NCBI GenBank assembly: GCA_027004715.1
Contig: JALTHG010000089.1
Location: forward strand, 1 to 45,716
Source of the DNA: Deltaproteobacteria bacterium
GTDB taxonomy: Bacteria; Desulfobacterota; Dissulfuribacteria; Dissulfuribacterales; UBA3076
Length of the DNA: 45,716 nt
Reading direction: 5' to 3'
The notes under the pieces are model-generated. The model was given only the letters and a program-made list of their open reading frames with translations. It was not told the DNA's origin and made no database searches. This document shows positions 1-45,716 of the stretch, in pieces (the first letter of the stretch is position 1; every line of letters begins with the position of its first letter). A program made the translations under genes and the position numbers.

Positions 1-339
1 ACTATCCCTATGTTGTGTCATATTAAAATATCTCATCTAACTTATCGACAGGAGTGCATTCCCCAAAAGAGGAATCTCCTGATATGCCAGTCCCTATATG
101 ACATGGGGCACAAAGTCTACCTGCGCTTATATGATATCCAGAGGACATAAGACTACCATTGAAATCTAAGAGATGTGTGCTAATTTACTATAAGAATAGC
201 CTATTAGACTGCGGGCTGAAGGCTGTTAGGTAAATTGTATTTTTATGGTATCTTAGTTTTTGACTTTTAGCCTAATAGGCTGACAGACTACAGTCTACCA
301 GGCTATTTATTTCTTGTTTTTAGATCGGGACAAATTTTA

Positions 340-1233
340 ATGGTAAAAGCAGTTCAGGCCTTTATAGAGTTTCTCAGGATAGAAAGAGGTGGTTCACCAA
401 ATACATGCAAGGCCTATCGAAGGGACCTTGAGGGGCTGATAAGATTTATAGGTCCTGAGAGAGACCCTACTTCCATCACTGCCAGAGAGATCAGGGCATG
501 GCTTTCCTCTATGCAGAGGCAGGGGGCGAACAGGAATACTGTAGCCCGTGGCCTTGCCTCCATCCGGAGTTTTTTTAGATTTTTGCTAAGACAGGGGATA
601 ATAAAAAAGAGCCCTGCTGATGGCATAAGGGCACCACAAAAAGAGAAGGCCCTTCCTTTATGTCTCTCTGTAGACGAGGCCTTTTCCATGCTGGAAACTG
701 GAGAGTGTAGGGGATTTCAGCAGTTAAGGGACCGGGCCATCCTTGAGATGCTGTACAGCACAGGGATCAGGGTCAGTGAACTCTCAGGTCTGGATATCTC
801 GAGTATCTCTCTTTCACCTGAGATGGTACAGGTAAAAGGAAAAGGCAATAAAGAAAGGATAGTACCCTTTGGCATGAAGGCAGCCGAGGCATTAAAGGCC
901 TATATGCCTTTTAGGGATGCCCTGTTGGAGAGGTTACATCGTAGAGAGGAAAAGGCGGCATTTATAAACCGGATGGGCACCAGGTTGACTCCCAGGAGCA
1001 TAGAACGCCTGGTAACTAAAAGGAGGATAGAGACTGGAATGAACTCACCAGTCACTCCCCACACTTTTCGTCACTCTATGGCTACCCATCTCCTTGAATC
1101 AGGTGCAGACCTCAGGGCCATTCAGGAGATCTTAGGTCATGCAAGCCTTGCGACCACACAGCTCTATACACATCTAGACTTCGATCGCCTGAGTAAGGTA
1201 TACGACACCAGCCATCCCAGGGCACATAGATAA
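340..1233 (+). CDS. xerC: Site-specific tyrosine recombinase XerC
   Basis: 297 aa ORF; N-terminal SAM-like domain and catalytic motifs STGIRVSEL, HTFRHSMATHLLESGADLRAIQEILGHASLATTQLYTH; directly upstream of hslVU. Confidence 0.93.
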   Translation: MVKAVQAFIEFLRIERGGSPNTCKAYRRDLEGLIRFIGPERDPTSITAREIRAWLSSMQRQGANRNTVARGLASIRSFFRFLLRQGIIKKSPADGIRAPQKEKALPLCLSVDEAFSMLETGECRGFQQLRDRAILEMLYSTGIRVSELSGLDISSISLSPEMVQVKGKGNKERIVPFGMKAAEALKAYMPFRDALLERLHRREEKAAFINRMGTRLTPRSIERLVTKRRIETGMNSPVTPHTFRHSMATHLLESGADLRAIQEILGHASLATTQLYTHLDFDRLSKVYDTSHPRAHR

Positions 1234-1304
1234 GAGAGGCCACTACCCTCAGTAAGGATGCCGGACCTCTGATAATATATTATAATAAAAGGATATAATG
1301 AGAC

Positions 1305-1859
1305 ATGATAAGGGATAATATTTATGGTACCACTGTATTAGCTATTCGTCACAATGGCCATGTGGTGCTTGCAGGCGATGGACAGGTGACAATGGGGAAT
1401 ACAGTTGTCAAGCACCAGGCGCGAAAGATCAGAAAACTCTATAATGGAAAGGTCCTTACTGGCTTTGCTGGTGCAACTGCAGATGCCTTTACACTATTTG
1501 AAAAACTTGAACAAAAGATCGAACAGTATAAAGGCAATCTGGTCCGGGCAGCCGTTGAACTCGCCAAGGAATGGCGTACAGATAAGATCTTGAGGCGGCT
1601 TGAGGCCCTGTTGATAGCAGTTGATCAAAAAAACTCCTTGCTTATATCGGGCTCTGGTGATGTAATAGAACCTGATGACAATATATTGGCTATAGGCTCT
1701 GGGGGTCCATATGCACTTGCTGCAGCCAGGGCCCTTGTGACCCACAGCAATCTCTCTGCCAGAGAAATTGCTGTGATCTCAATGAAGATAGCGGCATCTA
1801 TCTGTATATATACCAATGAAAATATAACAGTTGAAGCCCTAGAGACTCAGGAGGACTAA
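1305..1859 (+). CDS. hslV: ATP-dependent protease subunit HslV
   Basis: [58 protein letters not shown] is typical HslV; followed by hslU. Confidence 0.97.
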
Positions 1860-1867
1860 TAGATTAA

Positions 1868-3199
1868 GTGGAGACTACCGATGTCAGATATCTAACCCCA
1901 AAACAGATAGTAACTGAATTGGATAAATACATCATTGGCCAAGACCAGGCCAAGCGTTCAGTGGCCATTGCACTCCGAAATCGTTGGAGGAGACAGCAGG
2001 TCCCAGAGGCGCTCCGGGATGAGATCGCCCCCAAGAACATCATCATGATTGGCCCTACTGGAGTAGGTAAGACCGAGATAGCAAGACGTCTTGCCAGATT
2101 GGCAAATTCCCCCTTCCTCAAGATCGAGGCAAGCAAGTTCACTGAGGTAGGTTATGTGGGTAGAGACGTTGAATCCATGATCAGAGACCTTACCCATCTT
2201 GCAGTGGATATGGTGAAGTCTGAAGAAAAGGAAAAGGTAATAGAAAAGGCCAAGGGGCTGGCTGAAGAGCAGCTCCTGGATCTCTTGTTGCCAAATCTCA
2301 AGGCCGAAGAGAACAGCGCTACCAGAGAACGATTCCGCCAGATGCTGAGAGATGGGAAGCTGGACGATCGCTTTGTAGAATTGGAGGTCACTCAAAATGT
2401 CACCTCACCAATGGTAGAGATATTTGCTGCTGCAGGCATGGAGGAGATGCAGAGCAGCATCCAGGAGATGTTATCCAATGTCCTGCCTAGTAAGCAAAAG
2501 CGCCGCCATGTGAAGGTCTCTGAGGCCAAAAAGATCCTGGAACACGAGGCCTCAGGGAAACTGATAGATATGGAAAAAGTAGTAAAAGAGGCCATTACCC
2601 GCGTAGAGCAGTCTGGGATCATCTTCTTGGATGAAATCGATAAGGTTGCATGTAAGGGGGGTGGAGGTGCTGGTCCAGACGTCTCAAGGGAGGGGGTCCA
2701 GCGGGACCTCCTCCCTATAGTAGAGGGGACCTCTGTGCATACCAAATATGGCATTGTGCATACCGACCACATACTCTTTATTGCAAGTGGTGCATTTCAT
2801 GTCTCGAAGCCTTCTGACCTCTTGCCTGAACTTCAGGGGAGATTTCCGATCAGGGTAGAACTGGATGCCCTGACCCAGAGAGACTTTGTGAGGATACTTA
2901 CAGAGCCTGAAAATGCCCTGGTTACCCAATATAAGGCCCTGCTGGCCACAGAAGATATAGAGCTCACATTTGAGCCCGAGGCAATTGAAGAGATAGCCAG
3001 GACCTCTTTTGAGGTGAATGAACGCACAGAGAATATAGGTGCAAGGAGACTCCACACTGTGATGGAAAAATTGCTCGAGAATATATCCTTTGATGCCCCT
3101 GATATTGCCCCAAGGCACGTACAGATAACGGCTGACTATGTCAAGAGGAGTCTGAGTGATATAGCCAAAGACGTGGACCTCAGCAGGTTCATTTTGTGA
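1868..3199 (+). CDS. hslU: ATP-dependent protease ATPase subunit HslU
   Basis: 443 aa; [36 protein letters not shown], Walker [31 protein letters not shown] start. Confidence 0.97.
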
Positions 3200-3210
3200 C
3201 CAGGTGATCT

Positions 3211-4089
3211 GTGGATAGTCTGTCAAGGGCCCAGATTCTCATAGAGGCCCTTCCCTATATCCGAGAATTTGCTACCAAGACCGTTGTCATAAAGTATGGC
3301 GGTCATGCCATGGCAAGAGAATCCCTAAGGAAGCAGTTTGTCCTGGACATCGTCTTGATGAAGTATGTAGGTATCAGCCCAATCATTATCCATGGAGGTG
3401 GACCACAGATCAACCATATAATGGAGAGAATGGGTATCAGATCTACATTTATCGATGGCCAGCGGGTTACTGACGACGAGACCATGAGTGTAGTAGAGAT
3501 GGTATTGGTTGGCACAGTTAATAAAGAGATAGTGGGGCTAATCAACCGCCATGGGGGCATGGCAGTGGGTCTGTCTGGCAGAGACGGTGACCTCATACAG
3601 GCAGATCCCATGAAGATCTATAGATATACAGGGGATGAACGCCCACCTGAAATTATAGATATAGGGAGGGTAGGTAAGGTCGTAAAGGTCAACACCAGAG
3701 TACTCAAGGCCCTTGAGGACTCTGGATTTATACCAGTTATAGCCCCAGTAGGTGTTGGACCTGAGGGACAGGCATATAATATAAATGCTGACCTCGTTGC
3801 AGGGGCGATAGCTGGAGAATTGAGGGCCAAGAGGCTCATACTCCTTACAGATGTCCCTGGAGTCATGGGGGCACAGGGCACGCTTATACCATCTATAAGG
3901 GCCTCTGAAGCAAAGAGGCTCATAGAGGACGGCAGTGTGACTGGAGGTATGATTCCAAAGATCAAGGCATGTCTCAAGGCCCTCAGACAAGGGGTAGAAA
4001 AGGCACATATAGTAGATGGAAGAAAGGGACATGCCATCTTGTTGGAACTCTTGACAGATGCCGGAGTTGGGACGGAGATAGTTCAGTGA
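3211..4089 (+). CDS. argB: Acetylglutamate kinase
   Basis: VVIKYGGHAM, IIIHGGGPQIN, TGGMIPKIKACLKAL motifs; GTG start preceded by AGGTGA. Confidence 0.95.
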   Translation: MDSLSRAQILIEALPYIREFATKTVVIKYGGHAMARESLRKQFVLDIVLMKYVGISPIIIHGGGPQINHIMERMGIRSTFIDGQRVTDDETMSVVEMVLVGTVNKEIVGLINRHGGMAVGLSGRDGDLIQADPMKIYRYTGDERPPEIIDIGRVGKVVKVNTRVLKALEDSGFIPVIAPVGVGPEGQAYNINADLVAGAIAGELRAKRLILLTDVPGVMGAQGTLIPSIRASEAKRLIEDGSVTGGMIPKIKACLKALRQGVEKAHIVDGRKGHAILLELLTDAGVGTEIVQ

Positions 4090-5294
4090 TGACAGGATCA
4101 ATAGATAATAGTGCTGCAGGAGGATCACCATCTCCCCTGGCCAATACGTATACCCGCTTTCCTGCGACACTGGTAAGGGGAGAAGGATGTAGGGTCTGGG
4201 ACGATAAAGGGAGAGAATACCTGGACTTTGCTGCTGGGATTGCAGTATGTAGTCTGGGACACTGCAATCCTGCAGTCACAGAGGCAATAACCCGTCAGGC
4301 CAAGACCCTGGTCCACGTCTCGAATCTCTATTGGACCCTTCCACAGATAGAAGTAGCGAGGCTCCTTATAGAGAAGTCCTTTGCAGACAGGGTATTTTTT
4401 TGCAATTCAGGGGCAGAGGCCGTAGAAGGGGCGCTAAAGCTCGCAAGGCACTATGGCCACGATAGACACGGTCCAGACTGTTATGAGGTGATCTCTCTGG
4501 AAGGCTCATTCCATGGCCGCACCCTTGCAACAGTAGCTGCCACTGGACAGACTGTATATCAGTGCGGTTTTGAGCCTATGCCTGCAGGTTTTCTCCATGT
4601 CCCGATCAACAACATAGATGCACTGGAGATGGCTGCCAGTCCAAGGACCGCTGCGATCCTGATCGAGCCTATCCAGGGAGAGGGAGGGGTACGGCCTATA
4701 TCTGATGAGTATCTCTCTGCCGCCAGGGAGATCTGTGATCGCCTGGATGCCCTGCTCATCTTTGATGAGGTCCAGGTGGGAATGGGAAGGACCGGAACGC
4801 TATTTGCGTATGAGCAGACCCCTGTAGTCCCTGATGTAGTCTGCCTTGCAAAGGCCCTGGGAAACGGATTTCCTATTGGGGCAATGATGGCAAGAGAGGA
4901 AGTCATGTCACACCTCCCGCCTGGGAGCCACGCCTCAACCTTTGGTGGAAATCCAGTGGCCTGTGCAGCAGCAAAGGTGGTACTTGAGACCCTGACTTCA
5001 CCTGGTTTCTTAGATGAGGTCATGGAAAAAGGTCACTATATGGGAAAAGGCCTTGGGTCCCTGGCAAAGAGGTACCCAGAGACAGTCCTTGAGGCCAGGG
5101 GAAGGGGGCTGATCCAGGCCATTGAATTCAGAAAGCCAGTACCTGACCTGGGGAACAGACTTATGGATAGAGGCTTTCTTGCACTACTTACACAACAGAA
5201 GATACTCCGCATGGTACCACCCCTTATTGTGACAGAGACGGAAATAGATAGTCTACTTGCAGCACTTGAGGAGATTATTCCCACCTATGAATAG
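4089..5294 (+). CDS. argD: Acetylornithine aminotransferase (start placed at the ATG overlapping the argB stop; the longer ORF begins at 3969)
   Basis: PLP class III aminotransferase: FCNSGAEAVEGALKLAR, SFHGRTLATVAATGQ, LIFDEVQVGMGRTG, STFGGNPVACAAA; ATGA overlap with argB. Confidence 0.93.
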   Translation: MTGSIDNSAAGGSPSPLANTYTRFPATLVRGEGCRVWDDKGREYLDFAAGIAVCSLGHCNPAVTEAITRQAKTLVHVSNLYWTLPQIEVARLLIEKSFADRVFFCNSGAEAVEGALKLARHYGHDRHGPDCYEVISLEGSFHGRTLATVAATGQTVYQCGFEPMPAGFLHVPINNIDALEMAASPRTAAILIEPIQGEGGVRPISDEYLSAAREICDRLDALLIFDEVQVGMGRTGTLFAYEQTPVVPDVVCLAKALGNGFPIGAMMAREEVMSHLPPGSHASTFGGNPVACAAAKVVLETLTSPGFLDEVMEKGHYMGKGLGSLAKRYPETVLEARGRGLIQAIEFRKPVPDLGNRLMDRGFLALLTQQKILRMVPPLIVTETEIDSLLAALEEIIPTYE

Positions 5295-6234
5295 ATTGAC
5301 AGATCCAAAATCCATGGGTCCGAGACACTATCTCACTGTCTTTGACCTCTCTTGTGAAGAGATTTTATCTCTTATTAATTCTGGCTTGAGACTCAAGAGA
5401 CACTGTAAGTCAGGCCTCCCCTACAGGCCTGCTATAGGTAAGGTCCTGGGTCTCCTGTTTGAGAAGGCATCTACAAGGACACGGGTCTCCTTTGAGAGTG
5501 CCATGCTCCAGATGGGTGGAAGCACGGTCTTTATGCCTTCAAGAGACCTCCAGCTGGGGAGGGGAGAGTCCTTGAAGGACACGGCCAGGGTACTCTCTCG
5601 ATATCTGGACTGCATTGTGGTACGTACCTTTGGCCAGGAGATAGTGGATGAAATTGCCAGGTGGGCAGACATCCCTGTAATCAATGGGCTCACAGACCTA
5701 CATCATCCATGCCAGGTACTCTCTGACATCATGACTGTCATAGAACACAGAGGAAGAGACCTAAAGACCCTCAAAATGGTCTGGATAGGAGATGGAAACA
5801 ATGTGGCCCACTCATGGATCCAGGCCGCAAGTCGCCTTGGCTTTGGTCTGACCCTTGCCTGTCCTGAAGGCTATAGGCCTGACAGAAAGATCTTAGAGAC
5901 CGCCCAGGCAGAGGCCACGGCACCTATAACGGTCTTAACTGACCCTGTAGAGGCAATCAGGGATGCAGATGTCGTAAATACAGATGTGTGGGTCAGCATG
6001 GGACAGGAGAAAGAGGCCCAGAAGCGCAGGGAGATATTTGCCCCATATCAGGTAAATACGCGACTCCTTGCCAAGGCAAATGCAGATGTTATTGTCCTCC
6101 ACTGCCTGCCTGCTCATAGAGAAGAAGAGATAAGCGAGGGGGTATTAGAGGGTCCAAATTCAGTAGTTTGGGACCAGGCAGAAAACAAGATGTACTTACA
6201 CATGGCCATACTGAAGTGGGCTATGAGGTTGTAA
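5287..6234 (+). CDS. argF: Ornithine carbamoyltransferase (probable ATG start at 5287; ORF track opens at TTG 5257)
   Basis: FEKASTRTRVSFESAM, HPCQVLSDIMTV, VLHCLPAHREEEIS motifs; overlaps the argD stop. Confidence 0.95.
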   Translation: MNRLTDPKSMGPRHYLTVFDLSCEEILSLINSGLRLKRHCKSGLPYRPAIGKVLGLLFEKASTRTRVSFESAMLQMGGSTVFMPSRDLQLGRGESLKDTARVLSRYLDCIVVRTFGQEIVDEIARWADIPVINGLTDLHHPCQVLSDIMTVIEHRGRDLKTLKMVWIGDGNNVAHSWIQAASRLGFGLTLACPEGYRPDRKILETAQAEATAPITVLTDPVEAIRDADVVNTDVWVSMGQEKEAQKRREIFAPYQVNTRLLAKANADVIVLHCLPAHREEEISEGVLEGPNSVVWDQAENKMYLHMAILKWAMRL

Positions 6235-6330
6235 ATAGATCACTGCACCATATGTAAATCTTATAGTTGTATCAGTCTGTATTGGTAAATTCAATTTGCC
6301 TCATCGATCTTTGTGAAATAGAATTGTTGT

Positions 6331-7392
6331 ATGTATCGAGACGTCTGTGAATTAAACTCTATACGCCTTGCCGAGAGCGTAAAGGCCTCTGGTTGAGCCA
6401 GCAAGCTCCCTCCAGGGTACCTGGAGGAAATCCTGAAGGGCTTGCCTATAGAGGCCCACCCTGACCTCTTGGTGGGTCGAGAGACCTCTGACGACGCAGG
6501 CGTAATCCGTATCAAGGAAGACCTGGCTCTGATCCAGACCGTAGACTTCTTCACCCCTATAGTAAATGATCCCAGAGACTTTGGCAGGATTGCCGCAGTC
6601 AATGCCCTGAGCGATGTCTATGCCATGGGTGGAAGGCCCCTGACGGCAATGAACCTGGTATGTTTTCCTGAAAAAGAGATCCCCATGGAGGTACTTAAGG
6701 AGATCCTCCTTGGAGGGCTCGAGATAATTCATGAGTCTGGGGCACTCCTGGTAGGTGGGCACAGTATAGATGATCCTGAGATAAAATATGGCCTGAGCAT
6801 TACAGGTACTATAGATCCAAAAGAGGTGGTGACAAATGCAGGGGCCCAAGTTGGAGACCACCTGATACTCACTAAGCCCTTGGGGACTGGCATTCTGGCC
6901 ACGGCAGTCAAGGGACGCATGCTCTCGCATGAGGTCGAACAGGAGGCGATAAAGTGGATGGCCACGCTCAACAGAGATGCCGCTTCTGCCATGCAGGCCA
7001 TAGGGGTCCATGCCTGTACAGACATTACTGGATTTGGTCTCCTGGGCCATGCCCTGAAGATGGCAGTGAGCTCAGGCGTAGACATCCAGTTCTGGGCCTC
7101 TCGTGTCCCTATTCTGCCTTCAGTTTTAGATATGGCCAATATGGGGATGATTCCAGCAGGCAGCTTTGCCAATCGGAAATATTGCCAGGACTCTGTAATT
7201 ATAGATAGGGGCGTAGACGCCGTGCTAGTAGACTGTATGGCAGACGCTCAGACCTCAGGAGGGCTCCTGATTGCAGTCCCAGAGGAACGCACGACTGCAC
7301 TGCACAACGAGCTTGAACACAGAGGCGTCTTCCATTCAGAGATAGGCCAGGTAATCAATACCTCTCAGGGACGCATCTATATCTCACCTTGA
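6331..7392 (+). CDS. selD: Selenide, water dikinase SelD, a selenocysteine-containing form with in-frame UGA at 6394-6396
   Basis: ORF track gives only 6442-7392. Reading the same frame upstream gives ATG(6331) MYRDVCELNSIRLAESVKASG-U-ASKLPPGYLEEILKGLPIEAHPDLLVGRETSDDAGVIR. This matches the SelD N-terminus (IRLxxxVxxxGUxxKxxP) with UGA at the catalytic Cys/Sec position. Confidence 0.93.
6409..6427 (+). promoter_or_regulatory. Putative bacterial SECIS stem-loop in selD mRNA
   Basis: CCTCCAGG-GTA-CCTGGAGG, perfect 8-bp stem; apical G is about 21 nt 3' of the UGA, as expected for bacterial SECIS. Confidence 0.75.
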
Positions 7393-7400
7393 TCTCCACT

Positions 7401-8981
7401 CTAGAGTTCTATGGCCTGGGCCTTACTGACACCGTCCTGTCTCTGGAGTTGGGACAGGACGTCTTCTCCTACGTGTTCATCTGTAGTGAGGAGTATTACG
7501 TTCCGGTGATGGTCTGGGTCCTGGCCTACCTGCATTAAAGCGATATTTATGCCTGCATTGCCTAATGTGACACCAATGCGACCAATTATTCCCGGTCTGT
7601 CTTCATTATAGATGAGCAACATATGCCCCTCTGGAATGGCCTCCAGACGAAAGTCATTGATCTTTAGGAGGCGAAGCTCTCTTTTCCCAAATATGGTCCC
7701 TGCCAGGGTATTAGTGCCATCTCCAGTCTTTACGGACACAGTAAGGAGGCTGGTAAAGTCCTCAGAGGTCTTACTCTTGGACTCGATTACCTTTATGCCT
7801 CGTTCTTCGGCCAGTATTGGGGCATTCACAAAGTTTATATCCTCTTTGAGTATGGGGCTAAGGAGGCCCTTAAGCACGGATACAGTAACGGGTCCAGTAT
7901 CAAAATCTGCTATATCTCCTTGATATGATATGCTCACTTCCTCTACAGGTGCAGTGGCAAGATGGGCATGGAAGGCACCCAGCCTCTCTGCCAGGGTAAG
8001 AGTAGGTCTCAACTGGGCCAAGACCTCACCACTTACCGACGGCATATTTACGGCATTTCTTACTTCTCCCTTTGTAAGATAGTCTACTATCTGTCTGGCA
8101 ATGGCCACAGCGACATTCTCCTGTGCCTCTTTAGTAGAGGCACCAAGATGAGGAGTACAGATAAAGTTTTCCTGAGAGAACAGGGGATGCCCTCCACTGA
8201 CAGGTTCTGTCTCAAAGACATCTAAGGCGGCCCCTGCCACCTTCCCTGTCTTCATGGCATCATATAGATCCTGCTCGTTGACAATCCCCCCACGGGCACA
8301 GTTGAGGATCATTACCCCGTCCTTCATTTTTTTAAAGAGATCAGAATTTATAAGCCCCCTTGTCTCTTTGGTGAGTGGGGTGTGCACGGTTATATAGTCG
8401 GCCCTGGCAAGGAGATCATCAAGACTGACCAATTCTGCCCCCAGCTTCTCGGCCATGTCTGGACGTATGTGTGGGTCATATGCCACTACCTTCATCTGGA
8501 GACCTCGGGCCAATCGGCAGACAATATTCCCGATCCGTCCTATGCCTATGATCCCAAGGGTCTTTCCTGCCACCTCTTGACCTGAAAAGCGCCCTTTTTC
8601 CCACTTCCCTGCCTTCATAGAGGCAGTGGCCTGAGGGATGTGGCGTGAAAGTGCCATCAGCATGGCTATACTGTGCTCGGCAGCAGAGTTGGAATTGCCC
8701 CCTGGCGTATTCATCACCACAATGCCTCGTCTGTTGCAGGCATCTATGTCTACATTGTCAAGACCTGTACCAGCCCTCCCTATTACCTTTAGTGTCCGTG
8801 CGGCATCTACTACCTCCTTCGTCACCTTGGTATTACTGCGAATCACCAGGGCGTGGGCATCCTGTATGACCTTGAGTAGCTCAGCACGAGAAGGCCTGAG
8901 GCACTCCTCTACATCCAGTCCAGCAGCCTTCAAGATCTCGATTCCCTCTCTTGCTATTGGATCAGTTATCAGGACTTTCAT
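7401..8981 (-). CDS. serA: D-3-phosphoglycerate dehydrogenase (long form with C-terminal ACT domain; start likely at MKVLITDP, 8981)
   Basis: NAD-binding GKTLGIIGIGRIGNIV, NCARGGIVNEQDLYDAM, HLGASTKEAQENVA; C-terminal ACT-like LLIYNEDRPGIIGRIGVTLGNAGINIALMQVG. Confidence 0.95.
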   Translation of the reverse strand: MKVLITDPIAREGIEILKAAGLDVEECLRPSRAELLKVIQDAHALVIRSNTKVTKEVVDAARTLKVIGRAGTGLDNVDIDACNRRGIVVMNTPGGNSNSAAEHSIAMLMALSRHIPQATASMKAGKWEKGRFSGQEVAGKTLGIIGIGRIGNIVCRLARGLQMKVVAYDPHIRPDMAEKLGAELVSLDDLLARADYITVHTPLTKETRGLINSDLFKKMKDGVMILNCARGGIVNEQDLYDAMKTGKVAGAALDVFETEPVSGGHPLFSQENFICTPHLGASTKEAQENVAVAIARQIVDYLTKGEVRNAVNMPSVSGEVLAQLRPTLTLAERLGAFHAHLATAPVEEVSISYQGDIADFDTGPVTVSVLKGLLSPILKEDINFVNAPILAEERGIKVIESKSKTSEDFTSLLTVSVKTGDGTNTLAGTIFGKRELRLLKINDFRLEAIPEGHMLLIYNEDRPGIIGRIGVTLGNAGINIALMQVGQDPDHHRNVILLTTDEHVGEDVLSQLQRQDGVSKAQAIEL

Positions 8982-9052
8982 AGTATCTATCTGGCCTCTC
9001 TCCATTCGTATAAAACTATAGACAATGAAAATATCCCCTTTTTAAATCTTTT

Positions 9053-10192
9053 TCAATTTTGGACAAGATATGCCTCTGCAGCGGCCACGCCCTTTCCAGG
9101 CTCTACAGGATAACCGAGCCGATTGAGCACCCTTTCTAATGCAGCCAGGGCGATAAGCATATCCCATTCATCCAGGTATCCCATGTGGGAGATACGAAAG
9201 ATCTTGCCCCTGGCCTGTGCCTGACCACCTGCAATGGTAATACCATACTCCTCTCTAAGGAGCTTCACCACGTCCTGAGCATCTATTCCCTCTGGGGCCT
9301 TAACGGCCGTGACAGACTCAGAGGGTGCCTTAGAAAATAGCTCCAGCCCCATGGCAGTTATCCCTGCCTTCGTGGCCTCTGAGAGCCGTCTGTGGTGTGC
9401 ATAGAGAGCGGGAAGGCCTGTCTTAATTATCTTATTGAGTACCTCTCTCAAGCCAATTATCAGGGAAACTGCAGGGGTAAAGGCCGTAGTCTGTCTTGCA
9501 ATGGCCTTTCGTTCTCTCAAAAAGTCAAAGTAATATCGCGGCAGCCGGGCCTCCTGTGCAAACTTCCATGCCTTTTCGCTGACACTCACAAATGCCAGGC
9601 CAGGAGGTAGAGAAAGGGCCTTCTGGGAGCCTGTTACTACTACATCCAGGCCCCAGTCGTCTGTCTTAAGTTCATAGACCCCAAGTGCACTTATGGCATC
9701 CACTACCAATACCGTATTCGGCCTCTCTTTCAGCATTATCCCCAATTCCCTTACTGGATGTTTGACCCCAGTCGATGTCTCATGGGCCTGTACAAACACT
9801 GCCTTGACATCTGGGTTGTCATCCAGGGCCTTCTTGACCTCCTGTGGGTCCACGGCCTCTCCCCAGGTAACCTCCAGATTGATGGCCTCTACTTTATAGG
9901 CATTACAGAGCTCAGACCAACGTTCGCCAAATTTGCCCCCTCGGACTACTATGGCCTTATCTCCAGGGGATAAGAGATTGACGACCGAGGCCTCCATACC
10001 CCCGGTGCCAGAAGATGCCAGAATCAAGACATCATTTCTTGTCTGATATAGATATTTAAGGCCCTCTCGGACCTCAGTAAGAATAGCTGAAAACTCTGGT
10101 GAACGATGGTGAATAACAGGCCTTGACATTTCTGCAAGGACTTCTGGATCAACGGTCACAGGACCTGGAGCCATGAGGTAAGATTTATCCAT
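9053..10192 (-). CDS. Class V aminotransferase (serine-pyruvate/alanine-glyoxylate/phosphoserine aminotransferase type)
   Basis: LMAPGPVTVDPEVLAEMSRPVIHHRSPEF, SGTGGMEASVVNLL, VVTGSQKALSLPPGLAFVSVS; operonic with serA. Confidence 0.88.
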   Translation of the reverse strand: MDKSYLMAPGPVTVDPEVLAEMSRPVIHHRSPEFSAILTEVREGLKYLYQTRNDVLILASSGTGGMEASVVNLLSPGDKAIVVRGGKFGERWSELCNAYKVEAINLEVTWGEAVDPQEVKKALDDNPDVKAVFVQAHETSTGVKHPVRELGIMLKERPNTVLVVDAISALGVYELKTDDWGLDVVVTGSQKALSLPPGLAFVSVSEKAWKFAQEARLPRYYFDFLRERKAIARQTTAFTPAVSLIIGLREVLNKIIKTGLPALYAHHRRLSEATKAGITAMGLELFSKAPSESVTAVKAPEGIDAQDVVKLLREEYGITIAGGQAQARGKIFRISHMGYLDEWDMLIALAALERVLNRLGYPVEPGKGVAAAEAYLVQN

Positions 10193-10282
10193 TATTTCCT
10201 TCCTTTATCTTTGATTAGTAGCTGGTTTTGGTAACCGATTACAGGCTGCTTCTTTTTTTCAACATGCTCTTCCTACAGAGCT

Positions 10283-10338
10283 AACCCCCTCACCCTGCCC
10301 TCTCCCCCAGGGGAGAGGGTTTGGGCGAGGGGGGACAC
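10283..10338. repeat. GC-rich palindromic extragenic repeat
   Basis: ccccctcaccctgccctctcccccaggggagagggtttgggcgagggggg: inner stem CCCTCTCCCC/GGGGAGAGGG with outer CCCCTC/GAGGGG pairing. Confidence 0.7.
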
Positions 10339-10473
10339 TGTATTGCCAGAACTTATTGAGAAGTTACAAAGTATATATTTGACAGCATTTAATCTGAATT
10401 GACAAGCCCTAAATAGCAAATTAAGTTTATTTGAATTGACTAATTACATAATTGTGTTATTTGGATAGGGAGA

Positions 10474-10550
10474 GGGCGATTAGCTCAGTTGGATAGAGCA
10501 TTGGCCTCCGGAGCCAAAGGCCGGGCGTTCGAGTCGCCCATCGCCCGCCA
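10474..10550 (+). tRNA. tRNA-Arg (anticodon CCG)
   Basis: GGGCGAT...TAGCTCAGTTGGATAGAGCA, anticodon arm TTGGC-CT-CCG-GA-GCCAA, T-arm GTTCGAGTC, ATCGCCC-G-CCA; encoded CCA. Confidence 0.95.
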
Positions 10551-10630
10551 GATCTCTTTAGACCTGGCTATTGCCATATGAATGAAGATACAAGAAAAAC
10601 TAACTTAAAGATAGGGAAGGGGGGATACTT

Positions 10631-10822
10631 TTGACGATTGTGGTAGAAGTCCAGGACAACCTGGAAAAGGCCCTCAGGGTCCTCAAGAAAAAGATGCAGC
10701 TTGACGGACTCCAACGAGAGCTCAAAAATCGTCGCTTCTACGAGAAACCAAGTGTAAAAAAACGCCGCAAGATGCAAGAGGCCGAGCGTAGACGTCGTAA
10801 GGCCCAACGCAGGCGAAGATAA
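10631..10822 (+). CDS. rpsU: 30S ribosomal protein S21
   Basis: 63 aa; VEVQDNLEKALRVLKKKMQLDGLQRELKNRRFYEKPSVKKRRKMQEAERRRRKAQRRRR. Confidence 0.95.
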   Translation: MTIVVEVQDNLEKALRVLKKKMQLDGLQRELKNRRFYEKPSVKKRRKMQEAERRRRKAQRRRR

Positions 10823-10831
10823 CTCTGTAAT

Positions 10832-10854
10832 AAGGGGAGCCTCTGGCTCCCCTT
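10832..10854 (+). terminator. Stem-loop downstream of rpsU (weak or non-canonical intrinsic terminator)
   Basis: AAGGGGAGCC-TCT-GGCTCCCCTT perfect 10-bp stem 10 nt after the stop; no strong T tract. Confidence 0.6.
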
Positions 10855-10889
10855 ACATTCCCCTGGCAGGGATGTGAACGGTCACTCAC

Positions 10890-11759
10890 CTACTTACCCT
10901 GTATCACCAAGACCCTGTCTCTCCCAGACAGGTCCTTTTTTATTTCTATATATCTGTATCTGTCAGTATCTAAGGCCACTTTATAGGCCCTTCTTCCTTG
11001 ATCCCATCCAATTTCGCAGACAAACCATGCCCCCTTACGGAGTATTCCAGACACTGTCTTGATGAGCCTGCTGACTTCTTTCAGGCCATCTCTTCCTGCA
11101 AAGAGTGCCTGTTTTGGCTCATAATCCAATATCTCTCTAGCCATGAAGTCTCTATCTCTATAGGCCACATAGGGAGGATTACTGACGACCAGATCAAACC
11201 CCAGGGCAACCTCAGGCAATCTAAATGCACATACCCAGTCTGCCTGTACCATGTATATCCTTGAGCTTACTCCCAGTCTCTCTGCATTCTGGCGTGCCAC
11301 GATCAGGGCATTAAACGACCTGTCTGTTGCCACTACAGTGGCTCCATGGACCTCATGGGCGAGCGTTATTGCCAGGACACCGCACCCAGTACCCAGATCT
11401 GCTATAAATGGCCTTGTCCATCCCTCATCTTCTATTATGGAAAGGGCCGTCTCTACTACTAGCTCGGTCTCAGGCCTGGGGATCAAGGTGTCCCTATTCA
11501 CTATAAAAGGAAGAGACCAGAATTCCCTTTGACCCAATATATAGCCACTAGGTTCATGCATGGCCCTCCGTGCAACAAGGGCCATAAAGTCCCTGATCAA
11601 GGAGTCCTCAAGGCACAGATCTGAATGGAGATAGATCCAAGACCTCTGCCTCTTTAAGAGGTGGGCCAGCAATACCTCTGCCTCCAGCCGTGGATCTTCT
11701 ATGTGGGCCATGGTGAGCATCCTTGATGCAGACTCTAGGGCCCTGGCTATAGTCGTCAT
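10890..11759 (-). CDS. prmC: Peptide chain release factor N5-glutamine methyltransferase
   Basis: [40 protein letters not shown] motifs; overlaps prfA. Confidence 0.95.
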
Positions 11760-12820
11760 GCACCCTGGGCCATGCTCTGGGCCTGATAATAGGTACCTAA
11801 GGCCTCTATGATCTCGTCTATATCACCATCCATTATGGATTCAAGACGATACAGGGTGAGACCTATGCGGTGATCAGTTAATCTCCCCTGGGGGAAATTA
11901 TAGGTACGGATACGCCCACTTCGGTCCCCTGTACCTACCATACCCCGGCGTTCTTCTGAGACCTGGGATTCCTGCTCTCTACGTTTCATATCTAAGAGAC
12001 GTGCATACAGTACCTTCATGGCCTTGGCCTTGTTCTTGTGCTGCGATCGCTCATCTTGACACTGTACGACCATACCAGTCGGTATATGGGTGATACGTAC
12101 AGCAGAGCTTGTCTTGTTGACGTGTTGTCCCCCTGCACCTGATGAACGATATACATCGATGCGGAGCTCATCTGGGTCAATGTCTATATCTACCTCACTT
12201 GCCTCTGGGAGTACGGCTACAGTGACAGCAGAGGTATGTATGCGTCCTTGGGCCTCTGTATCTGGTACCCTCTGGACCCTGTGGGTACCACATTCATATT
12301 TAAGATGGCTGTAGACCCTATTGCCTGAGATGAGCGCTATGATTTCTTTGAATCCACCAATCCCTGTACAGTGTGCACTCAGCACCTCTACCTTCCAGTT
12401 TTTACGCTCTGCATAGCGGCTATACATGCGAAAGAGGTCTGCTGCGAAGAGTGCGGCCTCGTCTCCCCCTATGCCTGCCCTGATCTCTAAGATCACATTC
12501 TTTTTATCATTGGGGTCTCTAGGTAGGAGCATGGACTTAATCCGTTTCTCAAGTCTCTGCTTTTTGACTTCCAGTTCTCTCTGTTCTGAGCGTGCAAGTT
12601 GCTGGACCTCTGGATCAGGGTCCTCGAGCAGTCCTCTATCCTCATCAATCTGCCTGAGCAGCTCACGATACTGACGGTAGGCCGAGACGATCTTATTCAG
12701 ATCAGCATGCTCTTTCGCAACTCTCTGATACTTTTTTGGGTCCCTTATCAGATCAGGATTGCTGAGTTCTCTCTCTAGGACCTGGTATCTATTTTCTAAG
12801 TCTTGAAGTTTGGCTAACAT
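11756..12820 (-). CDS. prfA: Peptide chain release factor 1
   Basis: [61 protein letters not shown]. Confidence 0.98.
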
Positions 12821-12858
12821 CTCTATACAGCAGGAAGCAAAAAATTGTTATAAATTTA

Positions 12859-12930
12859 CCCCTCCTGGCCGTCAGGTTTCAGGGGCAGCCTGATGCACAG
12901 AATCAGGCACTCTGCCTGTCAATCCGCAAA
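12859..12930. repeat. Family B partial copy (B4), retains the central module
   Basis: AGGTTTCAGGGGCAGCCTGATGCACAGAATCAGGCACTCTGCCTGTCAATCCGCA versus B2 GGGTTTCAGAGCACACCTTGATGCACAAAATCAGACACTTTGCCCGTTAATCCGCA. Confidence 0.65.
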
Positions 12931-12932
12931 GA

Positions 12933-13145
12933 TCAAGATTCTTCTGGTTTATTGCCGTACTTGCGGTAGAACTTTTCTACCCTTCCTGCTGTGTCTACAA
13001 GCTTCTGCTTCCCAGTAAAAAATGGGTGACACTTAGAGCATATCTCCACCTTGATCTCTTTTTTGGTTGAACCCACTTCAAATTCATTGCCACAGGCACA
13101 CTTGACTTTGGCCCTATAATACTTTGGGTGAATATCTTTTTTCAT
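12933..13145 (-). CDS. rpmE: 50S ribosomal protein L31 (zinc-binding C+ form)
   Basis: [59 protein letters not shown]. Confidence 0.97.
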
Positions 13146-13269
13146 CTTTGACCTCTCTATAGGTTACACTTAATCTTGCTGAAGGCCTGATGCAGCAAGG
13201 GTCTCCGGATGGCTGTAGGGGTAAGAAGCGTAAATCATTGATCTTTTCAGTATTGAACCCTTAAAGTGA

Positions 13270-14565
13270 TCATCTATTCATAGATGCCAAAAACTCAGCA
13301 TTATTTTCTGTCTTCTGCATCTTGTCAAGCAGGAATTCCATACTATCTACAGGATTTAAGGGGGAGAGGAGCTTCCGCAAGATCCAGACCCTGTTCAATA
13401 CGTCCTCAGGCAGTAGCAATTCCTCCTTTCTTGTGCCAGAGTGATTGATGTCAATGGAAGGAAAGATACGCCTATCAGTCAACTTTCTGTCCAGGTGTAT
13501 TTCCATGTTTCCAGTGCCTTTGAATTCCTCGAATATAACCTCGTCCATCCTGCTCCCTGTATCTATCAGGGCAGTAGCTATTATAGTGAGACTGCCTCCC
13601 TCCTCTATATTTCTGGCGGCTCCAAAAAAGCGTTTGGGTTTGTGGAGGGCATTGGAATCTACACCTCCAGAGAGAATCTTCCCGCTTGGGGGGACTATAG
13701 TATTATAGGCCCTGGCAAGTCTGGTGATACTGTCCAGGAGTACCACTACGTCCCGTTTGTGTTCTACCAGGCGCTTTGCCTTTTCGATTACCATCTTAGA
13801 TACCTGTATATGGCGCTGAGGTGGTTCATCAAATGTAGAACTCACCACCTCGGCCTTTACAGAGCGCTGCATATCCGTGACCTCTTCAGGTCTCTCATCT
13901 ATAAGCAGGACTATTAATATCACCTCAGGGTGATTCCTTGAGATGCTGTTGGCAATATTCTGGAGCAACATGGTCTTGCCTGTACGGGGAGGTGCAACTA
14001 TAAGCCCCCTTTGCCCTTTACCAATAGGGGTAAGGAGATCCATGATCCTTGCAGAATAGTTATCTGAATCGGTCTCCAATCTGAATCGTTCATTAGGATA
14101 GAGAGGAGTAAGGTTATCGAATAGTATCTTATCAGAGGATGCCTCTGGGGGATCAAAGTTTAGAGACTTTACCTTCAGCAGGGCAAAGTACCTCTCTCCT
14201 TCCTTTGGGGGGCGGATGCGGCCAGAGATGGTATCACCAGTCCTCAGGCCAAAACGTCTGATCTGCGAAGGAGACACATATGTATCGTCTGGACCTGGCA
14301 AATAATTATAGTCTGGGCTGCGAAGGAATCCAAATCCGTCCTGCAATACCTCCAATACACCTTCGCCATAGACAATGCCGTTATATGCCTTAAGTATGGC
14401 AAATATGAGCTCTTGCCTGCGCATTGCAGAAGGAGATTCTATGCCAAGCTCCTTGGCTACCTTGTAGAGTTCAGATATACTCTTTATTTTGATATCTCTT
14501 AAATTTATGATCTTGAGATCATCGTCATTATTTTTTGTCTTGTTCAATTCTTTATCTTCCTTCAT
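13270..14565 (-). CDS. rho: Transcription termination factor Rho
   Basis: 431 aa; [62 protein letters not shown]. Confidence 0.98.
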
Positions 14566-14874
14566 TTTTTTTGAATATAGGGTCTCTTTTGATAGAAGAT
14601 CACTATACTATAAAGAGAATAAATCCCTGGAATAATAAGCCAGAATACATGTCCTCAGAAACTCACCAAAGAGATGCACAACTCAAGTTTTAACTTAGGG
14701 AAAACCTACTGAACAGGGAGAAATGAGAGATTATCCCAGATTTATATAATAATATCAAGAAATCTTTATAAAGATATCCAGCGATTGAAAACAATAAGAG
14801 CAAATTCTCAATAAGTTAGACCGAGACAGACAAAGGATCTTCCAAGACATCTGCCAGGAATAGATATGCTAATG

Positions 14875-14969
14875 CCCCCTCCTGTTGGAACCTTTAGTCG
14901 CCGATCACAGGTTATGCTCCTGAGACCCTGAAAAGGGCCACCACTGACCAGGGGGATGTGAACACTTAC
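14875..14969. repeat. Family B element, internally shortened copy (B1), opposite orientation to B2
   Basis: CCCCCTCCTGTTGGAACCTTTAGTCGCC ... CCTGAGACCCTGAAAAGGGCCACCACTGACCAGGGGGATGTGAACACTTAC; matches both ends of the B2 reverse complement but lacks its centre. Confidence 0.7.
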
Positions 14970-15070
14970 ACGGCTCTGACCTATTGAGAAGTCACTAATA
15001 AGGTACTTCGATAACTAACACAAATATTATAGTCATATAATAGTGAGTTTGTCAATATAACTATCAAGTT

Positions 15071-15120
15071 GTAATCTAAGAGTTCACATCCCTCCTGTTG
15101 AGACGTTTACGCGCCGGCCC
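15071..15120. repeat. Family B partial copy (B3)
   Basis: GTAATCTAAGAGTTCACATCCCTCCTGTTGAGACGTTTACGCGCCGGCCC versus B2 reverse complement GTAACTGTTCAACCCCCTCCTGTTGAACCGTTTACGTCGCTGGCC. Confidence 0.6.
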
Positions 15121-15147
15121 TGTTTCTGGAATGGAAGAGAGACAACC

Positions 15148-16290
15148 TTATTCAAGGCGCTTCTTCATATGTCTCTTCACAACTATAAATAGGAAGAGAG
15201 ACATTACTATAAGTGCCAGAGAATTGTAGATGACTATCGGCCACACATCTCCTGCAAGGAAGACAGTCTGTAATATATCTACAAAATACCGCGCAGCTAT
15301 CAGATAGGTCAAGACCTGGATCGCTGCTGGCATGGACTTTATTTCAAATATGAAACCTGAGAGGATAAATGCCGGCAAAAACGTAACTATCATGGCTATC
15401 TGTCCTGCCACAAACTGGGTCTTTGCCATCACTGAGATGAGAAGTCCCATGGCAAGAGCAGTCAGCAGGAAGAGTGAAGACCCTATAAAGAGGACCCATA
15501 AAGAGCCCCTTAGAGGCACATGGAATAGCCATATGGCCATGATTACAGACAGGGCCATCCCCCCCATCCCCAATACAAAATAAGGGATCACCTTACCCAA
15601 GATTATCTCTCTCACATTTACAGGTGTAACCATGAGGGCCTCCATGGTGCCTCTCTCCCACTCTCTGGCCACCACCATGGCAGTGAGCATGGCCCCGATA
15701 AGGGTCATTATCACGGCTATCAGGCCAGGCACCAGGAAATTCCTGCTGCGCATCTGGGCATTAAACCATATCCGATGTTCTACATTTACTGGGATAAGGA
15801 GTGACCTGCCCCCTTCAATTGATGCCTGCTCAATCCATTTGATCCAGACCCCTTGCATATATCCCTCTATTATCCTGGCCTGATTGGCATCTACCCCATT
15901 TACTATGACCCCTATAGGTGCATTCCCTGTACTGAGCATCTGCCTTCCAAAATTTCCTCTGATCCAGACTATTCCGTCTACATCCCTCTTCATCAGAGAT
16001 CTTTCTGCCTCTTGTATACTGGTCATAATCACTGGAGAGAAATATCTTGAGTGTCTGAGCCCGGCCACAAAGTCTGAGGTCTCCCTGGTCTGATGTTCCA
16101 CTACTACAGCTATAGGGACATACTCGGCATCGAGAGACACCCCATATCCAAAGATAAAGAGCAGTACTATGGGAAGCACAAAGGCAATGGCTATGCTGGA
16201 TGGGTCCCTTATTATCTGATAGCCCTCTTTACAGATAAGCCCCTTGAGCCGCATAGATCCCTTGCCTCTATGGAGATCCTGGCCATTCAT
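15148..16290 (-). CDS. ABC-2 type transporter permease (YhhJ-like)
   Basis: MRLKGLICKEGYQIIRDPSSIAIAFVLPIVLLFIFGYGVSLD, VVAREWERGTMEALMVTPVNVREIILGKVIPYF; multiple TM segments. Confidence 0.9.
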   Translation of the reverse strand: MNGQDLHRGKGSMRLKGLICKEGYQIIRDPSSIAIAFVLPIVLLFIFGYGVSLDAEYVPIAVVVEHQTRETSDFVAGLRHSRYFSPVIMTSIQEAERSLMKRDVDGIVWIRGNFGRQMLSTGNAPIGVIVNGVDANQARIIEGYMQGVWIKWIEQASIEGGRSLLIPVNVEHRIWFNAQMRSRNFLVPGLIAVIMTLIGAMLTAMVVAREWERGTMEALMVTPVNVREIILGKVIPYFVLGMGGMALSVIMAIWLFHVPLRGSLWVLFIGSSLFLLTALAMGLLISVMAKTQFVAGQIAMIVTFLPAFILSGFIFEIKSMPAAIQVLTYLIAARYFVDILQTVFLAGDVWPIVIYNSLALIVMSLFLFIVVKRHMKKRLE

Positions 16291-18056
16291 ATAGGCTTAC
16301 TCCTGTTATCGTGGTGTTCGATCATGGCTATAAAGACGTCTTCCATGCTGGGCTCGGGTTCCTGAGGTGTGCGAAACGGGGCCTTCATCTCTTCAGGGGT
16401 CCCTTGTCCCAGTATCTCTCCCTGGGCCATGATAACCAGCCTGTCACAGTACTCTGCCTCCTCCATAAAGTGAGTGGTCACCAGTACGGTCACACCTGCA
16501 TCTGACAGTATGTTTATCCTGTTCCAGAATTCCCTTCTGGCAATAGGGTCTATCCCAGAGGTAGGTTCGTCCAAAAACAGGATCTCTGGTTCATGTATAA
16601 GGGCCACTGCAAGGGCCAGGCGCTGTTTATACCCGAGCGGCAGGTCCCCGCTTGTCATATTTGCCAGATGGGTCATCTCAAAGGACTCTATGGCCCATTC
16701 TATGCGTCTCTTTTGGCGTCTGCCCTTCAGACCATAGATACTGCTGAAGAACTGCAGGTTTTGAAGCACTGTCAGACCTCTATATAGAGAAAATTTCTGG
16801 GCCATGTAGCCTATATTTGCCCTGGCCTGGGCCCCTGCGACCCGCAGGTCACTGCCTGCCACCTCGATTCTGCCCCCTGAGGCAGGAAGCAGGCCACAGA
16901 GCATACGAAAGGTAGTAGACTTGCCAGCACCGTTTGCACCGAGGAGGCCAAATATCTCGCCGCGCCTGACGCGGAAGTCTATCCCCTTTACTGCATAAAA
17001 ATCCCCAAAACGGCGCTTCAGGTCCTCAACTACAATGACATCCCCATCCCTAATGCCCACTGGAGAGCTGATAAAGTCCTCTCTCACTGGAAGCACTGGC
17101 CTTCTGTCTGCTGTACATCTCTTGAGTATATAGATAAAGGCATCCTCAAATCTGGGGGGGGCTGCCTGGACAGACAGGCCTGCACCATCCCCAAAGAGCG
17201 ACTCTATCTCCTCAGGAGATTGAGGCCTGTCTGTCACCAGTCTTACCCTGTTCCCGAGGACAATACAGTCGACTACCCCTGGCATTGTGCTTATGCGCTG
17301 TTGAAGTCTGCGTCCCTTCTCTGTCTCTGAGGTCAGCATAAAGGTCTGATCCTTGAGGTCATTGTAGAATCGAGATGGGGCATCCTGTCCTAAAATGCGT
17401 CCCTCATGCATCAGGATAACCTCCTGGCACCTCTCGGCCTCATCCAGATATGCAGTGCTCAAAAGCACGCTCATGCCTTCCTCCTGGACCAGCCTGTAGA
17501 TGATTGTCCAGAGTTCGCGCCTTGATATTGGATCTACTCCTACTGTAGGTTCATCCAGGAGAAGGAACTCAGGGGGCCTCACAAGGGTACAGGCAAGGCC
17601 AAGCTTCTGCTTCATCCCCCCTGAGAGCCTCTTTGCAAGCCTCCTGGTAAAGGGCGCAAGCATGGTCATCTTCAGGAGTTCTGCATATCGTCTGGGACGC
17701 CTGGCCTCTGGCACTCCCTGCAGGTCGGCATACAGGTCCAGATTTTCCTGGACCGTGAGGTCTTCATAGAGACCAAAGCGCTGGGGCATGTATCCTATAG
17801 AGGCCTGGACTGACAAGGGGTCCTTAAGTACATCTATATCGAGGACATGGACATCTCCCTTGTCAGGCACAAGTAGTCCTGCAACTATGCGCATGAGGGT
17901 GGTCTTGCCTGCGCCATCAGGACCAATGAGGCCTGTAACTACTCCCCGTCTGACCCTGAGGCTGATCTCTTCCAGTGCAGTCCTTTTCTGTCTTCTGGAC
18001 TGGAAAGACTTTGTGACTCCTTCCATAACGAGCACATAGCCTGCCTTTTGGGCCAT
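16287..18056 (-). CDS. ABC transporter ATP-binding protein with two tandem nucleotide-binding domains (RbbA/YhiH-like)
   Basis: Two Walker A (GPDGAGKTT, GANGAGKST) and two signature regions (LSGGMKQKLGLA, LPLGYKQRLALA); 4-nt overlap with permease. Confidence 0.93.
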   Translation of the reverse strand: MAQKAGYVLVMEGVTKSFQSRRQKRTALEEISLRVRRGVVTGLIGPDGAGKTTLMRIVAGLLVPDKGDVHVLDIDVLKDPLSVQASIGYMPQRFGLYEDLTVQENLDLYADLQGVPEARRPRRYAELLKMTMLAPFTRRLAKRLSGGMKQKLGLACTLVRPPEFLLLDEPTVGVDPISRRELWTIIYRLVQEEGMSVLLSTAYLDEAERCQEVILMHEGRILGQDAPSRFYNDLKDQTFMLTSETEKGRRLQQRISTMPGVVDCIVLGNRVRLVTDRPQSPEEIESLFGDGAGLSVQAAPPRFEDAFIYILKRCTADRRPVLPVREDFISSPVGIRDGDVIVVEDLKRRFGDFYAVKGIDFRVRRGEIFGLLGANGAGKSTTFRMLCGLLPASGGRIEVAGSDLRVAGAQARANIGYMAQKFSLYRGLTVLQNLQFFSSIYGLKGRRQKRRIEWAIESFEMTHLANMTSGDLPLGYKQRLALAVALIHEPEILFLDEPTSGIDPIARREFWNRINILSDAGVTVLVTTHFMEEAEYCDRLVIMAQGEILGQGTPEEMKAPFRTPQEPEPSMEDVFIAMIEHHDNRSKPI

Positions 18057-18061
18057 ATCAC

Positions 18062-19099
18062 CTATCTATTCTGGCATACAGAGGAGCCTGGCCCTCTGCC
18101 CATGGATATGGGTTGATCAAGTCGGATAGTTACAGTGGCGGGCATGCCCAGGCGCAGTTCATTATTGCCATTGCAGACATAGACCCGTATCTGATAGACC
18201 AGGCGTGTACGGAGGTCAGGGGTCTCTACATTTTTAGGCGTGAATTCAGCAGTAGGAGAGATAAAACCTATCCAGCCCTTATAGACCTTATTGGGATAGC
18301 TATCTGTAGTCACATCTGCCTCCATTCCAGGAACGACCTTCCCTATCTCTGGCTCAGATACATAGGCCCTGACCCAGATAGGCCTGTCAAGGGCCACTGT
18401 AAACACAGGCTTTTCAGGAAAGGCCATATCGCCAGGCTCCATAATCCGGTCCTGTATCACCCCATAGGAGGGGGCATAGAGCTTTGTATCGGCAAGTCTC
18501 TGTCGAGCAAGTCCCAGTGCAGCCTGATATTGCTTCAGCCTGGCCTTTGCTGCCTCTATGTCTTCTCTGCGTGGCCCAACTATAGCAAGGTCAAGTGCCT
18601 CCCTGGCAGACCTGAGCTCGGCCCTTGCCGTCTCAAGCCGTGCAGTCACGTCATCCAGCCTCTGTCTGGACACGTATTCTGTCTTGGTAAGCTCCTTGAT
18701 CCGTCTGTATGTGACCTCGGCATTCTGAAGGACTGCCTCGTCGGCCCTGACCCTGGCCCTGGCCTGTCTGATCTCCTGAGGCCTTGAGCCTGCCAGCAGT
18801 CGCTTCAGTATCTGCCTCTGGACCTCTACTTCCCCCTCCAGTTCTCTTACAGACATCTCATAGCGGACAGGGTCTATCTCGGCCAAGAGTTGTCCTGGCC
18901 TGACAGTATCTCCCTCCTGGACAAATATATGTGAAATTCGACCCGTATCGTGGAATGCCAGTTCTATCTGACGTATATCTACATTCCCATAGAGTGTCAA
19001 TGTATCGAGATGGGTCTCTCTATGCCTCTTCAGGACATAGATGCTACAGGCAGTCAGGGCTATAATCAGAAAAAGCACTATTGCCTTTTTTTTGTCCAT
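18062..19099 (-). CDS. HlyD-family periplasmic adaptor (membrane fusion) protein
   Basis: N-terminal TM, YGNVDIRQIELAFHDTGRISHIFVQEGDTVRPGQLLAEIDP, coiled coil, DTKLYAPSYGVIQDRIMEPGDM. Confidence 0.92.
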   Translation of the reverse strand: MDKKKAIVLFLIIALTACSIYVLKRHRETHLDTLTLYGNVDIRQIELAFHDTGRISHIFVQEGDTVRPGQLLAEIDPVRYEMSVRELEGEVEVQRQILKRLLAGSRPQEIRQARARVRADEAVLQNAEVTYRRIKELTKTEYVSRQRLDDVTARLETARAELRSAREALDLAIVGPRREDIEAAKARLKQYQAALGLARQRLADTKLYAPSYGVIQDRIMEPGDMAFPEKPVFTVALDRPIWVRAYVSEPEIGKVVPGMEADVTTDSYPNKVYKGWIGFISPTAEFTPKNVETPDLRTRLVYQIRVYVCNGNNELRLGMPATVTIRLDQPISMGRGPGSSVCQNR

Positions 19100-19103
19100 T
19101 GGA

Positions 19104-20495
19104 TCAGTCCTTTTTCAGGAGGGAATTTATGGCAATCAGATCCTGGACGGTCAAGACCCCTGTTGCCCTCTTCAACTCGATCCTGGCGATAAGATGGTTA
19201 TAGAGCACTGAGAGGTATCTGCGTCTTGCATCATTGTAGTTCTGGGTCGTATCCAGTGTATTAATAACTGTACGAGTACCCAGGAGATAGCCCTTATTTG
19301 TGGACTCCATTGATATCTTTGCGGACTTTACTGCCTGTATAGCCGCTTTTAGATGGGCCACGCTCTCTTTCAGGTTCAAAAAGGCACTCTCTGTGTCAAG
19401 TCTCACCTGGTCCCTCAATCTCTCCAACTGATGTTGAGTAACGAGACTCTCTGCCTCTGCCTGTTTTGTCTTTGCCCCTATGGAACCACCCAGATAGATG
19501 GGAATTTTCAGGACCAGACCTGCCTCTATATCCCTCCTTCTGACGTCAGGTACAAATGCGCCCCTTAGATAACTGGCCCCTGCCTCTATATCCAATCTGG
19601 GCCACCTCTCTCTGCGAATTACCTTGACCCTATCCCTGGCCTGCTCCAACTCTCTCCTGGCCTGCTCCAACACTGGTTGATTTCGGAGGGCCGACTGTAC
19701 CCAGGGTTCTATCCTGTCAGGATTGGGACCTCTGGGCAAAAACGGCCCTACATCCCTTAGGGCCCCTACTGGGGCATGTGTGAGGAGCTCAAGCCGCCTA
19801 CGGGAGACCTCGACCATATTATCTGCCTTTATGAGTTCTGCCTGTGCCATATCTACACGTGCCTGCGCCTCCTGTACAGCGGTTATATCCCCTGTACCTA
19901 CCCTGAGGAATGCCTGTGCCTGGTCAAGGATCCTCTTGAGGAGATCATATTCGCTCCTTGCCACTCTTGCATCGGCCTCGGCCTTTAGTACCTCAAAGTA
20001 GGCCCTTGTTACCCTCACCATCAGGTCTTGCCTGGCATTTATCAGGGCAGCCTTCCCTGCCATGATCCCTGCCTGAGCCACCTCAAGGTTTGCATAGGCC
20101 TGACCGTCAAATACTGGCTGTTTGAGTGTAACGCTGTATTGATCTCCCCAATAACACTCCACGGGCATATTTCCCATAAACCCCATAATGTGTGTCCGCC
20201 TCCTGGCAACTCCTGCCCCAGCAGTCAGATTAGGGAGAAGTGCAGACCTTGCAAGGGGACGAGCGGCCCTGCAGACCTCAAGTCTGGCCCCTGCCTTGGC
20301 CAAAAGGGGATCTGTCTTGACTGCCTGTCTATAGACTGAAATGAGGTCCTCTGCATACAGAAGACCTGTGCCTCCCAAGAGAGAGGATGCAAATAAAAGG
20401 GTCAAAAGGATACACCTGACTGGAGGTCTCATAGACATATATCTCACGGTCTCGACTAAATATGTCTCTATAAATAATAAAGGGACTGTCTGCAA
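19104..20495 (-). CDS. TolC-family outer membrane efflux protein
   Basis: OEP-type heptad repeats: DLISVYRQAVKTDPLLAKAGARLE, GTRTVINTLDTTQNYNDARRRYLSVLYNHLIARIELKRATG. Confidence 0.9.
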   Translation of the reverse strand: MQTVPLLFIETYLVETVRYMSMRPPVRCILLTLLFASSLLGGTGLLYAEDLISVYRQAVKTDPLLAKAGARLEVCRAARPLARSALLPNLTAGAGVARRRTHIMGFMGNMPVECYWGDQYSVTLKQPVFDGQAYANLEVAQAGIMAGKAALINARQDLMVRVTRAYFEVLKAEADARVARSEYDLLKRILDQAQAFLRVGTGDITAVQEAQARVDMAQAELIKADNMVEVSRRRLELLTHAPVGALRDVGPFLPRGPNPDRIEPWVQSALRNQPVLEQARRELEQARDRVKVIRRERWPRLDIEAGASYLRGAFVPDVRRRDIEAGLVLKIPIYLGGSIGAKTKQAEAESLVTQHQLERLRDQVRLDTESAFLNLKESVAHLKAAIQAVKSAKISMESTNKGYLLGTRTVINTLDTTQNYNDARRRYLSVLYNHLIARIELKRATGVLTVQDLIAINSLLKKD

Positions 20496-20657
20496 AATCC
20501 AACACCCTCAATATACTGATACGCCCAAGTTATTGAGGAGTTGCAATTCCATCTTTACCGCAGACACGCCAGAGGACGCAAAGGACCTCTCTCCAGGGTA
20601 AAATTCCTGATGGAGAGGATCCCTTATGAGAAGGGTATCGATAGAATGGTAGGTAGA

Positions 20658-21659
20658 TCAGGCAGGTAGGCCTGCAGAAATCACATCTTTTTGGGGTACA
20701 AGCCAGTACGGCACCCTCCAGGTCCCCTCTCCCTGTTCTACAAACTGCCATGCACAGGGATGATCCAGTATCTTTTGGACCAAGAGGTGATGTAGGCCAT
20801 GTCCACTCTTTATGGCCCTTACCTTGCCCAGGACTGGTGCACCCAAGAGATAGAGATCCCCAATTAGATCTAAGACCTTATGCCGTACAAACTCATCAGA
20901 GAAGCGCAGACCACCATCATTGAAAACTGAATTGTCGCCTAAGACTATGGCATTCTGTAGAGACCCACCCCTGGCCAATCCATTCTTTTTTAGAAATTCT
21001 AGTTCCCTGAGGAAGCCAAAGGTCCTTGCCTTACTGATATGACGTTTAAAGGTCTGCTGTGTGATCTTGCCAGAAAAGCTCTGTCTGGCAATAAGAGGAT
21101 GCTCAAATTCTATTTCAAAAGATACCCTAAAATTTTTGCACGGCTCAATAACTAGAGATCTATCACCTCTTGCTATGGATATAGGCTCCAGAATTTCAAT
21201 GTACCGCCTAGGTTCTGCCTGAGTCTTCAATCCAGCCTTTTGAAATAAAGAGAGAAATGGAGCAGCACTCCCATCCATTGCCGGGACCTCTGGCCCATTG
21301 ACCTCAATCAGAGCATTATCTATACCTGCTCCCAACAGAGCTGCCATGAGGTGCTCAATAGTAGAGATAGATCCCGTTTTGGTGCCTATAGTGGTGGCAA
21401 AATTGGTATCTATTATATAGTCACTCCGTGCCGGTATGACCTCTTCAGGCCTCAAATCACTACGCACAAAACAGATCCCAGTGTTGGCTGGAGATGGATT
21501 TATTTTTAGATATACCCTCTCTCCTGTATGGAGCCCTATGCCTGCTGCACTCACGGCCCTTTCAAGTGTATGTTGAAGATCAACCACTATCTCTCTCCCT
21601 AAGGGACCTGCTAAAGATTCAGATATAAACAGGACAGGACAAAAAAGTCCTTCCAGCAC
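20658..21659 (-). CDS. lpxC: UDP-3-O-acyl-N-acetylglucosamine deacetylase (true start may be internal, near VVDLQHTLERAV)
   Basis: QHTLERAVSAAGIGLHTGERVYLKINPS, STIEHLMAALLGAGIDNALIEVNGPEVPAMDGSAAPF, SDEFVRHKVLDLIGDLYLLG. Confidence 0.96.
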   Translation of the reverse strand: MLEGLFCPVLFISESLAGPLGREIVVDLQHTLERAVSAAGIGLHTGERVYLKINPSPANTGICFVRSDLRPEEVIPARSDYIIDTNFATTIGTKTGSISTIEHLMAALLGAGIDNALIEVNGPEVPAMDGSAAPFLSLFQKAGLKTQAEPRRYIEILEPISIARGDRSLVIEPCKNFRVSFEIEFEHPLIARQSFSGKITQQTFKRHISKARTFGFLRELEFLKKNGLARGGSLQNAIVLGDNSVFNDGGLRFSDEFVRHKVLDLIGDLYLLGAPVLGKVRAIKSGHGLHHLLVQKILDHPCAWQFVEQGEGTWRVPYWLVPQKDVISAGLPA

Positions 21660-21835
21660 CTATTACCCAGACAAAGACAAAAGTACCATCTGCCCTGCAA
21701 GTACAATGCCTAAAATACCCTCTATTTTTTTGCTGTAATTATAGTGACTTGTATAATAAAAAGAAAAAAATCTATTATGTGAGACTTAAAAGTCACAAAA
21801 AGAGAGAAAAATAGAGACAAAAAAGTCACTATAGA

Positions 21836-22759
21836 CTAGATAAGGAGACCCAGACGACGCAGGGCCTTCCTATCCTTAGACCACTCCTTGAGGACCTTAA
21901 CCCGGATATCCAGGTATATCTTTTGGCCCCAAAGTGCCTCCAATTCCTGTCTGGCAAGTGTCCCAATCTTCTTGATAAAATGACCTCCCCTACCTATAAT
22001 AATACCTTTCTGGGAGGGTCTTTCTACATAGATAATGGCCACGATCTCTATGAGCTGCTGGCCTGAATCTTCCTCAATCTTCTCTACCTCTACGGCCGTC
22101 GAGTAGGGGACTTCCTGATGTGCAAACAGAAAGACCTTCTCTCGTATAAATTCAGCCGCCAGCTCTCCTTTTGATTGATCAGTAATAGTCCTTGCATTAT
22201 AGAGCTGAGGGCCTTCAGGGAGTATCTTGAGTATTTCATCAAGTACGCGATCTATACCCCTGCCATATCGGGCAGATACAGGGATAATTGCCTCAAAGGG
22301 ATATCTATCTTTTAGTTCGTCAATAAGAGGCAGCAGGGTCTCTTTTGCCACCCTGTCGATCTTATTGAGGATTAATATTACAGGCCGTTTTACCTCTCTC
22401 AAGAGGTCCGATATGGCAAATTCCTGCCTCGTATGTCTACACGTCACATCCACTACATACACTATGGCATCTACATCTCTGGCTGCCTGAGTGGCCCAAT
22501 GTACAAGTATCTTATTTAAGGGCTTTTTGGGATTATGGATCCCAGGTGTATCTACAAACACTATCTGGAAATCCATTCCTGTAAGGATACCTCTTATCTG
22601 ACGTCGGGTTGTCTGTGGTTTTGGGGTGATGATTGCTATCTTTTCTCCAAGGAGCTGATTGAGGAGGGTTGACTTACCTACATTCGGTGCCCCAATTATT
22701 CCGACAAAACCTGAACGAAAGGGTACCCGTGTCTCAGGTCGATGTGGGTCTGTATCCAT
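21836..22759 (-). CDS. era: GTPase Era
   Basis: GFVGIIGAPNVGKSTLLNQLLGEKIAIITPKPQTTR, VDTPGIH, NKID, C-terminal KH domain GIIIGRGGHFIKKIGTLARQELE. Confidence 0.97.
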   Translation of the reverse strand: MDTDPHRPETRVPFRSGFVGIIGAPNVGKSTLLNQLLGEKIAIITPKPQTTRRQIRGILTGMDFQIVFVDTPGIHNPKKPLNKILVHWATQAARDVDAIVYVVDVTCRHTRQEFAISDLLREVKRPVILILNKIDRVAKETLLPLIDELKDRYPFEAIIPVSARYGRGIDRVLDEILKILPEGPQLYNARTITDQSKGELAAEFIREKVFLFAHQEVPYSTAVEVEKIEEDSGQQLIEIVAIIYVERPSQKGIIIGRGGHFIKKIGTLARQELEALWGQKIYLDIRVKVLKEWSKDRKALRRLGLLI

Positions 22760-22768
22760 ATAGCAATC

Positions 22769-23488
22769 TCAGGTGCCTATAATATCTAGGGCCTTCCTGG
22801 CAGCATCCTGCTCTGCCTCCTTCTTGCTCTTTCCTATGCCTCTCTGTAGTACACGGTCATTAAAGTGGATTGCTACATGAAAGGTCCGTTGATGGTCAGG
22901 CCCTGTTATCTTCTCAATCTCATATATCGGCACACTATGAAAACGCCCCTGGGTCAATTCTTGGAGTCTACTCTTGTAGTCCTGATCGAGCCCTATCTCT
23001 ATCGCCTGGTCAAGCAAGTCGCCAAACCACCTCTCTATAATGAGAAAGACCTCTTCTATGTTGCTATCCAGATAGATGGCCCCTATTACTGCCTCAAAGG
23101 TATCAGAGAGTATAGAAGGCTTGCTGCGTCCGCCACTCCTATCTTCACCCTTACCCAACAGGATATATTTCCCCAGTCCAAGTCTGTGGGCCTGATTGGC
23201 AAGCTGGTTTTCATTTACAAGAAATGACCTCATTCGGGTAAGCTCACCCTCTCTGCACCTCTCTCCATGACGCTTGAATAAGAGGTGACTAATGACGAGT
23301 TCCAGGACTGCATCGCCCAAAAACTCCAGGCGCTCGTTATCCAGGCAACCCAACCTGTGTTCTGCACTATATGAACGGTGGGTAAGGGCCTGTCTCAGAA
23401 GCTCAGGCTGAACAAAGTGATGACCAAGAATGGCCTCTAGCTCAAAGGCAGAATTCTCTTTAGGATCGAGGTCTTCGGTCTCTTCCAT
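22769..23488 (-). CDS. rnc: Ribonuclease III
   Basis: NERLEFLGDAVLELVIS, DTFEAVIGAIYLD, C-terminal dsRBD. Confidence 0.97.
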   Translation of the reverse strand: MEETEDLDPKENSAFELEAILGHHFVQPELLRQALTHRSYSAEHRLGCLDNERLEFLGDAVLELVISHLLFKRHGERCREGELTRMRSFLVNENQLANQAHRLGLGKYILLGKGEDRSGGRSKPSILSDTFEAVIGAIYLDSNIEEVFLIIERWFGDLLDQAIEIGLDQDYKSRLQELTQGRFHSVPIYEIEKITGPDHQRTFHVAIHFNDRVLQRGIGKSKKEAEQDAARKALDIIGT

Positions 23489-23493
23489 CTCTC

Positions 23494-23958
23494 CTAGTTA
23501 CCAATCTCTGGCATGAGTGTCCACCTGATAATCCATGAGTCTTTATCTGGGTCTCTATCCATACATAGGATACCGCCATTTTGGAATTTAAAGACTGGCC
23601 TATCACTAGACCCTGTTATGAGATAGGAAGTCAGTCTCTCCATAAATGGAAGGTGCCCCACAAACATGGTATTGTCTTCAGCCTCTATTCTAGAGGCAAG
23701 GCCTGAGACATCGTCCAAAGGCCTCAATCCGCTACCCTCCTGGATACCCTCTTCTGGCTTCAAGAAAGATGCAAAGATATCCGCTGTCTGCCTGGCCCTC
23801 TTCTTTCCACTGTGTATGATGCGTGACACATGGATACCATATCCTGCGGCAGCCTTTGCAATCTTTTCGACCTCTAAGATACCCTCTTCTGACAGACCCT
23901 GTTCGGGGTCTCTTTCTTTTGGCAGACTCTTGCCGTGTTGAACCAAAAAAAGTGCCAT
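23494..23958 (-). CDS. sixA: Phosphohistidine phosphatase SixA
   Basis: MALFLVQHGKSLPKERDPEQGLSEEG, HSGKKRARQTADI, MFVGHLPFMERLTSYLI. Confidence 0.9.
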   Translation of the reverse strand: MALFLVQHGKSLPKERDPEQGLSEEGILEVEKIAKAAAGYGIHVSRIIHSGKKRARQTADIFASFLKPEEGIQEGSGLRPLDDVSGLASRIEAEDNTMFVGHLPFMERLTSYLITGSSDRPVFKFQNGGILCMDRDPDKDSWIIRWTLMPEIGN

Positions 23959-24044
23959 AAAGTTGCTCCTCCTTTTGAATCATCTCTACATTACTAATAT
24001 AAAGTATAATAGGTCTTTCTGGAAGTATCCTGTCAGTCGATATA

Positions 24045-24129
24045 ATCCCAGATTACGCACTTCAAATGCCGAACAGAATGATTTCTTTTATAATTCCAGC
24101 AGATTATCGTGAGCTGCATAATCCGGGAT
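24045..24129. repeat. Family A short intergenic element (A1), 85 bp with about 15-bp terminal inverted repeats
   Basis: ATCCCAGATTACGCA ... TGCATAATCCGGGAT; first 66 nt match 60/66 with 44832-44897. Confidence 0.8.
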
Positions 24130-24212
24130 AAAACTGTTCACACAGTCCGAGCTTTGAGATATAATAGACTTGACACCTCTTGAATCAGATGTTACTGATG
24201 TCTCTGTTTTTA

Positions 24213-24287
24213 GGGCGGGTAGCTCAGTGGGAGAGCATCGGCCTTACAAGCCGGGGGTCACAGGTTCAAACCCTGTTCCGCCTACCA
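24213..24287 (+). tRNA. tRNA-Val (anticodon TAC)
   Basis: GGGCGGGTAGCTCAGTGGGAGAGCA TCGGC-CT-TAC-AA-GCCGG ... GGTTCAAACCC ... TCCGCCT-A-CCA. Confidence 0.95.
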
Positions 24288-24308
24288 GATTCTGAAGAGA
24301 TAGAGATC

Positions 24309-24385
24309 GGGGTCGTAGTTCAGTTGGTTAGAACGCTGGCCTGTCACGCCAGAGGTCACGAGTTCAAGTCTCGTCGGCCCCGCCA
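24309..24385 (+). tRNA. tRNA-Asp (anticodon GTC)
   Basis: GGGGTCGTAGTTCAGTTGGTTAGAACGC TGGCCT-GTC-ACGCCA ... GAGTTCAAGTCTCG TCGGCCCC-G-CCA. Confidence 0.95.
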
Positions 24386-24495
24386 GTTCCACCTCTTTAT
24401 CCATTTTCGTCAAGCTAAGACCCGATAACTGTTAATTATAAGATGGGGTTGAAATCTATGGAAATAGGCCTGTTAGTCTCTGGTCTGACTATCAT

Positions 24496-25323
24496 ATGAG
24501 TTTAGATCTCATAGTCTTTGCCTTTAAAAGAGGGATATCCCTCCTATTGGTCCCTTCTGGTCTGGTATCTATCTGCCTGTTTTTGGGTTTCTTTATCTCG
24601 CCATCGAGACGACGGCGGAATCTGGCCTGTAAGTTTTTTCTATTGGCCTTTTTGATCTATGGCCTGGCAGGAAGTGCCCCGGTTGCTAATCTCTTAATTG
24701 GGGTCCTTGAGCGCTCGGCCAGATCTGAGGCCATGGCTGTGGGCAGTCCATCAGAGGTGCCCAACACAGTGGTAGTCTTATGTGGCGGTTTTTCTGAAGA
24801 TAGACCCATACCAGATCGCCTCAGCCCCAGTACAAGGCTCAGGATACTCAAGGCAAGGGAACTGTGTCGCAGAGACCCTTCAATAAGACACCTTGTGATC
24901 GTTGGTGGTTGTGGCAGACCTACGGGCAGGTGTCAGCTATCTGGGGCACAGATAGCCTACTCCTGGATTAAAGAACTTGGGCTACCAGCCAATGTCGATG
25001 TCTCTCTAGAAAAGAAGTCCAGAGATACAGAGGAGAATATCAGCAATGTAAGCAAGATCCTAGGCCAGAGCCCCTCTTATCTTGTGACATCTGCTGCCCA
25101 TATGCCAAGGGTCCTCCTGTTTGTGCAGAAAATGGGCCTCAAGGTCTATCCTGTACCCTGTGACTTCCACTGGTCTAGGAATCACTGGATGCCCTGGGAC
25201 CTATGGCCCAGACCTGTTAACCTCGAAAAATCCGACATTGCATGCCATGAATATATTGGGATCGCCTGGTTCTGGATCGAGCACTATCTCCTCTCCCTGA
25301 AAAAGGCCCTTCTCAATCTCTAG
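24496..25323 (+). CDS. YdcF/SanA-like DUF218 membrane protein
   Basis: N-terminal TM helices; TVVVLCGGFSED, LRILKARELCRRDPSIRHLVIVGGCG, SRDTEENISNVSKIL, YLVTSAAHMPR; DUF218 pattern. Confidence 0.85.
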   Translation: MSLDLIVFAFKRGISLLLVPSGLVSICLFLGFFISPSRRRRNLACKFFLLAFLIYGLAGSAPVANLLIGVLERSARSEAMAVGSPSEVPNTVVVLCGGFSEDRPIPDRLSPSTRLRILKARELCRRDPSIRHLVIVGGCGRPTGRCQLSGAQIAYSWIKELGLPANVDVSLEKKSRDTEENISNVSKILGQSPSYLVTSAAHMPRVLLFVQKMGLKVYPVPCDFHWSRNHWMPWDLWPRPVNLEKSDIACHEYIGIAWFWIEHYLLSLKKALLNL

Positions 25324-25376
25324 GATATTGAGTTTCTGTGGCCTTTTACCGAAAAGGATAGAGAGGCAATATACAG

Positions 25377-26510
25377 GTGTCAGCTACGTATTTTTTCTCT
25401 ATAAGTGTCCTCTTTTTTCTCTGGCTCTTTACATGTGGGGCCCTTGTGCTTTCTTTAAAGAGATATAGATCCTCTAGCGAGCCCTCATCATTCTATTCAG
25501 ACCTACTTATAGGACTTGCATCAGAAAAATACCGGGAGGCAATAGATGCCTCGAAGAGATTGCGAGAGGTAGCTGATGCCCTACATATAGGTCTTGTAGA
25601 GCTTAAAGGCAGGCAGATAAAACAGATGAACCAGAGTGCCCTTGACCTGATGTCAAAAGATATACAGGCCCTTACTGAGACCCTGACCTCATTGGATAGA
25701 GACGTCCCAAAGACCATTGAGCTAAATAAGAAAATAGTCCAACTGAAGCGTCTCTCCAGCCCTGGTTCTCAGGACCTGATCCTGATACAGGATGTCACAG
25801 AGAGCTTTCTTATGGCACGAAGGCTCAGGCAACAGGAAAAACTGGCACTCTTGGGACAGATGGCTGCACATATGTCACACCAGATAAAGACTCCTATTGC
25901 CATAATAGCAGGACAGATACAGATGCTTGCAAGACACCTTGGCAGTGATGCAGGCCTCAAGGAGCAGGCCAATGCCATCTACCAAGATGCAAGAGAGCTC
26001 GCCAGACAGATAAATGAGATCTCAAATTTCTACAGAAAGAGAGAGCCCTACTTCAGAGATACAGAGCTCTGCCAGATACTCGTTAAACTAGAAAAGAGGC
26101 TGGATCCCTTAAGAGGTTCCTGTAAAATCGACATCAAATGCCCTCAAAAAATTGTATTAGAGACCGATCCTAAACTCCTACAGAAGGTCCTGTTTCTCCT
26201 TGGGCAAAATTCGCTCTCAAGAGAGACTGGTGCTACTATCCTCTCGATCAATGCAGGACTAGAAGATAATCAGGTCTCCATCAGGGTAAAAGATAATGGT
26301 ACAGGCATACCCAAATCTATACGCGACAGGGTCTTTGAGCCCTTTGTCAGCACAAAGGAAGAGGGACTTGGGCTGGGTCTCTTTCTTGCCAGAGACCTGA
26401 CCCGGCAGATAGGGGGCGAGATAGAACTAGAGGAGACCGATAGGGGCACCTGCTTTGCTCTAAAAATCCCTGTACGTCGTCATCCTCTCTGTGTCAGTTA
26501 CGTTATGTGA
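25377..26510 (+). CDS. Sensor histidine kinase (one N-terminal TM segment; no adjacent response regulator)
   Basis: H-box LALLGQMAAHMSHQIKTPIAIIAGQIQML, N-box LFLLGQNSLS, G-boxes VRVKDNGTGIPKSIRDRVFEPFVSTKEEGLGLGLFLARDL (DNGTGI, GLGLGLF). Confidence 0.88.
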   Translation: MSATYFFSISVLFFLWLFTCGALVLSLKRYRSSSEPSSFYSDLLIGLASEKYREAIDASKRLREVADALHIGLVELKGRQIKQMNQSALDLMSKDIQALTETLTSLDRDVPKTIELNKKIVQLKRLSSPGSQDLILIQDVTESFLMARRLRQQEKLALLGQMAAHMSHQIKTPIAIIAGQIQMLARHLGSDAGLKEQANAIYQDARELARQINEISNFYRKREPYFRDTELCQILVKLEKRLDPLRGSCKIDIKCPQKIVLETDPKLLQKVLFLLGQNSLSRETGATILSINAGLEDNQVSIRVKDNGTGIPKSIRDRVFEPFVSTKEEGLGLGLFLARDLTRQIGGEIELEETDRGTCFALKIPVRRHPLCVSYVM

Positions 26511-26523
26511 ATTATGGACGCAA

Positions 26524-26691
26524 GGCAACTGCTCACATCCCCCGGCCAGCAGTAGCCTTTTTCAGGGTTTCAGAGCACACCTTGATGCACAAAATCAGAC
26601 ACTTTGCCCGTTAATCCGCACTGGACCCCTTCAAAATGCTACTGCTGGCCAGCGACGTAAACGGTTCAACAGGAGGGGGTTGAACAGTTAC
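26524..26691. repeat. Family B intergenic element, longest copy (B2), with imperfect terminal inverted repeats and a long internal inverted repeat
   Basis: Ends GGCAACTGCTCACATCCCCC ... AGGAGGGGGTTGAACAGTTAC; internal perfect arms GGCCAGCAGTAGC (26544-26556) / GCTACTGCTGGCC (26638-26650); related copies elsewhere in the window. Confidence 0.8.
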
Positions 26692-26767
26692 GATGCAAGA
26701 GACTTGACAGTATCCCAGATATTGGCTCCTATGTCTTGAGGTCCCAATTCGAGATAGAAGATGTGTT

Positions 26768-27406
26768 ATGAGGGATATTGATACATACACTGGGCCAGAG
26801 GTCATAGAGAGGTGTTCCTTTGAGATCATTGAATCTGAGGTGCCTGAGCCCCGTCCCTTTAAGGGCAGTGAATGGCTTGTAGTCAGGAGGATGATCCATA
26901 CGAGTGCCGATTTTGAATTGCTATCCCTTGTCAATTTTCACCCTGATGCAGTCAGGTCCGGTATCGTGGCCCTGAGGTCAGGGTGCCTGATTGTAACTGA
27001 TACAGAGATGGCACATATGGGGATTACCTCAAGACGTATGGACCAATTGGGGTGTCGGGTTGAGTGCTACATAGGTAGGAGAGAAGTAAGGGAAAGGGCG
27101 CAAGAGAAGGGTATTACCAGGGCATCCGCGGCAGTTGATTATGCCCTGCCCAGCTTAGACAGGGCTATATATGTCGTAGGGAATGCCCCCACGGCCCTCT
27201 TGAGGCTTCTGGAGTATATCAGAGAGGGTGCATGTAATCCGGCGCTCATCGTGGGTATGCCAGTGGGCTTTGTGAATGCGGCCAGGTCCAAAGAGATGCT
27301 TATGGAGCAGGAAGGTATCCCATTTATCACTATTGAAGGACGCAAAGGGGGATCGGCCCTGGCCGCATCTGTGGTAAACCAGTTGGCCGAGATGGCCCTG
27401 GCGTAA
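26768..27406 (+). CDS. cbiC: Precorrin-8X / cobalt-precorrin-8 methylmutase
   Basis: VVRRMIHTSADFELLSLVNFHPDAVRSGIVALRSGCLIVTDTEMAHMGI, VGNAPTALLRLLE, IVGMPVGFVNAARSKE. Confidence 0.95.
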   Translation: MRDIDTYTGPEVIERCSFEIIESEVPEPRPFKGSEWLVVRRMIHTSADFELLSLVNFHPDAVRSGIVALRSGCLIVTDTEMAHMGITSRRMDQLGCRVECYIGRREVRERAQEKGITRASAAVDYALPSLDRAIYVVGNAPTALLRLLEYIREGACNPALIVGMPVGFVNAARSKEMLMEQEGIPFITIEGRKGGSALAASVVNQLAEMALA

Positions 27407-27434
27407 CCATTCACATCCTGACAGAGTCTAAGAG

Positions 27435-28217
27435 ATGAAAAAGATATATCTTATCGGAATTGGACCTGGCAACCCTGATTATCTGACTGTCCAGGCAATA
27501 AACGCAATGAAGGAAGTAGATGTCTTTTTCATCCTTGAAAAGGGACGGCGAAAGGGATTTAAGGACTTTACTGAGATAAGAGAGGAGATATTAGAGAGGT
27601 ATCTGGATAGAGGGACATACAGGCTTGTGAGTGCAGAGATACCTGAACGTAAAAAGGGGGGTGACTCATATAGGGAAGGAGTCAGGTCATGGCGTAGACA
27701 GAAGGCAGAGGTTATCACTGGACTGATCAAAGACAAGATGAAGGACGGTGAGATCGCTGCCCTTCTCATCTGGGGAGATCCATCCCTGTATGATGGGCAT
27801 CTAGAGATCCTTCAAGATATCCTGAAAGAGGGGAGAGTAAGTTTTGAATATAAGGTGATACCTGGCATAACCAGCGTCCAGGTATTAGCAGCAAGGCATA
27901 AAATCCCTTTAACCCATATAGGAGAATCTGTTGTGATTACAACGGGCAGGAGATTAGAGAGATATAGGCCTGCTGAGATCAAAAATGCCATTGTATTATT
28001 AGATCCTGATTCCAGGTTTGATTGTTTCAAGAATTCGAATATGGATATCTATTGGGGCGGATATTTAGGAACTGGAGATGAGATCCTGTTTTCAGGGAAG
28101 TTAAGAGATGTAGTCGAGGACCTCAAAGAGATAAGGAGTGAGGCCAGAAAGAGAAAGGGTTGGATTATGGATACATATATTTTAAGGCGGTCGGAGGACC
28201 CAGAGACTAATGGATGA
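27435..28217 (+). CDS. cobF: Precorrin-6A synthase (deacetylating), CobF-like SAM methyltransferase
   Basis: LIGIGPGNPDYLTVQAINAMKEVDVFFILEKG, EEILERYL, LIWGDPSLYDGHLEIL, VIPGITSVQVLAARHKIPLTHIGESVVITTGRRL; resembles CobF rather than CbiD/CbiL/CbiF. Confidence 0.85.
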   Translation: MKKIYLIGIGPGNPDYLTVQAINAMKEVDVFFILEKGRRKGFKDFTEIREEILERYLDRGTYRLVSAEIPERKKGGDSYREGVRSWRRQKAEVITGLIKDKMKDGEIAALLIWGDPSLYDGHLEILQDILKEGRVSFEYKVIPGITSVQVLAARHKIPLTHIGESVVITTGRRLERYRPAEIKNAIVLLDPDSRFDCFKNSNMDIYWGGYLGTGDEILFSGKLRDVVEDLKEIRSEARKRKGWIMDTYILRRSEDPETNG

Positions 28218-28244
28218 TCCTGCATATTGGAGAGGAATTGAGGT

Positions 28245-29462
28245 ATGAGGCAGGTCCACATAGTAGGATTGGGTCTGGATCCCCAGGACCTGCCCTACAA
28301 AATCTCACAGAAGATTGCAGGGGCACAGGTGCTGGTAGGGGGGCAGAGGTTCCTTGATTTCTTTAAGGACCATCCTGCAGTCAAGGTGGCAATCCACTGC
28401 CCTCTCAACGATATCATCAAGGGCATCAGGAGGGAAATAGAAGAGAAAAGGGATGTAGTGGTCCTGGCTGACGGTGATCCTGGATTTTATGGTATTGGAA
28501 GGCGCCTTGTAGATGCCCTTGGTAGAGATAATGTCATTATATATCCCAATATAACTACACTCCAGGTAGCGGCTTCCAGGCTTAAGATAGCATGGCACGA
28601 CATAAGATCTGTCTCTCTACATGGTCGCCAGGATATACAGGCCCTGTTGAGGGCACTTGTCAGAAATGACCGTGTGGCAGTATTTACTGACCCAGACTTT
28701 CCTCCGGCCAGGATAGCAGATGAACTGGTCCGCCGTGAGATAGACAGCTTTGACATGTATGTATTTGAGAGACTCTGTACTGAATCTGAAAAAATAGGCC
28801 GTTTTGGACTAGAAGAGGCCAGAAAAGCGGCCTTTTCTTCACCCAATTTTGTCCTTCTGGATCGTATAAAGTGGCCACAAGTCCCCCTGTGCCTGGGTCT
28901 GAGAGATGAAAGATACCTGCATCAAAAGGGCATGATCACCAAGAAAGAGGTCCGGGTAGCAGGTCTTGCCGCTCTTGAGATCAGACCTCATCACACCCTG
29001 TGGGACCTGGGTGCAGGCTGTGGGTCAGTGGCCATTGAGGCATCTATCCTGGCCAATCAGGGAACAGTCTTTGCCGTGGAGAGGGCAATTGACAGGGTCA
29101 AGTTGATCCGCGAGAATATCAAGAGGACCGGTGCCTATTCAGTAGAGGTAATACAGGGAGAGATGCCTGGGTGTCTGGATGCCCTTCCTGATCCTGATGG
29201 GGTCTTTATTGGTGGAGGCATAGGAAGAGACACCAGGGTGCTAGAAGAGGCGTGCAGACGGCTGAGGCCTGGTGGAAGACTCGTGCTTCACTTAGTCCTT
29301 ATGGGCTCACTGGCACGGGCAAGGAATTACATAGACCTCTTAGATTGGCCTTTTTCCATCACTCAGGTACAGGTCTCCAGGTCTAAAGCTACAGGAGGTG
29401 ATCAGCGCCTCAGGGCCCTAAATCCGGTCTTTATCCTGAGCGCCACAAGACCAGATGAATAG
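28245..29462 (+). CDS. cobL: Bifunctional (cobalt-)precorrin-6Y/7 C5,15-methyltransferase, CbiE-CbiT fusion (CobL-like)
   Basis: N-terminal CbiE (ADGDPGFYGIGRRLVDALG) plus C-terminal CbiT (ALEIRPHHTLWDLGAGCGSVAIEASILANQGTVFAVE). Confidence 0.92.
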   Translation: MRQVHIVGLGLDPQDLPYKISQKIAGAQVLVGGQRFLDFFKDHPAVKVAIHCPLNDIIKGIRREIEEKRDVVVLADGDPGFYGIGRRLVDALGRDNVIIYPNITTLQVAASRLKIAWHDIRSVSLHGRQDIQALLRALVRNDRVAVFTDPDFPPARIADELVRREIDSFDMYVFERLCTESEKIGRFGLEEARKAAFSSPNFVLLDRIKWPQVPLCLGLRDERYLHQKGMITKKEVRVAGLAALEIRPHHTLWDLGAGCGSVAIEASILANQGTVFAVERAIDRVKLIRENIKRTGAYSVEVIQGEMPGCLDALPDPDGVFIGGGIGRDTRVLEEACRRLRPGGRLVLHLVLMGSLARARNYIDLLDWPFSITQVQVSRSKATGGDQRLRALNPVFILSATRPDE

Positions 29463-30210
29463 CTGTCAGGTATATTTTATTGGTGCCGGTCCTGGAGACC
29501 CAGAGCTGATTACTGTCAAAGGACAGAAGTACATACAGATGGCTGATCTCGTCCTGTACACAGGTTCTCTTGTACCCAGAGAGGTTGTGGCCTGTGCAAA
29601 GGAAGACGCAGAAGTGGCTGACTCATCGTCCATGACACTGGATGAGATCCATGGCATGATCTTGAAGACCGTCAGGTCTGGTGGTATGGTGGCCCGTGTA
29701 CATACAGGTGACCCTTCCCTTTACGGGGCCATAAAAGAACAGATGATCCTCCTTGATCGGGATGGCATCAGTTATGATGTCATCCCTGGCATTACTTCAG
29801 CCTTTGCAGCGGCCGCGGCGGCAAAGGTATCTTTTACCCTGCCAGGAAAGAGCCAGTCCCTTATCTTCGCAAGGCTTGGGAGACGGACCCCTGTGCCCAA
29901 AAGAGAGTCCCTTAAAGAGCTTTCGCGATCAAGGTCCTCTATGGCTATCTATCTTTCATCTGCTGATCCCATGGCAGTACAGAGGGAACTGATAGAAGGG
30001 GGCTATCCCAAAGATACAGCAGTGGTCATAGGCTACAGAATAGGCTGGCCAGATCAGCGGATAATTACTACAGACATCTCTTCACTTGCAAGGGATATCA
30101 GAGATGCAGGGATCAAGAGGCAGGCGGTCTTTCTGATCCTGCCAGGCCAGGAGGGTGATCCTGTATTCTCCAGGCTTTATAGCCAGGACTTTTCTCATGG
30201 CTTCAGATAA
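29455..30210 (+). CDS. cobM: (Cobalt-)precorrin-4 C11-methyltransferase
   Basis: VYFIGAGPGDPELITVKGQKYIQMADLVLYTGSLVP, RVHTGDPSLYGAIKEQM, DVIPGITSAFAAAAA. Confidence 0.95.
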   Translation: MNSCQVYFIGAGPGDPELITVKGQKYIQMADLVLYTGSLVPREVVACAKEDAEVADSSSMTLDEIHGMILKTVRSGGMVARVHTGDPSLYGAIKEQMILLDRDGISYDVIPGITSAFAAAAAAKVSFTLPGKSQSLIFARLGRRTPVPKRESLKELSRSRSSMAIYLSSADPMAVQRELIEGGYPKDTAVVIGYRIGWPDQRIITTDISSLARDIRDAGIKRQAVFLILPGQEGDPVFSRLYSQDFSHGFR

Positions 30211-31247
30211 TGAAAGAGACTGCAATATATGCCATCACGCGCCAGGGAGCAGGCCTGGGAAGGGCCCTTACAGAAAGAATAGGGGCCGATCTCTTCTTGC
30301 CTTCTCGTATTGCAGAGGCCTATGGAGGCATTGCCTTTGATCGTCTCGTAGAGGCCGTGGCCAAAAACTTTTTTCTGTATCCGAGACAGATATTTATAGC
30401 GGCCACAGGGATCGTGGTCAGGTCCATTGCGCCTCTCCTGCGGTCCAAAGATTCAGACCCTGCAGTAGTCGTGCTTGATCAGAGAGGAAGGTATGTCATC
30501 AGCCTGCTTTCAGGACATCTGGGTGGAGCCAATGCCATGGCGCAAGAAGTGGCCCAATTGACTGGTGGAGAGGCCGTGATTACAACTGCCAGTGATACAG
30601 AAGGAGTACCTTCCATTGATCTTATAGCAAAGGAGCGCAATCTATCTATATCCAATCTGGTAGCAGTAAAAAAGATCAATATGGCCATACTTGAGGGCAG
30701 GCCTGTCCAGATATTTGATCCAGAAGATCAACTGGGCCTGAAAGACACAGATATACCTGGACTGATCGAGGAGCGGATTGAGAAAGAGGCGCAGTATGAT
30801 ATTGAGGCCCCAGGAGTATGGGTCACCTGGAGGCGTAAGACACATCTTGGAGATGGCCTGTTGTTCCTCTATCCAAGGTGCCTTGTTGCAGGCATAGGTT
30901 GCAATAAGGGAGCGACGAGACAGGAAATCGTCGATCTGATTAAGGCCACATTTCAGAAAAATTCCCTTGCCCTGGAGAGCCTGAAGTGCATCTGCACTAT
31001 AGAAGGTAAGAGGGATGAAAGGGGCCTTATCGACGCCGCCCTTGAGTTAGGTGTGCCGCTCATATCTGTAGACCCCTCTGAGATCAGATCTATTGCTGTG
31101 CCCCACCCTTCAGAGATTGTTAAGAGACATATAGGAGTCTTGAGCGTATGCGAAGCCACCGCTATACTGAAATCAAAGAAAGGCAGGCTCCTGGTCCCCA
31201 AGACCAAGGGCCTAAATGTTACCCTGGCCGTGGCCCTGGAAAGCTGA
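30210..31247 (+). CDS. cbiG: Cobalt-precorrin 5A hydrolase
   Basis: IFIAATGIVVRSIAPLLRSKDSDPAVVVLDQRGRYVISLLSGHLGGANAMAQEVA; C-terminal VAGIGCNKGATRQEIVDLI. Confidence 0.95.
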   Translation: MKETAIYAITRQGAGLGRALTERIGADLFLPSRIAEAYGGIAFDRLVEAVAKNFFLYPRQIFIAATGIVVRSIAPLLRSKDSDPAVVVLDQRGRYVISLLSGHLGGANAMAQEVAQLTGGEAVITTASDTEGVPSIDLIAKERNLSISNLVAVKKINMAILEGRPVQIFDPEDQLGLKDTDIPGLIEERIEKEAQYDIEAPGVWVTWRRKTHLGDGLLFLYPRCLVAGIGCNKGATRQEIVDLIKATFQKNSLALESLKCICTIEGKRDERGLIDAALELGVPLISVDPSEIRSIAVPHPSEIVKRHIGVLSVCEATAILKSKKGRLLVPKTKGLNVTLAVALES

Positions 31248-31996
31248 GCATAGTCAGTCTTGGTCCTGGTGACCCACAATATCTGGCCCCAAAGGCCCGG
31301 ACCGCCCTTATGCAGGCCGAAGTCATTGTGGGATATAAGACCTATATAGACCTCATTGAGCCAGGACTTCTTATAGGGAAAGAGATAATTTCGACAGGTA
31401 TGACAAAGGAGCTCGTCCGATCTCAGACAGCTATTGATAGGGCCTGTCAGGGAAAGGACACGGCTGTGGTCTCAAGCGGTGATGCAGGCATATACGGGAT
31501 GTCTGGATTGGTGCTGGAACTCCTGGCTGAACAGGGCCTCATGGGGGAACTGGAAGTGGAGGTGATACCAGGTATCTCGGCCCTGTCTGCTGCTGCTGCC
31601 CTCTTGGGCGCTCCACTGATGCACGACTTTGCCGTCATCTCTCTGAGTGATCTCATGGTTCCTTGGGAGATGATTCGGCAGCGGGTAGAGGCCGTGGCCA
31701 GGGCCGATTTTGTCCTGGTTATTTATAATCCCAGGTCTAAAAAAAGAGACTGGCAATTAGAAGAGGTGCGAGAATTGATCCAGAGATATCGAGGTGACCA
31801 TATACTGGTGGGAATTGTGAGAAATGCTATGAGACAGGGACAATCTGTAGAGATCGTGGCACTCTCAGACCTGGATGTAACAGGTATAGATATGCTTTCT
31901 ATCGTTGTAGTAGGCAATTCCAGGACCCGATTGATAGGCGAGAAGATGGTGACTCCAAGGGGATACCTGGAAAAGTATGCTGTCAGGATTCTATAA
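31148..31996 (+). CDS. cobJ: Precorrin-3B C17-methyltransferase (start uncertain; core begins near LSIVSLGPGDPQYL)
   Basis: LSIVSLGPGDPQYLAPKARTALMQAEVIVGYKTYIDLIEP, VSSGDAGIYGMSGLVLELL, VIPGISALSAAAALLGAPLMHDFAVISLSDLMVPWE. Confidence 0.93.
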   Translation: MRSHRYTEIKERQAPGPQDQGPKCYPGRGPGKLSIVSLGPGDPQYLAPKARTALMQAEVIVGYKTYIDLIEPGLLIGKEIISTGMTKELVRSQTAIDRACQGKDTAVVSSGDAGIYGMSGLVLELLAEQGLMGELEVEVIPGISALSAAAALLGAPLMHDFAVISLSDLMVPWEMIRQRVEAVARADFVLVIYNPRSKKRDWQLEEVRELIQRYRGDHILVGIVRNAMRQGQSVEIVALSDLDVTGIDMLSIVVVGNSRTRLIGEKMVTPRGYLEKYAVRIL

Positions 31997-32549
31997 GATT
32001 GCCCCTGTCTCTCTTTACTACCAAGGGGATGCCCGCCAGTATAAAGACCACCTCTTTGGCCAGGCATGTAAGCTGTTGATTTAGATAACCGAGTGCATCT
32101 CGATATCTGCGTGATAGGCGATCTTCAGGCACGATACCCATGCCTACCTCATTACTGACTATTACTACGATCCCCTGGATATGCATCAATATCTGTATCA
32201 GGTCCTCTATGGCCTGGTCAATTGTCTCAAGCTCCTCCCCATACTTCATAAAGAGATTGTTGAGCCAGAGGGTCATGCAGTCAATCAGGATGACCGTATC
32301 CCTGCCGTCAAGCGCATGGACAGCGGTAGCTACATCGATTGGTTCCTCTATTGTCTGCCACTTGTCTCCACGCTCTGCCTGGTGGTGCTCTATGCGTGCC
32401 TTCATTTCCTGATCCAGGGCCTGCGCAGTGGCCAAAAAGATACATCTCTTCTCCTGGACATTACATAAATCCAGGGCAAAGCGACTCTTTCCACTCCTGG
32501 CACCACCCAAGACAAATATGCATCCCTGTTGAATCATATCCACTTCCAT
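31983..32549 (-). CDS. cobU: Adenosylcobinamide kinase / adenosylcobinamide-phosphate guanylyltransferase
   Basis: FVLGGARSGKSRFALDLC, DCMTLWLNNLF, VSNEVGMGIVPEDRLSRRYRDALGYLNQQLTCLAKEVVFILAGIPL. Confidence 0.95.
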   Translation of the reverse strand: MEVDMIQQGCIFVLGGARSGKSRFALDLCNVQEKRCIFLATAQALDQEMKARIEHHQAERGDKWQTIEEPIDVATAVHALDGRDTVILIDCMTLWLNNLFMKYGEELETIDQAIEDLIQILMHIQGIVVIVSNEVGMGIVPEDRLSRRYRDALGYLNQQLTCLAKEVVFILAGIPLVVKRDRGNLIES

Positions 32550-32611
32550 ATCCCTGGCCAGGGGTCCCAGTACAGATCAACAGGCAGATCCCCTGCCTCT
32601 CTTTTGGTGCC

Positions 32612-33256
32612 CTAGTCCTCCCAGTCTGTACGGATCCTCTGTATTACCTTTTGCATATACTGGAGCCTGTCAGAGGGACAGACCCCCAAGAGAGGTGACC
32701 CCTGTTCCACTATGTCACCTGAGCGAAAATAGACCTTATACAGTACGCCAGGTTCCCCTCTATAGCTTATCGGCGTATCTCTCTTCATAAGAGACATGAT
32801 CACTACCTCATCTCCAGGTCCTATGGCTATCCTGGCTTCAGGCCGTTTCTCCAGCCCAGCCAGGATATCAGACGACAGAAAATATCTGGCCTGTTGCGGG
32901 GCACGAAGGATAGTAAGCATCTGGGTCAGGATCCGATCAATTATCTCTTCTCTATCCAGGCGGTGTCGGATAAAGAGGACCAGCTCATCCGCCTCCACAA
33001 AGTGCCCTTCAAGCTCAGAGCGTATTCCAGTTACCTGGCCCTTCCAGGAGGCATAGATCCTCTTTGCATTTTTCTCTCTTTCCAGTATATAGAGCAGAGT
33101 ACCAGGACGTTGTAGCCACCTTCCACTCGGTCCTTCGACCGCCTGTCCCTCCTCTACCTCAAAAGATATGACCCCAGTATGGGGTGTCTTTACCTGATAG
33201 TCCTCAAATATATGAGAACGATAGTGCCTCAAGAGGTCATCCAGATTTATGCCCAT
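32612..33256 (-). CDS. Divergent biotin/lipoyl-attachment (BCCP-like) protein of acetyl-CoA carboxylase
   Basis: VKTPHTGVISFEVEEGQAVEG and IGPGDEVVIMSLMKRDTPISY...FRSGDIVEQGSPLLGV; the LMKRD block aligns with the AMKM biotinylation motif; operonic with accAD and accC. Confidence 0.65.
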   Translation of the reverse strand: MGINLDDLLRHYRSHIFEDYQVKTPHTGVISFEVEEGQAVEGPSGRWLQRPGTLLYILEREKNAKRIYASWKGQVTGIRSELEGHFVEADELVLFIRHRLDREEIIDRILTQMLTILRAPQQARYFLSSDILAGLEKRPEARIAIGPGDEVVIMSLMKRDTPISYRGEPGVLYKVYFRSGDIVEQGSPLLGVCPSDRLQYMQKVIQRIRTDWED

Positions 33257-33260
33257 GGAC

Positions 33261-35540
33261 TTACCTATAATAGAGATTGTGCCCGCCCATTGTTGTCAGC
33301 GCCTCATACAGGTTCTTTCTAAAGTCACGTCTGTCCCAGATCCCCTGGATATGACCTCTCTTGAGGGCATTCTTGGCACTGTGATAGTCAGGGGGGACAT
33401 TCTTACCTGTAGTCTCTCTTATGACCCTTGGTCCAGCAAAACCGATCCTGGAGGAACGTATTCCAAACTGATAGAGTGAACATCCCAGAAAACTGGCCAC
33501 AGGACCTGCATAGGAATTGTTGTCATAGACTACTATGTAGAGCCCTCCACTCTCGATATATTCCCTCACTGCAATGGTACACTTTGGCATCTGTACTACA
33601 CCAAGGGTCCCCTCCTGGATACGGATGCCTCCAGTAGTATGTACATAGGCCAGAAAAGGCCTCCTGGTAGTCCTGGCTATATCACACGCCCTTACAAATT
33701 TTTCTCCTTCTGCAGTACCTACTGTCCCCCCTCTAAAGCTGCCAATCAACATGGCCACTACCAACCTTATGCCAAATACCCTGGCATCAAAGGTAATTAT
33801 ACTGGACGTCCGGCCAGTACGCCTGATGTCTCTCCTGAGGCGCTCATCAAAACCCTGAAATCCAAGGGGATTGCCAGACGCTATATGATTATTGAATTCC
33901 TGGACCGAGCCTTTATCAAAGAGATTCTTGAGATACCACTGGTACTCAAGGGGAAAGTGGTGACCGCAGTTTGGACAGACCCCACAAAGCTCTCCATATA
34001 GATCAGGTACCCACAGGTCCATGCACCCATATTTAGATGCATTGGGACAGGTAACCGTACGGTCTTCATTCGCAAGAGGACTGACATAGGGCTCCCATTC
34101 CTCAGCAAAGATCGATCTACGGTCTGGTCCATCTGGACGTATGACCTTTGCAGGACGTCTTGGCTGAGGAAAGACAAAGTCATAGGCTGCCCTGACAGGC
34201 TCAGCTACCTTCTTGAAAAATACTGAACCCTCACCAGAGACCTCTTCTATCACCTTTTGGACATTTCGGTGGTGTAGCCTGAGGAGACCATATCTCAGCT
34301 CATAATAGCCCTTACTGGCAATGGCCTTGGCCTTTCTGAATTTTTGACCCAGTCCCCTGCTCTTTTTGAGGAAAAAGCCCTTGCCCAATTCCCTATACTT
34401 CTTGGACCTGAGCTCTAGAAGCCGTTCTATCTCAAGCTCTGTGAGGTTCCAGTTGATGACTAAATCAAAGTCCTCTGGGACACTCACCTTCTCTTCTCCC
34501 TGTCTCTTCAGGGCATAGGCCCTGAATGCACGAAAGTTTTTGGTCCTCAGGACTACCTCGTCGGTGGCACGTACCATCTCATAACGGAGCCTGCGGAAAA
34601 AGCCATAGTCTTCCCGTCTTGCCCCAAGGGGGGGCTCTTCTACTATCCGATCAATAGTACCCAGTTTCAGGTTGTCAGAGGCGGTTATCTTCAGCTGGCT
34701 TGCGCAGTGCTCCACAAGGTCTCTGGGGAGCTTCTCTCCCTCCCTTATCTTTCCCTCTATGGCAGCTGCGCCTTCTGGAGATATGACTGAATAGTAGCCC
34801 CTTGAGGCCATGAGCCTGAGATCTGAGAGCCCTATTGCCTCTGCACCACCAGAACCACCCTCTGATATAAAAGAGACTATAGGGACCTTTAGCCTTGCCA
34901 TTGCATATATATTGCGGGCTATCTGCTGTGCGGCTCCTGGATAGTCCTCTATGGGATATGCGCCAGGGGTAAAGATAAAGGAGTGTATAGGGATGCCCTC
35001 GGTCTCGGCCACCAGCATATATCTCAGGGCCTTATCATTTCCCCACGGCCTGGCACACCCCCCATTCCGATACTCTTCTCCCCGGCCCTTTTCATGCCCT
35101 ATGACCATGACCTGATGACTATAGAGCCTGTTTTTTACCTTCCTCGAGATAGTGGCCCTGGCTACCACTACTGCAGGATCAATATTGCATTCTCCCTCGC
35201 CACCCAACTCTGTATAGGAATCATACACGTTCTCCAGTATATCTGTAAGTGTGAAACGCTGAACACTCCTCACAATATTTACTACCTCTGCAGGGGTGAG
35301 TCTCCTGGCAATCCTGTCTTCCAGAAAGGAGACTCGATCCTCAATCCGGTCGATTTCCTTATAGAGTTCTGCCTCCTTTATCTCAAAGAGGGAGCGGTGA
35401 AGGTCCTGGACCTGTCTCTGGAGTTCATCCAGATTGCCCCAGGTGCTCTCTCCTTTTATATCTATGAGATATGAAATTCGATCAGCGAGCCGACTAAGTA
35501 ATTTTCCACTATCTGTCATATGTACCTGGTCTATATGCAT
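33261..35540 (-). CDS. Fused acetyl-CoA carboxylase carboxyltransferase (alpha domain N-terminal, beta domain with Zn-finger C-terminal)
   Basis: 759 aa; AccA-like GACARPWGNDKALRY-region, FTPGAYP, SFISEGGSGGAEAIGLSD, ISPEGAAAIE; AccD-like CPNASKYGC...CGVCPNCGHHFPLEYQWYLKNLFD, FAGPRVIRETTGKNVPPDYHSA. Confidence 0.88.
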   Translation of the reverse strand: MHIDQVHMTDSGKLLSRLADRISYLIDIKGESTWGNLDELQRQVQDLHRSLFEIKEAELYKEIDRIEDRVSFLEDRIARRLTPAEVVNIVRSVQRFTLTDILENVYDSYTELGGEGECNIDPAVVVARATISRKVKNRLYSHQVMVIGHEKGRGEEYRNGGCARPWGNDKALRYMLVAETEGIPIHSFIFTPGAYPIEDYPGAAQQIARNIYAMARLKVPIVSFISEGGSGGAEAIGLSDLRLMASRGYYSVISPEGAAAIEGKIREGEKLPRDLVEHCASQLKITASDNLKLGTIDRIVEEPPLGARREDYGFFRRLRYEMVRATDEVVLRTKNFRAFRAYALKRQGEEKVSVPEDFDLVINWNLTELEIERLLELRSKKYRELGKGFFLKKSRGLGQKFRKAKAIASKGYYELRYGLLRLHHRNVQKVIEEVSGEGSVFFKKVAEPVRAAYDFVFPQPRRPAKVIRPDGPDRRSIFAEEWEPYVSPLANEDRTVTCPNASKYGCMDLWVPDLYGELCGVCPNCGHHFPLEYQWYLKNLFDKGSVQEFNNHIASGNPLGFQGFDERLRRDIRRTGRTSSIITFDARVFGIRLVVAMLIGSFRGGTVGTAEGEKFVRACDIARTTRRPFLAYVHTTGGIRIQEGTLGVVQMPKCTIAVREYIESGGLYIVVYDNNSYAGPVASFLGCSLYQFGIRSSRIGFAGPRVIRETTGKNVPPDYHSAKNALKRGHIQGIWDRRDFRKNLYEALTTMGGHNLYYR

Positions 35541-35570
35541 CCAGATTAACCGTTCAGTGCCTAAAGGCGA

Positions 35571-36983
35571 TCAAAATTGAAGTATGTATCCAATCCTGTC
35601 GTAGAGATAGTCCAGATTTGTGACAATATTTTCGCCCTCCATCCCCTTGCCCTCTATAACGATTCCCCTCTGAAACTGTCTTGCCCTCTCTTTGGCCTGC
35701 TCTGTATCCTGTCCCCAGATAATGACAAGGGCAAGGTTTGGGTCATACTCTGTAGGGATCTTATATGGGATGTCTCTAGGTACGTGTGAATAGACCCTGG
35801 CCCATGGCCTATCTAGATAATCAAAACGTGTAATAGTACCACACCAGGGCACAAAGCCCCTATTGGTATTCTCTGCAACAATCCTGAGTTCTATGCTGGT
35901 ACCCTTAAAAGATACATCATCTTGAGTAAAGCCCAGTCTGTCCCCAAGGGCTACCCTTATCTGTTCTCTGATCAGATTTGTGGGTCCTGTAGCCCCCTTT
36001 ATCCTGGAGATAGAGGCAGAGATCTCGTTTTCTACCTGTATGCGGGTATTGACCTCCATGAGATAGGGACTACCGTCCCTGGACACTATCCATTCCCAGG
36101 TCCCTATATTGTCATAACCAACATGACCTGCCATACGCACAGAATACCTCACTATCTGATCTAATACCCCTTTTGCATCAAAGGGATATTTACATACTGC
36201 AGGGTCAAACCCAGGGGCCACCTCTACCCTCTTTTGCCTTCCTGTGCTCTGTATAGTGCAGTTCCTGGTCCCAAAGTGCACTACCTCGCCATGAGAGCTA
36301 CATAAGAGCTGCACCTCAAGATGTTGATAGTCTCTTAGACACTGTTCTATAAGTACCCCTTCATCGCCAAACTGCCGCTTGGCATAGTTCTGTATCTTTC
36401 TGTAGACCATCCTGAAGGTATCAAGACGGCTGACCTCTTCAATACCCATACCTCCACCACCAGCAGACGCCTTTACCAACACAGACGGATGCTGGATTCC
36501 CTGCTCTTTTTGGAGAAAGAAGAGCTCTTCTGCTACTCCTTCTGCCTCCATCTCATTATAGATCGATCTATCAGAGCCAGGAATTACTGGTATATGGAGC
36601 TCTTTGGCCAGACGTTTGGTATTGATCTTACTGCCCAGATCTCTTATGACTTCCCACCTGGGGCCTATAAAAGTGAGGGGCCTGGTCCTCATGGTGGCCC
36701 TCCTTGCAAAACCAGAATTTTCAGCAAAAAAACCATATCCAGGGTGTATGGCAGTACATTTGGCCTGGTCTGCCACTGAGAAGATCTCATTGGGATCTCT
36801 ATAGTTCGATATGCGATAGGCCCTTTTGAGATCGTTTTCTTTCTGTGCAAGTCGGACGTGCAGAGAGGACTTGTCCTCCTCTGTGTACACGACCACATAG
36901 TCCAGGCCCAGGTCCTTACAGGCCTGCATTATGCGTATGGCAATCTCTCCACGGTTGGCTATTAATACGCGCTCCCTACTCAT
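35571..36983 (-). CDS. accC: Acetyl-CoA carboxylase biotin carboxylase subunit
   Basis: MSRERVLIANRGEIAIRIMQACKDLGLDYVVVYTEEDKSSLHVRLA, IHPGYGFFAENSGFA, ASAGGGGMGIEEV, YLMEVNTRIQVENEISASISRI. Confidence 0.9.
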   Translation of the reverse strand: MSRERVLIANRGEIAIRIMQACKDLGLDYVVVYTEEDKSSLHVRLAQKENDLKRAYRISNYRDPNEIFSVADQAKCTAIHPGYGFFAENSGFARRATMRTRPLTFIGPRWEVIRDLGSKINTKRLAKELHIPVIPGSDRSIYNEMEAEGVAEELFFLQKEQGIQHPSVLVKASAGGGGMGIEEVSRLDTFRMVYRKIQNYAKRQFGDEGVLIEQCLRDYQHLEVQLLCSSHGEVVHFGTRNCTIQSTGRQKRVEVAPGFDPAVCKYPFDAKGVLDQIVRYSVRMAGHVGYDNIGTWEWIVSRDGSPYLMEVNTRIQVENEISASISRIKGATGPTNLIREQIRVALGDRLGFTQDDVSFKGTSIELRIVAENTNRGFVPWCGTITRFDYLDRPWARVYSHVPRDIPYKIPTEYDPNLALVIIWGQDTEQAKERARQFQRGIVIEGKGMEGENIVTNLDYLYDRIGYILQF

Positions 36984-37086
36984 AAGGCCCCTTCTATTCC
37001 GCCAGGTTATACAGGATCAGATAGTACAGTCAATTTACTGTTAAGCATGGCTCAAGACAAAAGAGATATGATATACTCTAATTGTT

Positions 37087-37120
37087 CCCCCCTGGCCAGG
37101 AGGGTAATGTGAACGGTTAT
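37087..37120. repeat. Family B minimal form (ends only)
   Basis: CCCCCCTGGCCAGGAGGGTAATGTGAACGGTTAT: palindromic CCTGGCCAGG plus terminal TGTGAACGGTTA motif. Confidence 0.5.
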
Positions 37121-37169
37121 GATATACCTATTGCCCTGATCCTTAAACTTTGAGTCTATCTCTATATCC

Positions 37170-38213
37170 ATGTCCACTATACAATATCTCCGGCCCCTTA
37201 CCATAGGTCCTCTATCCCTTTCTAATAATCTCATCCTTGCACCTATGGCAGGGATTACAGACTATCCCCTGAGGAGCATTGTCAGAGAGTTTGGGGCAGG
37301 ACTCACTGTAAGTGAGATGGTCTCTTCTCAGGCCCTTGTACATGACAATCTCAGGTCTCTGACTATGATCAGGACTGCAAAAGAGGAATCCCCTCTGGCA
37401 GTCCAGATATTTGGATCAGACCCGGGTACTATGTCTAGAGCCGCCAAGATTGCTGAATCCCTTGGCGCAACAATAGTTGATATAAATATGGGGTGTCCAC
37501 AGCACAAAGTAGTAAAGAGTGGGGCCGGTGCAGATCTCATGCGCAATGAGCTCCTGGCAGCAAGGCTCATAGAAGGGGTTGTAAAAGCAATAAGCATACC
37601 TGTAAGTGTCAAGATTCGCCTTGGTTGGGACCACAGGAGCATAAATGCAAGCAGAATAGCCAAGGTCGCCCAGGACTCTGGTGCATCTCTGGTCACTGTC
37701 CACGCCAGGACCCGCAGCCAGATGTTTTCTGGAAAGGCAGACTGGTCAGCGATCAGGGAGATAAAAAATGCCGTATCTATCCCTGTAATTGCGAATGGCG
37801 ATATCCAAGGTCCAAAGGATGCGAGACTATGTCTTGAGGTTTCAGGAGCAGATGGGATCATGATCGGAAGGGGTGTGCTTGGCAGGCCATGGATATTCGA
37901 GCAGATACTCTATTTTCTAAAGACAGGCAATGACAAAGGAGCTCCAGGCATTGAAGACCAGTATGGTGTTGCAAAGAGACACCTTGAGTATCTTATAGAC
38001 TTCTATGGACTTTCTAGAGGCCTCTTACTGTCTAAAAGGCACCTGGCATATTATAGTAGAGGACTTCGCGGGAGCGCTGTATTCAGAGAGGCCTTAAACT
38101 ATACTAAGACAGCCAATGAACTAAAAAGACTGCTCATATGTCTCTATGAGACCCAAGGGCCCTGGAGGCCGATTCCAAATCCAGGCGATAGCTCCACCAT
38201 TACAGGATCTTAG
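37170..38213 (+). CDS. dusB: tRNA-dihydrouridine synthase
   Basis: LILAPMAGITDYPLRSIVREFGAGLTVSEMVSSQAL, VDINMGCPQHKVVKSGAGADLMRN, SVKIRLGWD, IMIGRGVLGRPWIFEQI. Confidence 0.93.
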   Translation: MSTIQYLRPLTIGPLSLSNNLILAPMAGITDYPLRSIVREFGAGLTVSEMVSSQALVHDNLRSLTMIRTAKEESPLAVQIFGSDPGTMSRAAKIAESLGATIVDINMGCPQHKVVKSGAGADLMRNELLAARLIEGVVKAISIPVSVKIRLGWDHRSINASRIAKVAQDSGASLVTVHARTRSQMFSGKADWSAIREIKNAVSIPVIANGDIQGPKDARLCLEVSGADGIMIGRGVLGRPWIFEQILYFLKTGNDKGAPGIEDQYGVAKRHLEYLIDFYGLSRGLLLSKRHLAYYSRGLRGSAVFREALNYTKTANELKRLLICLYETQGPWRPIPNPGDSSTITGS

Positions 38214-38366
38214 CGTTCCTTTGGACCTCAATTTTGATCGTGGTCAGTTATAGATACATAAAAATATTCAGAGAAAATAAAATATCAGGCTTGACAGTTT
38301 CCAGGGAGACTGCTATGAAAAACTTGTCTATATTGTCATCATGAATGTTTGAGGAGGACTAGACTG

Positions 38367-39590
38367 ATGAGTGAAAGCATGGGAGAGACAGTCAAGGATT
38401 TCTATAAGGGATTGTTTCAGGAGCGTTGGAGTACCACAGTCTGTGGGATCATGGTCGCCCTGTTGAGTATCATGATATTTGCCTGGGCCAGGCCATGGGG
38501 TGCAGTCGGTGCAGTGAGGAATTGGGCCCAGTGGATATTCTATGGCCTGCATATACACCTGTTTGATGAAGGCAAGCCGACAAGTATCTTTATAAATAGT
38601 GGCTCTGTCATCGGTCTGGGCTTTGTGGCTGGTGCCTTTATCTCGGCCTGCCTGGCAGGAGAATTCGCTATCAGGATACCTCCGATGCTGGAACTGGTAA
38701 AGGCAGTGTTTGCAGGGACACTCATGGGCATTGGTGCCGCTATGTCAGGTGGATGTAACATAGGTGGTTTTTATAATGCCCTGGGGAATCTTTCTGGCAG
38801 TGGCTTCTGTATGATGGCAGGTCTCATCATCGGGGCAGCAATTGCTGTCAAGTATCTCTATTGGGAAATGGAGCATATCTCCTGGGGTTCTGGCGGTGCA
38901 AAGACCATCAACTTTCCCATGCCACTCCAGGTCATTTTGGGGCTAGTAGCCATAGGTGTCCTTATATGGGGAGCCAATGTCTATGCAGGCAGTGGCAAGG
39001 ACTCCATAGTGCGGCTCAGTGGGTTATTGCTCATATCGAGTGGCATTGGTTATACAATGCAGCGCGGGCGCTGGTGCATGATTCAGGGTTTTCGTGAACC
39101 CCATCTGTCTGGTGATGGAACAATGGCCAAGTCCGTTGCCCTGAGTATAGCTATCCTGGCTGCAGGGTGCGCAGTCCTCAAGTATACTGGCCTTCGGGAG
39201 ACTATATGGTATGTCCGTGGCTTCTGCGGCTGGGGTGCCGTTGTAGGAGGTATTATCTTTGGGTTTGGTGGTGTCATTGCCGGTGGTTGTGGTAGTGGAG
39301 CCCTCTGGCGTATGGGTGAAGGACAGATCAAGTTGTGGTTAGTCGGTCTCTTCTTTGGTCTCTCTAATGCCGTTGTAGATGGGTGGTTCAAGTTCCATGA
39401 CTGGGAAGGAATGGAGGCATGGCTGGATGACGGTGTGACTAATGCCGGCAAATTTGGACACTTTGTCTACATGCCAGATACATGGCTTGGCTATGGTGGG
39501 AGCCTGGCCCTCATCTTTCTGGTAATGGCCCTCTGGTACATCATCCTTTCCTGGAATGAAGACTCAGAGAAACTAGTTGTGCCCATGTAG
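38367..39590 (+). CDS. YeeE/YedE-family sulfur-compound (thiosulfate) transporter (start at ATG 38367 after GAGGAGG; ORF track opens at TTG 38349)
   Basis: Polytopic; repeats with conserved Cys motifs GIGAAMSGGCNIGGFYNALGNLSGSG and FGGVIAGGCGSGALWRMGEGQIKLWLVGLFFG. Confidence 0.9.
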   Translation: MSESMGETVKDFYKGLFQERWSTTVCGIMVALLSIMIFAWARPWGAVGAVRNWAQWIFYGLHIHLFDEGKPTSIFINSGSVIGLGFVAGAFISACLAGEFAIRIPPMLELVKAVFAGTLMGIGAAMSGGCNIGGFYNALGNLSGSGFCMMAGLIIGAAIAVKYLYWEMEHISWGSGGAKTINFPMPLQVILGLVAIGVLIWGANVYAGSGKDSIVRLSGLLLISSGIGYTMQRGRWCMIQGFREPHLSGDGTMAKSVALSIAILAAGCAVLKYTGLRETIWYVRGFCGWGAVVGGIIFGFGGVIAGGCGSGALWRMGEGQIKLWLVGLFFGLSNAVVDGWFKFHDWEGMEAWLDDGVTNAGKFGHFVYMPDTWLGYGGSLALIFLVMALWYIILSWNEDSEKLVVPM

Positions 39591-39635
39591 CTGACAGAGC
39601 CAGGCTTTATTCTCTGTACTGATAGAATCCTATAG

Positions 39636-39669
39636 AGGGGCCCGACAGGTCAAGGACTATTGGGCCCCT
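39636..39669. terminator. Stem-loop between convergent yedE-like gene and scpA, overlapping the scpA 3' end
   Basis: AGGGGCCC ... GGGCCCCT, 8-bp perfect stem with 18-nt loop, at convergent gene ends. Confidence 0.55.
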
Positions 39670-40418
39670 TCTGTATAGGTCTCCTGTCTCTTGTGTCTCA
39701 AGAGTACCAGGATATCTCCACCTGAGGACTCCTGTAAAAGACGAACTTTTCCCAGGCGGGCAAGCTCCAGCAAGGCAAGAAACGTGACAATGATCATCTC
39801 TCTGTCTTCCTCCCTGAAGAGCTCAAAGAAATGTATCCTCTCTGCCTGATCCAGCATCTCTGATAGAGATTTTATCCGTTCAGAGAGGCTGGCCCTGGCC
39901 CTGGTGATCTCAATGGCCCTAGGGAGGGTATTATTACCCAGCACCTCTCTAAAGGCAGTAATGAGGTCTGTAAGGTCTACATCAAAGGTCCTTTCAGACC
40001 CTGAGACCTCATTACAGGACTCAGATCCCTGACCCTCTAATCCCCCCTCTCGCACAAACACATCCCTGCCCAGTATGGCCATAGAGTTCAGGCCTGTTGC
40101 CGCTTTCCTTATCTGGGCCAATTCCTGAAGGGGCCTGACTATCTCAATCCTGGGATCGTCTTCATGACTTACAGGATCAGACCTCGGCAAGAGCATCCTG
40201 GACTTTATCTGCATCAGGGTAGCGGCCATGACCAGATATTCACCTGCCACTACTACATCTAGTGCAGTCTCCATAAACTCTATATACTCCAGGTACTGTG
40301 CAGTTACTGTGGCTATGGGGATATCTGTAATCTTGAGCCGGTTTTTGTAGATCAGGTGGAGAAGCAGGTCTAAAGGCCCCTCAAAGGCCTCTATCCTTAC
40401 CTGACATGTCGGTTCCAA
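39657..40418 (-). CDS. scpA: Segregation and condensation protein A
   Basis: VRIEAFEGPLDLLLHLIYKNRLKITDIPIATVTAQYLEYIE, AGEYLVMAATLMQIKSRMLLP. Confidence 0.95.
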   Translation of the reverse strand: MEPTCQVRIEAFEGPLDLLLHLIYKNRLKITDIPIATVTAQYLEYIEFMETALDVVVAGEYLVMAATLMQIKSRMLLPRSDPVSHEDDPRIEIVRPLQELAQIRKAATGLNSMAILGRDVFVREGGLEGQGSESCNEVSGSERTFDVDLTDLITAFREVLGNNTLPRAIEITRARASLSERIKSLSEMLDQAERIHFFELFREEDREMIIVTFLALLELARLGKVRLLQESSGGDILVLLRHKRQETYTEGAQ

Positions 40419-41404
40419 AGCGCACTCCGGACCTGGGCCATCGTAGACTGCGCTACCTCTCTAGCCCTCTTGGCTCCTTCTGCCAGTATGGCCTTTACCC
40501 TCTCAGGTTCTGTGGCCAAGCTCTTTCTCCTCTGCCAGATCGGGGCCATCTGAGAGATAATGGCCTCGGCAAGCTCATTTTTACAGGCCACACAGCCCCG
40601 TCTGGCCGCCTTGCATTCAGATACAATTACCTCCAGACGTTCTGGAGGGAGATAGAGTCGGTGGAGCTTAAAGGCTACACATCGGTTTTCAGGATCACCA
40701 GGGTCCTTTAACCTTGGCCTCTCTATATCAGTAATCATATTAGAGACCTTTTCCCTCACTATCTCTGGAGAATCTGACAGAAATATAGAGTTATTATAAC
40801 TCTTGCTCATCTTCCTGCCGTCCAGACCTGGAAGCCTTGGGACATCTGTCAAGATGGCCTCTGGTATGGAGAACACGTCTCCATAGAGATAGTTGAACCT
40901 ACGTGCGATCTCCCTGGAGAGTTCCAGATGAGGCAATTGGTCTACCCCTACAGGCACCTTATTGGCCTTATACATAAGGATGTCTGCTGCCATCAGGACC
41001 GGATAGCCCAAAAATCCAAAGGTAGCAAGCTCTCTGTCCCTGAGCTGCTGTTGCCCCTCTTTGTAGCTAGGATTGCGCTCCAGCCAGGAGACAGGAGTGA
41101 TCATAGAGAGCAGGAGCTGGAGTTCTGCGTGCTCTTTTATGTCAGATTGGACAAACATAGTGACTTTATCTGGATCTATCCCCACAGCTAACCAATCTAT
41201 CACCATCTCTTCTATATTTGATGGGATATCTTGTGGATACTCATAATTAGTTGTGAGTGCATGCCAGTCAGCCACAAAGAAATAGCATTCGTATGTCTTC
41301 TGAAGGCGCTTCCAGTTATCAAGTACTCCATGCAGGTGCCCCAGGTGTAATCTTCCAGTAGGCCTCATGCCACTCAATATCCGTTGTCTTATCTGTCCAG
41401 CCAT
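40397..41404 (-). CDS. trpS: Tryptophanyl-tRNA synthetase
   Basis: RILSGMRPTGRLHLGHLHGVLDNW, YPVLMAADILMYKANKVPVGVDQLPHLELSREIARRFN, DGRKMSKSYNNSIFL. Confidence 0.97.
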   Translation of the reverse strand: MAGQIRQRILSGMRPTGRLHLGHLHGVLDNWKRLQKTYECYFFVADWHALTTNYEYPQDIPSNIEEMVIDWLAVGIDPDKVTMFVQSDIKEHAELQLLLSMITPVSWLERNPSYKEGQQQLRDRELATFGFLGYPVLMAADILMYKANKVPVGVDQLPHLELSREIARRFNYLYGDVFSIPEAILTDVPRLPGLDGRKMSKSYNNSIFLSDSPEIVREKVSNMITDIERPRLKDPGDPENRCVAFKLHRLYLPPERLEVIVSECKAARRGCVACKNELAEAIISQMAPIWQRRKSLATEPERVKAILAEGAKRAREVAQSTMAQVRSALWNRHVR

Positions 41405-41413
41405 AAATCCACC

Positions 41414-42058
41414 TCAAAATATGGTCCCCAAGAGGAGTCTGACAATAAAGGTAATTATTGGGACGATAACTCTGTCTATTAGCCCTGTAAAGACGAGCAG
41501 CAGGATCAACAGAAAGCCATATCGCTCAAACTCCAGGTATGGTCCTGCCAGATCAGGAGGAAGTATCCCCATGAGGACCTTGCTACCATCAAGTGGTGGG
41601 ATAGGAATGAGATTGAATACCGCAAGCCCTACATTGATCTGGACACTCACATATGCCATATAGAAGATTGGGCGGAAGAAGAGGCCTTGGGGTCCTGGAG
41701 ATGGACCTGATAGCGCAGGGATCTGCCTCATAACTAGGGCACTCACTACTGCCAAAAAGATATTGGCTGCAGGACCAGCCAGCGCGACCCAGATCATGTC
41801 TCTCTTGGGATCTTTAAAATAGCTGGGATTGACCGGTACAGGTCTTGCCCAACCTATGGTCTGGGTGAGAAAAAACACAAGGGTACCAATGGGGTCCAGG
41901 TGGTGTAGAGGATTGAGTGTAAGGCGTCCCTGGCTACGTGCAGTAGGATCTCCAAACAGATAGGCCACCCACCCATGGGCCATCTCATGCACAGTAACTG
42001 CCAGGAGTATAGGTGGCGTGAGTATTGCGACCTTCTGAATAATGTTGGGAAAATCCAT
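41414..42058 (-). CDS. Site-2 protease family (M50) membrane metalloprotease
   Basis: LLAVTVHEMAHGWVAYLFGDPTARSQGRLTLNPLHHLDPIGTL (HExxH), NLIPIPPLDGSKVL. Confidence 0.93.
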   Translation of the reverse strand: MDFPNIIQKVAILTPPILLAVTVHEMAHGWVAYLFGDPTARSQGRLTLNPLHHLDPIGTLVFFLTQTIGWARPVPVNPSYFKDPKRDMIWVALAGPAANIFLAVVSALVMRQIPALSGPSPGPQGLFFRPIFYMAYVSVQINVGLAVFNLIPIPPLDGSKVLMGILPPDLAGPYLEFERYGFLLILLLVFTGLIDRVIVPIITFIVRLLLGTIF

Positions 42059-42061
42059 GGA

Positions 42062-44722
42062 TCAGACTTCAGATTTAGACTTCGCCTGAAATTCTCTCCG
42101 CACCAACTCTATCTCATCCTCTCTGTACCTGACTTCTCCATCCAGTCTGGCCTCAAGCAGCCTATGGAATATGGTCCGAAAGAGGGGACCTGGCTTTAGA
42201 CCCATGTCTTTCAGGTCTTTTCCTGTAAGCATAGGTCTGACATCCTGCAGGTCTGTAATATACCTGGATATGTCCTGTCGGGCATCCTCGTCCCTGATAA
42301 CTGAAAAGAGATAGAGGAGGACCTCGAGATCTAGCCCCCTGAGCAGCCAATATAACTCGCTATCCTTCATAAAGGGCCTCCTGGAAAGGACCTCCATAGT
42401 CTTCTCTGCGATCTCCTTTCCCTCTACAGAGGCCCTTTTGTCTGAGCCGTCAAGGCCCAAACGGTCTACCAGCCTCTTTACCTCTTTGGGCCTCAGTCCA
42501 TTTAGGAGTACCAGCAGATATACCAGCCACTTCTTTGGTCTCTGTGGACGAAAGAGCAGGGCATACCAGGCCAGGACATCATGGGTATGGCCAAGGAGCT
42601 CTTCCATCTCTGGCCCCAACTTGAGGTCTGAATGGATCGCCTTCAGCACTCCCAGCCTGTCCATCCTCCTGATGGCAGGTCTTGGATCAGGTTCATTCAG
42701 GATCAGGATGAGCTCGCTTAAAATACGCCTCCCAGAGAGCCTTGATATGATGTCAAGACGTAGTGCATTCTGGATCAGCCTCAAGGTATGCTTGCCCAAC
42801 CTGAAACCATATCTCTGCTCAAAACGGATTGCCCGAAAGACCCTGGTCGGGTCCTCCACAAAACTCAGGCTGTGGAGGACCCTTATGATGTGGTCCTTGA
42901 GGTCTCTTTGACCACCAAAGAAGTCTATTAAGAGGCCAGATTCCCTGCGATTTAGCTTAATGGCCAGGGTATTGATAGTAAAATCTCTGCGGAATAGGTC
43001 CAGTTTTATAGATGAAAGGGCCACTGTGGGCATGGCAGCGGGGTATTTATAATACTCCCATCGGGCAGTCGCCACATCTATCTTGAAACCATCAGGGAGG
43101 ATTATAACTGCAGTCCCAAACTTTTGGTGGGTATAGAGCCTTGCCCCAAGGGCCTGGGCAAAGGCCTCAGCAAAGACTATTCCATTTCCTTCAACCACCA
43201 GGTCTATATCCAGATTAGGCCTTTTCAATAGCAGGTCTCTCACAAAACCCCCCACCACATAGACATGAAAGCCCAGGTCTTCTGCCACTTTTCCTGCATT
43301 TAATAATAGATCGAGCGTGTGGGGTGAGAGTCTATCTCTCATCAGAGAGAGGACATTCTTGCGCTGTTCCCTTCCGGAGAGCAGGTCATCAGGTTGTCTT
43401 GTGGGATCTCCAGTCAATATCTGGAGCAGGTCTGTCCTGGTGATCACCCCCTTTATCTGGTCTGCATCTACTACAGGGACAAAGCGCTGACGGTGATTGA
43501 CTATAATCTCTTGGACCCTGGTAAAGGTATCCTCTGGAGAGATTGTCTCAAAGTCCGTGGTCATATACTCACGTACCATCAGATCAGAGAGTCCATGGTA
43601 TATTGCTTTTTCTATAGTCCTGCGAGAAATAAGGCCCTGCACCTTACCTCTGTAGACTACAGGAAGTACGGTAATGCCATAGCGCGTCAGCTTGTCATGG
43701 GCCTCAGAAATCGAGGTGTCGGGCAGGACTGAGATAGCTGGATATGACATTATATCTTTTACCTTGGGTTCTGTCCCTAACTGTCTGTGTAGTTCTGAGA
43801 GGAGACGTTCTTCGGCCTCAGCCAGGGTCATGCCCTTCAAGGTAGCAGATGCAGCCATGGGATGGCCTCCCCCACCAATTGCCTTCAGGAGTCTTCCTAC
43901 ATCCAGCCTCTCATCTCGACTACGGCCTACTATCAATATCTGGCCCCCCATAGAGGCTATAGCAAAGAATACAGAAAGCCTCTCCATATCCATGATTTCA
44001 CGGGCCAGGAGGGCGAAGTTATCCACATAGGTCGGCGACGATGTCTTTGCGATAGTAACAGGGATACCCACCAGGGTATAGGTAGCAGCAGTATTCAAGA
44101 GGTCATTTAAGAGTTCTACGTGCTCAGGGGTAAATCTGTGTCCAAGCAATTCAGATACTGTCTTGAGGTCTGCACGCCTGCACAGGAGCCAGGCAGCCGC
44201 CTCCAGGTCTTCTGGAGTAGTAGAGCTAAAGGTAAAAGACCCGGTGTCTTCATATATACCCATAGCCAGAAAGGTGGCCTCTTCAGGACTTATATCTATC
44301 TCCTTCTTTCTGAGAAAATGGATCATAAGGGTAGTATTTGCACCTACAGGCCTGAAAAAGACCTTTGTGGCCTTTATATTTCCAGAGGAAAGAGGTGAGT
44401 GATGGTCATATAGATGTACCTCTACATCAGGTCTATCTAAGAGAGGGGCCAATCTGCCAATTCGGTCTTTTTGGTTGGTATCTACTATTACCAGGAGCCT
44501 TACCTGATCGAGGTCTATATCTCTCAGGCGTTTTATGTCTATAAAATAGCGGCCTGATTTCAGGAGAAAGTCCCGCAGATCTCTTCCTTGAGAGCCAGGC
44601 AACACGATCTGTGCCCCAGGATAGAGCTTGGTAGCAACCAGGCAAGAGGCCAGCGCATCAAAATCTGCATTGAGATGAGAGGTAATGACTGTTGTAGGGG
44701 AATTTTTTGAACTCTTGGCCAA
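42062..44722 (-). CDS. Multidomain tRNA nucleotidyltransferase: DHH/DHHA1 phosphoesterase, tandem CBS, polyA-polymerase/CCA-type head and RNA-binding domains
   Basis: 886 aa; DHH (HLNADFDALAS, VDTNQKDR, YDHHSP, GGGGHPMAAS), CBS repeats (VKDIMSYPAISVLPD, VREYMTTDFETISPEDTF), NTase VYVVGGFVRDLLLKRPNLDIDLVVEG and DPTRVFRAIRFEQRYGFRL. Confidence 0.93.
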   Translation of the reverse strand: MAKSSKNSPTTVITSHLNADFDALASCLVATKLYPGAQIVLPGSQGRDLRDFLLKSGRYFIDIKRLRDIDLDQVRLLVIVDTNQKDRIGRLAPLLDRPDVEVHLYDHHSPLSSGNIKATKVFFRPVGANTTLMIHFLRKKEIDISPEEATFLAMGIYEDTGSFTFSSTTPEDLEAAAWLLCRRADLKTVSELLGHRFTPEHVELLNDLLNTAATYTLVGIPVTIAKTSSPTYVDNFALLAREIMDMERLSVFFAIASMGGQILIVGRSRDERLDVGRLLKAIGGGGHPMAASATLKGMTLAEAEERLLSELHRQLGTEPKVKDIMSYPAISVLPDTSISEAHDKLTRYGITVLPVVYRGKVQGLISRRTIEKAIYHGLSDLMVREYMTTDFETISPEDTFTRVQEIIVNHRQRFVPVVDADQIKGVITRTDLLQILTGDPTRQPDDLLSGREQRKNVLSLMRDRLSPHTLDLLLNAGKVAEDLGFHVYVVGGFVRDLLLKRPNLDIDLVVEGNGIVFAEAFAQALGARLYTHQKFGTAVIILPDGFKIDVATARWEYYKYPAAMPTVALSSIKLDLFRRDFTINTLAIKLNRRESGLLIDFFGGQRDLKDHIIRVLHSLSFVEDPTRVFRAIRFEQRYGFRLGKHTLRLIQNALRLDIISRLSGRRILSELILILNEPDPRPAIRRMDRLGVLKAIHSDLKLGPEMEELLGHTHDVLAWYALLFRPQRPKKWLVYLLVLLNGLRPKEVKRLVDRLGLDGSDKRASVEGKEIAEKTMEVLSRRPFMKDSELYWLLRGLDLEVLLYLFSVIRDEDARQDISRYITDLQDVRPMLTGKDLKDMGLKPGPLFRTIFHRLLEARLDGEVRYREDEIELVRREFQAKSKSEV

Positions 44723-44831
44723 AAAAGAACCTTCTTAGAGGGAATTTTGCTACTCGTCTGTCTGGATTTATCCTGCAGACGAGTAGCAGACTCTGTCTTT
44801 CTGATGACTATAGGTAATGTTCACATCCCTT

Positions 44832-45090
44832 ATCCCAGATTATGCACTTCAAATGCCGAACAAGATGATTCCTTTTATAATTTCAGTAGATTATCGTTAA
44901 TATAATGTCAAAAAATATTCACCTAAATGGTGACAGTCTCCAACAGCAGAAACGTCCGGCATTTGAAGCCACAAGGGGCTCGCAATTTCACCGAATTTGC
45001 TGCGTTGTCGGGCACTTGAATGACCATAGTACGTCTGCGTACCCTCCGCCTTGCACCTCCGGCAAACTTGCAAGCTGCATAATCTGGGCT
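44832..45090. repeat. Family A intergenic element, long copy (A2), about 259 bp with the same terminal inverted repeats
   Basis: ATCCCAGATTATGCA ... TGCATAATCTGGGCT (14/15 inverted match); internal inverted repeat CTTCAAATGCCG (44847-44858) / CGGCATTTGAAG (44957-44968). Confidence 0.8.
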
Positions 45091-45545
45091 TATAGATTTA
45101 CCTTATATGGATTGATGGTAATGACTGGGCAAGTGGCATCTCTGACCACACCTGTTGCTACACTACCAAACATGATCTGCTCCAGACCCTTTCTTCCATG
45201 GGTCCCCATTATAATCATATCTATCCCATTTTTATTGGCATAATCTATAATCTTTTCTGCTATATCCCCTACCTCTACTATAGTCTTTACGTCTTTTATA
45301 TCAGACATGTACTCATCTACAAAGCGGCTCATTGCCTTCTCAGCACCGCCTATAAGATCCTCCTTGAGAGAAGAATACCAGGCAATACCCAATTCAAAAC
45401 CGGCATAATCTCCTGCTCCCCTCACCACATGAATGAGCTCTATTTTTGCCCCCATTTTTTCTGCCATGAATTTTACATAAGGCAAGATCTTAGGTGAATT
45501 CTCAAAAAAGTCTATAGGAAACAGAATCTTTTTGACCTCTATCAT
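45090..45545 (-). CDS. Universal stress protein (UspA family; probable start MIEVKKILFPIDFFEN at 45545)
   Basis: KKILFPIDFFENSPKILPYVKFMAEKMGAKIELIHVV; C-terminal IDMIIMGTHGRKGLEQIMFGSVATGVVRDATCPVITI. Confidence 0.93.
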   Translation of the reverse strand: MIEVKKILFPIDFFENSPKILPYVKFMAEKMGAKIELIHVVRGAGDYAGFELGIAWYSSLKEDLIGGAEKAMSRFVDEYMSDIKDVKTIVEVGDIAEKIIDYANKNGIDMIIMGTHGRKGLEQIMFGSVATGVVRDATCPVITINPYKVNL

Positions 45546-45669
45546 TTGAAAGCCTCCTTTTTTTACCCTTTTGTTGGGCCAATCCCTTAAACCTATCTGC
45601 CTATAAGTCATATTTATAGTTTTATCAGTCTTATTGACCATGTGTCAAGGTCATAAGATAGGGGCCATC

Positions 45670-45716
45670 GTAAGTCTTCACATCCCCGGCCAGTGGTGGC
45701 CTTTTGATCTGAAAAA
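45670..45716. repeat. Family B copy truncated by the window edge (B5)
   Basis: GTAAGTCTTCACATCCCCGGCCAGTGGTGGCCTTTTGATCTGAAA versus B1 reverse complement GTAAGTGTTCACATCCCCCTGGTCAGTGGTGGCCCTTTTCAGGGT. Confidence 0.65.

Follow-up and report, generated by a model that had tools for sequence, protein, structure and literature searches.

A high-copy MITE family with 8-bp target duplications, probably moved by an IS66-family transposase, in a Desulfobacterota genus

A palindromic block just upstream of cbiC in a Deltaproteobacteria bacterium (GTDB order Dissulfuribacterales; assembly GCA_027004715.1) is a copy of a non-autonomous MITE, probably moved in trans by an IS66-family DDE transposase. The block lies in the window, by which we mean the whole stretch of DNA analysed (contig JALTHG010000089.1, 45,716 nt). 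A MITE-like nature had been proposed for it by a first-pass annotation made from the sequence, and we identify it as a MITE because it has further copies, terminal inverted repeats, 8-bp target-site duplications in its family, an empty orthologous site and no ORF. The family is mobile with an 8-bp duplication, reaches high copy number, has no coding capacity and maintains both its ends and its inner pairing. It is a new family, of genus level, although MITEs as a kind are already known.

Copies, target duplications and inner pairing

The element has many relatives, both in its own genome (G000) and in the only congener (G001, the MAG JALTHV01), which is also its closest sequenced relative. BLAST with the window block located at least about 40 distinct places in G000, a lower bound because the count covers 40 of the 94 candidates, and copies in G001 were numerous; two genomes of the same order (G025, G034) gave one weak match each. 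The ends of the MITE in the genus read GTAACYGTTCACAT. For the exact 12-base end, which is also the family consensus, GTAACYGTTCAC, we counted 48 occurrences in G000 and 259 in G001, and none for a reversed control pattern. When we scanned genome contigs other than those of the element's own genome, a 26-base core pattern was found in JALTHV01 only.

Target-site duplications, which the first-pass annotation had named as something to look for, are present in dozens of copies and measure exactly 8 bp where the ends are intact. Within about 0.5 Mb of G001, an 8-bp duplication with no more than one mismatch flanked 75 of 245 candidate end pairs (47 of them without mismatch), compared with 0.73 in flank shuffles; G000 yielded 7 pairs with an 8-bp duplication, compared with 0.27 in shuffles. 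Among the pairs of both genomes, no other duplication length was comparably enriched. A 67-bp copy in G001 (L089, 263-329) is bounded by a duplicated ATTGCCTC, and the orthologous site in the window holds this target once, with no element. This empty site belongs to the sister copy rather than to the window copy itself, whose own flank, at the kinase-cbiC junction, is not syntenic in G001. Two other orthologous sites (window 35546 and 44832-45094) are too rearranged relative to G001 to be called empty.

Copies with a duplication fall into size classes of 34-74, 140-152 and 168-176 bp, together with three longer ones, and all classes (34-298 bp) are too short for a transposase gene. The core form of about 147 bp has symmetric ends. 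The long form of about 171 bp, to which the window copy belongs, bears a second, outer end on one side; of the two ends there, the outer has remained GTGTGAACGGTTAC, and the inner has diverged to ACGTGGACGGTTGC. The mini forms have lost the palindrome, with ends and duplications intact. In two long copies of G001 (L064 964-1134 and L189 6713-6884), the orientation of the core with respect to the extended end is reversed, which suggests either flipping of the core or more than one origin of the long form.

Base pairing is conserved among the copies, with compensatory changes. The two outcomes that the first-pass annotation had named as refuting its reading, a lack of further copies and unconserved pairing, are thus both contradicted by the data. 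In the 31-bp inner arms, 15 pairs have changed on both sides (45 cells versus 16 in shuffles), and the signal collapses when the arm partners are slid by 1-3 columns. We read this covariation as conserved DNA symmetry. Selection on the element could produce it, as could the copying of one arm onto the other, and alone it is therefore no proof of RNA function.

The copy at cbiC and other copies in the window

The first-pass annotation had delimited the block at 26524-26691 (168 bp). The block itself stands, but the flanking 8-bp duplication sets its ends at 26525-26691 (167 bp), so that the true start is one base further in. The outer ends, noted as alike, are terminal inverted repeats common to the copies of the family, and the perfect 13-nt arms noted inside them run on as 33-nt arms at 82% complementarity. 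In line with the proposed hairpin, both strands fold far more stably than shuffles (z = -4.2 for the plus strand and -6.5 for the minus strand; 0 of 200 shuffles equally stable). The copy does lie just upstream of cbiC (26768), between it and a co-directional histidine-kinase ORF that ends at 26510. Its identity is 86% to the consensus of the G001 long copies, which themselves have a median identity of 91%, and 96% to its sister L002, marking it as an older, decayed copy. With its left end drifted to GCAACTGCTCAC, it is old and probably immobile, and a dedicated function for it at cbiC is unlikely. Further remnants of the family are scattered through the window (Table 1).

Table 1. Features of the MITE family in the window
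Feature	Position	Strand	Basis
MITE copy, long form (167 bp)	26525..26691	+	alignment with 42 other copies bounded by target-site duplications; 8-bp duplication
Left target-site duplication GACGCAAG	26517..26524	.	flank comparison
Right target-site duplication GATGCAAG, 1 mismatch to left	26692..26699	.	flank comparison
Left terminal inverted repeat GCAACTGCTCACAT; family consensus GTAACTGTTCACAT	26525..26538	+	copy alignment
Right (outer) terminal inverted repeat GTAACTGTTCAACC; family consensus GTAACCGTTCACAC	26678..26691	-	copy alignment
Inner palindrome, left arm	26544..26576	+	complementarity, covariation
Inner palindrome, right arm	26618..26650	+	complementarity, covariation
Long-form extension: degenerate inner copy of right end plus spacer	26651..26677	+	alignment; absent from ~147-bp core form
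Empty target ATTGCCTC (on minus strand), once in window; duplicated around 67-bp G001 copy	25363..25370	-	
Decayed mini-form copy; near-duplicated flanks GATATACT / GATATACC	37078..37120	-	
Decayed partial copy, same family	14876..14969	-	
End fragment, same family	15077..15119	-	
Partial core fragment, same family	12875..12928	+	
Left-end fragment near contig end	45670..45707	+	
16-bp solo-end remnant at cbiC 3' end; supplies the TAA stop codon of cbiC	27403..27418	+	

The 3' end of cbiC carries a full-length copy in G001 and a 16-bp remnant in the window, and the insertion therefore probably predates the species split; in both species, the TAA of the MITE end serves as the cbiC stop. By crude ORF calls, no ORF runs across any of 64 G001 copies, whose settings are tandem for 34, convergent for 9, divergent for 8 and unclear for 13. 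Of 24 long open frames that enter the element, 15 terminate at the TAA supplied by the terminal G-TAA-C, as do 12 of the 18 with at least 150 codons, where reading frame alone would predict one third (p about 0.003-0.004), a pattern that was noticed post hoc and is likewise based on crude ORF calls. For most frames stopped in this way, the end of the frame before insertion would have lain within some 30 nt.

Candidate transposase and competing readings

The 8-bp duplication and the 5'-GTAACYGTTCA end match the IS66 family, and within it the single-ORF ISBst12 type, an assignment that we infer from ends and duplication length. In the IS66 elements that we recovered from the phylum, the ends begin with GTAA and the duplications measure 8 bp; the closest likeness to the MITE end is seen in elements with a single transposase gene (GTAACTATTCAGCA, GTAACCCTTCAGTGA, GTAACTGATCACAGG). 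The single-ORF elements of the phylum match the MITE end at 9-11 of 12 positions and the nearest IS66 ends at 11 of 12; an IS66 element from another part of the phylum is identical over the first 11 bases. This likeness to known IS66 ends is confined to the terminal 11-12 bases, and at position 12 the MITE has C where most IS66 elements have G. Two of the elements come from one genome (G330): L318, with the end GTAACTGTTCAGGGGG, a PF03050 match at 2e-26 and no matching 8-bp repeat in its flanks, and L175, with the end GTAACCGTTCAGAGGG and PF03050 confirmed; GTAACTGATCACAGG is the end of L174 from G175. ISDge4, an ISBst12-group IS66 element whose transposition has been observed, has the ends GTGACTACTCAGCA / GTAACTGCTCAGCA and an 8-bp repeat (PMC12898284). 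The MITE has the GTAAC..TTCA ends and the 8-bp duplication of this group (ISBst12, ISDge4; L157, L165 and L318 in our set) but differs from it in lacking a transposase gene, in measuring mostly 34-176 bp as opposed to about 1.5-2 kb, and in its long inner palindrome.

PF03050 had no match at E <= 1 in G000 or G001, both incomplete MAGs (92.8% and 89%), and the cognate IS66 source would thus be missing from the lineage, either extinct or lost, or unassembled. Two G001 end pairs lying 1.2-1.6 kb apart (C125, C134) were considered as autonomous IS copies and rejected; they are neighbouring MITEs, since ordinary genes lie between the ends and there are no duplications. The IS66 genes of G006 were found without matching ends. 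As a mechanism, we propose that an IS66-family DDE transposase, most likely of the single-ORF ISBst12 type, would be supplied in trans, recognize the 12-14-bp ends GTAACYGTTCACAY and move the MITE, whose joining to target cuts staggered by 8 bp would leave the direct repeats.

Could a different DDE transposase family that also makes 8-bp duplications have moved the MITE? Several IS families do make them, and the cognate transposase was found in neither G000 nor G001. We nevertheless regard this as unlikely: the GTAA(C) start and the GTAACYGTTCA end match the IS66 elements tested, whereas other 8-bp families (ISL3, IS6, IS256, ISAs1, IS1595) start differently.

Far less probable still is movement by a Y1 HUH transposase (RAYT / IS200-IS605) that takes the hairpins as its recognition signal, which would make the block a REPIN/REP element. 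Such elements share with the family here their high copy number, intergenic position and palindromic form, and one PF01797 fragment is present in G001. Y1 transposition makes no target duplications, however, and here 8-bp duplications surround dozens of copies, including hairpin-less mini forms with intact ends; PF01797 (Y1) has no match in G000. The family thus differs from RAYT-associated REP elements on both counts, duplications and transposase, and for these two reasons we rejected RAYT/REPIN as the mechanism. The G001 fragment sits at a contig end and may be contamination, since coverage of that contig is 1.4 compared with about 45 for most others.

Least probable of all is the structured leader that the first-pass annotation had offered as its alternative, a riboswitch-like RNA regulator of cbiC: it would accommodate the stable fold on both strands, the covarying arms and the position between the kinase gene and cbiC, but palindromic mobile DNA is also expected to covary, copies adjoin a wide range of unrelated genes, whether in tandem, convergent or divergent arrangement, the window block has no Rfam match, no promoter-like site was found, and cbiC in G001 has a different upstream gene and, in the stretch analysed, a copy after rather than before it (about 100 bases are N there). 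We found nothing to support regulation of cbiC by the element.

Related ends, other families and significance

The end of the IS66-type MITE proposed here reaches beyond its genus. It recurs in genus g3 of the same taxonomic family and is scattered through Desulfobacterota, with 52 exact occurrences in one genome (G113). In G113, G115 and G398, 8-bp duplications surround elements of 227-369 bp with this end, which are separate MITE families sharing a common end type, since their interiors differ. Matches to the end motif in G004 and G035 were set aside, as they fall inside or ahead of ordinary genes. We put forward, tentatively and with some doubt, that the window element may belong to a wide IS66/ISBst12-type MITE clan with GTAACYGTTCAC ends, which would have spread independently in several Desulfobacterota families and would tend to settle at gene 3' ends, where the terminal G-TAA-C replaces the stop codon.

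Other repeats occur in the same genomes. A second family, with the end ATCCCAGATTATGCA, is found at window positions 24045-24110, 44832-44897 and 45091 (minus strand), and looks like another gene-less mobile element. At 44832-45094, inverted ends of this type enclose about 260 bp, and in the G001 counterpart (L258) the second-family element is interrupted by a first-family MITE. The end type GTAACCGATCACAGG(GTGCTTC) occurs at window position 10231 and in about 15 places in the G001 loci; it resembles the IS66 end of L174 and probably represents a further IS66-type MITE family. In G005 (genus g3; L113, L124, L131), we observed a repeat of about 385 bp with 29-bp perfect inverted arms, GTAACCGTTCACAGGAAGGGGATATTTCT.

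Comparable IS-derived MITEs are known from other bacteria; MITECca01 of Cardinium, for example, derives from the IS982-family element ISCca4 (PMC9769881). Like the family here, these are short, gene-less, inverted at the ends, high in copy number, lineage-restricted and dependent on a parental transposase. Compared with the MITECca01 type, the present family has no parental IS present, a presumed IS66 parentage and three size classes. Our literature search found no description of a MITE tied to IS66 or bearing this end motif.

Bacterial MITEs are under-annotated, and this family accounts for a large share of the hitherto unexplained repeats between genes in the lineage. It provides datable insertions between congeners, and the combination of GTAACYGTTCAC with 8-bp duplications offers a simple signature for annotating related genomes. 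The stop codons supplied by the MITE end illustrate one way for such elements to become tolerated at the ends of genes.
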